A stretch of DNA of 64,000 nucleotides, taken from positions 1-64,000 of the forward strand of contig JAPWJY010000008.1 of assembly GCA_028283765.1 (NCBI GenBank). The letters run 5' to 3'. Origin of the DNA: Parvibaculaceae bacterium. Its GTDB lineage: Bacteria; Pseudomonadota; Alphaproteobacteria; Parvibaculales; Parvibaculaceae. Of this stretch, positions 1-64,000 are shown one piece after another. The notes beneath the pieces were generated by a model. It was given only the letters and a program-made list of their open reading frames with translations, did not search any database and was not told the DNA's origin. Positions within the stretch are counted from its first letter, which is position 1, and each line of letters starts with the position of its first letter. A program made the position numbers and the translations under genes.

Positions 1-290
1 TCTCCGGCGACTGATCGATGATCCGATGCCCGGATCGACTCGCGCCGAGCGGCGCGAGGACAGACCCCGGAACCCGCAACTGGGAAGGCGTATGATGGAT
101 AGCGGCTTTGCACTACCGGGCGATCGATCTGTCGCAAAGATCAAAGAGGATCGTGTCAAGCGCGCGGAATGACTATCCCGTCATCAAATGTTCAGCTTTT
201 GCGCGGTATTTTATTGGTCTGCCCTTGTCGCGTAGCGGGGCGGGTGGTGGAGCGTCGGCCTACCTGGCGCTCCACCTTCTCGTGCGACGG
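1..290. other. left-edge region without a recognised gene
   Basis: I see no convincing coding sequence here. The open frames on both strands have no recognisable domain or ribosome-binding site and overlap the 3' end of the GNAT gene on the minus strand. A GC-rich inverted stretch near 43-62 (cgcgccgagcggcgcg) could fold into a small hairpin. Confidence 0.4.
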
Positions 291-728
291 CTAAAGGCGC
301 CGGCCCATGCTGATCCGGTCTTCGGTCTTGTAGCCGAGGCTGTGGTAAAAGCGTACCAGCTCGGTATTCAGGGACAGCACCTGGAGATTGATCTTCAGGC
401 AGCCGAGGGCGCGCAGGCGATCCTCCATCGCTCGGACTAGGATCGAGCCGACATCGGTGTGCTGGTGGGAAGCTCCGACGGCAACGGAATAGAGCCAACC
501 GCGATGCCCGTCATAGCCCGCCAGGGCGGAGCCGACGACATGCCCCGCCTCGATCGCCACCAGCAAAAGCTCGGGCTGCGTCGCCATCTTGGCCGGTATC
601 ACGGTTTCGGCCCGGTTCCAAGGGCGGATCATGCGGAAGGCCGCCTCCCAGAGTGATTTGACCTCCTCAAAATATTCATCACGATATGTTTCGACATGCG
701 TCATCAGATCAGCACCCGATGATTTCAT
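291..728 (-). CDS. GNAT-family N-acetyltransferase (YpeA-like)
   Basis: This 145-residue protein has the compact size and fold signature of a cytoplasmic GNAT acetyltransferase, which moves an acetyl group from acetyl-CoA to an amine. Its second half fits the YpeA subgroup: a beta-strand ending 'WLYSVAVGASHQ', an amphipathic helix 'LVRAMEDRLRALGC' and the family tail 'VRFYHSLGYKTEDRISMG'. The acetyl-CoA pyrophosphate loop (normally R/Q-x-x-G-x-G/A) reads QHTDVGS, so the first glycine is missing; activity may be altered or the loop may simply diverge. The ATG at 728 is the start, although an in-frame ATG eight codons later (MTHVETYRDE) is equally good and closer to the usual family length. The substrate cannot be predicted. 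It lies alone, just downstream of a decayed gene. Confidence 0.8.
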   Translation of the reverse strand: MKSSGADLMTHVETYRDEYFEEVKSLWEAAFRMIRPWNRAETVIPAKMATQPELLLVAIEAGHVVGSALAGYDGHRGWLYSVAVGASHQHTDVGSILVRAMEDRLRALGCLKINLQVLSLNTELVRFYHSLGYKTEDRISMGRRL

Positions 729-1025
729 AGAGCTGGCGCGGGATCGCGAACCACGCCGCGCTTGCTGACATCAGCCAGAACCGTAAACCCGCCGAACAAA
801 CCCTGCATCTCGGCACCGAACGCCTTCGCGCCATTCGCGTTTCCTTCAACCTCAATGAGCGCTGCAAGCCTCAAGGCGCACCAACGACAGTGCGGCAACC
901 TGCATGGCACCAGTCACCCGCCGCCCGACCGCGATCGGGTCGATGCGGTGCCCGTTGGAGGTCCCGCTCTTAAGACGAAAGTCGTACGGCAACTGCCGAG
1001 AGACCGGCGCGATGATGACAGGTCG
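725..1025 (-). pseudogene. decayed gene remnant of unknown family
   Basis: Two minus-strand frames join into one protein-like stretch. The upstream frame (about 1020 down to 855) reads 'RPVIIAPVSRQLPYDFRLKS' and continues to 'VGRRVTGAMQVAALSLVRLE'. It then runs into a stop, while the frame beside it continues 'LAALIEVEGNANGAKAFGAE' to a stop at 725. A single-base change near 855 would fuse them. The upstream frame is itself preceded by a stop at about 1024, so the 5' part of the gene is missing. I do not recognise the family. The 3' end overlaps the GNAT start by 4 bp, as translationally coupled genes often do, which suggests the two once formed an operon. Confidence 0.35.
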
Positions 1026-1068
1026 TTAACGCACTTGGCGGCATTGTCGGGCGAAACGGAGCCCGCAT

Positions 1069-3051
1069 GTGAGACAGCGATTGCGAAGCTGGATGACGTT
1101 CTCGGCCGAGCCGAACGTCCTCCTCGCCCAATATGGAGAGCTCAAGCGGCAAGTGCCGCTGCTTTATACGCTGCTCGTGCTGAACGCAGCCGCGCTCGCC
1201 TACACACACCGCCATCTTGCTCCCGTTGAGCTGACGATCGGCTTTACCGTCCTCCTCTCCACGATTTGCGGCTGGCGCGTGGTGCGTTGGCTATCCGCGC
1301 CCGGCGCTGACATCGTGACAGCCGTCGAGGCGAAGCGTGAGCTCGTCCGCACCACCGTTATCGCAGGCGTGATGAGTGTCGCCTTCGTAAACTGGTCCTT
1401 CCTTCTCGATCAATATGGAGGCCCCGCGGAGCGCGGGCATGTCGCGTTGTTTATTGCGGTGACCGTGATCGGTTGCATCTTCTGCCTGGTTACTCTGCCG
1501 CAGGCCGCGATGGTCGTCACCGCCGCCGTGACGCTGCCTTACCTCGTATACTATATCCTACGCGGGAATGAGGTGCTCGTCGCCATGGCGCTGAACATCG
1601 CACTCGTCACCGGTGTCATGATCCGCGTCCTGCTGAATAACTTTGCCAGGTTTGAGACGCTGATCCTGTCGAAGGACACGTTGGCAGCCAAGCAGCGCGA
1701 GGCGGAGCGGCTTGGCGATGAGAATGCGCTCCTCGCGCACACCGATGCGCTCACCGGGCTCCCCAACCGACGACATTTCTTCGCCGAGCTCGATCGGCGG
1801 CTTGGTGCAGCAAAGCTCGCCGGCGATCGCGTGGCGGTCGGCGTCCTTGATCTCGACCGGTTCAAGCCTGTCAATGACACCTTCGGCCACGCCGTTGGCG
1901 ACCGATTATTGATGGCCGTTGGGCGACGGTTGGCCAAGGTCGCCGGCGATGGCATGTTGCTGGCTCGGCTGGGCGGAGACGAGTTCGGCATCCTCATCAC
2001 GCGCGACGTCGGTCGTGCCTGCGAGCTAGGCCAGGCAATCTGCGATCGGCTGGCCGTGCCATTCTCGGTAGATGACCATTCCGTCGCGATCGGCTGCTCG
2101 GCCGGGCTCGCGATATTTCCTGACGCGGGGGAAACGGTGCACGAGTTGTTCGACCGGTCGGATTATGCGCTCTATCACGCCAAGTCGACGGAGCGTGGCA
2201 GCTGCGCCGCCTTCTCCCTGGAACACGAGACGCAGATACGTTCGGAGCGTGCGATCGAGGCTGCGCTGCAGTCCGCCGATCTCGAAGACGAATTGCATGT
2301 GCGGTTCCAGCCAATCTTGTGCACGCGGACGCTCGCCGTGCTCGGCGTCGAGGCGCTTGGCCGCTGGACCAGCCCAACGATAGGCGCGGTGAGCCCGGAT
2401 CGATTCATCACCACGGCCGAGCGCCTTGGCATTATCCATTCCATCTCTGCGACTCTCTTCGGCAAGGCACTCGCCGAATTTTCCGAAATGCCCCAGGCGA
2501 TCGGTCTGTCGTTCAACCTGTCGGCGCTCGATATCGTGTCGCAACCGACCGTCGCTCGACTGATCGAGATGATCGAACGTAATGGCATTGATCCAAAGCG
2601 CATCACGTTCGAATTGACCGAAACCGCGCTGATGCAAGATTTCGACGCGGCGGTGCGAGGCATAAGGTCACTGCGCGCTCTTGGAAGCCGCATTGCGCTG
2701 GACGATTTCGGCAGCGGTTACTCGAGCTTGGGCTATCTCCGCCGGTTGCCGCTCGACAAGGTCAAGGTGGATCGCACCTTCGTCGCCGATATGGACGAGG
2801 CGTCGGGGCACAACATCCTCACCGCTATCCTTGGCTTGTGTCAGACGCTGGAACTCGACTGCATCGTCGAGGGAGTGGAGACCGATGCGCAACTCGCCTC
2901 GTTGCGGGAGCTTGGCTACCGACTGGCGCAAGGCTACCTGTTCGCCGAACCGATGCGCCTGGACACGTGCCTGGTGTGGATGCGCCGCCACACGGCCGGC
3001 ACGGGCAACCAAGGCGATCGTCTCAGGCCGCAGCTGCGCATAGTTGCCTAG
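1069..3051 (+). CDS. membrane GGDEF-EAL cyclic-di-GMP protein
   Basis: This 660-residue inner-membrane signalling protein has six probable transmembrane helices in residues 29-190 (roughly 29-47, 53-72, 95-115, 124-144, 146-164, 170-190). A short coiled coil (200-225) leads to a GGDEF diguanylate cyclase domain with an intact GGDEF motif at 302-306, then an EAL phosphodiesterase domain with EAL at 428-430. The EAL catalytic signatures 'DDFGSGYSSLGYL' and 'VEGVET' are present, so both cyclase and phosphodiesterase activity are possible. No RxxD inhibitory site sits five residues before GGDEF, so product inhibition there is unlikely. The membrane part matches no MASE domain I can name, so the input signal is unknown. 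The GTG at 1069 has a purine-rich stretch (acggag) upstream; the ATG at 1093 (MTFSAEPN) is the alternative. Confidence 0.92.
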   Translation: MRQRLRSWMTFSAEPNVLLAQYGELKRQVPLLYTLLVLNAAALAYTHRHLAPVELTIGFTVLLSTICGWRVVRWLSAPGADIVTAVEAKRELVRTTVIAGVMSVAFVNWSFLLDQYGGPAERGHVALFIAVTVIGCIFCLVTLPQAAMVVTAAVTLPYLVYYILRGNEVLVAMALNIALVTGVMIRVLLNNFARFETLILSKDTLAAKQREAERLGDENALLAHTDALTGLPNRRHFFAELDRRLGAAKLAGDRVAVGVLDLDRFKPVNDTFGHAVGDRLLMAVGRRLAKVAGDGMLLARLGGDEFGILITRDVGRACELGQAICDRLAVPFSVDDHSVAIGCSAGLAIFPDAGETVHELFDRSDYALYHAKSTERGSCAAFSLEHETQIRSERAIEAALQSADLEDELHVRFQPILCTRTLAVLGVEALGRWTSPTIGAVSPDRFITTAERLGIIHSISATLFGKALAEFSEMPQAIGLSFNLSALDIVSQPTVARLIEMIERNGIDPKRITFELTETALMQDFDAAVRGIRSLRALGSRIALDDFGSGYSSLGYLRRLPLDKVKVDRTFVADMDEASGHNILTAILGLCQTLELDCIVEGVETDAQLASLRELGYRLAQGYLFAEPMRLDTCLVWMRRHTAGTGNQGDRLRPQLRIVA

Positions 3052-3572
3052 CCCGCGGGGCATTCAGCTCGCGATGTCGACAAGCACGAGGTACTCGATG
3101 TCATGCCGGTGCGCTGGCGGGTCGTGCGGCAGGTCTGGCGGAGGTACAGCTCCCGCAGTGTGCGATGATGCGAAGATCGTCCATGCGCGGTTTCGGGGCG
3201 CTATCCTGTTCAGCGAGTGCGGCCGCGACAATCGCGGGCAGTGCATCCTCGGCCCGCTCCCGAAGCATCGCCCGCCGACAGATCGGCACGTAGCTATTGC
3301 GGCATATTACGGATCATCCGCTGCATGTCCGTGGAGAGGTCCTGCGAAACCCGCCAGGACCGTGAAAAGCGGTAAACCGGAAGATCATGGGCCAACCTCG
3401 TCATCGCGCACCAATCGTATATCAATATTTTGCAGCCCGGACCGAAACCACGAAAGCTTTTTTCACGGGTCCGCTAGACCTTGGTCTAAGTGTCAACTGA
3501 TACAATCACGTTTTAATTTCATCGCAAGCCGGCGGCTACAGAACCGATCCAAAGACGGAGCAGCGAGCAAAT
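3052..3572. other. intergenic region, possible decayed minus-strand coding traces
   Basis: No intact gene is evident over these 521 bases. On the minus strand, frames around 3289-3101 ('AEDALPAIVAAALAEQDSAP', 'MDDLRIIAHCGS') and 3246-3064 ('HDIEYLVLVDIAS' at the end) look protein-like and would join across one frameshift, so an eroded gene is possible but unproven. The last 150 bases turn AT-richer, as expected for the promoter of the STAS-like gene that follows. Confidence 0.3.
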
Positions 3573-3938
3573 ATGTTCACGATGGAGGTCGATGAGGACC
3601 AAAAGCTGATAAGAGCCCGCATGTCGGGCTTCATGGATCCAGCTGAGGTGCTCGAATTCTCGCAGCAGGAGCAACAGGCTGTTACCGACATGGGATGCAA
3701 TTCGGGTGACTTCATATTGCTGATCGATACGGACGGCGCCGTCATCCAGTCCCAAGAAACTGTAGCGAAATTTATTGAAATCATGGCAAGCTCACAGCTT
3801 AAGGCGCGCAAGATCGCCGTCGTCCGCAAAAGTTCTCTAAGCCGGATGCAGACCCAACGTATTTTGTTAATCAGGGATAATGCAGCAATCTTTCCAAGCG
3901 TTTTGGAGGCGGAAGCTTGGTTATTATCGGTGGACTAG
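3573..3938 (+). CDS. STAS/SpoIIAA-like protein
   Basis: This small cytoplasmic protein of 121 residues looks like a SpoIIAA/STAS-like domain: an N-terminal two-strand hairpin ('MFTMEVDEDQKLIRARMSGF'), a long helix, a central strand 'FILLIDTDGAVIQSQE', a helix, and the terminal pattern 'AAIFPSVLEAEAWL' typical of that fold. STAS-like proteins usually act as phospho- or partner-switch modules rather than enzymes, and nothing indicates the partner here. It is clearly paralogous to the protein rebuilt from 4826-5032 plus 5871-6083: both have '(L/V)(I/V)D', 'QS.ET' and a shared 'AEAWL/AETWL' end. The receiver gene begins 168 bases downstream on the same strand, which suggests one signalling locus. 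The ribosome-binding site is weak (gcagcgag). Confidence 0.75.
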   Translation: MFTMEVDEDQKLIRARMSGFMDPAEVLEFSQQEQQAVTDMGCNSGDFILLIDTDGAVIQSQETVAKFIEIMASSQLKARKIAVVRKSSLSRMQTQRILLIRDNAAIFPSVLEAEAWLLSVD

Positions 3939-4105
3939 AGGTTGGTCGTGTCAACTCGACATTGGTACCGATCTCCGCAACGGCGCATACCCGGCGTAAT
4001 CGTCTTCGTCTTACTGCCTCGACCTTAGGCGAATTTTCGCGCGGGGCGCTGCGGATCAACCTTATGGCAACCGTCAGATGTCATATCTGCCGATGAAAGT
4101 AGCTT

Positions 4106-4525
4106 ATGCGTCATAGCCGCGTTCTAATCATTGATGACTCCGTCACAATCAGAGCGATGGTGGAGGAGTTGCTCGCGCGCCACGGCAATGCCCACACCAT
4201 CGCGACGGCTTCCGATGGCGATATGGCGCGTGCGCTGATCAGGGAGTTCAGACCGACTGTTATTACGCTCGATCTTAATATGCCCGGGATCGACGGTCTG
4301 GCTCTGCTCGATGAGCTGAGAGATCAGCCGCATGCGCCAATCGTCGTTGTGTCTTCCGCAACGACGGACGGCTCGGCAGCGACCAAGGAAGCGCTGGCAC
4401 ATGGCGCAGACGCCTGTTTCGACAAGTCGAAGATTGTGACGGAAGCCTCGCGCTTCATTCGCGTCCTCAAGCGAGCGTCAATTAAGAAACTGCGGCTGCC
4501 CGCATCAAGCGGACAACGGAGATGA
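4106..4525 (+). CDS. single-domain response regulator (CheY/CheB-like receiver)
   Basis: A stand-alone receiver domain of 139 residues. The acidic pair is D10-D11, the phospho-acceptor is D56 in 'VITLDLNMPGIDG', the conserved Ser/Thr lies in 'VVVSSATT' (S83/S84) and the switch lysine is K107 in 'CFDKSK'. The 'VVSS' and 'DKS' pattern is closer to CheB-type receivers than to classical CheY, yet there is no methylesterase or DNA-binding domain; the 25-residue tail is basic. It should therefore pass a phosphoryl signal to a protein partner. Its stop overlaps the start of the next gene (ATGA at 4522-4525), so the alpha-CTD-like mini-protein is translationally coupled to it. No histidine kinase is present in the window, so the phosphodonor is unknown. 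Confidence 0.9.
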   Translation: MRHSRVLIIDDSVTIRAMVEELLARHGNAHTIATASDGDMARALIREFRPTVITLDLNMPGIDGLALLDELRDQPHAPIVVVSSATTDGSAATKEALAHGADACFDKSKIVTEASRFIRVLKRASIKKLRLPASSGQRR

Positions 4526-4713
4526 CGGTTCCATTGTCCGCTATCTGTTTTCCAACGCGTTTGATCCGTTCATTGCGGGAGGCAGACATTCACACAGTTG
4601 ACGATTTGCGCGCGACAGTGCCGGCGAGGTTGGGGCAGATCCCCGGCATCGGCACCGCAAGCCTCAAGATCATACTCGAGGTGATCGATGTGAAGTCTGG
4701 ACGCGCCAACTGA
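4522..4713 (+). CDS. mini-protein resembling the RNA polymerase alpha C-terminal domain
   Basis: This 63-residue protein lines up over nearly its full length with the helix-hairpin-helix C-terminal domain of RNA polymerase alpha: 'LIRSLREADIHTVDDL' corresponds to the first two helices and 'LGQIPGIGTASLKIILEVI' to the HhH element (NLGKKSL in E. coli alpha). The DNA-contact arginine of alpha (R265 position) and the lysine after the hairpin glycine are not conserved, so UP-element binding may be lost or changed. No other domain is attached. It starts inside the stop codon of the receiver gene, so the two are made together. A role as a free HhH adapter that binds DNA or RNA polymerase under control of the receiver is my inference. 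It could instead be an unrelated HhH protein. Confidence 0.65.
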   Translation: MTVPLSAICFPTRLIRSLREADIHTVDDLRATVPARLGQIPGIGTASLKIILEVIDVKSGRAN

Positions 4714-5032
4714 TCGATTGCCAATAGTGACGAGATGATGAAGCGGGCAGCACAGCTCGACACGTTCACTTTTGGCGGTGAAGAGCGACATCACTTCTTA
4801 ACAGACGAACATTACGGCGAAGCAAATGATGACAGCTGACGTCCCTCCCCCGACGCCCCGATCAACAGGTTCCGCGCATGGAGTCCTACGCACGGAGATC
4901 GATCACCAAGCAAACATTATCCGCGTTTCCGGTTTCGGTTTGTGGCCCGAGTGGTACGCCCGCGCGCACTTCGAGGAACTCGAACGTACACTCCGACGTG
5001 CGCGAACAAGTGGATCGCCCGTTAGAGTCCTA

Positions 5033-5868
5033 AGGCCTGTGGACATTTAGCGCATTGCGATTTTCAATGCCGCGAGGTTAATCATGGCGCGATAGCTTTC
5101 GTCTGTTTTATCGTATCTTGTAGCGATACGCCGGAATGTTTTCAGGCTGCAGAAGAAGTTCTCGACCAAGTGCCTCCAGCGATAGGCATGGAAGTCGCAA
5201 TCGATCTTTTGTTTCCGGTTAGATTTGGGAGGGATCACCACTACGGCGCCTCTTTCGTTCAGTTCGGCACGCAACCAGTCAGCGTCGAAGGCCTTGTCGC
5301 CGAGGAACATGTCGAATTCGACGTCCTGAATTAGCGGTTTTACCCCAATGAGATCGTGGGTCTGCCCAGGCAGCAAGATGAAACGTGCCAGGTTCCCCAA
5401 CGCATCCACCAGCGCGACGATCTTCGTGGTCAGGCCGCCCCGCGATCGTCCGATCGCCTGACGATGAGTCCCCCCTTGCGCCGGTGCCCTGCTGGTGGAC
5501 CCGGACGATCGTGCCGTCGATCATGGCATACTCAAAGTCGCGGTCGCCCGATAATCGCTCAAACAGCATGTCGAAGACCCCATTCACCGCCCAACGTCGG
5601 AACCGCCGAAAGTTGGAGTTCCAGTTGCCGAAATGCTCCGGCAAGTCTCGCCATGGCGCTCCAGTCCCGGCAATCCACAAGACCGCGTCCAGGAATCTCC
5701 GGTTGTCTGCGGCCGAACGGCCTCGATCCCCAACTTTACCGGGAAGCACAGGCCAAACCCGTCCCCATTGCTCATCGCTCAATCCGTGTCGTTCCAAGCT
5801 GGCGCTCCCTTCGCCAGTCTTGAATCCGATTTGCCGACAAAAGGGAATCCCCTAATGTCCACACGCCT
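5033..5868 (-). mobile_element. IS5-family insertion sequence (IS427-like group), 836 bp
   Basis: Near-perfect terminal inverted repeats bound the element: AGGCCTGTGGACATT on the left and, reversed, AGGCGTGTGGACATT on the right (one mismatch in the first 15 bases). Both ends are flanked by TA (5031-5032 and 5869-5870), the usual target duplication for this group. One two-frame transposase fills the inside on the minus strand. The insertion lies exactly inside a STAS-like gene. Confidence 0.93.
5047..5797 (-). CDS. IS5-family DDE transposase in two overlapping frames
   Basis: Frame A (5797 down to about 5470) carries the N-terminal DUF4096-type domain ('LSDEQWGRVWPVLPG', 'GTGAPWRDLPEHFGNW') and the first catalytic aspartate in 'YAMIDGTIVRVHQ'. 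Frame B (about 5475 down to 5047) continues with 'QAIGRSRGGLTTKIVALVDA', the second aspartate in 'FLGDKAFDAD' and the glutamate in 'VENFFCSLKTFRRIATRYDK'. The DDE triad is therefore complete across the two frames. The switch falls at an AAGGGGGG run near 5477-5484, a plausible slippery site. The net change is +1 (or -2). This is the two-ORF layout known for IS427-group elements, so the shift is probably programmed, though a small indel cannot be excluded. The product would cut and paste the element. Confidence 0.88.
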
Positions 5869-6083
5869 TAGTCGACATTCGAGAGGCCGCGGTACAGAGT
5901 CCAGAAACCACGCGATGTCTCGGCGAAGCAACAGATCGAATCTATAAGCTTGGCGATCGCGTCGCGATCGTCGTCGCCTCAAGTTTCCTGAAACTTCAAA
6001 TGCGTCGCGCGACAGATGCGAGCATTCACGAGATCTTTATATCGTTCTCTGCCGCCGAGACGTGGCTGCGCGCATGGTCTTAG

Positions 6084-6290
6084 TGCACCGGCGCGGCGGT
6101 CGCCGCCCATATATGGGCAGCAACTCGTCGAGCCGGCCGGTGGATACTGCTCGATACGAATCAGGAGACCTGCGAGCCACGCTTGGGGATCGACACATCG
6201 TGGCGCAGTCTGGATATGCATGAAAAGGGCCATGGCGGGCTGGCCGGCGCCGGCCAGATCCACAGAGCAGCTAGGCGTTCCGTTCGAAAG
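6084..6290. other. short intergenic stretch, nothing recognised
   Basis: I see no gene between the end of the split STAS-like gene and the ssb remnant. Open frames on both strands are short, lack ribosome-binding sites and have no protein-like character. Confidence 0.4.
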
Positions 6291-6560
6291 TTAGCTTGGC
6301 CATGCGACTGCTGGCGGAACTTGCCGCAGCCGAGGGAGGTCCACCTCCTCGGCGATGATCCGGATGATCTCGACGCCGAGGCAGTCGATATTCTCCTGAT
6401 CGGTCCACCGCCTGCAATGGATGCGGCCACGGACCGTGACTTCTGGCCCTTCTTAACATAGTACGCGACCGTCTTGGCGATGCCGTTGGAGCAGGTGATC
6501 CGATGTCACTCGGCGCCGTTGAGACGGCAGTGTTTGCTGAGGCATTGAGAACGGCCAACG
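6291..6560 (-). pseudogene. ssb: decayed single-stranded DNA-binding protein gene
   Basis: The minus strand encodes the core of an SSB OB-fold with two lesions. Reading down from about 6515, the frame gives A-E-stop-HRITCSNGIAKTVA and then 'YYVKKGQK'. In SSB the stop position (TGA at 6508-6506) is the conserved tryptophan of 'EWHR', so this is a TGG to TGA change. A one-base deletion after 'KKGQK' then shifts the frame, which continues 'TVRGRIHCRRWTDQENIDC' and 'LGVEIIRIIAEEVDL' to a TAA at 6293-6291. The order matches the SSB pattern 'WHRVTCFNG...KKG..V.V.GRIH...WTD'. The N-terminal third is not recognisable. It was probably a plasmid- or island-borne ssb copy, now dead. Confidence 0.75.
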
Positions 6561-6807
6561 CGAGATCGTCCGCTTCTGCCGCGAGCCGACGTTCACCGGT
6601 GTACGCGGGAATGGCTGCTAAGTCCCACTTGGCGACCAACGGTGCATCGACCTGCTTACCCGGCAGACGCGGGCAGCGTCGATGAATGGGCGTCCAAAGT
6701 TGGGGAGCGCAGGGAAGGGATTGAGTGTCGCTTTGTGTGAAGGATATCGGGCATCGACAGATGTACGATATCCTCCAAAGCAGGAAGCCGCGGCCCCGCG
6801 TGCTGAG
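6561..6807. other. intergenic sequence beside the IS91-type element
   Basis: No gene is recognisable. The notable feature is an inverted repeat, GGATATCG and CGATATCC separated by 16 bases, at about 6743-6774, close to the 3' end of the IS91-type transposase frame. IS91 elements end in subterminal hairpins rather than inverted repeats, so this may mark the terminus, but I cannot define it. Confidence 0.3.
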
Positions 6808-8222
6808 CTATGGGGATTTCGGTTTTCGTCGCGCTATGGGTCGGATGCACCGTTGGGCGGGACGTGCTTCTGCGGGTCGGAGCATGGCCTGGGAGGGCAG
6901 CGTGCCGTGTAAATGTCGGCCTGGATTGGGGCTTGAGATGGTGGCCGGCGCGACTGGCGCGGTCGCCGGCGCGAGCAGCATCGTGGCCGGAAGCATACGA
7001 CTTTCGGCGCGCGGTGAGGTCGAGCCATGCCGAGTCATGACGTGGTCATCTCGGTCGGTGGTGGCGTAAGGCGGTGCGCGCGGCTGGCGCCAGCGCTCGA
7101 AGGCCTCGATGACAACCATGTGCCCGCCGCAGCAGGGGCATGGCGGGCGGATATCGGTCGGTTCGTCGGGCGCAGCATCGGGCGGCGGTGCGACGCCAAG
7201 CAACTGGCGGGCGTGTTCGAGATGGGCCTTGCGGGTGGCGCTGGCGAGCAAGCCGTAATGGCGGATGCGGTGGAACCCGCGCGGCAGGACGTGCAGCAGG
7301 AAGCGACGGATGAACTCGTCTGTCGCCAGCGTCATGGCCTGCTGCCGGTCGGCGCCGCGCGGCGGTAATCCTTGTAGCGCATAGTGACGCCGGCCTCGTC
7401 GAAGGCGAGCAGGCGGCTGTTCGAGATCGCGACCCGGTGGGTGTAGCGCGACAGATAGGCGAGCACCGCTTGCGGCCCGGCGAACGGCGGTTTTGCGTAG
7501 ACCACCCAGTTCTTCTTTCTGACCGGGGACAGGTGCCGCAGGAACGCACGCCGATCGGTCAGGTGCGCGAGGGCACCGTAGAAGGCGAGGCGCCCCGCCG
7601 CGTGGAGCGCCATCAGCCTGGTCAGGAACAGGCGGCGGAACAGCTTGCCCAGCACGCGCACCGGCAGCAGGAACGCCGGCCGCGAGGATATCCAGCGCGA
7701 GCCGTCGCGAGCGATGCCGCCACCGGGCACGATCATGTGGACATGCGGATGATGCGTCATCGCCGATCCCCATGTGTGCAGCACCGCGGTGATACCGATG
7801 CGCGCGCCGAGGTGCTTTGGGTCGGCGGCGATCGTCAGCATCGTCTCGGATGCCGCCTTGAACAGCAGGTCGTAGACCAGCGCCTTGTTGTGGAACGCGA
7901 TGTCGGCGACCTCGGCGGGCAGCGTGAAGACGACGTGGAAGTAGCCCACCGGCAGCAGGTCGGCCTCGCGCTCGGCGAGCCAGGCGCGCGCGGCGGCGCC
8001 CTGGCACCGGGGACAATGCCGGTTGCGGCAGCTGTTATAGGCGATCCGCCAATGCCCGCAGTCGGTGCAGGCCTCGACATGACCGCCCAGCGCGGCGGTG
8101 CGGCAATGCTCGATCGCCGACATGATCTTGAGCTGATGCAGGCTCAGATGCCCTGCATGCGCGGCCCGGTAGGCGGGACCGGCGGCGCGGAAGATGTCGG
8201 CGACCTCGAGGGAGGCACGCAA
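6808..8222 (-). pseudogene. IS91-family HUH (Y2) transposase, frameshifted
   Basis: The N-terminal zinc-binding domain is seen as 'ACTDCGHWRIAYNSCRNRHC' plus 'PRCQ'. The HUH metal site is 'HHPHVHMIVPGGG', and the two-tyrosine nicking motif is 'YLSRYTHRVAISN' (Y-x3-Y). All three are diagnostic of IS91-family rolling-circle transposases. After 'GVTMRYKDYRR' the frame is lost at about 7358-7363, where one base appears to be missing. The neighbouring frame continues 'DRQQAMTLATDEFIRRFLLH' and the conserved tail 'GFHRIRHYGLLAS', with 'CPCCGGHM' near the end, to a stop at 6808. The start is a TTG at 8222 directly after the recombinase gene. As read, the product would stop after 296 residues and lose its C-terminal domain, so I class it as a pseudogene unless the shift is an error. 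Confidence 0.85.
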
Positions 8223-8229
8223 CGCTGCG

Positions 8230-9136
8230 TCAACCGGCCGGCGTCTTGCCCTCCATCAGCGCCATCAGCCGGTCGAGCGGGCCGGTCACGGCGCATGGAT
8301 CGTGCGGGTGGCGACCTTGGTGTAGAGCGCGGTCGTCTCGAGCTTGCTGTGCCCGAGCAGCACCTGGATCACGCGGATATCGACGTCCTGCTCGAGCAGG
8401 TGAGTGGCGAAGCTGTGCCGCAGCGTGTGCGGGCTGACGCGCTTGCGGATCCCGGCCGCCTCGGCCGCCTCGCAGACGGCGCGGTGGAGCTGCCGGTCGA
8501 GATCGGGTCGGTGTAGCTGCGCCCGGGAAACAGCCAGCCGTGCGGCAGCAGGACACTGCGCCGCTTGCCCTCGCGCCACCACAGCCGCAGCAGCTCGAGC
8601 AGTTGCGGCGACAGCATGGCGTTGCGGTCCTTGCGCCCTTTGCCCTCCTCGATGCGGATCAGCATCCGCTTGCTGTCGATATCGTCGGCCTTGAGGTGCG
8701 CGACCTCCGACACGCGCAGGCCGGCGCCATACGCGACGCCCAGCGCGGCGCGGTACTTGATGCCCGGCGCCGCCTCGAGCAGCCTTGCCACCTCATCGAC
8801 GCTCAGCACGTCGGGGAGCTTGCGGGGACGATGCGCCAGCACCAGCCGCCGCGCCAGATCAGGTCGTTCGAGCGTCACGTCGAACAGGAAGCGCAGCGCC
8901 GACACCGAGCCGTTGATGGTGGACTCGCTGACTCCGTGCTCGCGCTGATGAAGCTGGAAGCGCCGCACATCCTCGGCGGTTGCGGTGTCGGGCGAGCGCC
9001 CTAAAAACGCCGCGAAGGCGCGAACGTGGCGGACATAGTCATGCTGGGTCCGCGCCCGCATCGAGCGCATCGCCATGTCGTCCAGCATCCGCTGACGCAG
9101 CGGGGTGACGGGCCGTTCGGTCGGTTGAGTCGCCAT
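8230..9136 (-). pseudogene. tyrosine recombinase of the IS91-type element, two frameshifts
   Basis: A site-specific tyrosine recombinase with an N-terminal SAM-like core-binding domain ('MRARTQHDYVRHVRAFAAFL') and a catalytic domain whose residues are all present: the first arginine in '[16 protein letters not shown]', '[15 protein letters not shown]', and '[16 protein letters not shown]' with the nucleophilic tyrosine. Reading it through needs two corrections. One base is missing in the C/G run near 8492-8496 ('GRSYTDPIS' to '[15 protein letters not shown]') and one near 8288-8292 (after 'TRTIHA' to '[16 protein letters not shown]'). The start at 9136 (MATQPTERP) is preferred over the longer frame because gaggaactcctc lies just upstream. 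That site is inside a hairpin (9139-9165), so translation may be restrained. It precedes the transposase, probably in one transcript. Confidence 0.85.
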
Positions 9137-9138
9137 GA

Positions 9139-9165
9139 GGAGTTCCTCTCGTTGAAGGGAACTCC
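9139..9165 (-). promoter_or_regulatory. hairpin covering the recombinase ribosome-binding site
   Basis: GGAGTTCC (9139-9146) and GGAACTCC (9158-9165) form a perfect 8-bp stem around an 11-base loop. On the minus strand the 3' arm contains the purine-rich Shine-Dalgarno region two bases before the ATG at 9136. Such sequestration is a common way for mobile elements to limit recombinase synthesis. It might instead be the subterminal hairpin of the element end. Confidence 0.5.
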
Positions 9166-9546
9166 ATCGTCCGTCACCGCCTCCATGCGGGCCAAACCTC
9201 AGCGAGGGCACGCTACCTCACCACCAGCACCATTGCCGCGCAGCGGCTTCGTGCTGTGGGTCTTGCCGAGCGCTGCTGCGCCGAAACTCCTCCGACGCTT
9301 CGTCGAGGAAGACGTAAAGGGCTGCGATCCGGCCGTCACGTACTATGATGACATCCCACCCCCGTACCGCCCCGATCTGCGGATAAAGCTGTGCATCAAG
9401 CGGGCATTATCCCCAGAACACCCGAATCGCAGCCGGTGCCGGCGTTTCATGGCTGACTTTTCCCCAGGCGCCCGGCCCGTCTCCGGTGCGGGATTCCCCT
9501 GATCGGCTGAGCTGCAACTTATCCACAGCTCCATAGCCGCAAGACA
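9166..9546. other. intergenic region between the mobile element and glnK
   Basis: No gene is supported. A plus-strand frame (to 9502) with text such as 'TYYDDIPPPYRPDLRIKL' is open but has no start signal and no family I recognise. The right end holds the glnK terminator. This is the likely junction between accessory DNA on the left and core chromosome on the right. Confidence 0.35.
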
Positions 9547-9580
9547 ACAAAAAACCCGGAACGCAATAAGCTTCCGGGTT
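9547..9580 (-). terminator. rho-independent terminator of amtB-glnK
   Basis: Read on the minus strand, AACCCGGAA (9580-9572) pairs with TTCCGGGTT (9561-9553) around a 10-base loop and is followed by a run of T residues (9554-9548). It lies 52 bases past the glnK stop. Confidence 0.85.
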
Positions 9581-9631
9581 GAAAACGGGATAACCCGCTG
9601 TGTGGGGGAGAGCGCCCCCACCTCAAGACGC

Positions 9632-9971
<340 letters not shown>

Positions 9972-9993
9972 CTCTCTCTCCCTTGCTCGGCCG

Positions 9994-11319
9994 TTACTGG
10001 ATGGTTTCGCCATGCAGGCTGATGTCGAGACCCTCGACCTCTTCCTGTGGCGAGACACGCAGGCCGAAGATCGCCTTGACGATCATCAGCAGCACAAAGG
10101 TGCCGACACCGGACCAGATGAGAGTGGCAGCGACGCCTTCGATCTGGATGATGACCTGACCCCAGTTGCCTTCGAGTCCGCCCGACTTGCCGCCGATGGC
10201 GGTGGAAGCGAACACGCCGGTGAGGATAGCGCCGACGATGCCGCCGATGCCATGGACGCCGAACACGTCGAGCGAGTCGTCGTAGCCAAGCGCCTTCTTG
10301 AGGCTGGTGGCGCCCCAGAAGCAGATCAGGCCCGCGAGGAGACCGATCCAGAGCGCGCCGACCGGATCAACGAAACCGGCGGCAGGGGTGATCGCGACCA
10401 GACCGGCCACGGCGCCCGAGCAGAGGCCCAGAAGGGTGGGCTTCTTGTGGATGACCCATTCAGCCGTCATCCAGGCCAGGGCGGCCATGCCGGTGGCGAT
10501 CTGCGTGACGACCATGGCCATGGCGGCACCGGTGCCGGCGCTCAGGGCCGAACCGGCGTTGAAGCCGAACCAGCCGACCCACAGAAGGGCAGCGCCGATC
10601 ATGGTGAGCAGGACATTGTGGGGAGCCATGTTCTCATGACCGAAGCCCTTGCGAGGCCCGAGCACGAGGCAACCGACGAGGCCCGCGATGCCGGCGTTGA
10701 TGTGAACGACCGTACCGCCGGCATAGTCCAGAACGCCCAGACCGCCGAGGAAGCCGCCACCCCACACCCAATGGGCGATGGGCGCGTAGATGAAGATCAG
10801 CCAGAGGGTGATGAAGGCGACCAGCGACCCGAACTTCACGCGATCGGCGAAGGCGCCGATGATGAGGGCGGGGGTGATGATCGCGAAGGTCATCTGGAAG
10901 ACCATGAACAGGCTTTCCGGGATCGTGCCGGAAAGGGACGTGGCATCAAGGCCGACCAGGAACAGGCGGTCGAGACCGCCGATATAGGCCTGCATCGAAC
11001 CACCGTCGCGGAAGGCGAGCGAGTAGCCGATGATCGTCCACAGAACTGTAACAAGGCAGCAGATCATGAAGGTCTGTGCCGCCATCGTGACGACGTTCTT
11101 CTTGCGGACCATACCACCGTAAAACAGGGCAACGCCCGGAATGGTCATCATCAGAACAAGAGCGGTCGAAGTCAGCATCCAGGCTGTATCGCCTGAGTTC
11201 AGCGTCGGCGCAGTATCCGCAAAGGCGGTCCCCATCGTTGCGAGTAGTCCAATGGTTCCTGCCGCAGCCCCCAGGCCAACAGCGCGGAACCACCCGCTAT
11301 TTCTTGATTTCTCTGTCAT
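9994..11319 (-). CDS. amtB: ammonium transporter AmtB
   Basis: An inner-membrane ammonium channel of about 441 residues. A cleavable N-terminal segment ('FRAVGLGAAAGTIGLLATMG', ending 'TAFAD') is followed by eleven hydrophobic helices. Family marks include 'GVALFYGGMVRKKNV', 'DYAGGTVVHINAGIAGLVG' (with the first pore histidine) and 'DDSLDVFGVHGIGGIVGAIL' (with the second). The C-terminal cytoplasmic tail ends 'ISLHGETIQ'. It imports ammonium when nitrogen is scarce and is gated by GlnK, encoded next. The ATG at 11319 (MTEKSRNSGWF) has ggagagacgg directly before it. An ATG at 11331 is also in frame but lacks such a site. A sigma-54 promoter lies upstream at 11391-11405, so nitrogen control through NtrC is expected. 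Confidence 0.95.
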   Translation of the reverse strand: MTEKSRNSGWFRAVGLGAAAGTIGLLATMGTAFADTAPTLNSGDTAWMLTSTALVLMMTIPGVALFYGGMVRKKNVVTMAAQTFMICCLVTVLWTIIGYSLAFRDGGSMQAYIGGLDRLFLVGLDATSLSGTIPESLFMVFQMTFAIITPALIIGAFADRVKFGSLVAFITLWLIFIYAPIAHWVWGGGFLGGLGVLDYAGGTVVHINAGIAGLVGCLVLGPRKGFGHENMAPHNVLLTMIGAALLWVGWFGFNAGSALSAGTGAAMAMVVTQIATGMAALAWMTAEWVIHKKPTLLGLCSGAVAGLVAITPAAGFVDPVGALWIGLLAGLICFWGATSLKKALGYDDSLDVFGVHGIGGIVGAILTGVFASTAIGGKSGGLEGNWGQVIIQIEGVAATLIWSGVGTFVLLMIVKAIFGLRVSPQEEVEGLDISLHGETIQ

Positions 11320-11757
11320 CCGTCTCTCCATGAAGCGCCGGGTTGGTGGCCCCGGCTGGCTTGCTCCGGCATTTCTTCCCTACGCCCCTCGCAAATGGGA
11401 TGCCAGCGCCTGGCCTTTCCTTCTCAAAAAACGTGCCGGACGGAAAAACGACCGTGGAATGATTGTTTCGCTTGAATCCCGCCCCATGCGCACCACCCTG
11501 CGCTGATCAAATCTACATCAATTTGCTTTCAGGATAATCAAATTCTGATATTTGCCTAAATTTTGTGCTCGAATTTGATTGTATCTTGTCATGGGCGGCT
11601 GTCTGGCGAGATGGCCATGTCCAGGGGCGCCATGAAGCCCGGCGGCGCAATATTCAGCAAAAAGAAGGATATGCGGCCGAAACAGGCGCTTCCGGCCCGG
11701 CCGGGGGCAGGGCCGTGCGATGACTGCCGGGAACCTGTCTGGAAAGCCCGGTGCAGA
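11320..11757. other. intergenic region with the amtB promoter
   Basis: No gene is seen. The left half holds the sigma-54 promoter for amtB. An inverted repeat GCGCA-N6-TGCGC at about 11488-11503 lies some 90 bases further upstream, where an NtrC site would be expected, but it is a poor match to the consensus. The stretch around 11510-11590 is markedly AT-rich compared with its surroundings. Confidence 0.4.
11391..11405 (-). promoter_or_regulatory. sigma-54 (-24/-12) promoter of amtB-glnK
   Basis: On the minus strand the sequence is TGGCATCCCATTTGC, against the consensus TGGCAC-N5-TTGC. The GG and GC doublets are exactly 12 bases apart. It lies 72 bases before the chosen amtB start. RpoN control of ammonium uptake is well established in proteobacteria. 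Confidence 0.8.
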
Positions 11758-12975
11758 TCAGTAGGTGGAGGGCGTCGCCTTGGCCCGGGCCAGCACGGCG
11801 GCATTTTCCGGCACGGGAGCGGCTTGCGGCGCGAGAGCGGCGGCGCGCACCTTCTTGCGCCGGTCGAGTTCCTCGGTGACCCAGGCGATGAATACCATCA
11901 GCAGCACGGCGGCCGCGTCCACGCCATAGCTGAGGCCCGGCACGTGGGTATTGAGATTGATCACGTCGCCGCCCAGCGAAATCATCGTGCCGAGCGTGAA
12001 GCAGGGCAGGCCGTTACGGCCGATCAGCGTGAACCAGCGAAGCGGCGCGCGCGACCAGTCCGCCTCGATGCGGCTGACCGTGATGCGGGCAAGCCAGGCG
12101 AGCGACAGGAAGCTCAGCAGGCGCAGGGCGTGGAGATCCGTCTTGCTGACGGGGTAGATCAGGTCAGTGATCGCCTTGGGGGGGAATGTCTCGCTCGCGC
12201 CAGGAAACTGCCAGATGATCGCCTGCATGGCGGCGGCGGCGGCGAACAGGCCCGCGGCCCAGGTCACCTTCGCGGTGTTGCGGTCCAGCGCGGCCAGAAT
12301 GTCCGTGCCGCGGATGCCAAAGGTCATGCCGAGGATGAAGATGAACTGCCAGGCGAAAGGATTGTAGAAATAACCCGTCGCGGTGTCGGATGGCAGGATC
12401 ATATTGAGCTGCGGCGCGAGCCACCAGACAATGAAGCTTGTGCCGAGCAGCAGGATCGGCGCGCGGGTCAGGCCGCGCACGAACAGAGGCACGAACGACA
12501 TCAGGATGATGTAGACGGTGAGAATGTTGGCGAGCGCCGGCTGGGTGAACAGGGTGACGAGCGCGACCATATAGCCCAGCGGATCCTCGACCAGAAACTG
12601 GCCAAAGCCGTTCCACAAGGTGTGGTAGACGAGGCCGAAGTGCGTGAGCAGCGCCGAGGCGGCGCTGAGGCCGAGCGCCGTCGCCAGATAGGCGAGGTAA
12701 AGCTTGCCCGAACGGCGGTACATGCGCGTCGCCGCCACCTTGTAGCCGGAACGCGCGGACACCTTGGCGAAGGCGATGGTGGCCGCAAGGCCCGAAATGA
12801 AGACGAAGAGTTCGCTTGCGTCGGCCAGCGCGAAATTGCGCATGGTGATGTGCGAAAGCGGGCTCAGGGAGATGTGATCGGCCACAATGAACAGCAGCGC
12901 GAGCCCGCGGAAAAAGTCGATCCATTGATTCCGCCGGGTCATCATGGGCTGCATCTGCGTTGAGGGCATCGCCAT
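11758..12975 (-). CDS. OpgC-domain membrane protein (glucan acyltransferase family)
   Basis: A polytopic membrane protein of about 405 residues with ten or more hydrophobic helices. The N-terminal 'RNQWIDFFRGLALLFIVADH' and 'DASELFVFISGLAATIAFAK' are the signature of the OpgC family. OpgC is an inner-membrane acyltransferase that succinylates osmoregulated periplasmic glucans; many homologues have unknown acceptors. The start at 12975 (MAMPSTQMQP) is chosen because caggaaag lies eight bases upstream; the frame is open further up to a TTG at 13032 but without support. The cytoplasmic tail is Ala/Pro-rich. No glucan synthesis genes (opgG, opgH, ndvB) are near, so the acceptor cannot be inferred from context. 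Confidence 0.85.
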   Translation of the reverse strand: MAMPSTQMQPMMTRRNQWIDFFRGLALLFIVADHISLSPLSHITMRNFALADASELFVFISGLAATIAFAKVSARSGYKVAATRMYRRSGKLYLAYLATALGLSAASALLTHFGLVYHTLWNGFGQFLVEDPLGYMVALVTLFTQPALANILTVYIILMSFVPLFVRGLTRAPILLLGTSFIVWWLAPQLNMILPSDTATGYFYNPFAWQFIFILGMTFGIRGTDILAALDRNTAKVTWAAGLFAAAAAMQAIIWQFPGASETFPPKAITDLIYPVSKTDLHALRLLSFLSLAWLARITVSRIEADWSRAPLRWFTLIGRNGLPCFTLGTMISLGGDVINLNTHVPGLSYGVDAAAVLLMVFIAWVTEELDRRKKVRAAALAPQAAPVPENAAVLARAKATPSTY

Positions 12976-13075
12976 CTTCGGGCTTTCCTGGGCAAGGGGC
13001 GGGGCAGACAGCCAGGCATCTCTGCCCCCCAACCATTTAACATTAACGAATTGGTAATCTTTTAAAAGGGCGATT

Positions 13076-13588
13076 TCAGGGCAGCATTGGGGACGAGGGT
13101 GGAATGATCGTGGCGTTGACGCGTTGTTTCAGGGCTTCATTCATGGAACGGAAGTCAGCCTCAAACCGGTCGGTCCCGACGAGCCAAAGCAGCACGCCGC
13201 TGAAACTTTCTCCATGTACGAAGCGGGTGCCCTCGCCCGAGGGCACCAGCGCAAAATAATGCTCGCCGTCGAAAAGCCGGGGCAGGGCGAGGCGTCCGCG
13301 CCAGCGGATCAGGAGTCCCGGATCGACCGACAGAAGGACGGGATGGAAGGTGCGGGCCGCCCCGCCGTGCGAGGAAAGCCGCACCTTGAGGCGTTCGCCC
13401 GGGCGTAATGTGCCCTCGATATGCGTGATGAACGGGTTCCAGCCGGGATAGGCGGGAAAGTCGCGAAGAACCTCCCACACGGCGCTGGCGGACGCGCCGA
13501 TCTCGATTTCGGTCCGCAATTCGCGCTTCGGCACAAATACAAAGAGGGCGATCAGGGCAAGGGCGGCAGCCGGACATATGAAGATCAT
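13076..13588 (-). CDS. SRPBCC-domain protein with an N-terminal membrane anchor
   Basis: The predicted 170-residue product starts with a hydrophobic helix ('MIFICPAAALALIALFVFVP') and continues into an SRPBCC (START/Bet v1-like) lipid- or ligand-binding fold: 'ASASAVWEVLRDFPAYPGWN' and 'PFITHIEGTLRPGERLKV', which is the pattern of polyketide cyclase/dehydrase-like proteins. Such proteins bind hydrophobic ligands in a deep cavity; no catalytic residue can be assigned. The frame is open upstream to 13741, with another ATG at 13660 (MGINKT). I prefer 13588 because the SRPBCC family rarely has the extra N-terminus and ggaaaac precedes this ATG, but the start is uncertain. It is transcribed away from the GlxA-type regulator. 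Confidence 0.75.
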   Translation of the reverse strand: MIFICPAAALALIALFVFVPKRELRTEIEIGASASAVWEVLRDFPAYPGWNPFITHIEGTLRPGERLKVRLSSHGGAARTFHPVLLSVDPGLLIRWRGRLALPRLFDGEHYFALVPSGEGTRFVHGESFSGVLLWLVGTDRFEADFRSMNEALKQRVNATIIPPSSPMLP

Positions 13589-13766
13589 GCTGTTTTCCGT
13601 CGCCCCCACTGAGCGTTCGATCCAAGACCATTCATCTGTTGCCGTTTTGTTTATGCCCATTTTAGCGCCGGGATACATCCCCGGGGTGGGCCGCCGGAGC
13701 TGATTTGGCAGAAAATGCCTGTATCCTGTCCTTTCCGCCAATTCATGCGGCAGTTAGCCTGCATAC

Positions 13767-14822
13767 ATGATGACCAGACACACCATTGCCTCTCCCCGCG
13801 CGGCTGCGCCACGACGTGTCGTCATGCTGGGCTATGACGGCGCGCAGATTCTCGACATCACCGGGCCGATGCAGATTTTTGCGGCGGTGGCGGAAGCGGG
13901 GGGCAAGCCGGGCTACAGCATCGAGCTGACGGCGCCCCGCTCCGGGACGATCACCACCAGTTGCGGCCTGACGCTCGGCATCGGGCGGAGCATCGAGGCC
14001 TTTACCCCCGGCGATCTTGCCGGGATCGACATGTTTCTCGTTTCCGGTGGACAGGTGGAGACTCTGGCCTCCGACCCCTCGATCATCGGCTTCATACGCG
14101 ATGCCGCAGCGGCAGCCCGGCGCACGGCCTCGGTCTGCACCGGGGCTTTCCTGCTGGCGGAGGCGGGACTGCTCGATGGCCGCCGGGCCGCGACCCACTG
14201 GGCCTATGCGGAAGCATTCCGGGAGCGCTATCCACAGGTGGAACTCGATGCGGACGCGATTTTCGTGCGCGACGGCGAGATCTGGTCGTCGGCCGGGGTG
14301 ACGGCGGGCATGGATCTGGCGCTGGCCATGGTCGAGGCCGATCATGGGCGCGAGGTGGCGCGTACCATTGCGCGCCGTCTGGTCATGTTCCTGATGCGCC
14401 CCGGCGGCCAGTCGCAATATTCGGTGAGCCTTGCTCCCCACGCTGCGGACGAAGGGCGGATCGGGGCCATCTGCGCCTATGTGACAGCCCATCCCGGCGC
14501 CGACCTCAGCGTGCCCGTGCTGGCCCGCCGGGCGGCCATGAGCGAGCGCGGCTTTGCCCGCCACTTCAAGGCGGAGACGGGCATGACCCCGGCCGATTTC
14601 GTCGAGAGAGTCCGGCTCGATCTTGCCCGCCGCCTGCTCTCCGACGGCGATCTCAGCCTCGACCGGGTGGCGGAAGCCTGCGGCTTTGTCACCGGGGAGC
14701 GGATGCGCCGGACCTTTATCCGCCATCTCGCCATTACGCCGGGGGCCTATCGCAACCGTTTCCGCACGAGCCGTCCGGATTCTTCCCATCTTCCCGCTGA
14801 AAGGAATATCCATGCCTGCTGA
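13767..14822 (+). CDS. GlxA-type transcriptional regulator (DJ-1/PfpI plus AraC)
   Basis: A cytoplasmic regulator of 351 residues. The N-terminal 200 residues are a DJ-1/PfpI amidase-like domain with the nucleophile-elbow cysteine in 'ASVCTGAFLLAEAG', used here as a ligand-sensing domain. The C-terminal 100 residues form an AraC/XylS DNA-binding domain with two helix-turn-helix units ('PVLARRAAMSERGFARHFKA' and 'DRVAEACGFVTGERMRRTFI'). GlxA-family proteins commonly activate adjacent catabolic genes in response to a small molecule; the ligand here is unknown. Its stop overlaps the start of the DJ-1 gene by 11 bases, so it heads a putative operon with that gene, an esterase and a thioesterase. 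Confidence 0.93.
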   Translation: MMTRHTIASPRAAAPRRVVMLGYDGAQILDITGPMQIFAAVAEAGGKPGYSIELTAPRSGTITTSCGLTLGIGRSIEAFTPGDLAGIDMFLVSGGQVETLASDPSIIGFIRDAAAAARRTASVCTGAFLLAEAGLLDGRRAATHWAYAEAFRERYPQVELDADAIFVRDGEIWSSAGVTAGMDLALAMVEADHGREVARTIARRLVMFLMRPGGQSQYSVSLAPHAADEGRIGAICAYVTAHPGADLSVPVLARRAAMSERGFARHFKAETGMTPADFVERVRLDLARRLLSDGDLSLDRVAEACGFVTGERMRRTFIRHLAITPGAYRNRFRTSRPDSSHLPAERNIHAC

Positions 14823-15432
14823 GCGCACGATCGGCATATTGCTGTTTGAGGATGCCGAGGAACTTGATTTCGTCGGGCCGTTCGAGGTCTTCACCATGTC
14901 GAACGAGGTGATGGAGCTTCAGGGCAAGGCCGCGCCTGACCGGATCGTGTTCATTTCCGAACAGGGCGGGCAGGTCAAGGCCCGCAAGGGCATGCGCGTC
15001 GAGACCGATCATTCGTTCGAGACCGCGCCGAAGCTCGATGTGCTGCTGGTGCCGGGCGGGCAGGGCACGCGCGCGCTGGTCGGGCACAAGCCGTTGCTGT
15101 CGTGGGTCGACCGGGTGGCGGCGGACTGTGAGTGGGTCACGAGCGTATGTACCGGCACGCTGGTGCTGACGGCGGCGGGGCCTGCGCGCGGCAAGCGCGT
15201 CACCACCCATTGGGGTTTCATCGAGGCGTTGCGCGCGCGCGGCGAGGCAAGCGAGGTGGTCGAGAACATCCGCTATGTCCGGGACGGCAATCTGGTGACG
15301 AGCGCGGGCGTTTCAGCGGGCATCGACATGGCCCTGTGGCTCGTGGGCCAGTGGCACGGCCCGGCCCATGCGCGCATGACCCAGCGGGCCATGGAATATG
15401 ATCCGGCACCGCCCTACAGCGCGGATGTTTAG
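14812..15432 (+). CDS. DJ-1/PfpI-family protein
   Basis: A 206-residue stand-alone DJ-1/PfpI-fold protein: 'TIGILLFEDAEELDFVGPFE', 'DVLLVPGGQGTRAL' and the conserved cysteine in 'VTSVCTGTLVLTAAG' followed by 'TTHWG'. It is closest in pattern to the isonitrile-hydratase/ThiJ-like branch, which includes enzymes acting on small nitriles or glyoxals, but the real substrate is unknown. The ATG at 14812 has aaggaatatcc directly upstream and overlaps the end of the GlxA-type regulator, which shares the fold. A longer open frame back to 14623 lies inside that regulator and is not used. The regulator and this gene may have arisen by domain duplication. Confidence 0.9.
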   Translation: MPAERTIGILLFEDAEELDFVGPFEVFTMSNEVMELQGKAAPDRIVFISEQGGQVKARKGMRVETDHSFETAPKLDVLLVPGGQGTRALVGHKPLLSWVDRVAADCEWVTSVCTGTLVLTAAGPARGKRVTTHWGFIEALRARGEASEVVENIRYVRDGNLVTSAGVSAGIDMALWLVGQWHGPAHARMTQRAMEYDPAPPYSADV

Positions 15433-15503
15433 GGCTGACCTTTTGTCAAAACCGCCTACACTCTCCCGACCGTCATCAGGCATAAAAACGATCGGGAGAG
15501 AAA

Positions 15504-16469
15504 ATGACTGGCAGCTTCAGGCTCGATCCGGCGCTGTTCCGCGAAGGAGCGATTTCGGAAGAAACGAAGGGCATCAACGCCTTCATCATGGATCTGATGA
15601 AGGGAGTGCCGGAATGGTGGGATGTCGGTGCGCAGACGATGCGCGACATCCGCGCGCGCGGCGAGGGGCCATTCCCGGCGGCGGTCAAGTCGCCCCGCGC
15701 CCGCACCATCGAGATCGACGGCAAGGGCGGGCACAAGATCTCCCTGCGCATCATCGCGCCCGACAATCCCAGGGGCGTCTATCTGCACATTCATGGCGGC
15801 GGCTGGGTGCTGGGCGCGGCGGACCAGCAGGATCCGTTGCTCGACCGGCTGGCCGACAATGTCGGCCTCGCTTGCGTCAGCGTCGAATACCGCCTTGCGC
15901 CGGAACATCCTTATCCGGCGGGGCCTGACGATTGCGAAACCGCAGCGCTCTGGCTGATCAAAAACGCGAAAGCCGAGTTCGGCACGGATGCTCTTTCCAT
16001 CGGTGGCGAATCGGCGGGCGGGCACCTTGCCGCGGTCACGCTGCTGCGCCTGCGCGACCGGCATGGCTATACAGGCTTCAAGGCGGCGAACCTTGTTTTC
16101 GGCGCTTTCGACATGAGCATGGCCCCGGCCGCCCGCCGGTTCGGCAATGAGCGGCTCATTCTGCGCACCATCGACATGGAACGTTTCATCGACGCTTTTC
16201 TGGTCCATGGCGAGGATCGCCGCGATCCGGATATTTCACCGCTCTATGCCGATCTGAAGGGACTGCCGCCTGCGCTTTTCACGGTCGGCACGCGGGACTC
16301 GCTGCTCGACGACAGCCTGTTCATGTCTGCGCGCTGGAGTGCCGCGGGCAATGAGGCGGAGCTGGCCATTTATCCGGGCGGCGCCCACGGCTTCATCGCC
16401 TTCCCCGGCGCGCTGGCCGCCTCGGCGCTGGACCGCATCGACGGTTTCCTCAAGGCGACGGCCCTTTAA
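15504..16469 (+). CDS. alpha/beta hydrolase of the hormone-sensitive lipase family
   Basis: An esterase/lipase of 321 residues. It has the oxyanion-hole motif '[12 protein letters not shown]', the nucleophile elbow '[11 protein letters not shown]', an acid residue in '[11 protein letters not shown]' and the catalytic histidine in 'YPGGAHGF', all in the order and spacing of family IV (HSL) esterases. There is no signal peptide, so it acts in the cytoplasm on short-chain or bulky esters. The ribosome-binding site is gggagag six bases before the ATG. It follows the DJ-1 gene by 71 bases and precedes a double-hotdog thioesterase, suggesting joint degradation of an ester or acyl compound under the GlxA-type regulator. 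Confidence 0.93.
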
Positions 16470-16498
16470 AAACAAGAAAATCAGTACAGGACATATTC

Positions 16499-17419
16499 AT
16501 GAGTGAGATGATCGAGGTCTGCCGCAACAGCGTGCAGAGCTGGGAAATCGACCAGATGGGCCATATGAACGTGCAGTTCTATATGGACAAGGCGCAGCAG
16601 GGGCTGGCGGCTTTTTCGGCCGCGCTGGGCTTCGGCCCCTCGCAGGCGAGAGCGGCGGGCGCACACCTGTTGCCGCTCGACCATCATGTCCGGTTCCTGC
16701 GTGAGCAGCGGCCGGGCGCGCCCTTTTTCCTGCGCGCGGGATTTCTGGGGCATACGGCGCGCGGCCTGCGTATCTATGAGGAGATGGTCAACACCGTCAG
16801 CGGCGACGTCGCCGCCACGTTCAGCGGCGAGGTGGCGTTGCTGGACGATGCGACGCGCCAGACAAGGCCGATGCCGGACGCCCTTCGCAAGGCGGCGGAG
16901 GGTTTCACCATCGACCTTCCCGCCCATGGCGCGCCGCGTGGCCTGACGCTCTATGAACCGCGCCCCGCGCCGGTGCTGAAAGAGGCCGTCGGGATGGGCA
17001 TGGTGCCCACCTATCAGGGCATGGTCCAGCCCGCGCAATGCGACGGGCAGGGCCGCCTCGGCTCACGCCATTTCATGGGGCTGGTGTCCGACGCCATTCC
17101 CAATCTGCTGGCCCAGACGCAGGGCGGGGACCGGTCGAAATCGCCGACAGTCGGCGGCGCGGCGCTCGAATACCGTTTCGTCTACCATCGGTTTCCCCTG
17201 TCGGGCGATGTGCTCGCCCTGCGCAGCGGCCTGAAGGAAGTGATGCCCAAGACCTACACCTGGTGCCACTGGCTTTTCGATTTCGAGACCGGCGAGGCGG
17301 TGGCCACGGCAGAAGCGGTGGCGATCGCGCTCGATCTTGAAACCCGCCGCGCCATCCCGATCCCGGACGAGATGCGGGAGAATCTGGGCCGGCTTGTGAT
17401 CGGCGGGCTCGGGGTCTGA
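16499..17419 (+). CDS. double-hotdog acyl-CoA thioesterase-like protein
   Basis: This 306-residue protein contains two hotdog folds in tandem. The first starts at about residue 5 with 'NSVQSWEIDQMGHMNVQFYM', the 4HBT-type 'D.MGHMNN' motif with its catalytic acid. The second, from about residue 170, has 'YQGMVQPAQCDGQGRLGSRH'. Such tandem proteins hydrolyse acyl-CoA or acyl-ACP thioesters in the cytoplasm. The second half resembles the MaoC-like/4HBT fusions found in carnitine and aromatic catabolism operons. It is the last gene of the putative GlxA-DJ-1-esterase-thioesterase operon, 29 bases after the esterase, and faces coaA. Confidence 0.82.
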   Translation: MSEMIEVCRNSVQSWEIDQMGHMNVQFYMDKAQQGLAAFSAALGFGPSQARAAGAHLLPLDHHVRFLREQRPGAPFFLRAGFLGHTARGLRIYEEMVNTVSGDVAATFSGEVALLDDATRQTRPMPDALRKAAEGFTIDLPAHGAPRGLTLYEPRPAPVLKEAVGMGMVPTYQGMVQPAQCDGQGRLGSRHFMGLVSDAIPNLLAQTQGGDRSKSPTVGGAALEYRFVYHRFPLSGDVLALRSGLKEVMPKTYTWCHWLFDFETGEAVATAEAVAIALDLETRRAIPIPDEMRENLGRLVIGGLGV

Positions 17420-17456
17420 TTTCCGGCGTTCAGGCTGGAAGCTTGCTGCGGAAGGG

Positions 17457-18419
17457 TCAGAGCTTCCGCAGCGCGACGTCGCGGATGCGATGGTCCGGGC
17501 CCTTGCGCAGGATCAGGTCTGCGCGCTGGCGGGTGGGGGCGATGTTCTTGTTGAGATTGAGCAGGTTGATCGAGGTCCAGATGCTGTCCGCCGTGGCCAC
17601 GGCTTCTTCATCCGTCAGCTTCGAGTAGCGATGGAAATAGGCCTTGGGGTCGGCGAAGGAGGTGCGGCGCAGGCTCAGGAACCGGTCGATGTACCAGCCC
17701 CGGATCGCTGATTCATCCGCATCGAGATAGATCGAGAAATCGAAGAAATCGGACACGAAGGGCTGATGCTCTTCCACTTCCGCCGAACGCCATGGCTGGA
17801 GCACGTTGAGACCTTCCACGATCAGAATGTCGGGCTGATCGACGACGGTCTCCTCGCCGGGGATGATGTCGTAGGAGAAATGCGAATAGACGGGGGCGGC
17901 CACCTTGTGCTTGCCCGCCTTGACGTCGGCGAGAAAGCGGATGAGGCGCATGATGTCGAAGCTTTCGGGAAAGCCCTTCTTCTGCATCAGGCCGCGCTCT
18001 TCCAGCACCTTGTTGGGGTAGAGAAAACCGTCCGTGGTGATGAGATCGACCTTGGGGTGGTTGGGCCAGCGCGCCAGCATAGTGCGCAGGATGCGCGCCG
18101 TCGTGCTCTTGCCCACAGCCACGGAACCGGCGACGCCGATGATGTAGGGAACCTTGGCGAACTTCTGGCCGATGAAGCCGTTCGTCACCCGGTAGAGTTC
18201 CTGCGTCGCGGCGACATAAAGGTTGAGCAAGCGCGAGAGCGGCAGATAGATCTCGCTCACCTCGTCGAGCGAAACCCGTTCGCCATAACCCTTGAGTTCT
18301 TCAAGCTCCTCGGCGGAAAGCGGCAGGGGCGTGTCGGCGCGCAGCTTGCCCCACTCCTGCGAAGTGAAATGACGGTAAGGCGAAAGCTCGTTCGCGCTCT
18401 TCACGTCTTCCATTATCAT
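17457..18419 (-). CDS. coaA: pantothenate kinase (type I)
   Basis: Pantothenate kinase phosphorylates vitamin B5 in the first and controlling step of coenzyme A synthesis in the cytoplasm. The 320-residue length is typical of prokaryotic type I CoaA. The P-loop is '[17 protein letters not shown]'. Other family blocks are '[20 protein letters not shown]', '[10 protein letters not shown]' and '[12 protein letters not shown]'. The N-terminus '[11 protein letters not shown]' also fits. The start is the ATG at 18419 ([11 protein letters not shown]). It is the last gene of the his operon, 23 bases after hisE, a linkage common in alphaproteobacteria. Confidence 0.96.
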
Positions 18420-18442
18420 CCGGTTGCCCTCGGATTACGCGG

Positions 18443-18808
18443 TTACGGCCCGGTTGTCCGGGAGGCTTTTTCGTCAATGCCTGAGCGGCCTTCACGGCGC
18501 GCAAGCTCCTTATAGACCTCATCGGGGCTTATGCCCATGGATGTCATCAAGACCAGCCAATGATAGAGGAGATCGGCAGATTCCGAAATGGTTCCGGCCC
18601 GGTCGCCGCTTGCTGCGGCAATGACGGTCTCGACGGCTTCCTCGCCCATTTTCTGGGCACATTTCAGCGTGCCGCGCGACAGCAGACGCGCGCTGTGTGA
18701 TGTCGAGGGTTCCGCGCCGCGCCGCGCCTCGATCACCGTATAGAGACGGTCGAGCTGGTGGGCGTTACAGTCGGTCGGAACATCCTTGCTCGCGGCATCG
18801 GCCGTCAT
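18443..18808 (-). CDS. hisE: phosphoribosyl-ATP pyrophosphatase
   Basis: HisE removes pyrophosphate from phosphoribosyl-ATP, the second step of histidine synthesis. The 121-residue protein has the MazG-like all-helical metal site: 'KCAQKMGEEAVETVIAAAS' supplies the paired glutamates and 'ISESADLLYHWLVLM' the downstream acidic residues. The C-terminus 'GISPDEVYKELARREGRSGI' is also typical. No HisI cyclohydrolase domain is fused, so hisI must lie elsewhere. It lies between the CYTH/CHAD gene and coaA on the same strand, with 103 bases before it. Confidence 0.95.
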   Translation of the reverse strand: MTADAASKDVPTDCNAHQLDRLYTVIEARRGAEPSTSHSARLLSRGTLKCAQKMGEEAVETVIAAASGDRAGTISESADLLYHWLVLMTSMGISPDEVYKELARREGRSGIDEKASRTTGP

Positions 18809-18911
18809 GGTTGAGTCCTTGAGAGTGGCGGAACGCCCGGGTAACTAAAACCGCTCCTCACTAGCAGATTTGGGGCATGCCCGCCAGTCCGGGGGCGGAA
18901 TGCCGTCGCGT

Positions 18912-20453
18912 TCATGATTTTGCCCGCCAGAAGGGCGGCACATCGCGAAATTCGCGCCAGAGTTTCACGGTCTTCTTCAGATCGGTGTCATGGGTCTTGT
19001 GATGGTATTTGCGCAGCCGGGCGGCCCCTGCGCGCGCCGCCGGTTTGCTGTCGCCTTTTTCCACATGGGCGAGAATGGCCTCGCTCATGGCGATGTCGTT
19101 GAGCTTGCCGAACAGGGTCTGGAGTCTCGACAGGCTGGCGAGGAACGGCTGCACCTTCTCTGCCGGGAAAGCGGCCTGAAAGAAGGAGAGATTATAGCGC
19201 AGACGCTTGAGCCGCTTGCGCAGGTCGTGGCGGTCTTCCGTGTCGAGCGTCTTCAGGTTGCTGCCAAGCGATGTCACTTTTTTCATGAGCTGGTCGAGCG
19301 AACGGGCTGCAAAGCCGGTGGCGGGCTCCATCACGGGCGTGATGTCCTTGCCGCGCCAGCTTTTCTGTTCGAGAGCAAGAGCGAGGCGCAGGACGAAGCG
19401 GGTGGTGCGCCTGTCGTTCAGGGTACGGATGACATGAGTCCATGCATGCTTTTGCTCCCTGCGGACCTCGGCACGCAGGGCCGCGAGGCCGTCATCACCG
19501 GGAAACGCTTCTTCAGCAGGCGGAAGGACACTTGAAAGGAAGACGTCAAGGTCGCGCGCCCGGCCCAGCAGGCGGGCCAGATATTGCGCATCCTTCTCGA
19601 TGGCCTTGAGGCCGGGAAAGCGGATGGCGTCCGAAAAAAGGTCCAGTGCCGAGCGAAGACGGCGGAGCGATACGCGCATCTGGTGGAGTGCTGCGGGGTC
19701 GACTTCTTCCGCAACAGCAGGGAGGTTCGCCACGAACTGGCCGAGGCAATTGTCGAGGATGGCGATATAGGCGGCCTCGATGCTCATGTCCGCGCTCACC
19801 ATTGCGTCGCTGGCATGGACCGCGCCGGGCTTGGTGCCGAGCGCCAGATCGAAGCCGCGTTCCGCCTTGCCGCGAATGCCGATGGTGCAGGGCGCGAGCT
19901 TCACGATATCGAGCGCCAGTTCATAGAGGGAGGCGGGCCGCGCCGATTTGAGTTCCAGCTCGATTTCGCAGAGTGGGCGGACAAGCTCGCCCGAGCGCGC
20001 GGTGCCCGTGTCTATCGCGATCAGGATGATGCCGCCGTCCGCCGCCGTCTTCTCGATCTCGCAACGGTTGACGCGCGTCTCGACAATGGGGCTCAGCGGA
20101 TCTCCGGCAACCAGCGCCTCGACCTGGTCGCGTATCTCGCCGGGCAGCAATGAAAAGCGGGGTGCGTGGGTTCCAGCGGACACGGCGGTTTCATATTCGC
20201 CGCGATGAAGCGCGATGCCGCCCTTTTGTGAAGGAGTCTTCACCGTCTGGATCAGCCTGTCGCCGGTCTCGCGCAGGCGCGCCACGATCCCGGCCTTGGA
20301 AAGGGCGAAGTCGGGCGTGTCGAAATAGACCGAGCGCAGGCACATGGCCGTGGTTTTTCCACACCCGACGAGCGCCTTGAAGCGCTCGTCGGCGCGCAGG
20401 GCCTCAAGGTCCGCTGCTGCGAACATGAGCTTAAGTTCCACCTCGAAGCCCAT
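18912..20453 (-). CDS. CYTH and CHAD domain protein (polyphosphate-related)
   Basis: A 513-residue two-domain protein. The N-terminal CYTH tunnel domain begins with the diagnostic ExExK motif ('GFEVELKLMF') and spans about residues 1-205; CYTH enzymes hydrolyse triphosphate substrates such as inorganic triphosphate. The C-terminal CHAD domain (about 235-500) is helical and rich in conserved His, Arg and Lys ('LHQMRVSLRRLRSALDLF', 'RHDLRKRLKRLRYNLSFF'), as known for polyphosphate-binding CHAD proteins. The start at 20453 has aagggggat just before it; the much longer open frame upstream only mirrors hisF. It sits inside the his operon between hisF (26 bp) and hisE, so its expression should follow histidine synthesis. 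Confidence 0.93.
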   Translation of the reverse strand: MGFEVELKLMFAAADLEALRADERFKALVGCGKTTAMCLRSVYFDTPDFALSKAGIVARLRETGDRLIQTVKTPSQKGGIALHRGEYETAVSAGTHAPRFSLLPGEIRDQVEALVAGDPLSPIVETRVNRCEIEKTAADGGIILIAIDTGTARSGELVRPLCEIELELKSARPASLYELALDIVKLAPCTIGIRGKAERGFDLALGTKPGAVHASDAMVSADMSIEAAYIAILDNCLGQFVANLPAVAEEVDPAALHQMRVSLRRLRSALDLFSDAIRFPGLKAIEKDAQYLARLLGRARDLDVFLSSVLPPAEEAFPGDDGLAALRAEVRREQKHAWTHVIRTLNDRRTTRFVLRLALALEQKSWRGKDITPVMEPATGFAARSLDQLMKKVTSLGSNLKTLDTEDRHDLRKRLKRLRYNLSFFQAAFPAEKVQPFLASLSRLQTLFGKLNDIAMSEAILAHVEKGDSKPAARAGAARLRKYHHKTHDTDLKKTVKLWREFRDVPPFWRAKS

Positions 20454-20479
20454 CGATCCCCCTTGCACCGCGAGAAGAT

Positions 20480-21238
20480 TCACAGCCGCATCGGAATGCC
20501 CGACCCCGCCATATAGGTCTTGGCCTCGCCTATTGTATACTCGCCGAAATGGAAAATGGATGCGGCAAGAACGGCGCTTGCGTGCCCCTCGCGTACCCCT
20601 TCGACCAGATGCTCCAGCGTGCCGACGCCGCCGCTCGCGATGACGGGGATGGTCACGGCGTCGGCGACCGCGCGGGTGAGGGCGAGGTCGAAGCCTGATC
20701 TTGCGCCGTCCCGGTCCATCGAGGTGAGCAATATTTCGCCTGCCCCGAGCTCCGTGACCTGACGGGCGAAAGCGACCGCGTCGATGCCGGTGCCGGTGCG
20801 CCCGCCATGGGTGAATATCTCCCAGCGCCCCGGGGCCACGGCCTTGGCGTCGATGGCGACGACGATGCACTGGCTGCCGAATTTTTCCGCCGCCACGCGC
20901 ACGAAATCGGGGTTCTGCACGGCAGCCGAGTTGATCGAGACCTTGTCGGCCCCGGCCAGCAGCAACTGGCGTACATCTTCCACCGTGCGCACGCCGCCGC
21001 CGACGGTGAGCGGCATGAAGCATTGCTCTGCCGTGCGCCGCACCACATCCATCATGATGCCGCGTTCTTCATGGCTCGCATTGATGTCGAGGAAGCAAAG
21101 CTCGTCCGCGCCCGCCGCGTCATAGGCGCGGGCGGCCTCGACCGGATCGCCCGCGTCGCGCAGATCGACGAAGTTGACGCCCTTGACGACGCGGCCGTCC
21201 TTCACGTCGAGGCACGGAATGATGCGGGCCTTGAGCAT
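20480..21238 (-). CDS. hisF: imidazole glycerol phosphate synthase, cyclase subunit
   Basis: HisF uses ammonia delivered by HisH to close the imidazole ring, giving IGP for histidine and AICAR for purines. The 252-residue TIM barrel has the catalytic aspartate near the N-terminus ('[17 protein letters not shown]') and the second in '[20 protein letters not shown]'; phosphate-binding loops '[10 protein letters not shown]' and '[12 protein letters not shown]' are present. The ATG at 21238 overlaps the hisA stop (TGATG), which is stronger than the GTG three bases upstream. HisF works as a heterodimer with HisH, encoded two genes upstream. Confidence 0.97.
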
Positions 21239-21969
21239 CACGCCGCCTCCGCGATCGCGCGCAGCGCTTCGGCGGGATTGAGCCTGCCATCATAAAGCGC
21301 GCGGCCGGAAATCGCCCCCTCGATGCCGGGTTCGTTCGCTTCGATCAGCTTGCGCAGGTCCTCGATGGAGGAGAGCCCGCCGCTGGCGATCACCGGCGTC
21401 GAAATGGCGCGGGCGAGCGCCAGCGTCGCCTCGATGTTGAGCCCGGTCATGGCGCCGTCGCGCGAAATGTCGGTGTAGATGATGGCGGCGACGCCCGCAT
21501 CCTCGAAGCGCCGGGCCATGTCGGTGACATCGAGTTTCGAGACCTCCGCCCAGCCCTCGACCGCCACCTTGCCGTCGCGGGCGTCGAGCCCCACGGCGAT
21601 CTGTCCGGGAAAGAGCTTGCAGGCCTCGCGCACGAGGCCGGGGTTCTTCACCGCCGCCGTGCCGATGATGACGCGGCTGACGCCCTTTTCCAGCCACATG
21701 CCGATGGTGGCGAGATCGCGGATGCCGCCGCCGAGTTGCATCGGAATATGGATCGCGGCGAGGATCGCCTCGACGGCCGCGGCGTTGACAGGGCGTCCCT
21801 CGAAGGCGCCGTTGAGATCGACGAGATGCAGGTAGGAAAAGCCCTGCGCCTCGAAGGTGCGGGCCTGGGCCGCGGGGTCGTCATTGAAGACGGTGGCCTT
21901 GTCCATCAGGCCATGGACGAGACGCACGCACTGGCCGTCCTTGAGGTCGATGGCGGGAAACAGGATCAT
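21238..21969 (-). CDS. hisA: phosphoribosylformimino-AICAR ribotide isomerase
   Basis: HisA isomerises ProFAR to PRFAR, the substrate of the HisH-HisF synthase. The 243-residue half-barrel repeat protein has the catalytic aspartates in '[18 protein letters not shown]' and '[16 protein letters not shown]', and the phosphate loops '[12 protein letters not shown]' and '[14 protein letters not shown]'. It is homologous to HisF, with which it overlaps by one base. It starts 10 bases after the hisH stop with gaggagacc as ribosome-binding site. Nothing unusual is seen. Confidence 0.97.
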
Positions 21970-21979
21970 GTCGGTCTCC

Positions 21980-22630
21980 TCACGGACGCCATTTCAGGAA
22001 ATTGCCGATCAGCGCGAGGCCCAGCGTCTGGCTCTTTTCGGGGTGGAACTGGGTGCCGGCCATATTGTCCCGCGCCACGGCGGCGGCGATCGGCCCGCCA
22101 TAGTCGGTGAAGGCGATCACGTCCGCCTCGTTGGCCGCCGCCAGCGCATAGGAATGGACGAAATAGGCGTGGAGCCCTTCGGGGCCGGTTTCGATGCCCT
22201 CGAACAGCGGATGGGGCCGGGGCAGGGTCAACGTGTTCCAGCCCATGTGAGGAATCTTGAGCGCCGGATCGGACGGGGCGATCTGCACCACGTCGCCGGC
22301 GATCCAGTCGAATCCGGGGAAAACGCCGTGCTCCAGCCCGCGCGTCGCCATCAGCTGCATGCCGACGCAGATGCCGAGGAAGGGGCGGCCCTTGTGGCGC
22401 ACGGCCTGTTCCAGCGCCTCGATCATGCCGGGAATGGCGTCGAGCCCGGCCCGGCAGTCGCCGAACGCGCCGACGCCCGGCAGCACGATCCTGTCGGCCC
22501 GGGCCACCTCGTCCGGCTCGCCGGTGACAAGGATCCCGGCCGCCATGCCGCTTTCGCGCGCGGCCCGCTCGAAGGCCTTCGCCGCCGAGCGCAGATTGCC
22601 TGAGCCATAGTCGATGATTGCGATATTCAC
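21980..22630 (-). CDS. hisH: imidazole glycerol phosphate synthase, glutaminase subunit
   Basis: HisH releases ammonia from glutamine and channels it to HisF. The 216-residue class I glutamine amidotransferase has the nucleophile cysteine in '[13 protein letters not shown]' and the His-Glu pair in '[15 protein letters not shown]'; the N-terminus '[20 protein letters not shown]' is typical. The start is a GTG at 22630, fixed by alignment to the family N-terminus. Two hairpins at 22655-22696 separate it from the DUF2628 gene upstream, so hisH-hisA-hisF might also be modulated at that point. Confidence 0.97.
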
Positions 22631-22654
22631 GGACTAGAATCCTGCCGGAAGATC

Positions 22655-22696
22655 GCCTCTCCCGCGTTCCGGGGAGAGGCTGGCGCTGTGCGCCAG
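22655..22696 (-). repeat. pair of adjacent hairpins upstream of hisH (REP-like)
   Basis: The first hairpin has a 9-bp stem (22655-22663 with 22672-22680, GCCTCTCCC and GGGAGAGGC) and an 8-base loop. The second, sharing the junction base, has a 7-bp stem CTGGCGC / GCGCCAG (22680-22686 with 22690-22696). No T-run follows on either strand, so it is not a classical terminator. It looks like an intergenic palindromic repeat. Confidence 0.5.
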
Positions 22697-22750
22697 ATAA
22701 GAGAGGCGGCGCATGAAGGTTTGCGGGAATCGGGAGAAACGGCTCATTTC

Positions 22751-23263
22751 CTAGCCTCCGGCCCGGGGAAACAGGCCCACCACATCGAGATCATGGGGCG
22801 GCGCGGGCTCGGGCTTGCGGCGGTGCCAGCGCTCGGGCAGGTGCGGGCGCCATCCCGGTTTTCCGCCGCCCGATGAGGGAGCGGGAGGAACTCTTGTTTC
22901 CAGCGGCCCGTCATATTTGTGGAAGAAGCTCCACTCGGCCTCGTCGATGCCGTGGCCCATGGCGACCCCGACGAGGCTGTAGCCGTGACGCGCCAGTTTC
23001 CAGCGGCGCAGGTCATTGGCTTCCGAGGCGATCAGGATCTGCACGATGAAGATGATGAAGCCGAAGGTGGGCTCATCCGCCGTAATCCGGGTGAGGCCGA
23101 AGCTGAAGAGCAAGAAGCCCGCCAGCACCAGCCAGTGCCGGCGAAAGAGGAGCCAGAGCGCAGGCACGAACAGGGCGGGCCAGCAAAAGCCCTCCTTGAC
23201 GAAGACAAAGCCTGCGCCGTCCGCCGCCTCGCCATCCTTATGATGCACGGTATAGCTGCGCAT
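22751..23263 (-). CDS. DUF2628-domain membrane protein
   Basis: A 170-residue protein of the DUF2628 family, with no known biochemical function. It starts with 'RSYTVHHKDGEAADGAGFVF' and 'VKEGFCWPALFVPALWLLFR', which match the family opening. It has two or three transmembrane helices (about 28-46, 48-66, 70-85) and a soluble Pro/Arg-rich C-terminus. In many alphaproteobacteria this gene sits between hisB and hisH, as here, but no link to histidine synthesis is established. It starts 108 bases after the hisB stop. Confidence 0.88.
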   Translation of the reverse strand: MRSYTVHHKDGEAADGAGFVFVKEGFCWPALFVPALWLLFRRHWLVLAGFLLFSFGLTRITADEPTFGFIIFIVQILIASEANDLRRWKLARHGYSLVGVAMGHGIDEAEWSFFHKYDGPLETRVPPAPSSGGGKPGWRPHLPERWHRRKPEPAPPHDLDVVGLFPRAGG

Positions 23264-23371
23264 CGTCTCTTCCTGTCCTTATCTTCCGGTCACGCCGGAA
23301 CGGCCCCTCATTAGGGCAGTTCCGGGGGAAATGCCAGCCATCAAACCCCGCCAGATCATTACGGGCCCTGT

Positions 23372-23983
23372 TCAGCTTCCCAGCACGCCCTTGGTCGAGG
23401 GGATGCGGTCGGCCGTGCGCGGGTCGATCTCGATGGCGACGCGCAACGCCCGGGCGAGCCCCTTGAAGCAGCTTTCGACGATATGATGGTTGTTCTCGCC
23501 ATACATGTTCTCGATGTGCAGCGTGATCCCGGCGCTCTGGGCGAAGGCCTGAAACCATTCCTTGAACAGTTCCGTGTCCATTTCGCCAAGCTTCGGCCTG
23601 GTGAAATTCACCTTCCAGACGAGATAGGGCCGCTGCGACACGTCGATGGAGACGCGGGTGCAGGTTTCATCCATGGGGATGATGGCCGTGGCATAGCGCC
23701 GGATTCCCTTGAAATTGCCCAGCGCCTGGCGCACGGCCTCGCCGATCACGATGCCGGTGTCCTCGGTCGTGTGGTGATAGTCGATATGAAGGTCGCCCTG
23801 GGCGCGCACCTTGAGGTCGATCAGCGAGTGGCGCGAAAGCTGCTCCATCATGTGATCGAGGAACCCGATGCCGGTGTCGATGTCGTAATCCCCGGTGCCG
23901 TCGAGGTCGAGCGAGACGAAAACCTCGGTTTCCTTGGTCTTGCGCTCGACGGTGGCGATCCGTCCTTCCGTCTCGTTGAGCAT
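23372..23983 (-). CDS. hisB: imidazoleglycerol-phosphate dehydratase
   Basis: HisB dehydrates IGP to imidazole-acetol phosphate. The 203-residue, monofunctional enzyme shows both metal-binding motifs: '[20 protein letters not shown]' plus '[19 protein letters not shown]' in the first half and '[19 protein letters not shown]' in the second, with the usual end '[11 protein letters not shown]'. There is no phosphatase domain, as usual outside gammaproteobacteria. The ATG at 23983 is the first gene of the his operon in this window; the promoter must lie in the 279 bases up to the divergent ferredoxin reductase gene. Confidence 0.97.
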
Positions 23984-24262
23984 GGCCGTCTTTCTGGGGA
24001 GTAAGCTGCTGTTCTGCGCCGCTTTTATCAGCTTGACGCCCGCGCCGGAAGCGTCTTGAGCGGCGCTTGCCCGGGAGCGGCGCGCATAACGCTCTTGATT
24101 CCCCTTGCTGCGGCTTTACAGTCTGACCAAATAAATGACGGATGCGTCATCTTTGACATTCTCACGCTTTCTTGCCAGAGGGTGACGGGGGCGATGTGAA
24201 CCGATAAAAGAACCGGCCGGCGCGATTGAGGCGACGGACGGGAGAGGGAGCGGCGCAGGGCG

Positions 24263-25504
24263 ATGAGTGGAGAGAGTGCAGGACGGGCGCGAGGGATCGT
24301 GGTTGTGGGCGCGGGCCAGGCGGGCGCGCAGGCGGTCGCGAGCTTGCGGACGGGTGGTTACGAAGGCCCGATCACCATGATCGGGGATGAGACCTACGCT
24401 CCCTACCAGCGTCCGCCGCTGTCGAAGAAGTTTCTGGCGGGCGAAATCAGCTTCGACCGGCTCTATATCAAGCCGGTGGAGTTCTATGCCCAGGCGAACG
24501 TCGAGCTTGTGTTCGATACAAGGGCGGCCGCGATCAACCGCGCGGACAAGGAAGTGCTGACCGGCGACGGGCGCGTCTTTCCCTATTCGAAGCTCCTGAT
24601 CGCGACCGGGAGCCGCGTGCGCGAAATCAACGTGCCGGGCTTCGATCTCGACGGCATCCACTATCTGCGCTCCATCGCCGACGTGCAGGGCATCCAGTCG
24701 AAGTTCCGCGAGGGCGCGCGGCTTGTCGTCGTCGGCGGCGGCTATATCGGTCTCGAAGTCGCCGCCGTGGCGAAAAAGCATGGCCTTCATGTGACCGTGC
24801 TGGAAACAGCGGACCGGGTCATGGCCCGGGTGGTCGATCCCATTGTCTCGCATTTCTATGAGCGCGTGCACCGCGCCGAGGGCGTCATCATCGAAACCGG
24901 CGTCACCGTGTCGGGCTTCGAGGGCAATGGCCGCGTTGAGAAGGTCGATTGCGGCGACGGCCGGCTTTACGACGCGGATTTCGTCGTCGTCGGCATCGGC
25001 ATCATTCCCAATACCGAACTGGCGGTCGATGCGGGTCTCCATGTCGAGAACGGCATCGTCGTCGATGAATTCACCCGGACGAGCGATCCCGATATTTTCG
25101 CGGCGGGCGACTGCACCAACCATCCCAATGGCGTCTATGGGCATCGTCTGCGCCTTGAATCCGTCCACAACGCCATCGAACAGGGCAAATCGGCGGCGGC
25201 GGCCATGACCGGCGGCGCGCTGGAATATAATCAGGTGCCGTGGTTCTGGTCGGACCAGTATGACCTCAAGCTCCAGATCGCGGGCCTGTCCTCGGGCTAC
25301 ACGCAGGCGGTCGTGCGCGGCGACCCGGAAGCGGGCCGCTCGTTCGCGGTCTTCTACCTCAAGGATGGCATGCTCATTGCTGTGGATGCGATCAACCGGG
25401 CGCCGGAATTCATGATGTCGAGACTTCTGATCGCGCAGAAGGCGAAGCTTGACCCGGCGCGGCTGCGGGACGAAAGCATCGCCATGAAGCAGATCGTCCA
25501 ATAA
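24263..25504 (+). CDS. FAD-dependent ferredoxin (putidaredoxin-type) reductase
   Basis: A 413-residue NADH-dependent reductase that feeds electrons to a [2Fe-2S] ferredoxin. Residues 11-40 hold the FAD-binding GxGxxG ('IVVVGAGQAGAQAVASLR'), about 145-175 the NAD-binding GxGxxG ('LVVVGGGYIGLEVAAVAKKH') and about 275-285 the second FAD contact 'DIFAAGDCTNHPN'. 'YAPYQRPPLSKKFL' is typical of putidaredoxin and rhodocoxin reductases. The matching ferredoxin follows 53 bases later on the same strand. Together they normally serve a cytochrome P450 or ring hydroxylase, but no such oxygenase lies in this window. It is divergent from hisB, with gggagcggcg before the ATG. Confidence 0.94.
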   Translation: MSGESAGRARGIVVVGAGQAGAQAVASLRTGGYEGPITMIGDETYAPYQRPPLSKKFLAGEISFDRLYIKPVEFYAQANVELVFDTRAAAINRADKEVLTGDGRVFPYSKLLIATGSRVREINVPGFDLDGIHYLRSIADVQGIQSKFREGARLVVVGGGYIGLEVAAVAKKHGLHVTVLETADRVMARVVDPIVSHFYERVHRAEGVIIETGVTVSGFEGNGRVEKVDCGDGRLYDADFVVVGIGIIPNTELAVDAGLHVENGIVVDEFTRTSDPDIFAAGDCTNHPNGVYGHRLRLESVHNAIEQGKSAAAAMTGGALEYNQVPWFWSDQYDLKLQIAGLSSGYTQAVVRGDPEAGRSFAVFYLKDGMLIAVDAINRAPEFMMSRLLIAQKAKLDPARLRDESIAMKQIVQ

Positions 25505-25557
25505 AGATAAAAAGATAAACCAAAGACAAAAACAACAGACGCCAGGCGGAGAGACGA

Positions 25558-25878
25558 ATGACGAAGATTATCTATGTCGAGCACAATGGCACCGAGCATG
25601 AGGTGGATGTGGCCAATGGCCTGACCGTCATGGAAGGCGCGGTCAAGAACATGATCCCGGGCATCGATGCCGACTGCGGGGGGGCCTGCGCCTGCGCCAC
25701 CTGCATGGTGTTCGTGCCGGCCGAATGGGAAGCGAAGATCCCGCCCAAGGAAGACATGGAAATCACGATGCTGGATTTCTGCGAGCATACGCAGGAAAAC
25801 TCCCGCCTCTCATGCCAGATTCCGGTGACCGACGCGCTTGAGGGCATGCGCGTGGAAATGCCCGAATCCCAGCACTGA
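25558..25878 (+). CDS. [2Fe-2S] ferredoxin (putidaredoxin/adrenodoxin type)
   Basis: A 106-residue one-electron carrier. The cluster cysteines lie in '[17 protein letters not shown]' (C-x5-C-x2-C spacing) with the fourth in '[16 protein letters not shown]', which is the ISC-type ferredoxin pattern. The opening '[20 protein letters not shown]' and the acidic stretch 'EEDMEIT'-like '[16 protein letters not shown]' match adrenodoxin-type proteins that couple to P450s. The C-terminus 'VEMPESQH' is short. It is the probable partner of the reductase directly upstream; a purine-rich gcggagagacga precedes the ATG. Confidence 0.95.
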
Positions 25879-25901
25879 TCTCATCTATCCGGCGATAGAG
25901 T

Positions 25902-27026
25902 TCAGTAAATCGGGTCCACGTTGCTGATCTTGAGGGGCCCGAGATAGAGCTTGCCGTCCTTGAAGATCACGGGAAGCTTCACGCGGCCGTCGCTGGCGCC
26001 CTGAAAATTCGAGATGGCGGAGATGCCGGCAAGGGCGAAGCTGGCGTTCTGCCGGGAGACCACGCCCTTGTCCACCAGCGTCTGGACGAAGGCCTGCGGG
26101 TTGATGAAAGCGGCGTCGAGCACGCCTTCCGGGCGGTGCTGCGCATCGAGATGGAGGGAGCCTGACGCCGTCATGTCGAGCGTGCCCCACTTGATGGTGA
26201 GGGCGTCGATGTCGGCGCTGCCTTCCGCCTCGCCCCATTGCTGCAACAGGCCCTTCAGGTCCGTTTCCGGCTGCGCCGGGACGCCGCGCAGCCGCCCCTC
26301 GATACCGGCGAAGCTGAGAGGCGTGTCGAAGAGGGGATTGTTGAGCAGCGGATCGAAGACGGCGTTTTCCAGTTGAAGGGCGACATTGGCGTCGCCGGGG
26401 ATGGAGTCGGCCTCGCCGCCCGAGGGTTCCAGATTGAACTGGGCGCGATCGGCGGTGAGCCCGAGCAGGGGACCGGCATTGTTGGCGTCCTCCTGGGCGG
26501 TCAGGCCATCGCTCAGGTGCAGCTTCTGCAATTCCACCGCCACGCGCCCGAATGAACCGGGCACCACCACATAGCTTGCCCGCGCGGTTTCCGCTGTCAG
26601 ACGCAGCGTATGCTGCTGCGAGGCGTCGCCGCTGCCGGTGAAATAATGCACGGTCTGCTCGCCCTCGGGCAGCACGATGATGTGCTTGAGATTATAGGGC
26701 AGCACCGCCACGGTCAGCTTGCCGCCCTCCCAGTGCCAGTTCGAGGGGGACTGGGGGTCGGCCAGCTCCGGATTCGTGAACGCGCCCTGCATCCGGTAGG
26801 GAAATCCCGAGACCTTGAAATCCTGCCAGTCGGCGGTGAGCCCGGTGCCGTCGCCGGTCTGGCGGAATTCATTGACGCGGCTTTCCAGTATGCCGGCCAT
26901 ATGGTTCCAGAACAGCCAGTAAAGCCCCACGAACACCACCAGCGCGATGGTCGGCAGATAGATGCCCCAGGCGCCCAGACGGCTCTGCTTGCGGGGCGCG
27001 GGTTCTTGCGTTGCTGGCGTGGTCAT
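25902..27026 (-). CDS. DUF2125-domain membrane-anchored protein
   Basis: A 374-residue protein of the alphaproteobacterial DUF2125 family, with no known biochemical role. A short cytoplasmic head is followed by one transmembrane helix (about 24-43, 'IYLPTIALVVFVGLYWLFWN') and a large periplasmic beta-rich domain that includes 'ADWQDFKVSGFPYRMQGAFT', a stretch typical of the family. It ends convergently with the ferredoxin gene and starts 40 bases from the divergent ChaC gene, an arrangement seen repeatedly in related bacteria. A role in envelope or lipid handling is only a guess from the fold type. Confidence 0.85.
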   Translation of the reverse strand: MTTPATQEPAPRKQSRLGAWGIYLPTIALVVFVGLYWLFWNHMAGILESRVNEFRQTGDGTGLTADWQDFKVSGFPYRMQGAFTNPELADPQSPSNWHWEGGKLTVAVLPYNLKHIIVLPEGEQTVHYFTGSGDASQQHTLRLTAETARASYVVVPGSFGRVAVELQKLHLSDGLTAQEDANNAGPLLGLTADRAQFNLEPSGGEADSIPGDANVALQLENAVFDPLLNNPLFDTPLSFAGIEGRLRGVPAQPETDLKGLLQQWGEAEGSADIDALTIKWGTLDMTASGSLHLDAQHRPEGVLDAAFINPQAFVQTLVDKGVVSRQNASFALAGISAISNFQGASDGRVKLPVIFKDGKLYLGPLKISNVDPIY

Positions 27027-27066
27027 GCTTTCCCTAGGCTTTGAAGTCTGATGGTCAGGTTGTCCG

Positions 27067-27621
27067 ATGCAGGATCTCTGGATTTTCGCTTATGGTTCGC
27101 TGATGTGGAACCCGGGTTTCACCTATGAGGAGCGTTTGTCCGCCCGTCTTCATGGTTATCACAGAGCTTTCTGCGTCTACAGCCATGTTCATCGCGGCAC
27201 GCCGGAGCGGCCGGGCCTCGTCTTCGGGCTGGATGCGGGCGGCTCCTGCCGGGGCATCGCCTATCGCGTCGCGGCGGAGCGGGCCGAGGCGACGCGCGCC
27301 TATCTGGAGGAAAGGGAGCAGGTCACTTCCGTCTATCTCGACCGGATCAAGCAGGTCGAACTGATCGGCGGCCCTTCCGTTCCGTCGCTGTGCTTCCTTG
27401 TCGATCGCGCCCACACGCAATATGCGGGCAAGCTCGATTTCGCCACGCAGGTGCGCCTGATTACGGAAGGGGTGGGCAGTTCCGGCCGCAACCCCGACTA
27501 TCTTTTCTCCATGGTGGAGCATCTGCGCGAGATGGGCATCCACGATGTGCCGCTGGAAGCGCTGGCGCGCGCGGTGCATGAGCGCATCGCCAATGCCTCC
27601 GAGGCGGTTGCACCCGGCTGA
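27067..27621 (+). CDS. ChaC-type gamma-glutamylcyclotransferase
   Basis: A 184-residue cytoplasmic enzyme expected to cleave glutathione to 5-oxoproline and Cys-Gly. The substrate loop 'WIFAYGSLMWNPGF' matches the YGSL signature, and the catalytic glutamate lies in 'AYLEEREQVTSVYLDR'. Further family marks are 'RTPERPGLVFGL'-like 'GTPERPGLVFGLDAGG' and 'GSSGRNPDYLFSMVEHLREM'. The start is fixed by the family N-terminus. It is divergent from the DUF2125 gene with overlapping promoter space, and converges on creA. Confidence 0.93.
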   Translation: MQDLWIFAYGSLMWNPGFTYEERLSARLHGYHRAFCVYSHVHRGTPERPGLVFGLDAGGSCRGIAYRVAAERAEATRAYLEEREQVTSVYLDRIKQVELIGGPSVPSLCFLVDRAHTQYAGKLDFATQVRLITEGVGSSGRNPDYLFSMVEHLREMGIHDVPLEALARAVHERIANASEAVAPG

Positions 27622-27647
27622 GAAGCAGCCGGGCGTCCGCTCCTCCA

Positions 27648-28133
27648 TCAGGGCGCCGGCCACGCCATGACCGGCACGCTGGCGATGGCGCTTTCCGGCG
27701 AGCCGTCGATGATCTTGTTGGAGATGGCGAGATAGACCAGCGTGTTCCTTTTGGCGTCCACCAGCCGGTAGACATGGGTGTTCTTGAAGAACACGGAGGT
27801 CTTTTCCGAATAGACCTCCTGCCGGTTCTTGAGGTCGGCCACATTGGTCGAGATGGGGCCGGTCTGGCGGCAGGAGAGCGAGAAGCGGGAAGGGTCTTCG
27901 GCCAGCCCGAAACTGCCGCTGATGCCGCCGGTGCGGGCCTGCGCGATATAGCAGGTGACGCCCGGCACCCTGGGATCGTCGAAAGCGGAGACGCACACCT
28001 TGTCGTTCGCGCCGACGAAACGGAACGTCGTGCTGACGCAATCGAGATCGTCGGCCTTCGCCGGGGACGGAGCAAGGGCAAGGGCGGCCATGAAGGCCGC
28101 CGCCGCGAAAGGGACGAAACGCACAAGGGTCAT
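27648..28133 (-). CDS. CreA-family periplasmic protein
   Basis: A 161-residue secreted protein of the CreA family, whose function is not known. A Sec signal peptide (about 1-26, 'AAFMAALALAPSPAKA') precedes a mature domain beginning 'DDLDCVSTTFRFVGANDKVC', with 'DPRVPGVTCYIAQARTGGIS' and 'RLVDAKRNTLVYLAISNKII', which are typical family blocks. Two cysteine pairs (C-x14-C at the start, then C...C later) could form disulfides. It starts 30 bases after the nrdJ stop on the same strand and may be co-transcribed with it. Confidence 0.9.
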   Translation of the reverse strand: MTLVRFVPFAAAAFMAALALAPSPAKADDLDCVSTTFRFVGANDKVCVSAFDDPRVPGVTCYIAQARTGGISGSFGLAEDPSRFSLSCRQTGPISTNVADLKNRQEVYSEKTSVFFKNTHVYRLVDAKRNTLVYLAISNKIIDGSPESAIASVPVMAWPAP

Positions 28134-28163
28134 CGCGAAGTCCTGTTCAGTAAAAGGAATGGT

Positions 28164-30539
28164 TCACGAACATTTCGAATAGCCGCAGGAAAGGCAGGTT
28201 TCGCAGCCCTCCTGCCGCATCATGGAGCGCTCGCCGCAGCGCGGGCATGACCGCGCCGAAGAAAGATTTTGTCCGTCCTCCGCCCCTGCCGGTTGTTCCC
28301 CGGCATGCTCGCCCGCGACGGCGCGCAGGGGCTCGCTGTGGGAATGGCCGTCCTCGCCTTCGCGGGTGATGAAGCCCGTGTCGAGCATATGCTGTTCGAT
28401 CACCTGGCCGATGGCAGCGAGCAGGCTCGGCACATAGCGGCCCTTCAGCCACTGGCCGCCGCGCGGGTCGAACACGGCCTTCAGTTCCTCGACGACGAAG
28501 GTGACGTCGCCGCCGCGCCGGAACACCGCCGAGATCATGCGGGTCAGCGCCACGGTCCAGGCGTAATGCTCCATGTTCTTCGAGTTGATGAAAATCTCGA
28601 AGGGGCGGCGCCGGTTCTCCTGCACGATGTCGTTGATGGTGATGTAGATCGCATGGTCGCTCTCGGGCCATTTGAGTTTGTACGTGAAGCCCGGCAGGAT
28701 CGTCTCGCGCTCAAGGGGTTTCGACATGTAGACCACGCCGTCGCGCTCGAACATCGGTTCGCGGGCGGGGGCCGCGACGGTCACCGCCGCCGGTTCGGCG
28801 GGAGCGGCCGCCACGGGTTCGTCCAGCGACAGCACCGAGCCGCGCACGTCGCTCGGCCGGTAGGTGGTGCAGCCCTTCAGCCCCTTTTCATAGGCGTCCA
28901 TATAGATGTCGGCGAACGCCTCGAAGCTGATGTCCTCGGGGCAGTTGATGGTCTTGGAGATCGAGCTGTCGATATAGTCCTGCACGGCGGCCTGCACCGC
29001 GATGTGATCGGCGGGGGCGAGTTCCTGCGCGGTGACGAAATAATCCGGCAGGGTGGCTTCCTCGCCGAAGGTTTCATGAAAGAGGTCGAGGGCGAAATCC
29101 GTCACCCTTTCCTCGCGCCTTGTACCGTCCGGCATCAGCACCTTGCGCCTGTAGCTGAGCGCGAACACGGGCTCGATGCCCGACGAGACGTTGCCCGCAT
29201 AAAGCGAGATCGTGCCCGTCGGCGCGATCGAGGTCAGAAGCGCATTGCGGATGCCATGTTCGGCGATCGCCTCGCGCACGTCGGCATCGAGCGTGCGGAT
29301 GGTTTCGCCCGCGAGATAGGCGTCCCGGTCGAAGAGCGGGAAGGGGCCTTTTTCCCGGGCGATCGCGACCGAGGCGAGATAGGCGCTGCGGGAAAGCACA
29401 TGCATCCACTGGCGGATCAGGGCGATGGAGGCGGGCGAGCCGTAGCGCGCGCGGCACAGGATCAGCGCATCGGCAAGCCCGGTCACGCCAAGGCCGATCC
29501 GGCGCTTGGCCCTGGCTTCCTTCGCCTGCTCATCGAGCGGAAAACGCGAGGCGTCGACCACATTGTCCATTGCCCGCACGGCGTCAGCCACGAGTCCGGC
29601 CAGGACCGTCTCGTCGATCCTGGACTTGTCCGTAAACGGATTTTCAACCAGCGCCGCCAGATTGATCGAGCCGAGCAGGCACGCGCCATAAGGCGGCAGC
29701 GGCTGCTCGCCGCACGGGTTGGTGGCGTGGATGGTTTCACAATAATGGAGATTGTTGCGCTTGTTGATCCGGTCGATGAAGATCACGCCCGGTTCGGCAT
29801 AGGCATAGGTCGAGGCGGTGATCTTTTCCCACAGCTCGCGCGCTCTCAGGGTTTTGTATGTCTTGCCGCCGAAACTGAGCGTCCAGCCGGCGTTCGCCTT
29901 CACCGCTTCCATGAACGGGTCGGTGATCAGCACCGACAGGTTGAACATGGTCAGCCGTCCGGGCTCGCGCTTGGCTTCGATGAAGGCTTCGATGTCGGGG
30001 TGGTCGCAGCGCAGCGTCGCCATCATGGCGCCCCGGCGCGAGCCCGCCGACATGATGGTCCGGCACATGGCGTCCCAGACGTCCATGAAGGAAAGGGGCC
30101 CCGAGGCGTCCGCGCCGACGCCGACCACGGGCGCGCCGCGCGGCCGGATGGTCGAGAAATCATAGCCGATGCCGCCGCCCTGCTGCATGGTCAGGGCGGC
30201 TTCGCGCAGGGCGCTGAAGATGTCGCTCATCGAATCCTCGATGGTGCCCATCACGAAGCAGTTGAAGAGGGTGACGCTGCGCCCGGTGCCCGCGCCTGCG
30301 ATGATGCGGCCTGCCGGCAGGTAGCGGTAATTTTCCATCGCCCCGTAAAAGCGGCGGGACCAGTGATCGCGCTGTTCCGGGGCTTCCGGCTCCGCGAGCG
30401 CATCGGCGACGCGCTGCCACGTCTCCTCGACCGTGCGGTCGAGCGGGGTGCCGTCCGCGCTCTTGTAGCGGTATTTCATGTCCCAGATTTCGGACGCGAT
30501 CTTCTGCATGTCTGCCTCGTAAGGGGTACTCGTCAACAT
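28164..30539 (-). CDS. nrdJ: vitamin B12-dependent (class II) ribonucleotide reductase
   Basis: This 791-residue enzyme reduces ribonucleotides to deoxyribonucleotides using adenosylcobalamin, with or without oxygen. Seen in order: a short N-terminus; the barrel with the redox cysteine in 'TLFNCFVMGTIEDSM'; 'PRGAPVVGVGADASGPLSF'; the active-site 'TNPCGEQPLPPYGACLLGSI' with the NPCGE cysteine and glutamate; 'PTGTISLYAGNVSSGIEPVF'; and a C-terminal CxxC-rich tail ('CPRCGERSMMRQEGCETC' then 'LSCGYSKCS') that regenerates the active site. Residues about 570-590 are an Ala/Pro linker. The ATG at 30539 is chosen, but a start at MQKIASEIWD is possible. No class I nrdAB is present here, and no cobalamin riboswitch is evident in the short upstream gap. 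Confidence 0.96.
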   Translation of the reverse strand: MLTSTPYEADMQKIASEIWDMKYRYKSADGTPLDRTVEETWQRVADALAEPEAPEQRDHWSRRFYGAMENYRYLPAGRIIAGAGTGRSVTLFNCFVMGTIEDSMSDIFSALREAALTMQQGGGIGYDFSTIRPRGAPVVGVGADASGPLSFMDVWDAMCRTIMSAGSRRGAMMATLRCDHPDIEAFIEAKREPGRLTMFNLSVLITDPFMEAVKANAGWTLSFGGKTYKTLRARELWEKITASTYAYAEPGVIFIDRINKRNNLHYCETIHATNPCGEQPLPPYGACLLGSINLAALVENPFTDKSRIDETVLAGLVADAVRAMDNVVDASRFPLDEQAKEARAKRRIGLGVTGLADALILCRARYGSPASIALIRQWMHVLSRSAYLASVAIAREKGPFPLFDRDAYLAGETIRTLDADVREAIAEHGIRNALLTSIAPTGTISLYAGNVSSGIEPVFALSYRRKVLMPDGTRREERVTDFALDLFHETFGEEATLPDYFVTAQELAPADHIAVQAAVQDYIDSSISKTINCPEDISFEAFADIYMDAYEKGLKGCTTYRPSDVRGSVLSLDEPVAAAPAEPAAVTVAAPAREPMFERDGVVYMSKPLERETILPGFTYKLKWPESDHAIYITINDIVQENRRRPFEIFINSKNMEHYAWTVALTRMISAVFRRGGDVTFVVEELKAVFDPRGGQWLKGRYVPSLLAAIGQVIEQHMLDTGFITREGEDGHSHSEPLRAVAGEHAGEQPAGAEDGQNLSSARSCPRCGERSMMRQEGCETCLSCGYSKCS

Positions 30540-30629
30540 CGGAAACGGGTCATGCCGTTCGCTTTACGTTCTGAAGAGTCTAGTCCAGAAAGCCTGACGG
30601 CGCGAGACTGGACATGCCTGGCTGGGAAT

Positions 30630-31361
30630 TCAATGCCGGGCGATTTCCCTGCGTCCCTCGGCCAGCAGCCGGGCGGTTGCGGGCTCGATGGTGCCGATCA
30701 ACCGGGCCATGAAAGCCTCGCGCGAGAGACCGGGCGGAATCGGCGGCAGAAACTCCAGCACGATGGTGCCCGGGTGGCGCAGAAAGCGGCGGCGCGGCCA
30801 GTAGAGGCCTGAATTGGTCGCGACCGGAATGCAGGGCAGCTTGAGGTGTTTATAGAGGGCGGCGACGCCGATCTTGTAGTCCGGGGCTGCGTCCGGGGCG
30901 ACGCGGCTTCCTTCGGGATAGATGATGATGGGGCGGCCATTGGCCGATTCGCGCCGGGCGGCGGCAAGCATCTTGCGCAGCGCGCTGGCGTGGGCGCCCC
31001 GGTTGATGGCGATCATCCCGGCCTTGGCCGTGTACCAGCCATAAAAGGGGATGTAGAGCAGTTCGCGTTTCATGATCATGGCGGGGTCGTCGAAAACGGC
31101 GGTTGCGATGATCGTGTCCCACATGGACTGGTGCTTGGCGGCGACCAGCGCCGGGTCCGAGGGCATGAACTCGCGCCCGCGAATTTCATATTTCGTCCCG
31201 GCCAGCACCCGCAGCAGCCAGATCGTCAGCAGCGACCACTGCCGGGAAATCCACATGGCGCCGGACCGCGGCCCCAGAAACAATGGCAGCCCCAGGAATA
31301 CGATGATGACCGAGGCCCCATAGAAGACGAGATTGAACAGGGTTGATCTTAAATAGAGCAA
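30630..31361 (-). CDS. plsC: 1-acyl-sn-glycerol-3-phosphate acyltransferase
   Basis: This 243-residue membrane-bound PlsC-type enzyme acylates lysophosphatidic acid in phospholipid synthesis. The catalytic H-x4-D motif is in 'VAAKHQSMWDTIIATA', the acceptor-binding motif is 'IIIYPEGSRVAPDAAPDYKI', and an N-terminal hydrophobic helix ('LVFYGASVIIVFLGLPLFLG') anchors it. The start is a TTG at 31361, preceded by gggagaccc; no ATG lies nearby in frame. It follows the YdcF gene on the same strand after 48 bases and probably shares the ftsE-ftsX-ydcF transcript, a grouping found in many alphaproteobacteria. Confidence 0.93.
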   Translation of the reverse strand: MLYLRSTLFNLVFYGASVIIVFLGLPLFLGPRSGAMWISRQWSLLTIWLLRVLAGTKYEIRGREFMPSDPALVAAKHQSMWDTIIATAVFDDPAMIMKRELLYIPFYGWYTAKAGMIAINRGAHASALRKMLAAARRESANGRPIIIYPEGSRVAPDAAPDYKIGVAALYKHLKLPCIPVATNSGLYWPRRRFLRHPGTIVLEFLPPIPPGLSREAFMARLIGTIEPATARLLAEGRREIARH

Positions 31362-31409
31362 GAGGGTCTCCCGGGAGTGCGCCAGTGCCGGGGCGCGGGT
31401 TGAGCCTTG

Positions 31410-32051
31410 CTATTGTGAGGCTGTGGGGCCGAAGTGCGCCAGCGTTATCAGATACTTGGTATATTCGCCAATCAGCAGCCGGGTGGTGCCGGGATAGGAC
31501 CACCAGTCGTCGAGATGCAGCGTATCCTGAAACACCGGATAGCCGACAAGCTCGGTCCCGGGCAAGGAGCGGCGCAGCTCCACCAGCGCCCGGGGCAGGT
31601 GATAGACGCTGGTGACGACGATGATTCGCCGGTAGCCGTGCTCATGCACCCAGGCGGCCGTTTCCGCGGCGTTGCCCACGGTATTGATGGCCTTCATGCC
31701 CAGATCGACGCAGCAGTCGAACTGTTTGGTGCCGCCCTTGACCACAGCCTGAAGCTCGCGCTTGTCCACTTCCTGATGGACGCCGGAAATGAGCAGGCGC
31801 TGGCCCTTGCCCTGCTCCAGCAGCCTGTAGGCGCTGCGGATACGGTCCGGGCCGCCGGTCAGGGCGACGATGCCGTCGGCGGCGGCCAGATCCGGCGGCG
31901 GCACCCGGTCGAGGCTCGTGGTGAAAAAGAAGAAGCCCCCGAGATAGGCTGCGACCAGAATCGCCGCCACCGAACCGATGGTGCGCGACAGCCGGTGGGC
32001 AAAGCTGCAGAGGGACGCCTTCTCAGGCTCGGGCGGGCGGTTTTTGCTCAT
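31410..32051 (-). CDS. YdcF-family (DUF218) membrane protein
   Basis: A 213-residue protein with one N-terminal transmembrane helix (about 20-42) and a DUF218/YdcF domain: 'AADGIVALTGGPDRIRSAYR', 'GKGQRLLISGVHQEVDKREL', 'VDLGMKAINTVGNAAETAAW' and 'RIIVVTSVYHLPRALVELRR'. Members such as SanA and ElyC act in cell-envelope integrity; the domain resembles a nucleotide-binding fold but its reaction is unproven. It starts 12 bases after the ftsX stop, so it is almost certainly co-transcribed with the division genes, in line with an envelope role. Confidence 0.9.
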   Translation of the reverse strand: MSKNRPPEPEKASLCSFAHRLSRTIGSVAAILVAAYLGGFFFFTTSLDRVPPPDLAAADGIVALTGGPDRIRSAYRLLEQGKGQRLLISGVHQEVDKRELQAVVKGGTKQFDCCVDLGMKAINTVGNAAETAAWVHEHGYRRIIVVTSVYHLPRALVELRRSLPGTELVGYPVFQDTLHLDDWWSYPGTTRLLIGEYTKYLITLAHFGPTASQ

Positions 32052-32063
32052 GATGCCGGGCGC

Positions 32064-32990
32064 TCACATCATCCGGCCAAGGCCGCGCATCACGGTCATG
32101 CGCGCGGTGATGACCGAGACGAGCGCCGCCATGACCGGCACCAGCAGCAGGGAAGTCAGCGTCCATGGCTGTATCGTGGGCATGGACACAAGAAATGAAC
32201 GTGAGTTCATGGCAAGCGCCATGCCGCCGAAGGCGAGCAGCGAGAGGGCAAGGCCCAGCACGCCGCCGCGCAGCCCGAGCAGCAGGAAATGGCGCTGGAT
32301 TTCCGAGGCGATGAAATTGTCGCGCGCGCCGATCAGATGCAGCAGCTCGACGATTTCATGGTTGGCGAGAAGGCCCGCCCGGGTCGCGAAGGTGACGATC
32401 GCGATGGTCGTGAGCGTGATGATGGCGAGGATGGCATAGGAAAGGCCCTGCGCGGCGTTGGCGGCCCCGTTGATGTCGTCGAGCCATTCGCGGTGGCTGT
32501 CGAGCTTCACGCCGGGCGCGCTTTTTTCAAGCGCCGCCGCCAGCGCGACGAGATCCGGCGGCGCGGCCGTGTCCACGCGCACGTCGATGAGCTGGGGAAA
32601 GGGCAGGTCCTCGCGGGCGATGTCGGCGCCGAGCCAGGGCTGGATCAGGGCGGCCACATCGTCGCGGGTCAGGGTTTTCGCGGTGAGGATGCCCGGCGTC
32701 TTGCTCAGCACGGTGAGCGCCGCGTCGCGCTGCATTTCCGGGTCCTGACCCTCCACCGCGCGGATTTCGACGGTCAGGGCACCTGAAAGCTGGCGGGTCC
32801 AGCTTTGCGTCGCATGGTTGACGGCAAGGACCGCGCCAAGGGTCAGGCTTGCCAGAAAGCACATGGTCGCGATCACCAGCACCAGCGACAGGCCGGTCGA
32901 GCCTGCGGCGGGCATGACGCTCCGGGTTTCGACGAAAAGCCGGGCCAGCAGCGAACGCCGGGCCGTGCCCGTCATGGGAACCTCAACCAT
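32064..32990 (-). CDS. ftsX: cell division protein FtsX
   Basis: FtsX is the membrane subunit of the FtsEX complex, which couples ATP hydrolysis to control of peptidoglycan hydrolases at the division site. The 308-residue protein has the family layout: one N-terminal helix ('STGLSLVLVIATMCFLASLT'), an extracellular domain of about 110 residues ('TVEIRAVEGQDPEMQRDAAL'), then three helices in the C-terminal half. The start at 32990 (MVEVPMTGTARR) overlaps the ftsE stop by 8 bases and implies translational coupling; the open frame continues further upstream inside ftsE. Alphaproteobacterial FtsX is often divergent, as here. Confidence 0.93.
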   Translation of the reverse strand: MVEVPMTGTARRSLLARLFVETRSVMPAAGSTGLSLVLVIATMCFLASLTLGAVLAVNHATQSWTRQLSGALTVEIRAVEGQDPEMQRDAALTVLSKTPGILTAKTLTRDDVAALIQPWLGADIAREDLPFPQLIDVRVDTAAPPDLVALAAALEKSAPGVKLDSHREWLDDINGAANAAQGLSYAILAIITLTTIAIVTFATRAGLLANHEIVELLHLIGARDNFIASEIQRHFLLLGLRGGVLGLALSLLAFGGMALAMNSRSFLVSMPTIQPWTLTSLLLVPVMAALVSVITARMTVMRGLGRMM

Positions 32991-33642
32991 GGATTTCGAC
33001 CTCCCCCTTGTGCAGCACGAGGGCGGGGGCCGGGTTGCGGGCAATCAGCTCCCGGTCGTGGGTCGCGATCAGGATCGAGGTGCCGAGCCGGTTCAGCTCG
33101 ACAAAAAGATGCAGCAGGCGGTTGCCCATTTCGGCGTCCACATTGCCGGTCGGCTCGTCCGCGATCAGCAGGCGGGGCCGCCCCATGACGGCGCGGGCGA
33201 TGGCGACGCGCTGCTTCTCGCCGCCCGAAAGCGTGGAGGGGAGGGCGTTCAGGCGCTCGCCCATGCCGACCCATTGCAGCAGCTCGATGACGTCGGCGCG
33301 ATAGCTGTCCTCGCTCTTGCCCCGGGCTCTCAGCGGCAGGGCGACATTTTCATAGGCGGTCAGATGCGCGATCAGCCGGAAATCCTGAAACACCACGCCG
33401 ATCTCGCGGCGGATGTCGGGCAGTTCATGGCGGGTGAGCGTCGCGATCGGACGGTCGAACATGGTGATGAGCCCGCGCGAGGGCTTGTGATCGAGGAACA
33501 TCAGGCGCAGCAGCGAGGTTTTGCCCGCGCCGGACGGGCCGGTCAGAAAATGGAACGAGCCCCGCTCCAGCGTGAACGTGACGTCCCGCAGCACTTCCGG
33601 CCCGCTTTCATAGCGCAGCCCCACATTTTCGAACCGAATCAT
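32983..33642 (-). CDS. ftsE: cell division ATP-binding protein FtsE
   Basis: A 219-residue ABC ATPase, partner of FtsX. It begins 'MIRFENVGLRYESGPEVLRD' with the tyrosine that stacks on ATP. Walker A is 'LTGPSGAGKTSLLRLMFL', the Q-loop lies in 'VVFQDFRLIAHLTAYENV', the signature is 'TLSGGEKQRVAIARAV', Walker B is 'RLLIADEPTGNVD', and the switch histidine is in 'ATHDRELI'. It begins at 33642, divergent from the MJ0042 zinc-ribbon gene across 218 bases that should hold both promoters. Confidence 0.97.
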   Translation of the reverse strand: MIRFENVGLRYESGPEVLRDVTFTLERGSFHFLTGPSGAGKTSLLRLMFLDHKPSRGLITMFDRPIATLTRHELPDIRREIGVVFQDFRLIAHLTAYENVALPLRARGKSEDSYRADVIELLQWVGMGERLNALPSTLSGGEKQRVAIARAVMGRPRLLIADEPTGNVDAEMGNRLLHLFVELNRLGTSILIATHDRELIARNPAPALVLHKGEVEIHG

Positions 33643-33860
33643 GGGCTGACGTTAGCATGGGGCCATAAACAGGTTGATCCCCCATGTCCGCTTCCGTCGA
33701 TTTTCGCCGCTGAATTACCCGGTCCGTCGTGAGTTGATACAATTCGAAGCAGAATGGGGCATGCCGACTGTGCGGTCGCGATCTTCCTATGATATGGCTA
33801 AAATGATTCCATTCAGCCTGTGGCGTTCAAGCGAGCGGCCCGTTTGGATTTCGGGGAACC

Positions 33861-34961
33861 ATGGACCAGACCATCATCACCTGCCCTTCCTGCTCCAGGC
33901 GGTACGCCGTCAAGGCCAATGCGATCACCAGCGCGGGGCGCAAGGTCCGATGCGCCGGTTGCGGACATGTCTGGGTCGCGCTGCCCGATACGCCCGCCGC
34001 GGCGAGCCTTGAAGGCGGGGCGGGCGGGACATCGTCCGACACCCCGACGCCACCGCCGCCGCCGCCCGTCCGCGCGACATGGCAGGGCGGGCGTCCGGAG
34101 GTTTCCGCCGCCCCCGCCGTGGAAAAGCCTGCGGTTGAGCCACCTGCCGGCTCCAGCAAGCCCGAAGAACCCGGAGCCGCCGAACCAAAGCCGGTAACGC
34201 CCTTTCCCGGCACGCTGGGCACGCGCCCTCTTGGCGAGACAAAGCCGCGGCCTCCCATAGGGCCCCGCCCCGGTGCGGCTGCGCAACCCGGCGCTGCGCC
34301 TGTCCCGGGTAATTTCACCTCCCTTGGCGGTGTTGCGGGTGCCGGGCCCCGTCCGGCCGGCGCGCCCTATATGCCGCGCATGGATACGCCGCGCCGTCCC
34401 TCCGGGGAGTGGGCCGATGTCACGGCCGAGCGGGTCGATCCCCGCACGTTGGGCCCGGCCGGGGAATCGGTCCGGCCAGCGGCGGCCACGCATTTCAGCG
34501 AACCGCATCTCTCGGAACCGGTTTCGTTCGATCTCGATGAGAAGCCCAAAAAGCGCCGGACGGCCCTGAAGGTGTTGCTGTGGCTGGTGGTTCTGTTTCT
34601 GGCCGCCGCCGCCCTCGTCTTCATCCTGATCCAGAGCGGCGTGCTCAGGGAGGCTTTTCCCTCGCTCCTGGACCGGCCTCTGCCCGGTCTTGGCCAGGCC
34701 GCGCCCGGTGATGGCGCCACGGGCCCGGCCGGCAGCGATGCCGGGGCCTCTCTTCCAGCGCCTTCGACGACATCGTCCACGACCGGACCGGCCAGCGGCG
34801 CGGCGGGGTCTTCTGCGCCAGCGTCGGTTATCCCGGGTGGTGTCATGCCGGGCGCATTTCCGCCTGCCGGCGCGTCAGGTGCGGCCAACCCTTCGGCGGT
34901 GGATACTCCGTCATCCGGCCCGGCCGCGCCCGATGTGGTCCCCTCGACCCCGGCCAACTAG
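33861..34961 (+). CDS. MJ0042-type zinc-ribbon membrane protein with long Pro/Ala-rich regions
   Basis: A 366-residue protein. Residues 1-37 form an MJ0042 zinc ribbon (MDQTIITCPSCSRRYAVKA, then 'KVRCAGCGHVW'; CxxC plus CxxC). About 160 low-complexity Pro/Ala/Gly residues follow, then a basic stretch 'KPKKRRTALK', one transmembrane helix (about 236-258, 'VLLWLVVLFLAAAALVFILI') and a second Ser/Ala/Gly/Pro-rich tail. In alphaproteobacteria such proteins are encoded beside ftsEX with a cytoplasmic zinc finger and an extracytoplasmic tail; their function is unknown. Relatives often carry a DUF3426 domain after the helix, but none is visible here. It precedes hpt by 37 bases. Confidence 0.87.
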   Translation: MDQTIITCPSCSRRYAVKANAITSAGRKVRCAGCGHVWVALPDTPAAASLEGGAGGTSSDTPTPPPPPPVRATWQGGRPEVSAAPAVEKPAVEPPAGSSKPEEPGAAEPKPVTPFPGTLGTRPLGETKPRPPIGPRPGAAAQPGAAPVPGNFTSLGGVAGAGPRPAGAPYMPRMDTPRRPSGEWADVTAERVDPRTLGPAGESVRPAAATHFSEPHLSEPVSFDLDEKPKKRRTALKVLLWLVVLFLAAAALVFILIQSGVLREAFPSLLDRPLPGLGQAAPGDGATGPAGSDAGASLPAPSTTSSTTGPASGAAGSSAPASVIPGGVMPGAFPPAGASGAANPSAVDTPSSGPAAPDVVPSTPAN

Positions 34962-34998
34962 CCATGTCACCCTTTTGTCCCTTGTCAGTTGAGTCCCT

Positions 34999-35544
34999 AT
35001 GAGCAGACCTGCAGGCGAAAGCGCGAAAATCGCCACCCTCTACAGCGCGGAACAGATCGCGGAGCGGGTGGCTGTCCTTGCGGGCGAGATTGCGGCGGTC
35101 ATGGGGGAGGATCTGCTGGTGATCCCGATCCTCAAGGGCAGCTTCATCTTCGCCGCCGACATGTTGCGCGCGCTCCACAAGAGCGGCGTGGCCCCGGACA
35201 TGGATTTCATCTCGCTGTCGAGCTATGGCACGGGCACGGTGTCGGGCGGTCAGGTCACGATCGTCCGGGATACGCAGGCCGACATCGAAGGCAGGCCGGT
35301 GCTGCTGATCGACGATGTGCTGGAATCGGGGCGTACGCTCGCGTTCGCCAAGGATCTGATGGCGGCCCGGCGCGCAGCGAGCGTGCGGACATGCGTGCTG
35401 CTCGACAAGCAGGTCGAACGGGCGGTCGATGTGACGCCGGATTTCGTGGGCTTCGAGTGCCCCGACAAGTTCGTGGTCGGCTATGGCATGGACATAGCTC
35501 ACGCCTACCGCCAGCTTCCCTTCGTGGGCTATATCGAGCCCTGA
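34999..35544 (+). CDS. hpt: hypoxanthine phosphoribosyltransferase
   Basis: This 181-residue cytoplasmic enzyme salvages hypoxanthine and guanine by joining them to PRPP. The PRPP-binding motif is 'PVLLIDDVLESGRTLAFAKD', the pyrophosphate loop is in 'DLLVIPILKGSFIFAADML', the flexible loop contains 'FISLSSYGTGTVSGGQVTI', and the base-binding end is 'FVGFECPDKFVVGYGMD', where the lysine and aspartate are conserved. The ATG at 34999 lies 12 bases after a weak purine stretch. Its stop ends 1 base before the convergent TIGR02302 gene, so no separate terminator fits between them. Confidence 0.95.
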   Translation: MSRPAGESAKIATLYSAEQIAERVAVLAGEIAAVMGEDLLVIPILKGSFIFAADMLRALHKSGVAPDMDFISLSSYGTGTVSGGQVTIVRDTQADIEGRPVLLIDDVLESGRTLAFAKDLMAARRAASVRTCVLLDKQVERAVDVTPDFVGFECPDKFVVGYGMDIAHAYRQLPFVGYIEP

Positions 35545-35545
35545 G

Positions 35546-38056
35546 CTAGAACTGGTTGAGCAGGCGGTCGATATAATCGAGTTCGATTTTGGGGCGGCCG
35601 ACTTCGGCGGCCCGGCGGCGCAACTCCTCAAGGATCTGGCGGGCTTTCTGGGCGTCGATGTGGTCAGGCACGGCGACGTCGCCGGTGCCGTCGGCGCCCT
35701 GGCCGGAGAGCGGACGGCCCATGGGGTCGCCGCCCGCCTGGCCGGCTCCCCCGGCGCCTGAGCGGGCAAGCTCGCTGGCGAGCGATTGCGCCGCCTGCTT
35801 CAGGCCGTCGAGCGCCTTGCCCTGCTGGCTCACGGCGCGGTCCGTGCGTCCGTCGGCGATTTCCTTCTCCGCGCTTTCCATCGCCTGTCCGGCCTGCCCG
35901 AAACCCTCCGGTGCGGGCGCGCCTTTCTCGCCCATCTCCCGGGCAATATCCTGCAATTCCTGCCGCAGGGCCTTCTGGGTCTGGCCGAGCGCGTTCATCT
36001 GGCGCGAGAGGGCGTCCGCCGCCGTCTTGCCGCTCGCGTCCGCCGGGGGGCCGCCCTGAAAGGTCCGGTCCATCAACTGCTGCTGCCCCTTGATCAGATC
36101 CCCGGTCCGGCCAAGGGCGTTCTGCATGGCGCTCTGCGCGGGGGACAACTGCCCCGGCGCGGGGGGCTGGAGATTTTCAAGGATATTGCGCAACTGGGCC
36201 ATTAGCTGGCGGGCCTGCCCCTCGTCGCCGGAGGCAAGCGCGTCGGCGATTGCCTGCATCATCTGTTGAAGTTCGGCCTCGGTAATGGTCTGTGTGCCGG
36301 GCGAAGCGGTCTGGCCGTTCGTCTGCGGGGATTTTCCGCTGGCCTTTGCCGCCTCGAAATAGCGTTGCAGGGCGGCGCGCAGGCCCGCCATCAGCTCCTT
36401 GATCTCGGCGGGCGGCGCGCCCCTCTCGATGGCCTGCTTCAGCCGGTCCTGCGCCTCTTTCAGGGCCTGTTCGGCAAGCGAAAGGTCGCCATCCTCGATA
36501 TGCAGGGCGGCCGACCAGAGCAGGTCATAGATGCCGTCAAGGTCCTCGTCGCGGTTGGCGAAGACCAGCCGCCAGACACCGGCGCGCAGGGCCAGATAGG
36601 CGGTTGTGTCCTGTATATAAAGTTCAGGGTCCTGCGGCGACCCGGCGTCCTTGGTCACGTCGTTCAGCGCGCGCGAGACGCTGAACCGGGCGGTCGGTTC
36701 CAGCACGAGGCGGCGGCGCTGCTCGATCACGGCCTGGGCGAGCGGCTTGTTGAACGGACGCTCCGGCAGCAGCAGCCGGACCGTCTGGCTGCGGCCTTCC
36801 TGCCCGGCGGCGTCCCGGGCGACCAGGGTGATGGTGACGGGAAGGCCCGCCCAGGGATGGGCGGCCAGATCGCGGACCGTCGTGCCTGTGAAGGTCTTGA
36901 GACCGGAGCCGGGCATGTCCAGCGGCGCTGCGGGCGGTTCGACGCGCGCGACGGGCTGGTGCAGGAGGCCGCGCATGGCCTCGCTGCCGGCTTCGGCGGC
37001 GGCCGCGATTTCCTTGAGGTTCGGCCCCCCGGGCTGGCCGGGCGTTTCGGCAAGCGCGATCTCGGCGCGGGCGTCGGCGACGCCATAATCGTCCGTCACC
37101 GTGTAGGCGAAGCGCAGCGCGCCGCTGGCCGTGCGCGACAGGGGTTTGGTGAAGGCGATTACGGGCGGCTTGTCGGGAATGGCGGCCACGTTCCATTGCG
37201 CGACCACGCGCCCGCCGGTGACGAGACGGATTTCCGATGTGCCGGTCACGGCATAGTCAAGGGCATAGTTCGCCTCGCCCTGCAATCTGAATTCACCGGG
37301 CGGGGTCACATCCGCGCGGCCCGGGCCGATGGCGTTGAGGTTGGGCATGGCGCGGGAGCCATCGACCCGGACCGACAGGACGCTGCGGACAGGAACGCGG
37401 ATATGGCTGTCCGGATCGATGCCGGACAGATAGACCGGCGCCACGCCCGTATAGGCGGGCGGCGTCAGCCACGCCTCGATCCGCATCGGTTTCACATCGG
37501 CAAGACCGGGAAGCAGCGCCTCGCGCACGCGCTGCCAGCGCCCCTCCGGCGTGCCGAAGAGAGCGATGATCAAGATGAGCCCGAGAGCCGCGCGCAGGGC
37601 CCATGGGTCGCCTGCGGCAAGGCCGGGAGAGGGCCAGCCCGTGCGCAGCCGGGTGGCGAGGGTCTGGACCCTTTCCTGATGAGCCTTCCAGAGCGTGGCG
37701 GAACCTGTGCCCGCCGCCGGCATGTCCTCAAGCACCGAGAGCGGCTGGTGCGGCAGACGGCTGTCTTCCTCGATCCGGCGCAAGGCCTCGTCATGGCGGG
37801 GCCAGCGCACGTCCTTGAGCCCATGCCAGAGCAGAAAGAGGCCGCCGCCTGCCAGCGCGAACAGCAAGACCCAGTGCAGGGTGACCGGCAGCAGGCCGAT
37901 CAGGCCGAACAGGGCGAAGATGGTGAAAACGCAGACAAGCGCCAGCGCGGGCCAGAGCGCGGGCCAGAGCCGTTCCCAGAACAGGGAGAGCTTGGCCACC
38001 AGCACCAGACGGCGGATACGCCGCTCCAGATGCCGCCGTATCCGGGCGGCGTCCAT
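35546..38056 (-). CDS. TIGR02302 family (DUF4175) large membrane protein
   Basis: A protein of about 836 residues from the TIGR02302/DUF4175 family of alphaproteobacteria, without known function. Two or three N-terminal transmembrane helices ('WPALALVCVFTIFALFGLIG', 'WVLLFALAGGGLFLLWHGL', then 'ALGLILIIALFG') precede a periplasmic domain with Ig-like beta strands. The C-terminal third (from about residue 520) is a long Gln/Ala-rich coiled-coil region of repeated 'QQMMQAIADAL', 'LMDRTFQGG' and 'RQELQDIAREMGEKGA' segments. The ATG at 38056 lies just past the lysA stop; a longer frame enters lysA. The function may be in envelope organisation, a guess only. It shares the argH-lptM-lysA strand and likely their transcript. 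Confidence 0.88.
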   Translation of the reverse strand: MDAARIRRHLERRIRRLVLVAKLSLFWERLWPALWPALALVCVFTIFALFGLIGLLPVTLHWVLLFALAGGGLFLLWHGLKDVRWPRHDEALRRIEEDSRLPHQPLSVLEDMPAAGTGSATLWKAHQERVQTLATRLRTGWPSPGLAAGDPWALRAALGLILIIALFGTPEGRWQRVREALLPGLADVKPMRIEAWLTPPAYTGVAPVYLSGIDPDSHIRVPVRSVLSVRVDGSRAMPNLNAIGPGRADVTPPGEFRLQGEANYALDYAVTGTSEIRLVTGGRVVAQWNVAAIPDKPPVIAFTKPLSRTASGALRFAYTVTDDYGVADARAEIALAETPGQPGGPNLKEIAAAAEAGSEAMRGLLHQPVARVEPPAAPLDMPGSGLKTFTGTTVRDLAAHPWAGLPVTITLVARDAAGQEGRSQTVRLLLPERPFNKPLAQAVIEQRRRLVLEPTARFSVSRALNDVTKDAGSPQDPELYIQDTTAYLALRAGVWRLVFANRDEDLDGIYDLLWSAALHIEDGDLSLAEQALKEAQDRLKQAIERGAPPAEIKELMAGLRAALQRYFEAAKASGKSPQTNGQTASPGTQTITEAELQQMMQAIADALASGDEGQARQLMAQLRNILENLQPPAPGQLSPAQSAMQNALGRTGDLIKGQQQLMDRTFQGGPPADASGKTAADALSRQMNALGQTQKALRQELQDIAREMGEKGAPAPEGFGQAGQAMESAEKEIADGRTDRAVSQQGKALDGLKQAAQSLASELARSGAGGAGQAGGDPMGRPLSGQGADGTGDVAVPDHIDAQKARQILEELRRRAAEVGRPKIELDYIDRLLNQF

Positions 38057-38102
38057 GACGGGCCGAGGCTCCTCGTCAGCACCTTGCAACCGCTCTTGTC
38101 CT

Positions 38103-39377
38103 TCAGGAAGGGGTGAGCCAGCCGGGAATTTTGTCGAGCGCGAGAATGTCGTCATAGCTGGGCCGCTCCCGGATCACGGCCCATTCATGCCCGTGGACCA
38201 GAACCTCCGGCACCAGCGGACGGGTATTGTAGCCCGACGCCTGCACCGCGCCATAGGCCCCGGCTGACATGATGGCGATCAGATCACCGCTGTGCAGCGG
38301 CGGCAGGGGCCGGTCCTTCGCCAGATAATCCCCGGTTTCGCACACGGGGCCGACCACGTCGTAGCGAAGCTCTCCGGACGCGGCGCCGGGTTCCGCCACC
38401 GGGAGGATATGGTGATAGGCCTCATAAAGCGTCGGCCGGATGAGGTCGTTCATGGCGGCATCGACGATGAGAAAGCGCCGGTCGTCGCCCTGCTTTTCAT
38501 AGATCACGCTGGCGACGAGCACGCCCGCATTGCCAGCGATGAAGCGCCCGGGCTCAAGGCTCACCTCGCAATCGAGATGGCCGATGGCGCGCCGGACCAT
38601 CGCGGCATATTCGTCGGGATGGGGCGGCACGTCATTGTCGCCGCGATAGGGGATGCCAAGGCCGCCGCCAAGATCGATGCGGGAGATGGCGTGGCCCTCC
38701 GCCCGGAGCCGCTCCACCATGGTGGCGACCCGGCGGAAAGCCTCCTCGAACGGGGCGAGGCTGGTCAGCTGGCTGCCGATATGGACATCGACGCCGACCG
38801 CCTGGATGCCGGGCAGGTCGCGGGCGAGTGCATAGACGGCGGGCGCGCGTTTCCAGGAAATGCCGAACTTGTTCTCGGCCTTGCCGGTCGCGATCTTGGC
38901 GTGGGTCAGCGCGTCCACATCCGGGTTGATGCGGAGCGCGACGGCGGCTTCAAGACCCCGTGCCGAGGCGAGCGCGGAGAGCAGTTCCAGTTCCGGTTCG
39001 GATTCGACGTTGAACTGGTGGATGCCGGCCTCAAGCGCGAAGGCGAGTTCATGCGCCTTCTTGCCGACGCCGGAAAAGACGATCCGTTCCGCCGGGATGC
39101 CCGCCGCCAGCGCCCGGCGCAACTCGCCTTCCGAGACCACGTCGGCCCCCGCGCCGAGGCGGGCGATGGTCGCGAGCACGGCGAGGTTCGAGTTCGATTT
39201 GACCGAGAAGAATATCTGCGCCTTCTGTCCCCGGAAAGCGCCGGCAAAGACCGTGTAATGGCGCTCCAGCGTGGCGCTCGAATAGCAGTAGAAGGGCGTG
39301 CCCACGCTGGCTGCGATCTCGGCCAGCGGCACGTCTTCGGCGTAGAGCGCGCCGTCCCTGTAGGTGAAGTGATGCAT
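38103..39377 (-). CDS. lysA: diaminopimelate decarboxylase
   Basis: LysA removes CO2 from meso-diaminopimelate to give lysine, the last step of the pathway. The 424-residue PLP enzyme has the cofactor lysine in 'AQIFFSVKSNSNLAVLATIA', 'GVDVHIGSQLTSLAPFEEAF', the glycine-rich phosphate loop 'RIDLGGGLGIPYRGD', the arginine-containing 'SLEPGRFIAGNAGVLV', and the cross-subunit cysteine in 'VGPVCETGDYLAKDR'. The start is fixed by 'MHHFTYRDGALYAEDVPLAE'. It lies 14 bases after the lptM-like gene. The aspartokinase gene of the same pathway is also in the window, at 59930. Confidence 0.97.
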   Translation of the reverse strand: MHHFTYRDGALYAEDVPLAEIAASVGTPFYCYSSATLERHYTVFAGAFRGQKAQIFFSVKSNSNLAVLATIARLGAGADVVSEGELRRALAAGIPAERIVFSGVGKKAHELAFALEAGIHQFNVESEPELELLSALASARGLEAAVALRINPDVDALTHAKIATGKAENKFGISWKRAPAVYALARDLPGIQAVGVDVHIGSQLTSLAPFEEAFRRVATMVERLRAEGHAISRIDLGGGLGIPYRGDNDVPPHPDEYAAMVRRAIGHLDCEVSLEPGRFIAGNAGVLVASVIYEKQGDDRRFLIVDAAMNDLIRPTLYEAYHHILPVAEPGAASGELRYDVVGPVCETGDYLAKDRPLPPLHSGDLIAIMSAGAYGAVQASGYNTRPLVPEVLVHGHEWAVIRERPSYDDILALDKIPGWLTPS

Positions 39378-39390
39378 GGTCCGGCGTTAC

Positions 39391-39654
39391 TCAGTTACTG
39401 TTGTTTTCGCGATTGATCTGGTTCGCGTTGACCGGCTTGCCGGAGAGCGGCTTGCTCAGATCGGGGACAAGATAATTGTCGTTCTTGAGCTGGTTCGGGT
39501 CGACCGTCGGCTGGGCGGGCGCCACGGGGGCCGGTGCTGCGGTGGTGGGCGGCGGCGCGACGAGGTCGCTCTTGCGGCCGCATCCGGCCAGAGCCAGGGA
39601 CAGGGCAAGGGCGCCAGCCAGCAAGGGAAGCGAGCGGGAGAATCTGCTGGTCAT
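39391..39654 (-). CDS. small LptM-like lipoprotein
   Basis: An 87-residue outer-membrane lipoprotein candidate. The signal peptide 'LPLLAGALALSLALAGC' ends in a lipobox with the acylated cysteine at residue 25, followed by 'GRKSDLVAPPPTTAAPAP' and an Asn/Pro-rich tail. The 'CGxKGxLxxP' pattern after the cysteine matches LptM (YifL), which assists assembly of the LPS translocon; here it reads CGRKSDLVAPP. The gene sits between argH and lysA exactly as in many proteobacteria. The start at 39654 (MTSRFSRS) is preferred to one 14 codons upstream because it gives a normal signal peptide. Confidence 0.85.
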   Translation of the reverse strand: MTSRFSRSLPLLAGALALSLALAGCGRKSDLVAPPPTTAAPAPVAPAQPTVDPNQLKNDNYLVPDLSKPLSGKPVNANQINRENNSN

Positions 39655-39699
39655 GGCCGTCTTGCCTTTCGTCCGGTCGGAAGGGAACTGGATCATGCT

Positions 39700-41079
39700 C
39701 TAGCCAAGCCGTTTGCGCCACCAGGCACATTGGGCGCGGACATTGTCCGGCGCGGTGCCGCCGAAGCTGGTGCGGCTTTTGACCGAATTCTCGACCCCGA
39801 GGACGCCATAGACCTCGTCATTGATCCGGGGTTCGACCTCCTGCATTTCGGCAAGGCTGAGGCCGTCGAGATCGACGCCCTTCGCCTCGGCCCTGGCAAC
39901 CAGCGCCCCGGTGACGTGATGCGCCTGCCGGAACGGCAGGCCGAGGCGGCGCACCAGCCAGTCGGCAAGGTCGGTCGCGGTGGCGAAGCCGCGCGAGGCG
40001 GCGGCGTGCATCGCGGCGTCATTGACGGCGAGGGTGCGGACCATGCCGGTCATGGCGGCAAGGCAGAGCGAGAGATTGTCGAGCGCGTCGAACGCCTGCT
40101 CCTTGTCCTCCTGCATGTCCTTGGAATAGGCGAGCGGCAGGCCCTTCATGACGATCAGCAGCGCGTTCAGGTCGCCGATGATGCGCCCGGTCTTGGCCCG
40201 CACCAGTTCGGCGGCGTCCGGGTTGCGTTTCTGCGGCATGATCGAGGAGCCGGTGGTGAAGCCGTCCGACAGGCGGATGAAATTGAAGCCGGGCGTCGAC
40301 CAGATGACGATTTCCTCGGCGATGCGCGACAGGTGGGTGGCCGTGATGGCGCAGGCGCCCAGCGTTTCGAGCACGAAATCCCGGTCCGACACGCTGTCGA
40401 GCGAATTGCGGGTCGGGCCGTCGAAGCCGAGCGCGGACGCCGTCATCTCCCGGTCGATGGGAAAGGAGGTGCCGGCAAGGGCGGCAGCCCCCAGTGGACA
40501 TTCGTTCAGGCGGCGGGCGGCGTCCTGAAAGCGGCCCCGGTCGCGCCCGGCCATTTCCACATAGGCGAGGCAATGATGCCCGAAGGTGACCGGCTGGGCG
40601 GTCTGGAGGTGGGTGAAGCCCGGCATGATGGTGGCGGCGTGGGCCTCGGCCTTGTCCAGCAGGGCAAGCTGGAAATAGGCAAGCTGCTCGTCCAGATGGG
40701 CGATGGCGTCACGGACATAGAGCTTGAAGTCGGTCGCGACCTGATCGTTGCGCGAACGGGCGGTGTGGAGCCTTCCCGCCGCCGCGCCGATCCGCTCGGC
40801 CAGCCTGGATTCCACGTTCATGTGGATGTCTTCGAGTTCGCGCGAGAAGCTGAACCGGCCTGCGTTAATATCGGCCAATATGGCGTCCAGCCCGGCCAGA
40901 ATTTGATCGGCGTCCTCTTTTGCGATAATCCCCCGGGCGGCGAGCATGGCACAATGGGCCTTCGAGCCGCGGATGTCCTGAGCGTAGAGACGCTGGTCAT
41001 AACCGATGGAGGCGTTGATTTCCTCCATGATGCGGTCGGGGCCTTCGCCGAAGCGTCCGCCCCACATCTTGTTGCTCAT
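39700..41079 (-). CDS. argH: argininosuccinate lyase
   Basis: ArgH splits argininosuccinate into arginine and fumarate, the last step of arginine synthesis. The 459-residue length is typical of the fumarase/aspartase superfamily members of this type. The signature loop is '[20 protein letters not shown]', the first conserved region '[20 protein letters not shown]' and the second '[20 protein letters not shown]' are intact, so the active site (His in 'GFTHLQ', Ser in 'GSSIMP') is complete. The start ATG at 41079 ([10 protein letters not shown]) is canonical. It is the first gene of an argH-lptM-lysA-TIGR02302 run, divergent from tlpA across 70 bases. Confidence 0.97.
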
Positions 41080-41149
41080 CGAGCTTCTCCGCTACTGGCG
41101 TCCTGCCGCCTGGATGACGGTTGAAGGCCACAGACGATCAAGGGATCAC

Positions 41150-41812
41150 ATGAAGACGAAGCTGTTCGCGAGCCTGGCCGTCGCCGCGCTCCTCGTCCTC
41201 GGGGCGGTATATCTGATCGCCGGGCCCGGGAGCAATGCCGACGATGCGGCGGGTGGGGCGGGGAAGACCTCCCAGCCCGTCTCGCAGGCGGACGAGGCGA
41301 AGGCGGCGGCTGTGGCCGCCAGCCTTAAAAGCTACGCGACCGGCGCCATGGCGAATTTCGTGCCCGAGGCCGCGCCGTCGCCCGTGCCGGAGGTCAGCTT
41401 CACCGATGCCGGGGGTGCAAACCATGATTTGGGCCTGTTCCGGGGCAAGCTCGTGGTGCTCAACCTCTGGGCCACCTGGTGTGCGCCCTGCCGCCATGAA
41501 ATGCCGACGCTGGACCAGCTTGAGGGCGAGATCGGCGGCGACCGGGTCGCGGTGGTGGCGCTGAGCGTCGACCAGACCGGGCTCGACGAGGTGAAGAAAT
41601 TCTTCGCCGGGATAAAGGTCAGCCATCTGGCCATCTATAATGACCCGACGGCGGCGGCCGGGCTGAAGTTCAAGGCGATCGGCCTGCCGACGACCCTGCT
41701 CATCTCACCCGGCGGGCTGGTGCTTGGCCGCTTCGTGGGACCTGCCGAATGGAATGCCCCTGAAGCGAAGGCCCTTATCGACGCCGCCGCGAAGGCCTAT
41801 GCCGCCGGCTGA
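41150..41812 (+). CDS. tlpA: TlpA-like periplasmic thiol:disulfide oxidoreductase
   Basis: This 220-residue thioredoxin-fold protein is anchored in the inner membrane by an N-terminal helix (about 5-24) and faces the periplasm. The redox motif is WCAPC with C111 and C114 in 'LNLWATWCAPCRHEMPTLDQ', followed by 'RVAVVALSVDQTGLDEVKKF' and the cis-proline loop in 'AIGLPTTLLISPGGLVLGRF'. TlpA reduces copper centres and cytochrome c maturation partners in related bacteria. The divergent argH-tlpA pair is common in alphaproteobacteria. The ATG at 41150 has aagggatcac before it; an open frame further upstream overlaps argH. A strong terminator follows. Confidence 0.92.
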   Translation: MKTKLFASLAVAALLVLGAVYLIAGPGSNADDAAGGAGKTSQPVSQADEAKAAAVAASLKSYATGAMANFVPEAAPSPVPEVSFTDAGGANHDLGLFRGKLVVLNLWATWCAPCRHEMPTLDQLEGEIGGDRVAVVALSVDQTGLDEVKKFFAGIKVSHLAIYNDPTAAAGLKFKAIGLPTTLLISPGGLVLGRFVGPAEWNAPEAKALIDAAAKAYAAG

Positions 41813-41839
41813 CCGGATCGCCTTTCCAGACATGATCGC

Positions 41840-41871
41840 AGCCCGTTCCGCCCAGGCGGAACGGGCTTTTT
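41840..41871 (+). terminator. rho-independent terminator of tlpA
   Basis: AGCCCGTTCCGCC and GGCGGAACGGGCT form a 13-bp stem (about 12 bp if the loop opens) with a tiny loop, followed by TTTTT. It starts 28 bases after the tlpA stop and is one of the strongest terminators in the window. Confidence 0.93.
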
Positions 41872-41920
41872 GCTGCGTCTGACGAGGGCGCCCGGGGCAG
41901 GAGAAACTGCACATCTCCAC

Positions 41921-41945
41921 GGAACCGAATTCTGCGATGGCCGTT
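41921..41945 (+). promoter_or_regulatory. EcfG-type (general stress response) promoter
   Basis: GGAAC (41921-41925), a spacer of 17 bases, then GTT (41943-41945), preceded by CC. This fits the alphaproteobacterial EcfG consensus GGAAC-N16/17-(C)GTT. It stands 80 bases before the entericidin gene, which heads three genes of a typical stress regulon, and about 1.1 kb upstream of an EcfG-like sigma factor. Confidence 0.75.
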
Positions 41946-42025
41946 CTTTCCATAACGGACGCCGGAGCACGCGCCATGGGCTTTGGTGAATCCGCTTGAA
42001 GCTTGATGAGCAACAGGAGCGGACG

Positions 42026-42169
42026 ATGAAGAAATTGAACGCAGCTACGGCTTTGGTTCTCGTTTTTGCGGCCCTGAGTGTTGCCGCCTGCAGCACCACG
42101 GAAGGTTTCGGCCAGGACGTGAAGGATACGGGCCAGAGCATCAAGAACACGGCACAGGACGCCAAATAG
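42026..42169 (+). CDS. entericidin A/B-like small lipoprotein
   Basis: This 47-residue protein has a lipoprotein signal peptide (MKKLNAATALVLVFAALSV, then A-A-C at the lipobox, cysteine 22). The mature part 'STTEGFGQDVKDTGQSIKNT' is an amphipathic helix typical of the entericidin family, membrane lipoproteins often under stress-sigma control. caggagc precedes the ATG. It heads a trio with a DUF1328 gene (26-base gap) and a CsbD gene and lies 80 bases downstream of a GGAAC-N17-GTT promoter. Confidence 0.88.
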   Translation: MKKLNAATALVLVFAALSVAACSTTEGFGQDVKDTGQSIKNTAQDAK

Positions 42170-42194
42170 ATAACCAGAAGAGGAGGGCCAGATC

Positions 42195-42371
42195 ATGTTG
42201 TATTGGGCCGCTGTATTTTTTGTCATTGCACTGATAGCCGGTTTTCTCGGATTTGGCGGAATCGCTTCCGCCACGGCAGGGATCGCACAGATCCTGTTCT
42301 TCGTTTTTATCGTGCTGTTCGTGTTGAGCCTGATTTTCGGCGGGTTACGGGGTCGTCGTCCCCCGCTCTAG
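42195..42371 (+). CDS. DUF1328 small membrane protein
   Basis: A 58-residue protein made almost wholly of two transmembrane helices ('[20 protein letters not shown]' and '[20 protein letters not shown]') with a short basic tail 'GLRGRRPPL'. This is the DUF1328/YtjA pattern, found in general-stress regulons of alphaproteobacteria; the function is unknown. aggaggg lies seven bases before the ATG. It is the middle gene of the entericidin-DUF1328-CsbD trio, with a 25-base gap before it and 70 bases after. Confidence 0.88.
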
Positions 42372-42441
42372 AAATCCTCGCTGTGGCAAGGAGAAGTTCA
42401 CGGACTTTTCCTTCCACACTCAACCTCAAGGGAGTCGATTC

Positions 42442-42642
42442 ATGAACTGGGATCAGGTCGCAGGCAACTGGAAGCAGATTTCCGGTGAGATACGCGCCAG
42501 GTGGGGCAAGCTCACGGATAGCGATGTCGAGATCATCCGCGGCAATCGGGAGAAGCTTGAAGGCGTCTTGCAGGAGCGTTACGGCACCGGCAGGGAAAAG
42601 GTCAAAAGCGATGTCGATGAATGGGTGAAGACCCTGAAGTAA
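42442..42642 (+). CDS. CsbD-family stress protein
   Basis: A 66-residue hydrophilic helical protein of the CsbD family: 'MNWDQVAGNWKQISGEIRAR' and 'WGKLTDSDVEIIRGNREKLE' followed by 'GVLQERYG' are the conserved blocks. CsbD proteins are general-stress markers controlled by sigma-B in Bacillus and often by EcfG or RpoS elsewhere; the molecular role is unknown. It is the last of three short genes behind the GGAAC-N17-GTT promoter. Confidence 0.92.
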   Translation: MNWDQVAGNWKQISGEIRARWGKLTDSDVEIIRGNREKLEGVLQERYGTGREKVKSDVDEWVKTLK

Positions 42643-43078
42643 GCCATCGGAAGGGAGCGGGATGCTCTCGTCCAACCCCGTCGCCAGCCGGACCTGGGTT
42701 CGCTGGCGAGGGTGCGGTGGCGCGGTATCCGCGTCGAATCTGGCGGGTTCCGTGAGGATGCCGCTTGCCGCCGCACCTGATTCTGTTTTTTTACAGAATT
42801 GTCGACGCCTTATCCCCGTCAGAACGGGGAATTATCCATTATTCACAGATTAAATTTTTGTAACGACCCAATGTGGCCAGAATAAGGTCGAAAGATCTTC
42901 ATTCAATGAACTTTGCCTGCGAGGCGAATAGTTCGAATTCAGCCCTTTTCATTCAGGTTCCATGCACCAAGTTGAAATGTATGGTGCTGGTATGCTGATG
43001 GTACAGGGACGGATATTTCCCTCTGGCATACGCTCTAACGGCATCGGCTGACACCTCGAAAACAGGAAAGGCTGAGCA
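42643..43078. other. intergenic region upstream of the EcfG-like sigma factor gene
   Basis: No gene is seen in these 436 bases. The AT-rich part from about 42780 to 42960 probably carries the sigma-factor promoter. An inverted repeat GCACCA-N12-TGGTGC at about 42964-42987 could be an operator, but I cannot name a regulator. No GGAAC-N16/17-GTT motif is present on the plus strand here, so autoregulation by EcfG is not evident. Confidence 0.4.
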
Positions 43079-43735
43079 ATGACCAACGAACCCGCCAAGC
43101 AACAAAAATCCTCTGTCGACAGCGAACCGTTCGAAGTTCTGAGCGACGATGACTTCAGGAAAGAGATGATGGAAGCGCTGCCGCATTTGCGCGCTTTCGC
43201 CCGGTCGCTTGCAGGTAATCGTGATGCAGCGGACGATCTTGTACAGGATTGTCTTGTGAAGGCGTGGTCCGCGCGTGCCAGATTTCGCGGGGGCTCCAGT
43301 TTTCGCTCATGGTCCTTTGTGATTTTGCGCAACATTTTCCTCTCGGCGCGCCGGCGCGACAAGTTTGTCGGCGAATGGGACGAGGATGAGATGGCGCGGC
43401 GCCTGTGGGTGCCTGCCGCTCAGGAATCCCAGCTCGATCTCGCCGATCTCCAGCGCGCCCTCATGGAATTGCCCCAGGCGCAGCGCGAAGCCATTGTGCT
43501 CGCCGGTGCGGCGGGTCTCCCCTACGAAGAAGTTGCCGAGATTTGCGGATGCGCCGTCGGCACCGTGAAAAGCCGTGTGGCGCGCGCGCGCGTCGCCCTG
43601 TTGCGGATGATCGAGAACGGCGAAGGCCAGAAGCGCAGCGAAAGCAAGGTACCGGCCATTGAGGTAATGGATTTTCTCTGGGCCCAGGTAACCGGCGAAC
43701 TGGCCAGGAGCCGTGAAACCCGGCTTGTGTTGTGA
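43079..43735 (+). CDS. EcfG-like ECF sigma factor (general stress response)
   Basis: A 218-residue extracytoplasmic-function sigma factor close to the EcfG (ECF15) group, which drives the general stress response in alphaproteobacteria. Region 2 starts with 'LPHLRAFARSLAGNRDAADD' and 'LVQDCLVKAWSARARFRGG'; region 4 ends with 'LPYEEVAEICGCAVGTVKSR', the EcfG-typical helix-turn-helix ('EICGCAVGT[IV]KSR'). An N-terminal extension of about 35 polar residues and a C-terminal extension of about 35 residues are longer than usual. Release from a NepR anti-sigma factor by phosphorylated PhyR is the known mechanism. A NepR-like gene follows, but no phyR or kinase is in the window. Confidence 0.9.
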   Translation: MTNEPAKQQKSSVDSEPFEVLSDDDFRKEMMEALPHLRAFARSLAGNRDAADDLVQDCLVKAWSARARFRGGSSFRSWSFVILRNIFLSARRRDKFVGEWDEDEMARRLWVPAAQESQLDLADLQRALMELPQAQREAIVLAGAAGLPYEEVAEICGCAVGTVKSRVARARVALLRMIENGEGQKRSESKVPAIEVMDFLWAQVTGELARSRETRLVL

Positions 43736-43750
43736 CGAGAGTGCAAGGCC

Positions 43751-43782
43751 CGGGAAACACATAAAATTTTATGTGTTTCCCG
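43751..43782. repeat. 32-bp perfect palindrome between sigma factor and NepR-like gene
   Basis: CGGGAAACACATAAAA is followed directly by its exact reverse complement, giving a 32-bp palindrome without spacer. It begins 15 bases after the sigma-factor stop. It could be a terminator hairpin (without a T-run), a protein-binding operator, or a processing site that separates the two genes. Confidence 0.85.
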
Positions 43783-43800
43783 AAATCAGAATTTGCCCGT

Positions 43801-44220
43801 ATGGATTGGAACCTTGATATAAGCCGAGCATTGGCGACAAGAGTGCGCAATGTCACGGACATGATGCCGTCGTCTTCTTGGACTGCTTTTGCAGTTCATG
43901 ATGGGAAACAGGTGGACGTCTTGAGACAGGGACATAAAGGGCCAAAGTCCGTGGTCCAGAAGCCGGGTACTGCCGGGCCTCCGGCTCTGCAGCCCGATGT
44001 GAAGCGAGGCATGGTTTTCGAGGCCGCACCGGAGAGTGCCGGAAAGGTCGGAAGCTGGGTTTCCGGCGATCCCGAACAGGCTCAGGCCAGTGCGGCTACG
44101 GACCCGGTTCAGGAAGGCGTGACGGAGCTTTATAACGCCGTTCTCAAGGAGCCTCTCCCCGATCGCCTGACCGATACGATCGAAAATCTCGGCGACGAGG
44201 ATGAAGAACCCCGGTCCTGA
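43801..44220 (+). CDS. NepR-like anti-sigma factor with a long N-terminal extension
   Basis: The C-terminal 37 residues match the NepR core: '[20 protein letters not shown]' plus '[17 protein letters not shown]', compared with the family pattern G-L-x2-L-Y-x2-V-x-x-E-P-[VL]-P-D-R-[FL]. NepR binds the EcfG sigma factor and is displaced by phosphorylated PhyR. Here about 100 residues precede the core, with low-complexity Pro/Ala/Gly parts ('[20 protein letters not shown]'), which NepR usually lacks. The true start is uncertain: 43771 lies inside the palindrome, and 43801, 43861 and 44011 are further options, none with a good ribosome-binding site. It follows the sigma gene on the same strand, whereas nepR usually precedes it. 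Confidence 0.7.
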
Positions 44221-44315
44221 TTTACGTTGCAGGGGCGCCTTGCGCCCACCCTTTTGCTCATGGACGCCACGGCCCTCATTGGCGAGGGCGCGCGCGGGTG
44301 CTATATCCCCGGCCC

Positions 44316-46133
44316 ATGAGTGACAAAAACCCTACCGATCTCGCCCATATCCGCAATTTCTCGATCATCGCCCACATCGATCACGGGAAATCGACGCTTG
44401 CCGACCGGCTGATCCAGCTTTGCGGGGGCCTGACCCAGCGCGAGATGAAGGAGCAGGTGCTCGATTCCATGGATATCGAGCGCGAGCGCGGCATCACCAT
44501 CAAGGCGCAGACGGTCAGGCTCGACTACACCTACAAGAATGGGGAGCTTTATGAGCTGAACCTGATCGACACCCCCGGCCACGTCGACTTCGCCTATGAG
44601 GTCAACCGCTCGCTGGCCGCCTGTGAAGGCTCGCTGCTGGTGGTCGACGCGAGCCAGGGCGTGGAAGCCCAGACGCTGGCGAATGTCTATCAGGCCATCG
44701 AGGTCAATCACGAGATTATCCCCGTCCTCAACAAGATCGACCTGCCCGCCGCCGAGCCTGAGCGCGTGCGCGAACAGATCGAGGAGGTGATCGGGCTCGA
44801 CACCTCCAACGCGGTTGAAATTTCCGCCAAGACCGGCCTTGGCATCGAGGCGGTGCTGGAAGCGATCGTCGAACGCCTGCCCTCGCCCAAAGGCGATGCC
44901 ACAGCCCCCCTCAAGGCCATGCTGGTCGATAGCTGGTATGACAGCTATCTCGGCGTGGTCGTGCTGGTGCGGGTGATCGACGGCGAGATGCGCAAGGGCC
45001 AGCGGATCAAGATGATGGCCTCCGGCGGCGCTTACACGCTTGATCAGGTGGGCATTTTCCGGCCGAAGAAGGAAAATGTCGCGGCGCTGGGGCCGGGAGA
45101 AATCGGTTTCTTCACGGCCTCGATCAAGGAAGTGGCTGACACCCGCGTCGGCGATACGGTGACGGAGGAGCGACGCCCCTGCGCGGCCGCGCTGCCGGGC
45201 TTCAGGCCCGCCCAGCCCGTGGTGTTCTGCGGTCTCTTCCCGGTCGATGCCTCGGAATTCGAGGATCTGCGCGACGCCATCGGCAAGCTCCGGCTCAATG
45301 ACGCGAGCTTCGAGTTCGAGATGGAAACCTCCGCGGCGCTCGGTTTCGGCTTCCGTTGCGGTTTCCTCGGCCTGCTGCATCTGGAAATCGTGCGCGAGCG
45401 GATCGAGCGCGAATTCAATATCGACCTCATCACCACCGCGCCCTCGGTCGTCTATCACCTCTATATGACCAACGGCGACATGATCGAGATGCACAATCCC
45501 GCCGACATGCCCGATGTGGTCAAGATCGACCATATCGAGGAGCCGTGGATCCGGGCCACCATTCTGGTGCCGGATGAGTATCTGGGCTCGATCCTGAAGC
45601 TGTGCGAGGACCGGCGCGGGCGGCAGGTGGAACTCACCTATGCCGGTTCACGCGCCATGCTGGTCTACCGGCTGCCGCTCAACGAGGTGGTGTTCGACTT
45701 CTACGACCGGCTCAAGTCGGTTTCGCGCGGCTATGCCAGCTTCGACTATCACATCGAGGGCTATGAAACCGGCGATCTGGTGCGCATGTCGGTGCTGGTG
45801 AACGAGGAGCCGGTGGACGCGCTCTCCATGGTGGTGCACCGGGCGCGCGCCGAGCAGCGGGGCCGGGCCATGTGCGAGAAGCTGAAGGAACTGATCCCCC
45901 AGCATCTGTTCAAGATTCCGATCCAGGCGGCCATCGGTGGCAAGGTGATCGCGCGCGAGACGATTTCGGCGCTGCGCAAGGACGTGACCGCCAAATGCTA
46001 TGGCGGCGACATCACCCGCAAGCGCAAGCTTCTGGACAAGCAGAAGGAGGGCAAGAAGAAGATGCGCCAGTTCGGCCGCGTCGACATTCCGCAGGACGCC
46101 TTCATCGCCGCCCTCAAGATGGACGAAAACTGA
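44316..46133 (+). CDS. lepA: elongation factor 4 (LepA)
   Basis: LepA is a ribosome-associated translational GTPase that acts during stress and initiation. The 605-residue protein has the G1 motif in '[20 protein letters not shown]', the switch region '[20 protein letters not shown]', NKxD as '[16 protein letters not shown]', and the C-terminal LepA-specific domain starting '[20 protein letters not shown]' with the tail '[20 protein letters not shown]' in near-identical form ('[20 protein letters not shown]'). The ATG at 44316 gives a standard LepA N-terminus ('[20 protein letters not shown]'); six codons upstream are also open. Confidence 0.97.
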
Positions 46134-46171
46134 GCGGAGTTCGCTTTTTGGTGTTCCGGCCGGGTATCCCG

Positions 46172-46486
46172 TCAGCCGAACATGCGCCGCGGCTTCTTGC
46201 GGCGAAAGCCGGTGAGCAGCAGCAAAAGCACGCCGGGCAGGCCCGCCACGATCCAGGCGGGGAAGGCGAGGAACGGCTCCACGGCCTCGCTCCAGGCCGG
46301 TGCCGAAAGCCTGTCGCGGATCAGCGTCTGGGTGAAGGTGAACGAATCGGGCAGGAAGCGCTGCCAGAGCGCGCCCAGCGACGAGGGCACATCGCCCCCC
46401 TGGGCAAAGCCCGTATAGACGTCAAATCCAAGCGCAGCGATGCCTGAGAGAAGGAGCAGCCAGCCGATGACTCGCAAAACAGTCAT
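46172..46486 (-). CDS. small membrane protein of unknown function
   Basis: A 104-residue protein with two transmembrane helices (about 5-24, 'RVIGWLLLLSGIAALGFDVY', and about 75-95, 'FPAWIVAGLPGVLLLLLTGF') joined by a polar loop, and a basic tail 'RRKKPRRMFG'. Similar short two-helix proteins occur next to lepA in other alphaproteobacteria, but I know no function. It converges on lepA, with 38 bases between the stops. The ATG at 46486 has ggattttga upstream; it is a reasonable start. Confidence 0.6.
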   Translation of the reverse strand: MTVLRVIGWLLLLSGIAALGFDVYTGFAQGGDVPSSLGALWQRFLPDSFTFTQTLIRDRLSAPAWSEAVEPFLAFPAWIVAGLPGVLLLLLTGFRRKKPRRMFG

Positions 46487-46746
46487 TCAAAATCCCTGGA
46501 TTCTGGCCCCCCGCCATCCCGCAAGGGGATCATAGCCGCTCATTTTGCCGTTGATACACCGCAATTTTGCAGAAAATGGACAAAAGCGCCCGCCTCTTGC
46601 TTCCAATGTGTCATTCATATCGGAAAAAGGGGCATATCGGAAAAAGGGGCGGCCTGCCCGCCGGATGCCGGTTGATTAAGAGCGGCGCTCTTGTATAGTC
46701 CGGCGCTTCTGGAAACCGGCCCGCCCAACAGCCCCGGCTTTCCTGT

Positions 46747-46836
46747 GGAGGGGTGGCCGAGTGGTTGAAGGCGCACGCCTGGAAAGTGTGTATACGGGTA
46801 ACCGTATCGTGAGTTCGAATCTCATCCCCTCCGCCA
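46747..46836 (+). tRNA. tRNA-Ser (anticodon GGA)
   Basis: A 90-nucleotide gene with an encoded CCA end. The 7-bp acceptor stem pairs GGAGGGG (46747-46753) with CCCCTCC (46826-46832), the discriminator base is G, and CCA follows. The anticodon loop reads ctGGAaa, giving tRNA-Ser for UCC/UCU codons. A long variable arm (GTGTATACGGGTAACCGTATCG region) is typical of class II tRNA-Ser, and the T loop is TTCGAAT. Confidence 0.97.
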
Positions 46837-46920
46837 TCCCGGCTAATTTCTCACCAGTTTGCGAACCGATAGACCGCCGATAGCCGCACAATGAAAGCTG
46901 AAGTCCTGCGCAGGCGGCTC

Positions 46921-47319
46921 TCATAGATTTGAGACTGAGGCCGAAGCGGTCATTTCCTCACGCAGCGCGGCCCAGGACAACAGAGCATCGAGCGCCGGGC
47001 ACAATGCCTGCCCCCATTCCGTTAGACAGTATTCGACCTTGGGCGGCACCTGATGGTGAACTATGCGGCTCACGATGCCGTCGCCTTCCATCTGGCGAAG
47101 CTGCTGGATCAGCATCTTTTGCGATACGGCCGGGATTGCTCGCTCAAGGTCCGAGAACCGCATGACGTTGCCGCCGAACAGGTGGAACAGGATTATCAGC
47201 TTCCACCTGCCTTCTAGAAGCTTCAGCACGTTCTCGACGCCTTCGGCCGCCGTCTCGCGCGTATGCTCGACGGGCTTACTTTTAGGTGAGTTCCTTACTT
47301 TTTCGTCTGTTCTTGTCAT
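46921..47319 (-). CDS. HxlR-family transcriptional regulator
   Basis: A 132-residue winged-helix repressor or activator of the HxlR family: 'LKLLEGRWKLIILFHLFGGN' and 'MRFSDLERAIPAVSQKMLIQ' with 'RQMEGDGIVSRIVHHQVPPK' are its core blocks. HxlR proteins often sense redox state or reactive carbonyls through a cysteine; here the only ones are near the C-terminus ('EYCLTEWGQALCPALDALLS'). The start ATG at 47319 is divergent from an NTF2-like gene, 52 bases away, so it probably controls that gene and the following SDR gene. It lies 85 bases from tRNA-Ser, at the start of what looks like an accessory module. Confidence 0.92.
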   Translation of the reverse strand: MTRTDEKVRNSPKSKPVEHTRETAAEGVENVLKLLEGRWKLIILFHLFGGNVMRFSDLERAIPAVSQKMLIQQLRQMEGDGIVSRIVHHQVPPKVEYCLTEWGQALCPALDALLSWAALREEMTASASVSNL

Positions 47320-47371
47320 TTGGGCAAACTAGGACGATCTACGCGGGGAAACAACACATCAGGAGAATGCC

Positions 47372-47698
47372 ATGTCGATTATCCTTCCAAGGGCGATCGT
47401 GGCCTATTTCGCCGCAGATCAGAACGATGGCGATGCCGTCGCCCTTTGCTTTACCGAAAACGCCATCGTCATAGACGAGCGGCAGACCCATGCGGGCCGC
47501 GATGCCATCCGCCGATGGAAGGCCGAAACGACCACGAAATTCAGCTACACCGTCGATCCCTTTGCGGTCAGCGAGGAAGGCGGTCAAACCGTGGTGACAG
47601 GCCACGTCGCGGGGGACTTCCCCAGTAGCCCGGTCGATCTGCGCTATGCGTTCGTTTTGGAAGGCGACCAGATCGCCCGGCTTGAGATCACCCTATGA
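47372..47698 (+). CDS. NTF2/SnoaL-like protein
   Basis: A 108-residue small cone-shaped NTF2-fold protein: '[20 protein letters not shown]', '[20 protein letters not shown]' and '[20 protein letters not shown]' are typical of SnoaL-like polyketide cyclases and DUF4440-like proteins. No catalytic residues are assignable. agaatgcc precedes the ATG after caggag. It shares 4 bases with the SDR gene (ATGA), so both are translated together, and the divergent HxlR gene is the likely regulator. Confidence 0.88.
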
Positions 47699-48477
47699 GC
47701 TTCGATCTGGGCTTGAACGGCGCGCGCGCCCTGGTGACGGGCGGAACGAAGGGCATCGGCGCTGCCGTAGTCGATGTGCTGCGCACGGCCGGCGCTCGTG
47801 TGGTGACGACCGCGCGCAACGTGCCGACCAGTTCAGCGGGTGATGTTCGCTACATCGCGGCCGACATTACGACCGCCGAAGGCTGTGCCACGGTGGCCTC
47901 TGGCGTGCTCGATCTTCTCGGCGGCGTGGATGTTGTCGTGCATGTGGTGGGCGGTTCATCCGCGCCCGGTGGCGGGTTTGCCGCCCTCGACGATGCGGGA
48001 TGGTTCAAGGAACTGAGCTACAATCTCATGCCGGCCGTCCGCCTCGACCGCGCGCTGTTGCCCGCCATGATCGCGCAGGGTGCGGGCGTGATCGTGCATG
48101 TCACCTCGATCCAGAACCGCTTGCCACTGCCGGAATCCACGACCGCTTACGCAGCGGCGAAGGCCGCTCTTTCGACCTATAGCAAGAGCTTGTCGAAGGA
48201 GGTCACACCGAAGGGCGTTCGCGTGGTGCGGGTTTCTCCCGGCTGGGTGGAGACTGAGGCGGCGGTTGCATTGGCCGGGCGCTTGGCCGCGCAGGCGGGC
48301 ACGGACTACGAGGGCGGCAAACGGATTATCATGGATTCCCTGGGCGGCATCCCGCTTGGCCGACCCGCCAAGCCGGCAGAGGTTGCCAATCTTGTTGCCT
48401 TCGTGGTTTCCCCGCGCGCCGGGGCGGTGACAGGCACTGAGTTCGTGATAGACGGCGGCACGGTCCCGACCGCCTGA
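47695..48477 (+). CDS. short-chain dehydrogenase/reductase (SDR)
   Basis: A 260-residue classical SDR oxidoreductase. The nucleotide-binding TGxxxGIG is in '[20 protein letters not shown]'; the catalytic serine lies in '[17 protein letters not shown]' and the YxxxK pair in '[17 protein letters not shown]'. The C-terminal '[14 protein letters not shown]' is standard. The acidic or basic residue after the second strand (TTARN) suggests NADP(H) use. The substrate is unknown; small molecule detoxification would fit the neighbouring HxlR and SnoaL-like genes. Confidence 0.94.
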
Positions 48478-48724
48478 CGGGATATTGCCGAATCTATTCC
48501 CATGAAATTCCGCCAACTGTCACGCGTCATTCAGGAGGGCAATAGCGTAGGCGTAGTTCTCCGTTTCATCGGCTTTGGCCCGCCATATCAAAGATAATAA
48601 GATGTACCGTTGACACCGGCTGCTATTGGTTAGTCGGGATTTATCTCCATGCTTTCGGAATGAACTCTCTGAAGCCCAGCCGTACTCCGTTTATCTTATC
48701 CCCGCATCCTGTGCACGTCGCAGG

Positions 48725-48757
48725 ACCGGCCCGAAGGATGATCTCCTCCGGGCCGGT
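48725..48757. terminator. hairpin between convergent SDR and pirin genes
   Basis: ACCGGCCCG (48725-48733) and CGGGCCGGT (48749-48757) form a 9-bp GC-rich stem. On the plus strand a T-containing tail (tgtattta) follows. It lies 6 bases past the pirin stop and could terminate transcription from either side. Confidence 0.5.
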
Positions 48758-48762
48758 TGTAT

Positions 48763-49461
48763 TTACGCCGCATCCACCAGAACGATCTCGCTGTCCTCGA
48801 TGGCGGTGATGCGGACGGTGTCGACATTGGTGATGGCGACGCCGTCGCGGGCGTTGGCGCGGACGCCGCCGATTTCCACCGCGCCGAAGGCGGGGACGAG
48901 GTAGCCCTTGCGGGTGGCGCCCAGCGGATATTCCACTGTTTCGCCCGCCTTCAGCGCCACGCCGACGACGCGGGCGTCGGTGCGGATGGGGAGGGCGTCG
49001 TTGTCGTTCTCGTAGCCGGAGGCGAGCGTCACGAAACGGCCGCCGCGATCGGCTTTCGGGAAGGGCCTGGTGCCCCATGAGGGCTTTTCGCCGCCGCGGG
49101 TCGGGATGATCCAGATCTGGAAGATCTTCGTCGCCACGTCCTCGCGGTTATATTCCGAATGTGCGATGCCGGTGCCCGCGGACATCACCTGCACGTCGCC
49201 CGCCACGGTGCGGCCCTTGTTGCCGAGATTGTCCTCGTGCGTGATCGCACCCTCGCGGACATAGGTGATGATCTCCATGTCGCGGTGCGGGTGGGGCGGA
49301 AAGCCGGTGCCGGGGGCGATGGTGTCGTCGTTCCAGACCCTGAGGTTGCCCCAGTGCATGCGGTCCGGATCATGATAGTTGGCGAAGCTGAAATGATGTT
49401 TGGCGTCGAGCCAGCCGTGGTTCTCGCCGCCGAGTTCAGCGAATGGACGCAGTTCGATCAT
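48763..49461 (-). CDS. pirin-family protein
   Basis: A 232-residue bicupin of the pirin family. The metal-binding N-terminal cupin has the motif 'GFPPHPHRDMEIITYVREGA' and 'SAGTGIAHSEYNRE', with the three histidines and one glutamate that hold Fe. Bacterial pirins include quercetin 2,3-dioxygenases (YhhW type) and regulators of pyruvate dehydrogenase; the exact role is unknown. The start is at 49461 (MIELRPFAEL), preceded by caggagactt; the upstream in-frame start at 49494 lacks such a site. It is divergent from a LysR-type gene, which in many proteobacteria controls pirin. Confidence 0.93.
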   Translation of the reverse strand: MIELRPFAELGGENHGWLDAKHHFSFANYHDPDRMHWGNLRVWNDDTIAPGTGFPPHPHRDMEIITYVREGAITHEDNLGNKGRTVAGDVQVMSAGTGIAHSEYNREDVATKIFQIWIIPTRGGEKPSWGTRPFPKADRGGRFVTLASGYENDNDALPIRTDARVVGVALKAGETVEYPLGATRKGYLVPAFGAVEIGGVRANARDGVAITNVDTVRITAIEDSEIVLVDAA

Positions 49462-49590
49462 GGCAAGTCTCCTGATGGTGTGAGCGGTCCGCACCGGTGC
49501 GGCCGCGTCGTTTCATGGAGTGGATATAGGCCTTGCCACGCTTTGATGGAGTGGGATAATTCCGTTGAAACTGTTCGAAAGAGTTGAACA

Positions 49591-50519
49591 ATGACAAATC
49601 CCGGCACACCGACCCTCGAACAGCTTCACGTGTTCCTGGCGGTGGTTGATACCGGGAGCTTCGCGGCGCCGGGCGGCGGCTCAACCGCGCCGTTTCGGTC
49701 ATCAGCTACGGCATCGCCAATCTGGAAGCGCAGCTCGGCCTTGCCCTGTTCGAGCGCAAGGGCACGCGCAAGCCGGAACTCACGGCCGCCGGGCGCGCGG
49801 TGCTGTCGGAGGCGCGCGCGGTCAATCAGGGAATAGACAGCCTGCGCGCCAAGGTGAAGGGGCTGCTCGACGGGCTGGAGGCGGAGGTGGACATCGCCGT
49901 CGATGTGATGCTGCCTGCCAACAGGCTGGGCAGGGTGCTCAGGGCCTTTGCCGAAGCCTATCCCACGGTGTCGCTGCGCCTCCATGTCGAGGCGCTGGGC
50001 GCGATCACCGCGATGGTGCTGGAGCGCAAGGCGGTGATCGGCATTTCCGGGCCGCTGGCCTCGGGCGTCGGCGGGGTCGAGTGCATCGCGGCGGGTTCGG
50101 TGCTGATGGTGCCGGTGGCCGCGCCCGATCACCCGCTCGGCCGGATGGAGCGGATCGCTCCCGGCGAGGCGCGCAACCATATCCAGCTCGTGCTGACCGA
50201 CCGCTCGCAATTCACCGAGGGGCAGGATTATTCGGTGCTGAGCCCGCGCACCTGGCGGCTCGCCGATCTGGGCGCCAAACATGCGATGCTGCGCGAGGGG
50301 ATCGGCTGGGGCAACATGCCCCTGCCGCTGGTGCAGCCCGATCTGGTGGACGGGACGCTGCTCCGGCTCGCCATGCCGGACCATCCGGGCGGTACCTACC
50401 GGTTCGGGGGCATCTGGCGGCGAGATACGCCGCCGGGGCCGGCCGCCTCATGGCTGCTCGACCAGTTCGTGGCGCTCGGCGCGGGCGATGTGGCGGAAGA
50501 GGGAATGGGGGACATATGA
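49591..50519 (+). pseudogene. LysR-type transcriptional regulator, frameshifted
   Basis: The gene encodes a LysR-type regulator if one base is added near 49667-49672. The N-terminal part reads 'TPTLEQLHVFLAVVDTGSFA', the start of the LysR helix-turn-helix. After 'SFAA' the frame shifts, and the +2 frame continues 'GRRLNRAVSVISYGIANLEA', 'QLGLALFERKGTRKPELTAA' and a complete substrate-binding domain to 50519. The lesion lies in a GGCGCCGGGCGGCGG run, so one missing G or C restores a protein of about 309 residues. As read, the product is cut after 81 residues. It is divergent from pirin, 129 bases away, and ends 4 bases inside the TMEM175 gene. Confidence 0.88.
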
Positions 50520-51115
50520 GCAAGAAGGGCGGCATGAGCGCCGAGCGGCTGGCGGCTTTCACCGACGGCGTGCTGGCGATCGCCATCACGATCATGGTGC
50601 TGGAATTGCGGGTGCCCGAGAACGGCAGCTTCGAGGCGCTGCGGGCGAGCGTGCCGGTCCTGCTCGCCTATGTGCTGTCGTTCATCAACGTCGGTCTCTA
50701 CTGGAACAATCATCATCACATGCTGCACGCGACCGAGCGGATCGACGGGCGGGTGCTTTGGGCCAACATGTTCCTGCTGTTCTGGCTGTCGCTGGTGCCG
50801 TTCGTGATCCGATGGCTGAACGCCGGGGATTTCGCGGCCGCGCCGGTCGCCGCCTACGGCGTGGTGCTGGGCATGGCGGCTGTCGGCTATGAACTGACCG
50901 AGCGCGCGATCATCGCCTGCAACGGAAAGGACTCCGCCGTCGCCCGCGCCGTCAGTGCCGACCGCAACCTCAAGGGCAAGATCAGCCTGCTGCTTTATGC
51001 GCTGGCGGTTCCGCTCGCCTTTGTCACGCGGGAACTGGCATTGCTGTTCTATATCGCCGTCATCCTGCTCTGGCTGGTGCCGGACAGGCGGATCGAGAAG
51101 GTCTTGCGCGACTGA
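50516..51115 (+). CDS. TMEM175-family (DUF1211) potassium channel-like protein
   Basis: A 199-residue membrane protein with six transmembrane helices. The first carries the family signature F-[ST]-D-G-V-x-A-I-A ('AAFTDGVLAIAITIMVLELR'). Prokaryotic TMEM175 proteins form tetrameric potassium channels without the classical selectivity filter. Further marks are 'YVLSFINVGLYWNNHHHMLH' and 'LWANMFLLFWLSLVPFVIRW'. The ATG at 50516 overlaps the end of the LysR gene by 4 bases, so it should be co-expressed. The longer frame upstream lies inside LysR. Confidence 0.93.
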   Translation: MSKKGGMSAERLAAFTDGVLAIAITIMVLELRVPENGSFEALRASVPVLLAYVLSFINVGLYWNNHHHMLHATERIDGRVLWANMFLLFWLSLVPFVIRWLNAGDFAAAPVAAYGVVLGMAAVGYELTERAIIACNGKDSAVARAVSADRNLKGKISLLLYALAVPLAFVTRELALLFYIAVILLWLVPDRRIEKVLRD

Positions 51116-51128
51116 AATCCGGTCTGTC

Positions 51129-51824
51129 TCATTTGGCCGGTTCGGCTGCGGAGGGGTGCAACGCGCAGGCGATCGTGCCGCCCAAGATCAACAGCCCGGC
51201 CAGCACCAGCGGCGCGGAAAGACCGCTCCGCATGACCAGGAAGGCGCCGAGCGCCGCCCCGGCGCATATGGCGGCGACGCTGCCGATACGCCGGGCCCAG
51301 TTGGGGTTGCTGCCGCCCGCCAGGCTTGAATCGGCGGCGAGTCCGGTCAGGGTGAGCGTCAGCACGGTCGTCGTGAGATCGGGAATCTTGAGCTGGCGTA
51401 TGGTCGCGTTGCGGAAGCCCATGGTGATGGCGGTGAACGCGATGATGGCGAAAAGCTCCGGCTGTGGCGTCTGCGTGGCGATGTCGAAGCTGGCCGCGGC
51501 CCCGGCGGCGATCCACAGAAGAACCGCCTCGATCAGGGCCGCCGTGATCAGCCAGCGCCGCAGCGGCCGGCCGGTGTGGGCGCGTCCTGTCCATCCGGCG
51601 ATGAGCGCGCCTGCCAGAAAGGCCGCGATCGCCACCAGATAGGGCGCGACGTGAAATCCCGGCGTGCCGACGGCGGCGAAGCCGAGAAACACGATGTTGC
51701 CGGTCATGTTGGCGGTGAACACCTTGCCAAGGCCGAGCACGCTGATGGCGTCGACAAGGCCGGTGGTTACCGACAGCAGCAAAAGCAGCCAGGGAAGCGG
51801 GGAAGAGGAAGGTTGGGCGGCCAT
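51129..51824 (-). CDS. YoaK-family (DUF1275) membrane protein
   Basis: A 231-residue protein of the DUF1275/YoaK family with six transmembrane helices ('PWLLLLLSVTTGLVDAISVL', 'FTANMTGNIVFLGFAAVGTP' and 'AFLAGALIAGWTGR' in the first half). The function is unknown; the family lies near various transporters. It converges on the TMEM175 gene, with 13 bases between the stops. The ATG at 51824 has ggagcccgcc before it, and the AlgE-like gene ends 24 bases upstream on the same strand, so it may end that operon. Confidence 0.9.
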   Translation of the reverse strand: MAAQPSSSPLPWLLLLLSVTTGLVDAISVLGLGKVFTANMTGNIVFLGFAAVGTPGFHVAPYLVAIAAFLAGALIAGWTGRAHTGRPLRRWLITAALIEAVLLWIAAGAAASFDIATQTPQPELFAIIAFTAITMGFRNATIRQLKIPDLTTTVLTLTLTGLAADSSLAGGSNPNWARRIGSVAAICAGAALGAFLVMRSGLSAPLVLAGLLILGGTIACALHPSAAEPAK

Positions 51825-51848
51825 GGCGGGCTCCTTTCTTTTCTTTGT

Positions 51849-53243
51849 CTAGAAACGGAAATTGGCTTCAAGGCCGAGCATGCCGATGGTGCGCGCCGTA
51901 CCGGTTTCGCGGATGAAGCCGCCGGGCGCGAAGGCGGATACTGAAGTGGAAAGATCCAGTTCCGGGGTCGCCTGCCAGTCGAGCGTCAACTCGATCTCCT
52001 TGCCGATGAAGCGGCTGGAGGCATTGCCGGGGCTGCGTACGAGGTTGCCCGGCACATCATAGATGCCGTCGGCGCGCGCGTAACGCCAATAGAGCATCCC
52101 GCCGATCCCGGCCGTGAAATCGTTGCCGAGATCGAGTGCGACATGGGGATTGAGGCTGATGATGTTGTAGGGGCCGACGGGCGAAAGTTCGCCGAAATAT
52201 TTGCCCTTGGGAAAGAGCGCGTTGAAGGTGCCGAGCCTGTCATCATGCGCGTTGGTGTCGCCGCTCACGATGTTGAAGCGCAGGGTGGCGTCGGGGAACA
52301 ATGGCGCATCGGGAAAGCGCTGGCCGACTTCGGTGCCAAGGGTCCAGGCGAAGATCGGTCCGCCGTCGAACTGGCCGGTCTGAACCACGCCCTCTATGTT
52401 CCAGTGCCGGTTGTCGATGTCGCCGAAGCTGCGCAGGCCGAAGCTGTGGCGCTGCTCGCGTCCCGTGCGCGTGCCATAGGTGGCGTCCCGGTTCCGGTAG
52501 CCCAGATAATAGATGTCGAGCCCGATGCCCGGCCATAGGTCCGGCAGGGTGGCGTAAGCGCCCCACAGGGCCTTTTCCCGGGATTGTTCGTCGTCGAACG
52601 AGTTCATGCCGGGCTGCACCGGCCGGACGCTGAACAGGCTGATTTCGGCGATGCCCGTCTTCACGATCATGCGCTCGCCGTCGAAGGCCAGCGGCACATT
52701 GGGGCCGTAGCGGGTGCCCACCAGCCGCTCGGTGCCGAGCGAGAGCATCTGCCGGCCGGCGCGGAGGGAAACGCTGTCGCCGCCGAGCGGCAGCGTCGCC
52801 TCGGCGAAACCCTGAAGCAGATCGACGCGGGTCTCATCGACCGGTCCGGCGGCGGGGGAGACGCCCTCCGCATAGGCAATGATCGGCTGGACGAAGGCGC
52901 GGACATTGCCGGCGTGGAGATCGGCATAGGGCATGGCTCTCAGCCACAGATAGCTGTCGTCCGGCGCGGGGGCGCCGCCCCACAGATTGTTGCGATAATC
53001 CTCGTTCCGCAGCCGCACCTCGGTGCCCGTGGTCAGATAGATGTCATCGCCGAGCGGGATATATTTGAGCGCATCGGTCCAGCGGCCGGTGCGTGCGGCG
53101 GGATCGGCCAGCACCGACCAGTCCTCGTCATAGCGGGTGATGGTGAGCGCCGGCGCCTGCGGGGCAGCCGTCTGGGCCCGCGCCATGACGGGCACGCCCG
53201 CCATGGCGAGCCCCAGTGCGGCGGCCATTCGCCATTTACGCAT
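51849..53243 (-). CDS. alginate-export-type outer-membrane porin (AlgE-like)
   Basis: A 464-residue outer-membrane beta-barrel of the alginate_exp family. It has a signal peptide ('MAAALGLAMAGVPVMARAQ'), then alternating amphipathic strands, with the family blocks 'GDDIYLTTGTEVRLRNEDYR', 'LRAGRQMLSLGTERLVGTRY' and 'SRFIGKEIELTLDWQATPEL', and a terminal aromatic residue ('LGLEANFRF'), as required for barrel assembly. Despite the name, many members are substrate-specific porins for small organic compounds, and no alginate genes are near. The ATG at 53243 (MRKWRMAA) overlaps the DoxX stop and is preferred to the upstream one at 53270. Confidence 0.9.
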   Translation of the reverse strand: MRKWRMAAALGLAMAGVPVMARAQTAAPQAPALTITRYDEDWSVLADPAARTGRWTDALKYIPLGDDIYLTTGTEVRLRNEDYRNNLWGGAPAPDDSYLWLRAMPYADLHAGNVRAFVQPIIAYAEGVSPAAGPVDETRVDLLQGFAEATLPLGGDSVSLRAGRQMLSLGTERLVGTRYGPNVPLAFDGERMIVKTGIAEISLFSVRPVQPGMNSFDDEQSREKALWGAYATLPDLWPGIGLDIYYLGYRNRDATYGTRTGREQRHSFGLRSFGDIDNRHWNIEGVVQTGQFDGGPIFAWTLGTEVGQRFPDAPLFPDATLRFNIVSGDTNAHDDRLGTFNALFPKGKYFGELSPVGPYNIISLNPHVALDLGNDFTAGIGGMLYWRYARADGIYDVPGNLVRSPGNASSRFIGKEIELTLDWQATPELDLSTSVSAFAPGGFIRETGTARTIGMLGLEANFRF

Positions 53244-53673
53244 CCGGAGAGTTCCGCCTGATGTGATCAATCAGCGCGACTGCGACGAATCCGCCGATCA
53301 GGCCGATATGCTCGAAGAAAGCATTGGTGGCCATGAATCGTGTTTCCCCCTCCATCGTCCAGAACGCATTGGCGGTGATCGCGGCGAGCAGCGTGAACAC
53401 CCCGAGCATCCCCGCCCCCAGCCATAGAAAACGCCCCCACAGGATGAGTATCGGACCTGCGAACTCGACCGCGATGGTGAGCGCCGCCCAGAAGGCGGGC
53501 GGGTGCATCCCGAAATGCGCCTGTTCGGCGACCGCGCCCGGCCAGCCGGCCAGCTTGACGACGCCGCCCAGCAGATAGGCGCTGACCAGCGCGAGGCGCG
53601 CCAGAAGCCACGTCCACCGCCATTCGAGCACTGTCGCGACGAAGCGGGGAGCGGGGTAGCCGGATGATCTCAT
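53236..53673 (-). CDS. DoxX-family membrane protein
   Basis: A 145-residue DoxX protein with four transmembrane helices (about 27-45, 58-80, 82-100, 115-137). Family blocks are 'LLARLALVSAYLLGGVVKLA' and 'FAGPILILWGRFLWLGAGML'. DoxX proteins are membrane subunits linked to quinone or thiosulfate redox chemistry, but most are uncharacterised. It starts 2 bases after the VOC gene stop and overlaps the start of the porin gene (ATGCGTAA), so it sits in the middle of an operon. The sequence has no obvious haem ligand. Confidence 0.92.
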   Translation of the reverse strand: MRSSGYPAPRFVATVLEWRWTWLLARLALVSAYLLGGVVKLAGWPGAVAEQAHFGMHPPAFWAALTIAVEFAGPILILWGRFLWLGAGMLGVFTLLAAITANAFWTMEGETRFMATNAFFEHIGLIGGFVAVALIDHIRRNSPDA

Positions 53674-53675
53674 GG

Positions 53676-54566
53676 CTATTTCCCCTTGGCCGCATGGATT
53701 TCGGCGATATAGCCGCCGGGAAAGCGGACGATGGCCGCGGTCCGGTCGCCCGCGTCATAGGGGGGAACCAGTGTTTCGACACCGGCGGCCGTGGCTTTCG
53801 CGAGGGTGGCGGAAAGGTCCGGCACCTCATAGCCGGTCATGTCGCGGCCATAGGGCCAGGGGATCTGGCCGTTCGAGACGAGCACGGCCATCTTGCCGAA
53901 ACCGCTCTCGATGCGGACGCGGCGGATCTTCTTGTCCGGCTGTCCGGCCTCCGCGCCGGGGGCGGCGCGCTCGTCGGAAACGATCCGGCCCTGCGAAAAG
54001 CGCACCCAGTGCTTGATGAAGGCGTCGGCGGCGTCCGCCGTCAGGTAGATGCGGTTTTCCGGCACGCTCGCCAGCGGCGTGTAGCCGGGCTTCATGGTGT
54101 GCCAGTAGAGCTGCATGTTCACGCCGCCCGGCCACTGGATCACCACGTCGCGGCCGATCGGATCGGGAAAGGTCTCGATCAGCCGGGTCGCGCCGTTCTT
54201 CACCGCCGACGCGGTCGCGGCATCGAGGTCGGTGACGAGATAGCCGGTGCGCTCGGCCCCGAAGGGATAGGGAACCGGAGTTTTGAAGCCGAAGACCGAA
54301 ACGGTGCCCGCCGGGGTCAGGGCAAGCTGGGATTTCGTCTGGCTCGGCGTCGGCGTGACCTGGAACACGCCCTGCTTGCTGGCCGTGCCGCCAAAGGTCG
54401 CGACGAAGCTCGACACGAAGTTGTCGAACTGGTCTTCCGGCACATAGACGTGGGTGGTGTCATATTGGGGGCCGACCGCATAGCTGGCGGCGCTGGCGAT
54501 TGCCGGGCCGGTAGCGGCCGGTGCGGCGGCAAGGAATGCCGCAAGGAGGATGAGCACGCGCTTCAT
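53676..54566 (-). CDS. exported VOC (glyoxalase-fold) protein
   Basis: A 296-residue protein with a Sec signal peptide ('LILLAAFLAAAPAATGPAIASA') and two VOC/glyoxalase-type beta-alpha-beta modules (about residues 35-140, 'YDTTHVYVPEDQFDNFVSSF', and about 165-290, 'MTGYEVPDLSATLAKATAAG'). VOC enzymes use a metal in a cleft for glyoxalase or ring-opening dioxygenase chemistry; the metal ligands are not clear here. Export is unusual for this fold. It is 42 bases after the amidohydrolase gene stop and 2 bases before DoxX. Confidence 0.8.
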   Translation of the reverse strand: MKRVLILLAAFLAAAPAATGPAIASAASYAVGPQYDTTHVYVPEDQFDNFVSSFVATFGGTASKQGVFQVTPTPSQTKSQLALTPAGTVSVFGFKTPVPYPFGAERTGYLVTDLDAATASAVKNGATRLIETFPDPIGRDVVIQWPGGVNMQLYWHTMKPGYTPLASVPENRIYLTADAADAFIKHWVRFSQGRIVSDERAAPGAEAGQPDKKIRRVRIESGFGKMAVLVSNGQIPWPYGRDMTGYEVPDLSATLAKATAAGVETLVPPYDAGDRTAAIVRFPGGYIAEIHAAKGK

Positions 54567-54608
54567 GTGAGTTCACCTTTCGGTTCCGGTCTTCTTTCGT
54601 GTCGATGT

Positions 54609-56459
54609 TCAGACGGCCCAGCAGCCGCAGCCGAGCGCGCCCCAGAAGGTCTGGACGTCGGCGGCGGGAACATTGGCCCCCAGCGCTGCAGCATGATCGT
54701 GGCCATGGACGGCGCAGCCGCTTGCGCAGCCACAGGCGGAAGCCAGTTTCGCGCGGGCTTCCGTCGTCTTGTAATAGCCGCCGAAGGTCGCGACCGGCGA
54801 CCAGTCGGGCATCGGTCCGGGCAATTCGGGGGCAAGCGGGGCATAGTCGCCCTCGCCATGGACGATTTTACCGCCGAGCAGGGTCAGCACCGAGCGCAGA
54901 TGGATGATCTCGTCCTCGGGGATGGAGAAATAATCCCCGGACAGAACGGCGAGGTCGGCAAGCTGTCCGGCCTTGATCTGTCCCTTTTTGCCCTGTTCGT
55001 TCGAGAACCAGGTGTTGGCCTCGGTCCAGAGACGCAGGGCTTCCTCGCGGTCGAGGCGGTTGGCGGAGGGATAGAGCCGCAGTCCCCCGACGGTCTTCGA
55101 GGTGACCAGCCATGAGAGCGACACCCAGGGATTGTAGCTTGCCACCCGCGTTGCATCGGTGCCGGCGCCGACGGGGATGCCGGCCGCCATCATCCTGCGG
55201 ACCGGCGGGGTACGTTCGGCAGCTTTTGCGCCGTAACGCTCGACGAAATATTCGCCCTGATAGGCCATGCGGTGCTGCACGGCGATGCCGCCGCCCAGGG
55301 CCGCAATGCGGTCGATATTGCGCTCGCTGATGGTTTCGGCATGATCGAAGAACCAGTTGATGCCGGAAAGCGGCACATCGCGGTTGACCTTCTCGAACAC
55401 GTCGAGCGCACGCCCGATCGTTTCGTCATAGGTCGCATGGAGACGCCACGGCCAGCGGTTTTCCGCAAGCAGGCGGACGACGGGTTCAAGGTCGCCTTCC
55501 ATGTTCGGCGGCATGTCGGGCCGGGCAACCCGGAAATCCTCGAAGTCGGCGGCGGAATAAACCAGCATTTCGCCTGCGCCATTGTGCCGGTAGCTGTCGT
55601 CGCCGTCGCCGGGCGAAACCTGTTTGACCCAGGAGGCGAAGTCCGCCAGCTCCTCCTTCGGCTTCTGGGTGAAGAGATTGTAGCTGATGCGGAGCGTCAG
55701 TTGCCCGTCGGCATGGAGCTTCTCGATGATCTCGTAATCGTCGGGATAGTTCTGGAAGCCGCCGCCCGCGTCGATCACGCCGGTGACGCCGAGGCTGTTC
55801 ATCTCGCGCATGAAATGGCGCGTGGAATTGATCTGGTATTCGGGGGGCAGCTTCGGCCCTCTGGCCAGCGTCGCATAAAGGATCGTCGCGTTCGGCTGCG
55901 CGAGGAGAAGGCCGGTCGGATTCCCCGCTGCGTCATGCACGATCTCGCCGCCCGGCGGGTTGGGCGTATCTTTGGTGTAGCCCACCACGCGCAGCGCGGC
56001 TGCATTGAGAAGCGCGCGGTCGTAGAGGTGCAGGATGAACACGGGCGTGTCGGGCGCGGCCGCATTCAGCTCCTCGATGGCCGGCAGGCGCTTTTCGGCG
56101 AACTGGTGCTCGGTGAAGCCGCCGACGACGCGCACCCATTGGGGAGCGGGCGTCCGCGCGGCCTGCTCCTTGAGCATGCGCATCGCCTCGGCGAGACTGG
56201 GCACGCCGTCCCAGCGCAATTCCATATTGTAGTTGAGGCCGCCACGGATGATGTGCATGTGGCTGTCGATCAGACCGGGGATAATCCTGCGGCCTTTCAC
56301 ATCAATGATATCGGCTTCCGGGGCCGCGGCGCGCGCCTCGGCCTGCGAACCCACGGCGAGGAATCTGCCGTCGCGGATCGCGATGGCCTCGGCCACCGGA
56401 TTCTGCCGGTCAAGGGTCGTCACCCGGGCGTTGATGAGGATCAGGTCTCTCGTGGGCAT
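54609..56459 (-). CDS. YtcJ-like amidohydrolase
   Basis: A 616-residue metal-dependent hydrolase of the YtcJ/amidohydrolase_3 type. The first metal ligands are the HxH in 'GLIDSHMHIIRGGLNYNMEL', with further histidines in 'RLHATYDETIGR', 'WFFDHAETIS' and the late aspartate near 'VGAGTDATRVASYNPW'. It begins with the beta-sandwich 'PTRDLILINARVTTLDRQNP'. Members hydrolyse N-formyl or cyclic amide substrates in the cytoplasm; there is no signal peptide. The last 35 residues are Cys- and His-rich ('ASACGCASGCAVHGHDHAA'), an addition I do not know from YtcJ and possibly a metal-binding tail. It follows XapX by 48 bases. Confidence 0.9.
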   Translation of the reverse strand: MPTRDLILINARVTTLDRQNPVAEAIAIRDGRFLAVGSQAEARAAAPEADIIDVKGRRIIPGLIDSHMHIIRGGLNYNMELRWDGVPSLAEAMRMLKEQAARTPAPQWVRVVGGFTEHQFAEKRLPAIEELNAAAPDTPVFILHLYDRALLNAAALRVVGYTKDTPNPPGGEIVHDAAGNPTGLLLAQPNATILYATLARGPKLPPEYQINSTRHFMREMNSLGVTGVIDAGGGFQNYPDDYEIIEKLHADGQLTLRISYNLFTQKPKEELADFASWVKQVSPGDGDDSYRHNGAGEMLVYSAADFEDFRVARPDMPPNMEGDLEPVVRLLAENRWPWRLHATYDETIGRALDVFEKVNRDVPLSGINWFFDHAETISERNIDRIAALGGGIAVQHRMAYQGEYFVERYGAKAAERTPPVRRMMAAGIPVGAGTDATRVASYNPWVSLSWLVTSKTVGGLRLYPSANRLDREEALRLWTEANTWFSNEQGKKGQIKAGQLADLAVLSGDYFSIPEDEIIHLRSVLTLLGGKIVHGEGDYAPLAPELPGPMPDWSPVATFGGYYKTTEARAKLASACGCASGCAVHGHDHAAALGANVPAADVQTFWGALGCGCWAV

Positions 56460-56507
56460 GGCACTCTCCCTGGCATGGCGGGAAACGGGGATACGGGCAT
56501 GGCGGGG

Positions 56508-56759
56508 TCAGGTGGCATCCTTCTCCCGGTTGTCCGGCAGCGCCCCCAGCACGTGCTCGGAGCATTCGGTCTGGATGAACGACACGACGTCGCGCCCGGA
56601 AAGGGCCCGTTTGACGATGGGCGGTATCTGCTCGCCGAGCAGGATGCCGAGGAGGCCGATCAGGGCGACCACCGGCGGCGCCGGTGAACGGACGCCCAGC
56701 AGGCTGTAGAGGATGCCGACCAGCAGGCCGGCGCCGAGCGAGAGGAGATAGACTTTCAT
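56508..56759 (-). CDS. XapX-domain small membrane protein
   Basis: An 83-residue protein of two transmembrane helices ('YLLSLGAGLLVGILYSLLGV' and 'PPVVALIGLLGILLGEQIPP') containing the XapX motif 'SPAPPVVALIGLLGILLGEQ'. XapX proteins have no known function and often accompany isochorismatase-like hydrolases and YtcJ amidohydrolases, which is the case here on both sides. The 25-residue C-terminal tail is polar. The gene lies between the hydrolase (105-base gap) and the amidohydrolase. Confidence 0.92.
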   Translation of the reverse strand: MKVYLLSLGAGLLVGILYSLLGVRSPAPPVVALIGLLGILLGEQIPPIVKRALSGRDVVSFIQTECSEHVLGALPDNREKDAT

Positions 56760-56864
56760 GGGGTTGGTCTCCTGTGGCGCGGATGAGGCGGGAACGGGGC
56801 TCCGGCTATGGTCATCGCTCTGGCGGCTGGAGCCCCCCGTGACGGGAAGCCCGTCATTCTTTTG

Positions 56865-57527
56865 TCAGGAATGACTGCCTTCGGAGGCGCCGAACATGGC
56901 TTTGGCGTAATTGATGCCGATGCCATAGGCCCCGCCCCACTTTTTCGCGATGCCGGTGGTGAGGTCGTAGGTGGCGGTCCGCGCCCAGTCGCGCTGGAGT
57001 TCGAGAAGATATTGCAGCGAGGTCATGGGGCGCACCCCGGCCTGAATCATCCGCTCGACCGCACGCTCATGCGCTTCGGGCGAAATATCTCCGCAGGCGT
57101 CGGTAATGGCGTAGACCTCGAAACCCTGATCGAGCGCCGAGAGGGTCGGTCCGACGATGCATACGGAGGTCCACAGTCCGGCAAAGACGAGGCGGCTCTT
57201 TGCGATGCGGTTCACTTCCCTGATGACGGCAGCGTCTTCCCAGGTGTTCATCGAGGTGCGATCAAGGAGCGCCTGACCGGGGAAAGCCTCGGTCACTTCA
57301 TCGAACATCGGGCCCGAGAAGCTTTTCTCGGCCACGGTCGTCAGGATGGCCGGCACCTTGAAGCCGGCCGCGGCCCGCGAGACGAGCCCGGCATTGACGC
57401 GAAGCAGCTCGGGGGCAATCGATTTGGTGGCGAAGGCCATCTGTGATTGGTAGTCGATGAGGATAAGGGCGTGATCGGATGGGGACAGCAGTGTCTTTCC
57501 AGGGGTCGGCGTTGCAGTGATGCTCAT
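56865..57527 (-). CDS. isochorismatase-like hydrolase (YcaC type)
   Basis: A 220-residue cysteine hydrolase with the isochorismatase fold: the catalytic aspartate in 'HALILIDYQSQMAFATKSI', the lysine in 'ILTTVAEKSFSGPM', and the cysteine in 'LVFAGLWTSVCIVGPTLSAL'. It is closest to the YcaC branch, which acts on unknown amides. It opens the cassette XapX-amidohydrolase-VOC-DoxX-porin-YoaK on this strand. The promoter should be in the 422 bases up to the EamA gene. The ATG at 57525-57527 is preceded by caggagcctgacc. Confidence 0.92.
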   Translation of the reverse strand: MSITATPTPGKTLLSPSDHALILIDYQSQMAFATKSIAPELLRVNAGLVSRAAAGFKVPAILTTVAEKSFSGPMFDEVTEAFPGQALLDRTSMNTWEDAAVIREVNRIAKSRLVFAGLWTSVCIVGPTLSALDQGFEVYAITDACGDISPEAHERAVERMIQAGVRPMTSLQYLLELQRDWARTATYDLTTGIAKKWGGAYGIGINYAKAMFGASEGSHS

Positions 57528-57949
57528 GGTCAGGCTCCTGTGACAATTTTCTCCGGCACCGTCATGACCTGATGGTCGTCTGCCGTGAGATCATTTCTAT
57601 CGGGTTCCGGGCTACACAAACACTCGTATAAGTTGCGCCTTGTTGTTCGATTAAGTTGAAATGCTGCTTGTCTATGACAGCAAGGGCAAGTCCGCTCTTT
57701 ATACGGATCACCATTTTATGCGGACTGGATGCTGGCGGGGCCCTCCCGAAGCCTGAACGCCACGACATGCAAGCCCGTGTTTAACAGCCTGACGGGCGCC
57801 GGAGGAAAACCCGGGGGTGGATATATGAATGATATGTGTCCGCGTTCCTCGGCCATGGCCCGCCATTGCGAAATCCGTCCCGCTGAAATAAGAGGAGACA
57901 ATATTCGCCGGTACGTTCCTCCCCGTGCCGATAACGAGACTTTCATTCA
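57528..57949. other. intergenic region between the hydrolase cassette and the EamA gene
   Basis: No gene is supported in these 422 bases; the open frames have no ribosome-binding sites or family likeness. The part next to 57527 is AT-richer (57590-57720) and is the likely divergent promoter area of the cassette and the EamA gene. Confidence 0.4.
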
Positions 57950-58900
57950 ATGACATCGACACCAGACCAGACGACGAGAGGGGTGCTGCTCGCCTTTGCA
58001 GCCTTCGCCGTATTCTCCTTCAGCGACGCCAGCGTGAAGCTGATCGGGGGGAAGCTGCCGCCTTATGAATCGGCTTTCTTCGGTGCGGTGTTCGCTCTGG
58101 CCATCACGCCCTTTCTCCTCAACAGGGGGGATCGCTGGCGTGATATTTTCGTCACCGCCGACAGGCCGCTCTGGCTGGTGCGGTTTTTTGCCTATCCGGT
58201 GGGGGTGATCGGCAGCGTCACCGCCTTCACCTATCTGCCGATGGCGGAAGCCTTCATCCTCATTTTCCTGCAGCCGGCCTTTATCACCATCATGTCGGTC
58301 GTGTTCCTGAAGGAGAAGGTCGGCGTCCGGCGCTGGGGCGCGGTGGCCATCGGCTTCATCGGCGTTCTGGTCGTGCTGAGGCCCGGCTTTCGCGAGCTTT
58401 CCATCGGCCATCTGGGCGCGCTGTTCGCGGGCTTCAGCGGCTCTGTGTCGGTGGTGGCCTTCCGCGCCATCGGTGCGCGGGAAAAGCATGTCTCGCTGTT
58501 CGGGGCGGGCATCCTGGGCGCAATCGTGGTCTGCGGTCTGTTGACGGTGCCCGACTTTGTCGCGCCCGACGCCATCCAGTGGGCCGAGCTTGCGGGCTAT
58601 GGCCTGCTGGCCGCCTTCGCCAATGTCCTGACGATCCATGCGGCCCGCCATGCCCCCGGCGCCTATATCGGCCCGACCCAGTACAGCCAGATGCTGTGGG
58701 CGATCCTGCTCGGCTATCTGCTCTTTGGGGATGGAGTGGATCTGCCCATGCTGGCGGGCATGGTTCTGATCGTGGGATCGGGCCTGCTGACGCTGGTGCG
58801 TGAAAAAGCCAGGGGCACGCCTCTGCCCCCGTCCGTCTCCGGCGAGCGGCAGGTGCCCGCCGTCCTGGCCCCGGAAGGGCAGCCCGGTCCCGCCTCATAA
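57950..58900 (+). CDS. EamA/DMT-family transporter
   Basis: A 316-residue inner-membrane protein with ten hydrophobic helices arranged as two EamA repeats (residues 9-143 and 152-288). Typical features are 'LLAFAAFAVFSFSDASVKLI' at the first helix, 'EAFILIFLQPAFITIMSVVF' before the end of the first repeat, and 'PTQYSQMLWAILLGYLLFGD' in the second. Members export metabolites or amino acids in the drug/metabolite superfamily; the substrate is not predictable. The C-terminal 30 residues are cytoplasmic and Pro-rich. It faces ubiG convergently. Confidence 0.9.
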   Translation: MTSTPDQTTRGVLLAFAAFAVFSFSDASVKLIGGKLPPYESAFFGAVFALAITPFLLNRGDRWRDIFVTADRPLWLVRFFAYPVGVIGSVTAFTYLPMAEAFILIFLQPAFITIMSVVFLKEKVGVRRWGAVAIGFIGVLVVLRPGFRELSIGHLGALFAGFSGSVSVVAFRAIGAREKHVSLFGAGILGAIVVCGLLTVPDFVAPDAIQWAELAGYGLLAAFANVLTIHAARHAPGAYIGPTQYSQMLWAILLGYLLFGDGVDLPMLAGMVLIVGSGLLTLVREKARGTPLPPSVSGERQVPAVLAPEGQPGPAS

Positions 58901-58925
58901 GACGCAAGGCGCAGCCGCGGCTTTC

Positions 58926-59684
58926 CTACCGGGGCCGTTCGCACAGCACCATGTAATTTACGGCCATGTCCGGCGTGAGCGACCAGCGGTCAAGGATCGG
59001 GTTGTAGCCCACCCCGGTCTGCTCGGCGATGTCGAGGCCCGCCGCCGCAATATCGGCGGCCAGTTCGGCGGGAGTCACGAATTTCGACCATTCATGGGTG
59101 CCCGCCGGGAGCCAGCGCAGCAGATATTCCGCGCCGACGATGGCGAGGGAATAGGCCTTGAGGGTGCGGTTGAGGGTGGCGACGAACATGAGACCGCCCG
59201 GCTTCACCATGCCGGCGCAGGCATTGATGAAGCCCGCGCGATCCGCCACATGCTCGATCACTTCCATATTGAGGATGATGTCGAATTGTTCTCCGGCTTC
59301 CGCCAGCGCCTCGGCCGTGGTGCAGCGATAGTCGATGGCGAGGCCCTGTTCTCCGGCATGGACCTGCGCGGTCGCGATATTGAGGTCGCCCGCATCCGCT
59401 CCGACCACGTGGGCGCCCATGCGGGCCATGGGCTCGCAGAGCAGGCCGCCGCCGCAGCCGATGTCGAGAATCCTCAGCCCCTCGAAAGGGCGGCGGACGG
59501 CGGGATCGAGGGCAAAATGGCGCACCACCCGTTCGCGGATATAGGCAAGCCGGGTCGGGTTGAACTTGTGGAGCGGGCGGAATTTCCCCGCCGGATCCCA
59601 CCATTCGGCTGCCATGGCCGAGAATCGGGCGATTTCAGCCGGATCGACGGTATTGATCCTGGCGGCGGGGGTTTTCGTGTTCAT
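58926..59684 (-). CDS. ubiG: ubiquinone biosynthesis O-methyltransferase
   Basis: UbiG performs both O-methylation steps of ubiquinone synthesis. The 252-residue SAM-dependent methyltransferase has motif I '[20 protein letters not shown]' and the UbiG-typical '[20 protein letters not shown]', '[20 protein letters not shown]' and '[16 protein letters not shown]'. The start at 59684 ([12 protein letters not shown]) fits the family length; an open frame continues to 59915 but lacks homology. It is divergent from lysC, a linkage repeated in many alphaproteobacteria. Confidence 0.96.
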
Positions 59685-59929
59685 GGTCCAAACTCCGGCT
59701 GCCACGCTGGGCTGACGTCGGGGACGCGCAGCCCCGGTTGCGGATGGCGCGGCAGGTGAGTATGTATGTCGCGCATTTTGGCGCAAGCGTCCGGTCAGGG
59801 AGACGGGGCTTGAAGAAAGCCAGCCTGCGGGTCTTTGCGGATTCTTCTCCTGACAATGTATAGGGCGTCTTTGGAGGTCAGGTCCAGCACAGGGGCCCTC
59901 CGGCGTGCGGTTCAAGGGGTTAAGGCACT

Positions 59930-61180
59930 ATGGCCAGACTGGTCATGAAGTTTGGCGGCACGTCGGTGGCCGATATTGAGCGGATTCGCAATGTGGCCCG
60001 CCATGTGAAGCGGGAAATCGACGCGGGCCATCAGGTGGCGGTGGTCGTGTCGGCGATGTCTGGCACGACGAACCAGCTTGTCGCATGGACCCGGGAAACC
60101 GCGAAACTGCACGATGCGCGCGAATATGACACGATCGTCGCCACCGGCGAGCAGGTGACGGTCGGCCTTCTGGCGATCGCCTTGCAGGAAATGGGCGTCT
60201 CTGCCCGTTCATGGCTTGGCTGGCAGATCCCGATTCTGACGGACGGCGCCCACGGGGCCGCGCGTATCCAGGAAATCAACGGGGCCAGGCTGATCGAACG
60301 TCTCGAAGAGGGACAGGTTGCCGTGATCGCGGGCTTTCAGGGAATTGGCCCCGATCAGCGCATTACCACGCTTGGCCGGGGCGGTTCCGACACCAGTGCG
60401 GTGGCCATTGCGGCGGCCATCCAGGCGGACCGATGTGACATTTATACCGATGTCGATGGCGTTTATACAACAGACCCCCGGATCGTCGCCAAGGCGCGCA
60501 AGCTTGACAAGATAAGCTATGAGGAGATGCTGGAAATGGCCTCTCAGGGGGCCAAGGTGCTGCAAACCCGGTCCGTCGAACTGGCCATGGTGCATCGGGT
60601 GAGGCTTCAGGTGCGTTCCAGCTTTGACGCGCCTGATGCGCCTCATATTCTGGCGGGAGAAATACCGGGTACTCTGGTTTGTGACGAGGAAGAGATCGTG
60701 GAACAGCAGGTTGTGAGCGGCATCGCCTATTCCAGGGATGAGGCGAAAGTCACGCTCCTCAATGTGGCGGACCGGCCCGGTGTCGCAGCCCGGATATTCG
60801 GGCCGCTGGCCGACAGCTCCATCAATGTGGACATGATCATCCAGAATGTCTCCGATGACGGCAAATACACCCATATGACCTTTACCGTGCCGCAGGCGGA
60901 ACTTGCCCGCGCCGAGGACGTTATCCGCAAGGCCAGGGATGAGATCGGCTATCAGGATATCGGCACCGATCTTAATGTAGTGAAAGTGTCGGTCATCGGC
61001 ATCGGCATGCGCAGCCATTGCGGCGTGGCGGCGACCATGTTCCAGACCCTGGCTGAAAAAGGCATCAATATTCAGGCGATCACGACCTCCGAGATCAAGG
61101 TGAGCGTGCTGATCGCCGCTGAATATTCGGAACTCGCCGTGCGCGCGTTGCATACGGCTTATGGCATGGATGCCGAATAG
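59930..61180 (+). CDS. lysC: aspartate kinase
   Basis: This 416-residue enzyme phosphorylates aspartate, the first step to lysine, threonine and methionine. The kinase part opens with 'ARLVMKFGGTSVADIERIRN' and includes 'TTLGRGGSDTSAVAIAAAIQ' and 'DVDGVYTTDPRIVAKARKLD'. Two ACT domains follow from about residue 265 ('VTLLNVADRPGVAARIFGPL') and 345 ('VSVIGIGMRSHCGVAATMFQ'), the usual lysine/threonine feedback site. There is no homoserine dehydrogenase fusion. aaggcact lies before the ATG. ptsP follows 100 bases later. Confidence 0.97.
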   Translation: MARLVMKFGGTSVADIERIRNVARHVKREIDAGHQVAVVVSAMSGTTNQLVAWTRETAKLHDAREYDTIVATGEQVTVGLLAIALQEMGVSARSWLGWQIPILTDGAHGAARIQEINGARLIERLEEGQVAVIAGFQGIGPDQRITTLGRGGSDTSAVAIAAAIQADRCDIYTDVDGVYTTDPRIVAKARKLDKISYEEMLEMASQGAKVLQTRSVELAMVHRVRLQVRSSFDAPDAPHILAGEIPGTLVCDEEEIVEQQVVSGIAYSRDEAKVTLLNVADRPGVAARIFGPLADSSINVDMIIQNVSDDGKYTHMTFTVPQAELARAEDVIRKARDEIGYQDIGTDLNVVKVSVIGIGMRSHCGVAATMFQTLAEKGINIQAITTSEIKVSVLIAAEYSELAVRALHTAYGMDAE

Positions 61181-61280
61181 GATTTGAGATGCGCCGCCCG
61201 ATCTTTTCCAGCCGCCTGACTGACGACCGCGCCCTGCGGCCGTCCTGTCATGTGCGCCTCACCGGGAAGGATGCGGATTG

Positions 61281-63545
61281 ATGGCGGGCTCCGTTGGTGG
61301 TCCCCGCGTTCTGCTTCGAAGGCTGCGCGAGGTCATGGCGGAGCCGGAAAGTGCGGAACGCCTCGACAAGATCACCGTTCTCATCGCCTCCAACATGGTG
61401 GCCGAGGTGTGCTCCATCTATTTGATGCGCCCCTCGCGCGAGCTGGAGCTGTTTGCGACCGAAGGCCTCAAGCCCTCATCGGTCCATCGCACGCGCCTGA
61501 AGGAGGGGGAAGGCCTGATCGGCGATATCGCCCTTCATGCCCGCCCGCTCAATCTGGCGGACGCGCAGGCGCACCCCGCCTTCGCCTACAGGCCGGAAAC
61601 CGGCGAGGAAATCTATAAATCGCTGATGGGCGTGCCGATCCTGCGTTTCGGCCGCGTGGTTGGCGTGCTCGCGGTGCAGAACCGCACCAAGCGGAGCTAC
61701 ACCGAAGAAGAGGTGGAAGCGCTCCAGACGGTCGCCATGGTGCTGGCCGAGGTGGTCGCCTCCGCCGGCCTGATCGATCTGGCCGAAATGGAGGAACCCG
61801 ATCTCCGGCGCGAACGGCCCTACCGGCTTGCAGGCACTTCCTTTGCCGAGGGGATCGCCCTTGGCCACGCTGTGCTGCATGAGCCGCGCGTGCATGTGAC
61901 GACGCTGATCGCCGAGGATGCCGACTTCGAGATGAAGCGCCTTGAAATGGCGGTCTATGAATTGCGCGGCTCGATCGACGACATGCTGGAGACCGCCGAT
62001 CTCTCCCATGCGGGCGAGCATCGCGAGGTGCTGCAAACCTACCGCATGTTCGCCAACGACCGGGGCTGGCTTCATCGCATGACGGAAGCCGTGCGCACCG
62101 GCCTTACGGCCGAGGCGGCCGTCGAGCGCGTACAGAACGACATGCGGGCGCGGATGCTGCGCCCGGCCGACCCCTATCTGCGCGAGCGGTTGCATGATTT
62201 CGACGATCTGGCGAACCGTCTGCTGCGTCAGCTGACGGGTGTCGGGCTGTCCTCCGCCAGCCAGGATCTGCCCAACGACGCCATCATCATCGCCCGCAAC
62301 ATGGGGCCGGCCGAACTGCTCGATTATGACAAGGAGCGTTTGCGCGGTCTTGTGCTGGAGGAAGGCGCGGCGAACGCCCATGTCTCGATCGTGGCGCGCG
62401 CGCTCGGCATTCCGACGGTCGGCCGGGCGGAAGGCATTCTCGATCATGTCGATCCCGGCGACGCGATCATCGTCGATGGCGATACCGGCGAACTCTATGT
62501 CCGCCCGAGCAACGACGTCATCGACGCCTATTCCGAGAAGGCGCGCTTCCGCGCCCGGCGTCAGGAGCAATACAAGGCGATCCGCCATGAGCCTGCGGTC
62601 ACTCTGGATGGAAGTCTGGCCAATCTTTATGTGAATGCCGGGCTGGTGGTTGACCTGCCGCATGTCCATGAATCCGGCGCCGAAGGCATTGGCCTGTTCC
62701 GGACCGAACTCCAGTTCATGATCGCCTCCAAGCTGCCGTCGCTGCGCGATCAGGTGGAACTTTACTCCGCGGTTCTCGATGCGGCGGGCGACATGCCGGT
62801 TATCTTCCGCACCCTCGATATCGGCGGCGACAAGGTGCTGCCCTACATGGTGGTGCCGACGAAGGAGGAAAATCCGGCGCTGGGCTGGCGCGCGATCCGC
62901 ATCGGCCTTGATCGTCCGGCCCTGTTGCGCCATCAGCTCAGGGCGCTGCTGACGGCCGGCGCGGGGCGCAAACTCCGGCTGATGTTCCCGATGATCGCCG
63001 AGGTCAGCGAATTCGTGAGCGCACGGGCCCTTGTCGACAAGGAAATGGCCCGGCTGGTCAAGTTCGGCAAGCCTGTGCCCACCCAGGTGCAGGTCGGCAC
63101 CATGCTGGAGGTGCCCTCGCTCGTCTGGCAGTTCGAGGCGCTTTTGCCGATGGTGGATTTTGTCTCTGTCGGCTCGAACGATCTGTTGCAGTTCATGTTC
63201 GCGGCCGACCGGGGCAATCCCAGAGTCGCCGCCCGCTATGATTTCCTGTCCCCGGCGGTGCTCAGTTTCCTCAAGCATGTGGTGGAGGCGTGCGCCCGCC
63301 ACGACACGCCCCTGACGCTTTGCGGGGAAATGGCGGGCCGTCCTCTTGAAGCGATGGCGCTCATGGGGATCGGGTTCCGAAGAGTTTCGATGTCAGCGGC
63401 TGCTATCGGACCGATCAAGATGATGATCCGTTCGCTCGATGCCGATGCGCTGGCGCGTTTCATCGAACCGCTGCTTACATCGCCCACGCGCAGCCTGCGG
63501 GAAGAATTGCGACATTTTGCTGAAATAAACGGTGTCATTTTCTGA
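61281..63545 (+). CDS. ptsP: PTS-Ntr enzyme I (PtsP), GAF-containing
   Basis: PtsP starts the nitrogen-related phosphotransferase system: it takes phosphate from PEP and passes it to NPr. The 754-residue protein has an N-terminal GAF domain (about 15-160, 'ITVLIASNMVAEVCSIYLMR'), a PEP-utiliser N-domain (about 180-300), the phospho-histidine H367 in 'EEGAANAHVSIVARALGIPT', and the PEP-binding TIM barrel (about 440-730) with 'TLDIGGDKVLPYMVVPTKEE' and 'VDFVSVGSNDLLQFMFAADR'. GAF fusion is standard for this nitrogen-related enzyme I. The ATG at 61281 is preceded by an in-frame TTG. The lysC-ptsP order is common in alphaproteobacteria. Confidence 0.95.
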   Translation: MAGSVGGPRVLLRRLREVMAEPESAERLDKITVLIASNMVAEVCSIYLMRPSRELELFATEGLKPSSVHRTRLKEGEGLIGDIALHARPLNLADAQAHPAFAYRPETGEEIYKSLMGVPILRFGRVVGVLAVQNRTKRSYTEEEVEALQTVAMVLAEVVASAGLIDLAEMEEPDLRRERPYRLAGTSFAEGIALGHAVLHEPRVHVTTLIAEDADFEMKRLEMAVYELRGSIDDMLETADLSHAGEHREVLQTYRMFANDRGWLHRMTEAVRTGLTAEAAVERVQNDMRARMLRPADPYLRERLHDFDDLANRLLRQLTGVGLSSASQDLPNDAIIIARNMGPAELLDYDKERLRGLVLEEGAANAHVSIVARALGIPTVGRAEGILDHVDPGDAIIVDGDTGELYVRPSNDVIDAYSEKARFRARRQEQYKAIRHEPAVTLDGSLANLYVNAGLVVDLPHVHESGAEGIGLFRTELQFMIASKLPSLRDQVELYSAVLDAAGDMPVIFRTLDIGGDKVLPYMVVPTKEENPALGWRAIRIGLDRPALLRHQLRALLTAGAGRKLRLMFPMIAEVSEFVSARALVDKEMARLVKFGKPVPTQVQVGTMLEVPSLVWQFEALLPMVDFVSVGSNDLLQFMFAADRGNPRVAARYDFLSPAVLSFLKHVVEACARHDTPLTLCGEMAGRPLEAMALMGIGFRRVSMSAAAIGPIKMMIRSLDADALARFIEPLLTSPTRSLREELRHFAEINGVIF

Positions 63546-63836
63546 ACCATTTATGGTGGTCCAGTGACATATTTTCGGGTAAGCCGTGACAGTCTTGTTC
63601 CAGTGCAGGGGCGTGCGTTTTTTCCAGATCGCGTTCTTGTCCTCCATGAAAATTGCGCGGAATTTGTTAAACTTTTGAGCTTCCCGTGTTGCGATGAGGA
63701 AGAGTCATTTGTTAAGGTGCCCCGGGTTTGACCTGTCTCTGAACTGGCACAGGAAATAGGGGAAGTTGCCGCGCGATTATGACATGCGCAATTGTCATGA
63801 TTCGACTGCGGAACATTGTCGGGGATTGCCAAGTCA
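63546..63836. other. intergenic region downstream of ptsP
   Basis: No gene is seen. The stretch is AT-richer than its surroundings, with repeated TGTCATG/CATGAC-like pieces around 63774-63800, and probably holds the promoter of the next gene. Confidence 0.35.
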
Positions 63837-64000
63837 ATGGCGCAGAAGACAGGGTTGTCAAACATTCGCGTACGTTCAGCGGATGCGGCGAGTGTGGAAA
63901 GTTCGATTGAGCGGCCAAGGCTCGTCGCGACTCAAGATCTGGTGGGTTATATCCTTCGCGACACAAGGAAGCGTCGCCGGGAGACGGTTGCCGATATTGC
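63837..64000 (+). CDS. partial gene with RodZ-like helix-turn-helix start (cut by the window edge)
   Basis: The open frame starts at the ATG 63837 and runs off the window after 54 codons. Residues about 31-54 ('TQDLVGYILRDTRKRRRETV', then ADI) look like the beginning of a RodZ/XRE-type helix-turn-helix ('LG..LR..RE..G.SLEDVA'), preceded by about 30 polar residues. In RodZ this domain lies in the cytoplasm and binds MreB, with a membrane helix and DUF4115 domain further on; none of that is visible here. It might equally be another HTH protein. The start has a poor ribosome-binding site (tgccaagtca), so it is uncertain. Confidence 0.4.
   Translation, partial: MAQKTGLSNIRVRSADAASVESSIERPRLVATQDLVGYILRDTRKRRRETVADI

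What the first reader, a model, noticed from the sequence alone, without database searches (positions are those of the whole stretch)
4522..4713. Free-standing alpha-CTD-like mini-protein translationally coupled to a receiver
A 63-residue protein with only the helix-hairpin-helix fold of the RNA polymerase alpha C-terminal domain begins in the stop codon of a single-domain response regulator (ATGA). The DNA-contact arginine and the lysine of the hairpin are not conserved, so it may bind RNA polymerase partners rather than UP elements. Stand-alone domains of this kind are rarely annotated and easily missed because of length.
Basis: partly seen in the sequence, partly recalled or inferred. Interest (0 to 1): 0.65.

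Follow-up and report, generated by a model that had tools for sequence, protein, structure and literature searches.

The report
Stand-alone polymerase alpha-tail-like mini-protein
A tiny gene overlapping the end of a signalling-receiver gene appears to encode a protein shaped like the DNA-binding tail of RNA polymerase's alpha subunit, but other free-standing tails of this kind sit next to quite different genes, so its tie to the receiver is so far a single, unreplicated case.

Summary
ORF 4522-4713 (63 aa) overlaps the receiver's stop (ATGA). It scores above Pfam's cut-off for PF03118, the RNA polymerase alpha C-terminal domain (25.7 bits, E 9.6e-6). It matches T. thermophilus alpha-CTD (1doq, E 1.3e-4) and folds as helix-hairpin-helix (single-sequence AF2, pLDDT 72.5). 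The genome has one rpoA plus this copy. One claim is wrong: the UP-contact arginine (E. coli R265) is kept (R13); N294 and K298 are lost. The receiver is CheB-like; its relatives in the Sphingomonas-MAG family have no alpha-CTD beside them. Free-standing PF03118 mini-proteins occur elsewhere beside other partners: a TonB receptor and PCuAC, an unknown ORF (GTGA overlap), a GGDEF-EAL gene, Bradyrhizobium plasmid genes. The five relatives aligned keep R265 as R or K and lose N294, K298 and the acidic 261 residue. So this is a rare but known kind of small protein in an atypical, IS-riddled signalling cluster. Most likely it is a coupled, weak DNA- or RNAP-associated HhH adaptor; the receiver partnership is a one-genome inference. 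New member of a known kind, modest interest.

The parts
4522..4713 (+). Free-standing alpha-CTD-like (PF03118) mini-protein, 63 aa; R13 = E. coli R265, G44 = G296, S47 = S299 kept; G42 = N294, A46 = K298, I50 = E302, C9 = E261 changed
4106..4525 (+). Single-domain CheB-like receiver, 139 aa; D10/D11, phospho-acceptor D56, S84 and K107 present
   Evidence: Pfam PF00072 E 1.3e-20; best NCBIfam match CheB N-terminal part, 97 bits, far below the full-length cut-off; residues read from the translation
4522..4525 (+). ATGA start/stop overlap; GGAG (4518-4521) abuts the ATG with no spacer
   Evidence: sequence
4509..4541 (+). Inverted repeat GCGGACAA...TTGTCCGC around the overlap; possible hairpin holding the start site (fold of 4480-4560: z -2.0, 7 of 200 shuffles as stable)
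3573..3938 (+). SpoIIAA/STAS-like protein, 121 aa; weak Pfam match E 0.041, under cut-off; single-sequence fold pLDDT 46.5, not usable
4826..6083 (+). Second STAS-like gene (28% identical to the first over 118 aa) split by an insertion sequence
5033..5868 (-). IS4/IS5-type insertion sequence, 836 bp, flanked by TA on both sides, interrupting the second STAS-like gene
1069..3051 (+). GGDEF-EAL protein, 660 aa; its 65% identical relative in genome G646 lies directly upstream of another alpha-CTD-like gene

Best explanation
It is a free-standing member of the RNA polymerase alpha-CTD family (PF03118), the short second cistron of a receiver/alpha-CTD pair inside a probably horizontally acquired signalling cluster (GGDEF-EAL, STAS-like, CheB-like receiver, alpha-CTD, broken STAS-like). 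Shown: family match by sequence, HhH fold by prediction, the overlap, atypical composition, and the existence of other free-standing members beside other genes. Inferred: translation is coupled to the receiver, because the SD-like GGAG abuts the ATG and a possible hairpin encloses the start. The protein then acts as a small HhH adaptor near promoters. It keeps the arginine used for minor-groove contact, but having lost N294, K298 and the 261 acidic residue it binds DNA weakly and does not replace alpha-CTD on UP elements or sigma. It probably works through a protein partner, of which the receiver is the nearest candidate.
For: PF03118 above cut-off; one of only two PF03118 places in the genome; phmmer to 1doq, E 1.3e-4; HhH model with T. 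thermophilus alpha-CTD as Foldseek rank 2, prob 0.98, TM 0.66, 35% identity. Five free-standing relatives keep R265 as R or K and lose N294, K298 and E261; all five pass the PF03118 cut-off. Overlapped or tightly packed starts recur: L116 GTGA; L118 starts 11 nt inside the upstream gene's end and stops 2 nt before the next gene. Cluster GC3 of 0.56-0.76 against 0.72-0.85 in 11 reference genes of the window.
Against: No close homologue: none at E <= 1e-3 in 40 family or 385 class genomes, none in plasmid or viral collections. Codon usage gives no positive coding signal. The structure was folded from one sequence (pTM 0.48), and Rad51-type HhH domains match as well as alpha-CTDs do. Nothing here tests binding, expression or a receiver contact.
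Confidence: 0.48

Rival explanations
1. Split output of a two-component pathway: the phosphorylated receiver binds the mini-protein and the pair acts on RNA polymerase or a promoter, with the HhH as a detached output domain.
For: ATGA overlap and immediate neighbourhood; phosphorylation residues of the receiver present; retained R265.
Against: Receiver relatives have no alpha-CTD beside them; free-standing alpha-CTDs sit beside unrelated genes; 4-nt overlaps are common in bacterial operons (general knowledge).
Confidence: 0.18
2. A general HhH nucleic-acid-binding peptide (Rad51-N/HHH_5-like) with no link to transcription.
For: HHH_5 scores 23.7 bits, close to PF03118; Rad51 N-domains match the model as well as alpha-CTDs.
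Against: PF03118 scores higher and passes its cut-off while HHH_5 does not, here and in the relatives scanned; the best sequence matches in the PDB are RpoA chains.
Confidence: 0.2
3. A decaying remnant of a larger gene or of a receiver-alpha-CTD fusion split by a frameshift, now functionless.
For: A neighbouring gene is broken by an insertion sequence and the region holds several mobile elements; atypical codon usage; no close homologue.
Against: The domain is complete and open; the 70-72% identical receiver L004 ends at nearly the same place without a fused domain; no fusion seen among the receiver loci read.
Confidence: 0.14

Closest known systems
RNA polymerase alpha subunit C-terminal domain (RpoA CTD, PF03118; T. 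thermophilus 1doq)
   Same: Same family by profile, same predicted HhH fold, gapless alignment, R265, G296 and S299 kept
   Different: No N-terminal domain or linker; N294, K298, E302 and the acidic 261 position changed. UP-contact roles of R265, N294 and K298 are from PMC5101437
Free-standing 'DNA-directed RNA polymerase subunit alpha C-terminal domain-containing' proteins, e.g. Bradyrhizobium plasmid proteins WP_256470647.1 and QRI73759.1
   Same: Small non-RpoA proteins with PF03118 over cut-off
   Different: Different neighbours, no receiver seen beside them; WP_256470647.1 is longer (186 aa)
Single-domain CheB/CheY-type receivers in the family of Sphingomonas MAG L004
   Same: Receiver 38-72% identical to the relatives read
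   Different: Those relatives have no alpha-CTD gene beside them

Membership tests
RNA_pol_A_CTD (PF03118) | Profile score above the curated cut-off | tested here: met
   25.7 against 23.8 bits
RNA_pol_A_CTD (PF03118) | Compact helix-hairpin-helix fold as in solved alpha-CTDs | tested here: met
   AF2 pLDDT 72.5; 1doq prob 0.98; VIA Z 6.5-7.8, rmsd 2.0-2.6 over 57-61 residues to alpha-CTDs. Rad51 N-domains tie, so the fold alone does not discriminate
RNA polymerase alpha subunit (RpoA) | N-terminal assembly domain in the same chain | tested here: not met
   63-aa ORF; separate intact rpoA at C3:1902249
UP-element-binding alpha-CTD | Contact residues R265, N294 and K298 (PMC5101437) | tested here: not met
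   R265 kept; N294 to G42 and K298 to A46
UP-element-binding alpha-CTD | Measured binding to AT-rich upstream DNA | not testable with these tools
   needs purified protein
Two-component response regulator (neighbour gene) | Receiver domain with phospho-acceptor site | tested here: met
   PF00072 E 1.3e-20; D10/D11, D56, S84, K107 in the translation
Receiver/alpha-CTD functional pair | Adjacency or ATGA overlap conserved in relatives | tested here: not met
   No alpha-CTD beside receiver relatives; none of the free-standing alpha-CTD relatives examined lies beside a receiver of this kind

The most novel reading that the evidence does not exclude
A two-part response regulator in which the DNA/RNA-polymerase-contacting output is a separate alpha-CTD mini-protein made in step with its receiver; more broadly, a scattered class of operon-embedded free-standing alpha-CTDs that keep R265 but lose N294 and K298 and tune transcription by competing with, or bridging to, RNA polymerase.
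Probability: 0.13. Interest if true: 0.7.

Novelty: new member of a known kind. Interest (0 to 1): 0.32.

Why it matters
Alpha-CTD is the standard docking point for bacterial activators. A free copy made beside a signalling protein could decoy or redirect activators. Even without the receiver link, the shared signature of the free-standing copies (R265 kept; N294, K298 and the 261 acid lost) is a simple testable lead on what detached alpha-CTDs do. As it stands it is a rare, overlooked small protein, not a new system.

Tried and rejected
Close homologues of the mini-protein: none in plasmids or viral contigs; one weak phage match (E 0.8). Receiver relatives in viral contigs: none. Alpha-CTD beside receiver relatives: none, except a 206-aa protein with a C-terminal alpha-CTD about 1.3 kb downstream of a Nitrospira receiver (L028), too far and too different to count. 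Alpha-CTD beside GGDEF-EAL relatives: only G646 of 10 genomes. Programmed -1 frameshift fusion: I saw no classical slippery heptamer in the 12-codon shared open stretch (read by eye). Promoter/terminator scan: no sigma-70-like site, terminators not above shuffles. STAS-like 1 fold from a single sequence: unusable. A consensus-like alpha-CTD query of my own in plasmids returned only ordinary rpoA copies among the annotated rows. Literature: no paper on free-standing alpha-CTD proteins found in the open library. A deeper alignment for folding and a complex prediction were not possible under the tool's sequence rule.

Full report
OBSERVATION. The ORF at 4522-4713 and the receiver at 4106-4525 are present and share ATGA. 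Pfam places the 63-residue product in RNA_pol_A_CTD (25.7 bits, E 9.6e-6, cut-off 23.8), ahead of HHH_5 (23.7 bits, below its cut-off of 27). In the whole genome only rpoA and this place match PF03118. In the PDB its best sequence matches are RpoA chains, first the T. thermophilus alpha-CTD, E 1.3e-4.

FOLD. A single-sequence AlphaFold2 model has pLDDT 72.5, pTM 0.48 and helices at 12-20, 26-36 and 45-59. Foldseek ranks 1doq second (prob 0.98, TM 0.66, 35% identity), with many alpha-CTDs in the list but no match below E 0.001. A second aligner gives Z 6.5-7.8 to alpha-CTDs, but Rad51-type N-domains score equally. The fold therefore says HhH; the sequence says alpha-CTD.

RESIDUES. The alignment to E. 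coli and T. thermophilus alpha-CTD is gapless through the hairpin. N294 becomes G42 and K298 becomes A46. R265, N294 and K298 are the UP contacts named in PMC5101437. G296 and S299 are kept; E261 becomes C9. Five free-standing relatives (L116, L118, L133, L141, L142) show the same pattern: R or K at 265; H, Q, S, G and G at 294; no K at 298; no acid at 261. The genome's own RpoA keeps R265, N294, K298 and E261.

RELATIVES. No close homologue was found in 40 family genomes, 385 class genomes, plasmids or viral contigs. Of the 385 class genomes I picked out 26, besides this one, listed with two or more PF03118 matches. Most second matches were rpoA pieces, parts of longer proteins or below the cut-off. 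Three genomes (G178, G276, G327) hold free-standing ORFs under 100 aa over the cut-off, about 1%. In G178 the ORF lies between a TonB receptor and a PCu(A)C copper chaperone, starting 11 nt inside the receptor gene and stopping 2 nt before the next. In G276 it starts with a GTGA overlap on an ORF without Pfam match. Bradyrhizobium plasmids carry others, one annotated as an alpha C-terminal domain-containing protein. In the family of the lichen Sphingomonas MAG (398 genomes), G683 and G646 carry an alpha-CTD with a C-terminal coiled-coil-like tail.

THE RECEIVER. It is CheB-like, with the phosphorylation residues present. Its closest relative, in Sphingomonas MAG L004/G420 (70-72%), ends at nearly the same place and has no alpha-CTD downstream. 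That genome shows no PF03118 match at all, not even rpoA, so it is incomplete and genome-wide absence cannot be judged. Nineteen further relatives from the same family have none in the 3-9 kb read. The pairing is seen in one genome only.

CLUSTER. Upstream lie a GGDEF-EAL gene and a STAS-like gene; downstream a second STAS-like gene is split by an 836-bp IS with TA on both sides; the joined flanks read as one 139-aa frame. An IS91-type element and an integrase follow at 7.0-9.2 kb. GC3 and codon scores of the cluster differ from 11 other genes of the window, pointing to horizontal acquisition (inference). In G646 the 65% identical GGDEF-EAL relative is followed 65 nt later by an alpha-CTD-like gene and then a CHASE4-MCP gene; the other nine GGDEF-EAL relatives lack it. 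This is the only partial synteny found, and it was noticed after the fact.

MECHANISM. Coupling is inferred: GGAG abuts the ATG without spacing, and an inverted repeat encloses the start (z -2.0, 7 of 200 shuffles as stable). I favour a small HhH adaptor with weak DNA contact through R13, acting with a protein partner. I give the receiver as that partner 0.18, because neither gene's relatives keep the pairing. Codon usage gives no independent coding support, so expression must be shown first.

TAXON.

Noticed in passing
window 5033-5868: 836-bp IS4/IS5-type element with TA on both sides splits a STAS-like gene (4826-6083); the flanks read as one 139-aa frame.
   Followed up: yes
L142 (G646) 2275-6715: GGDEF-EAL relative (65% identical) followed 65 nt later by an alpha-CTD plus coiled-coil-like gene, then a CHASE4-MCP chemoreceptor gene.
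   Followed up: partly
L118 (G178) 781-3768: Free-standing alpha-CTD packed between a TonB receptor and a PCu(A)C copper chaperone, a possible copper operon.
   Followed up: partly
L116 (G276) 2853-3475: Free-standing alpha-CTD starting with a GTGA overlap on an ORF without any Pfam match.
   Followed up: partly
L141 and L142: Alpha-CTD joined to a C-terminal coiled-coil-like tail in two genomes of the Sphingomonas-MAG family.
   Followed up: no
L122 and L124: An identical 600-aa protein with an N-terminal alpha-CTD in two genomes of different families (G177, G264; the latter is 10% contaminated).
   Followed up: no
window 4509-4541: Eight-base perfect inverted repeat (GCGGACAA/TTGTCCGC) around the ATGA junction.
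   Followed up: partly
window 7024-9183: IS91-type transposase and tyrosine recombinase, about 82% identical to Mesorhizobium plasmid copies.
   Followed up: no

Follow-up and report, generated by a model that had tools for sequence, protein, structure and literature searches.

PhyR is the accepted trigger of the EcfG/NepR response. Homologues of EcfG, NepR and PhyR are found in essentially all free-living alphaproteobacteria, according to the portion of PMC3892343 available, and the usual layout is nepR-ecfG with a divergent phyR (PMC8103513, in the part available). In Sphingomonas melonis Fr1, excerpts of PMC6599016 describe NepR2, which is encoded next to ecfG, as an EcfG-regulated negative feedback regulator that binds PhyR but perhaps not EcfG; on this precedent, a NepR-like gene next to ecfG does not have to encode the anti-sigma factor of that EcfG.

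We analyzed a 64,000-nt stretch of DNA from a member of the Parvibaculaceae, hereafter the window, which lies on contig 3 of a 3.24-Mb, nine-contig genome rated 100% complete. Our best reading of its sigma factor locus is an EcfG/NepR module that has lost PhyR; how the module works we infer. If this is true, a lineage with EcfG and a NepR-like brake but no PhyR would show how a partner switch comes to be taken apart or rewired, and PhyR-free control becomes open to direct testing. The literature searched on this point yielded no PhyR-less or PhyR-independent NepR system.

An EcfG-type sigma factor in an unusual gene order

43079–43735, + strand: ecfG, encoding an EcfG-type (ECF15-like) sigma factor of 218 aa (tree, solved relatives)

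In a 35-row tree the product of this gene falls with the EcfGs and apart from 11 other ECF sigma factors (support 99/95), and its nearest neighbors outside the genus are same-family EcfGs encoded beside phyR. Its closest solved structure is 5uxx_A, at 137 bits, the next scoring 67 bits. Judged by its sequence relatives, 43079–43735 encodes a true EcfG, and the tree support bears out the preliminary description of this DNA, which had named it so. Comparisons between species rely on a congener (G001), the only other match among the 61 genomes searched (2/61 with this genome); it is a metagenome-assembled genome, 68% complete, and two of its fetched loci (L004 and L005, JAATFR010000399) were taken as the same contig because their alignments are identical. 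The two species share 203 of 218 EcfG residues, against 163 expected at random (0/5000 shuffles), and ecfG served as the positive control of this codon-substitution randomization test.

The NepR-like gene follows on the same strand, with 185 nt from the ecfG stop to TTG 43921. This order, sigma factor then NepR, had been called the reverse of the usual one, and the relatives agree: in each of seven fetched loci (L009–L013, L015 and L017) ecfG is immediately preceded by nepR in the same orientation, and phyR is divergent. Another locus, L018, holds NepR, PhyR and a sigma factor in a different layout. By eye, no NepR2-like gene was seen among the small frames 3′ of ecfG in L006, L007, L008 and L014.

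Two features of these relatives are recorded in their own right. The N-terminal stretch of the EcfG of Polymorphobacter arshaanensis (L006, 5806–6615) resembles NepR by eye (LGALLRVAFAEAEAAKLPQAFIDLLDRL); a similar extension is reported for Methylobacterium extorquens EcfGs (PMC4814048, in the part available). In a Novosphingobium sp. metagenome-assembled genome (L008, 6600–7037), a gene for a single-domain receiver shares a few bases with the end of ecfG.

The downstream gene is a NepR-like homologue

43921–44220, + strand: nepR-like gene, 99 aa from TTG 43921; alternative starts GTG 43912 (102 aa) and ATG 44011 (69 aa) (codon pattern, Shine-Dalgarno [SD] sequence)
44107–44181, + strand: NepR core, comprising helix 1, EPLP turn and helix 2 (family NepR alignment; AlphaFold2 helices, low confidence)

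The NepR core lies near the 3′ end of an open frame at 43771–44220 (+ strand, 149 codons counted from the first ATG), where it had been reported. Against the Pfam NepR profile the 99-aa form scores 21.0 bits (E = 2.6e-4) and the congener protein 18.4 bits, both under the 25.7-bit gathering score. Because the score is below this curated cut-off, we treat the gene as a NepR-like homologue, on sequence grounds, and not as a confirmed member of the NepR family; what stands of the NepR partner first proposed is a real gene with an above-chance match. It is the one NepR match in the whole genome, where no second NepR was found, and it adjoins ecfG both here and in the congener. The alignment with NepR families that had been proposed as a check was run: E77 and P80 (99-aa numbering) are invariant across 17 aligned rows, and in helix 1 the Y is retained while V-T replaces the L-R of relatives. 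At the corresponding positions of NepR, L-to-A and Y-to-A changes lower activity and R-to-A does not (PMC6599016, in the part available). From a two-sequence input, AlphaFold2 predicted only the two core helices, with low confidence (residues 65–79 and 84–90 of the 102-aa form; mean pLDDT 55.4, block pLDDT 54–67), and gave the extension no structure. The PDB holds NepR entries; a sequence search with the NepR-like protein recovered none of these, just two chance matches to mitochondrial ribosomal proteins.

It is unlikely, in our estimation, that the gene is instead a soluble relic of a wider class of ECF anti-sigma proteins, marked by an LY..V..EP.P.RL motif and encoded after their sigma factor, and not a NepR at all. 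Such an origin would account for the gapless resemblance of residues 38–93 to the anti-sigma protein of locus L063 (phmmer E 7.7e-4, against fetched frames), and for the sigma-then-anti-sigma order, which is common to L063, L078, L080, L082 and the same-family, soluble 93-aa case of L036. However, the congener protein has no L063 match at E ≤ 10 and finds its best matches in NepRs (L008, L010, L013), an 11-residue insertion interrupts the alignment, and the sigma factor is an EcfG that does not group with the ECFs of such loci, which form a clade of 11 rows. The Pfam NepR profile likewise gives E 2.6e-4 for the gene vs 0.011 for the L063 protein. An anti-sigma-domain origin of the extension was suggested by the window sequence alone and was set aside, as the congener gives it no support.

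As a separate observation, the post-sigma anti-sigma proteins at L063 (655–1743), L036 (945–1223) and L078 (401–1198) carry the LY..V..EP.P.RL motif or a variant at the end of the anti-sigma domain, a hint that NepR and such domains have a common ancestry.

A structured leader in place of a long extension

43751–43782, + strand: perfect 32-nt palindrome/hairpin between ecfG and nepR (12/14 pairs kept in congener)
43879–43898, + strand: second leader hairpin, directly before the nepR initiation region (8/8 pairs kept in congener)

The preliminary description had placed about 100 extra residues before the NepR core and proposed that they might add an input to the partner switch. We reject a coding extension of this length: in the congener the same frame is interrupted three times 5′ of ~43882, by one TAG and two TGA; substitutions by codon position are evenly spread at 43822–43920 (4/3/5); the codon-pattern randomization gives p 0.85 for 43822–43911, with three stops; and ATG 43771 falls within the palindrome. 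Most of the supposed extension belongs to an untranslated leader, in which two hairpins show covariation. Relative to the congener, three pairs of the hairpin at 43751–43782 and one pair of that at 43879–43898 have changed on both sides, and in each species the fold of the nepR leader is more stable than that of shuffled sequences (z −3.04 and −3.17). Although the sequences are few (n = 2), this pattern fits a structured leader rather than coding sequence. The window contains no second copy of the palindrome, and Rfam gave no match above the gathering score, the two sub-threshold ones being deemed chance.

Downstream, third codon positions are favored (3/7/13 at 43936–44010 and 4/6/16 at 44011–44098), and the codon-pattern p values are 0.07 (borderline) for 43912–44010, which is open in both species, 0.016 for 44011–44097 and 0.008 for 44104–44190. 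TTG 43921 is preceded at a spacing of 5 by the SD AGGTGG (−7.0 kcal/mol), identical in both species and stronger than that of ecfG itself (−4.9 kcal/mol), and an in-frame 6-nt indel between the species follows it. The best start would thus be TTG 43921 (99 aa) or GTG 43912, with ATG 44011 as a possible one; relative to same-family NepRs, either of the former leaves ~30 additional residues and the latter none.

The chief competitor, possible though doubtful in our judgment, is an ordinary 69-aa NepR translated from ATG 44011; all of the preceding sequence would then be untranslated, and only the gene order and the missing PhyR would be unusual. A strong coding signal begins only at 44011, 69 aa is in the length range of same-family NepRs, and a start codon is present there in both species (the congener has GTG for the window's ATG). 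Against this, the SD-like GAAGCGAGGC touches the ATG with zero spacing, the congener lacks an SD there (−3.3 kcal/mol), and the open frame, conserved SD and in-frame indel upstream point to TTG 43921. A start at 44011 had been named beforehand as the outcome that would tell against an extension; it stays a candidate, and the conserved SD favors the upstream start. As at most ~30–40 extra residues are left, predicted unstructured and partly conserved, the idea of the extension as an additional input is weakened.

PhyR and its sensor kinases are undetected

The window had been described as lacking phyR, and PhyR is undetected genome-wide as well. Across the whole genome the PhyR_sigma2 profile (PF22029) matched EcfG itself only (34/34 candidates scored), a same-family PhyR query found receiver domains only (best E 3e-4; 20/20 scored), and a PhyR profile found nothing at 1e-25 among the best 8 of 11 candidates. 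Two receiver loci that we opened are ordinary response regulators. Neither HWE_HK (10/10 candidates scored) nor HisKA_2 (5/5 scored) was found in the genome, and both profiles detect matches in a Caulobacter control. For the genus, the absence of PhyR rests on this one complete genome, the congener being 68% complete.

A class survey of 290 genomes gave a NepR match at E ≤ 0.003 in 61 and over the cut-off in 54, and PhyR is present in at least 50 of the 54 (PhyR profile, best ≤8 candidates per genome). The four with an over-cut-off NepR and no PhyR among the candidates scored (G089, G238, G246 and G306) may include misses, because at most eight candidates were scored per genome; the loci fetched for these four and for six other genomes, this one included, held no full-length PhyR. 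On the same basis of the best ≤8 candidates per genome, PhyR was not matched in 9/61 NepR-matching genomes, again including this one, and in at least four of the nine (G162, G166, G202 and G246) the NepR match lies within long frames of 235–339 aa. PhyR without a NepR match occurred in four genomes of the survey. Within the family, PhyR is held by 7 of the 25 genomes searched, and this patchy retention makes loss of PhyR within the family plausible.

Separately, in G148 and G221, frames of 202 and 188 aa (L076, 1426–2031; L079, 1462–2025) match only the sigma-like half of PhyR; they have no receiver domain match and adjoin nepR-like and ecfG-like genes.

Candidate promoters, a stress operon and the ecfG leader

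41921–41945, + strand: EcfG-type promoter-like site GGAAC-N16-CGTT, before the entericidin-DUF1328-CsbD operon (conserved in congener)
42026–42169, + strand: entericidin EcnA/B-family small lipoprotein (PF08085, 27 bits)
42195–42371, + strand: DUF1328 small membrane protein (PF07043, 55.1 bits)
42442–42642, + strand: CsbD-like stress protein (PF05532, 54.3 bits)
42840–43078, + strand: ecfG 5′ leader, unusually conserved (two-species alignment)
43808–43832, + strand: weak EcfG-type promoter-like site GGAAC-N16-CATT, before nepR (congener has GGAAC-N17-CATT)

With spacers of 15–18, the GGAAC/CGTT pattern has five matches in the window vs 1.75 expected. At the 41921 site both hexamers and CGTTCTTTCCATA are retained in the congener, where the surrounding spacer is 67% identical. 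The CATT-type pattern has two window matches vs 0.70 expected by chance. The CATT of the nepR site departs from the usual CGTT/GTT; in S. melonis the consensus is GGAAC-N17-20-GTT, and the table of EcfG-regulated genes includes CATT-ending motifs (PMC6599016, in the part available). We abandoned a genome-wide EcfG regulon based on this pattern, as GGAAC/CGTT is not enriched over a reversed control (56 matches vs 53), and most of the 30 matches inspected out of the 56 lie inside long frames. One congener-conserved site would fit recognition of GGAAC-N16/17-CGTT by this EcfG; given the lack of enrichment, this EcfG may control very few genes, or the site may be a chance match. No sigma-70 promoters were found at 41800–44400.

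The ecfG leader is conserved beyond the coding sequence that it precedes: 226/239 aligned columns are identical (94.6%) vs 87.1% for ecfG. No Rfam family matches it over threshold.

These patterns of conservation also bear on whether the locus is a remnant in decay, PhyR having gone and EcfG and NepR persisting without a working circuit. The long branch of the genus pair in the EcfG tree (0.52), the weak NepR score, the unenriched promoter pattern and the patchy retention of the general stress response in the family would all suit such a remnant, but the strong protein-level selection on ecfG and the conservation of the leader, the hairpins and the csbD-operon site would not, and we regard decay as improbable.

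Proposed explanation

We assign a probability of roughly 50% to the reading in which EcfG works with a soluble NepR-like anti-sigma factor that has diverged, neither PhyR nor the HWE/HisKA_2 kinases have been retained, and control runs through the amount of EcfG and feedback. Using its two-helix EPLP core, the NepR-like protein would hold EcfG and so prevent it from joining RNA polymerase. Without PhyR to remove the NepR-like protein, activation would be set by the amount of EcfG relative to NepR, and that amount may be controlled via the highly conserved ecfG leader, making ecfG expression the trigger. Free EcfG would then transcribe the entericidin-DUF1328-CsbD operon from GGAAC-N16-CGTT and, from the weaker GGAAC-N16-CATT, nepR; the two sites suggest delayed negative feedback with the input at ecfG expression. 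A NepR-like protein that both sequesters EcfG and is made by it would turn activity into a pulse.

Since the normal input, PhyR with an HWE/HisKA_2 kinase, is missing, another is still needed. Lon degrades sigma-T in Caulobacter (PMC10662116, in the part available), and by analogy such degradation of the sigma factor offers one that would not require PhyR. More tentatively, the locus might serve a PhyR-free general stress response, a self-limiting EcfG/NepR loop that receives its signal through RNA (the ecfG leader and the nepR-leader hairpins) or through the N-terminal region of NepR.

Comparison with known systems

The locus shares with the PhyR-NepR-EcfG partner switch an EcfG of the same clade, a NepR-like core, EcfG-type promoter-like sites and putative target genes of stress type. 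It differs in that PhyR, HWE_HK and HisKA_2 are undetected and the sigma factor precedes the NepR-like gene, and because PhyR was not found we do not file it as a member of that system. By its description in the available part of PMC6599016, NepR2 of S. melonis Fr1 is alike in its place beside ecfG, its C-terminal-only NepR resemblance and the EcfG-linked expression that we propose here, whereas NepR2 binds PhyR and acts alongside a full NepR and PhyR, and here neither PhyR nor a second NepR was found. Unlike this locus, the NepR/EcfG paralogues of M. extorquens operate with PhyR present, and they resemble it in that their NepRs have diverged, putative promoters of EcfG type are present and negative feedback has been proposed (PMC4814048, in the part available).
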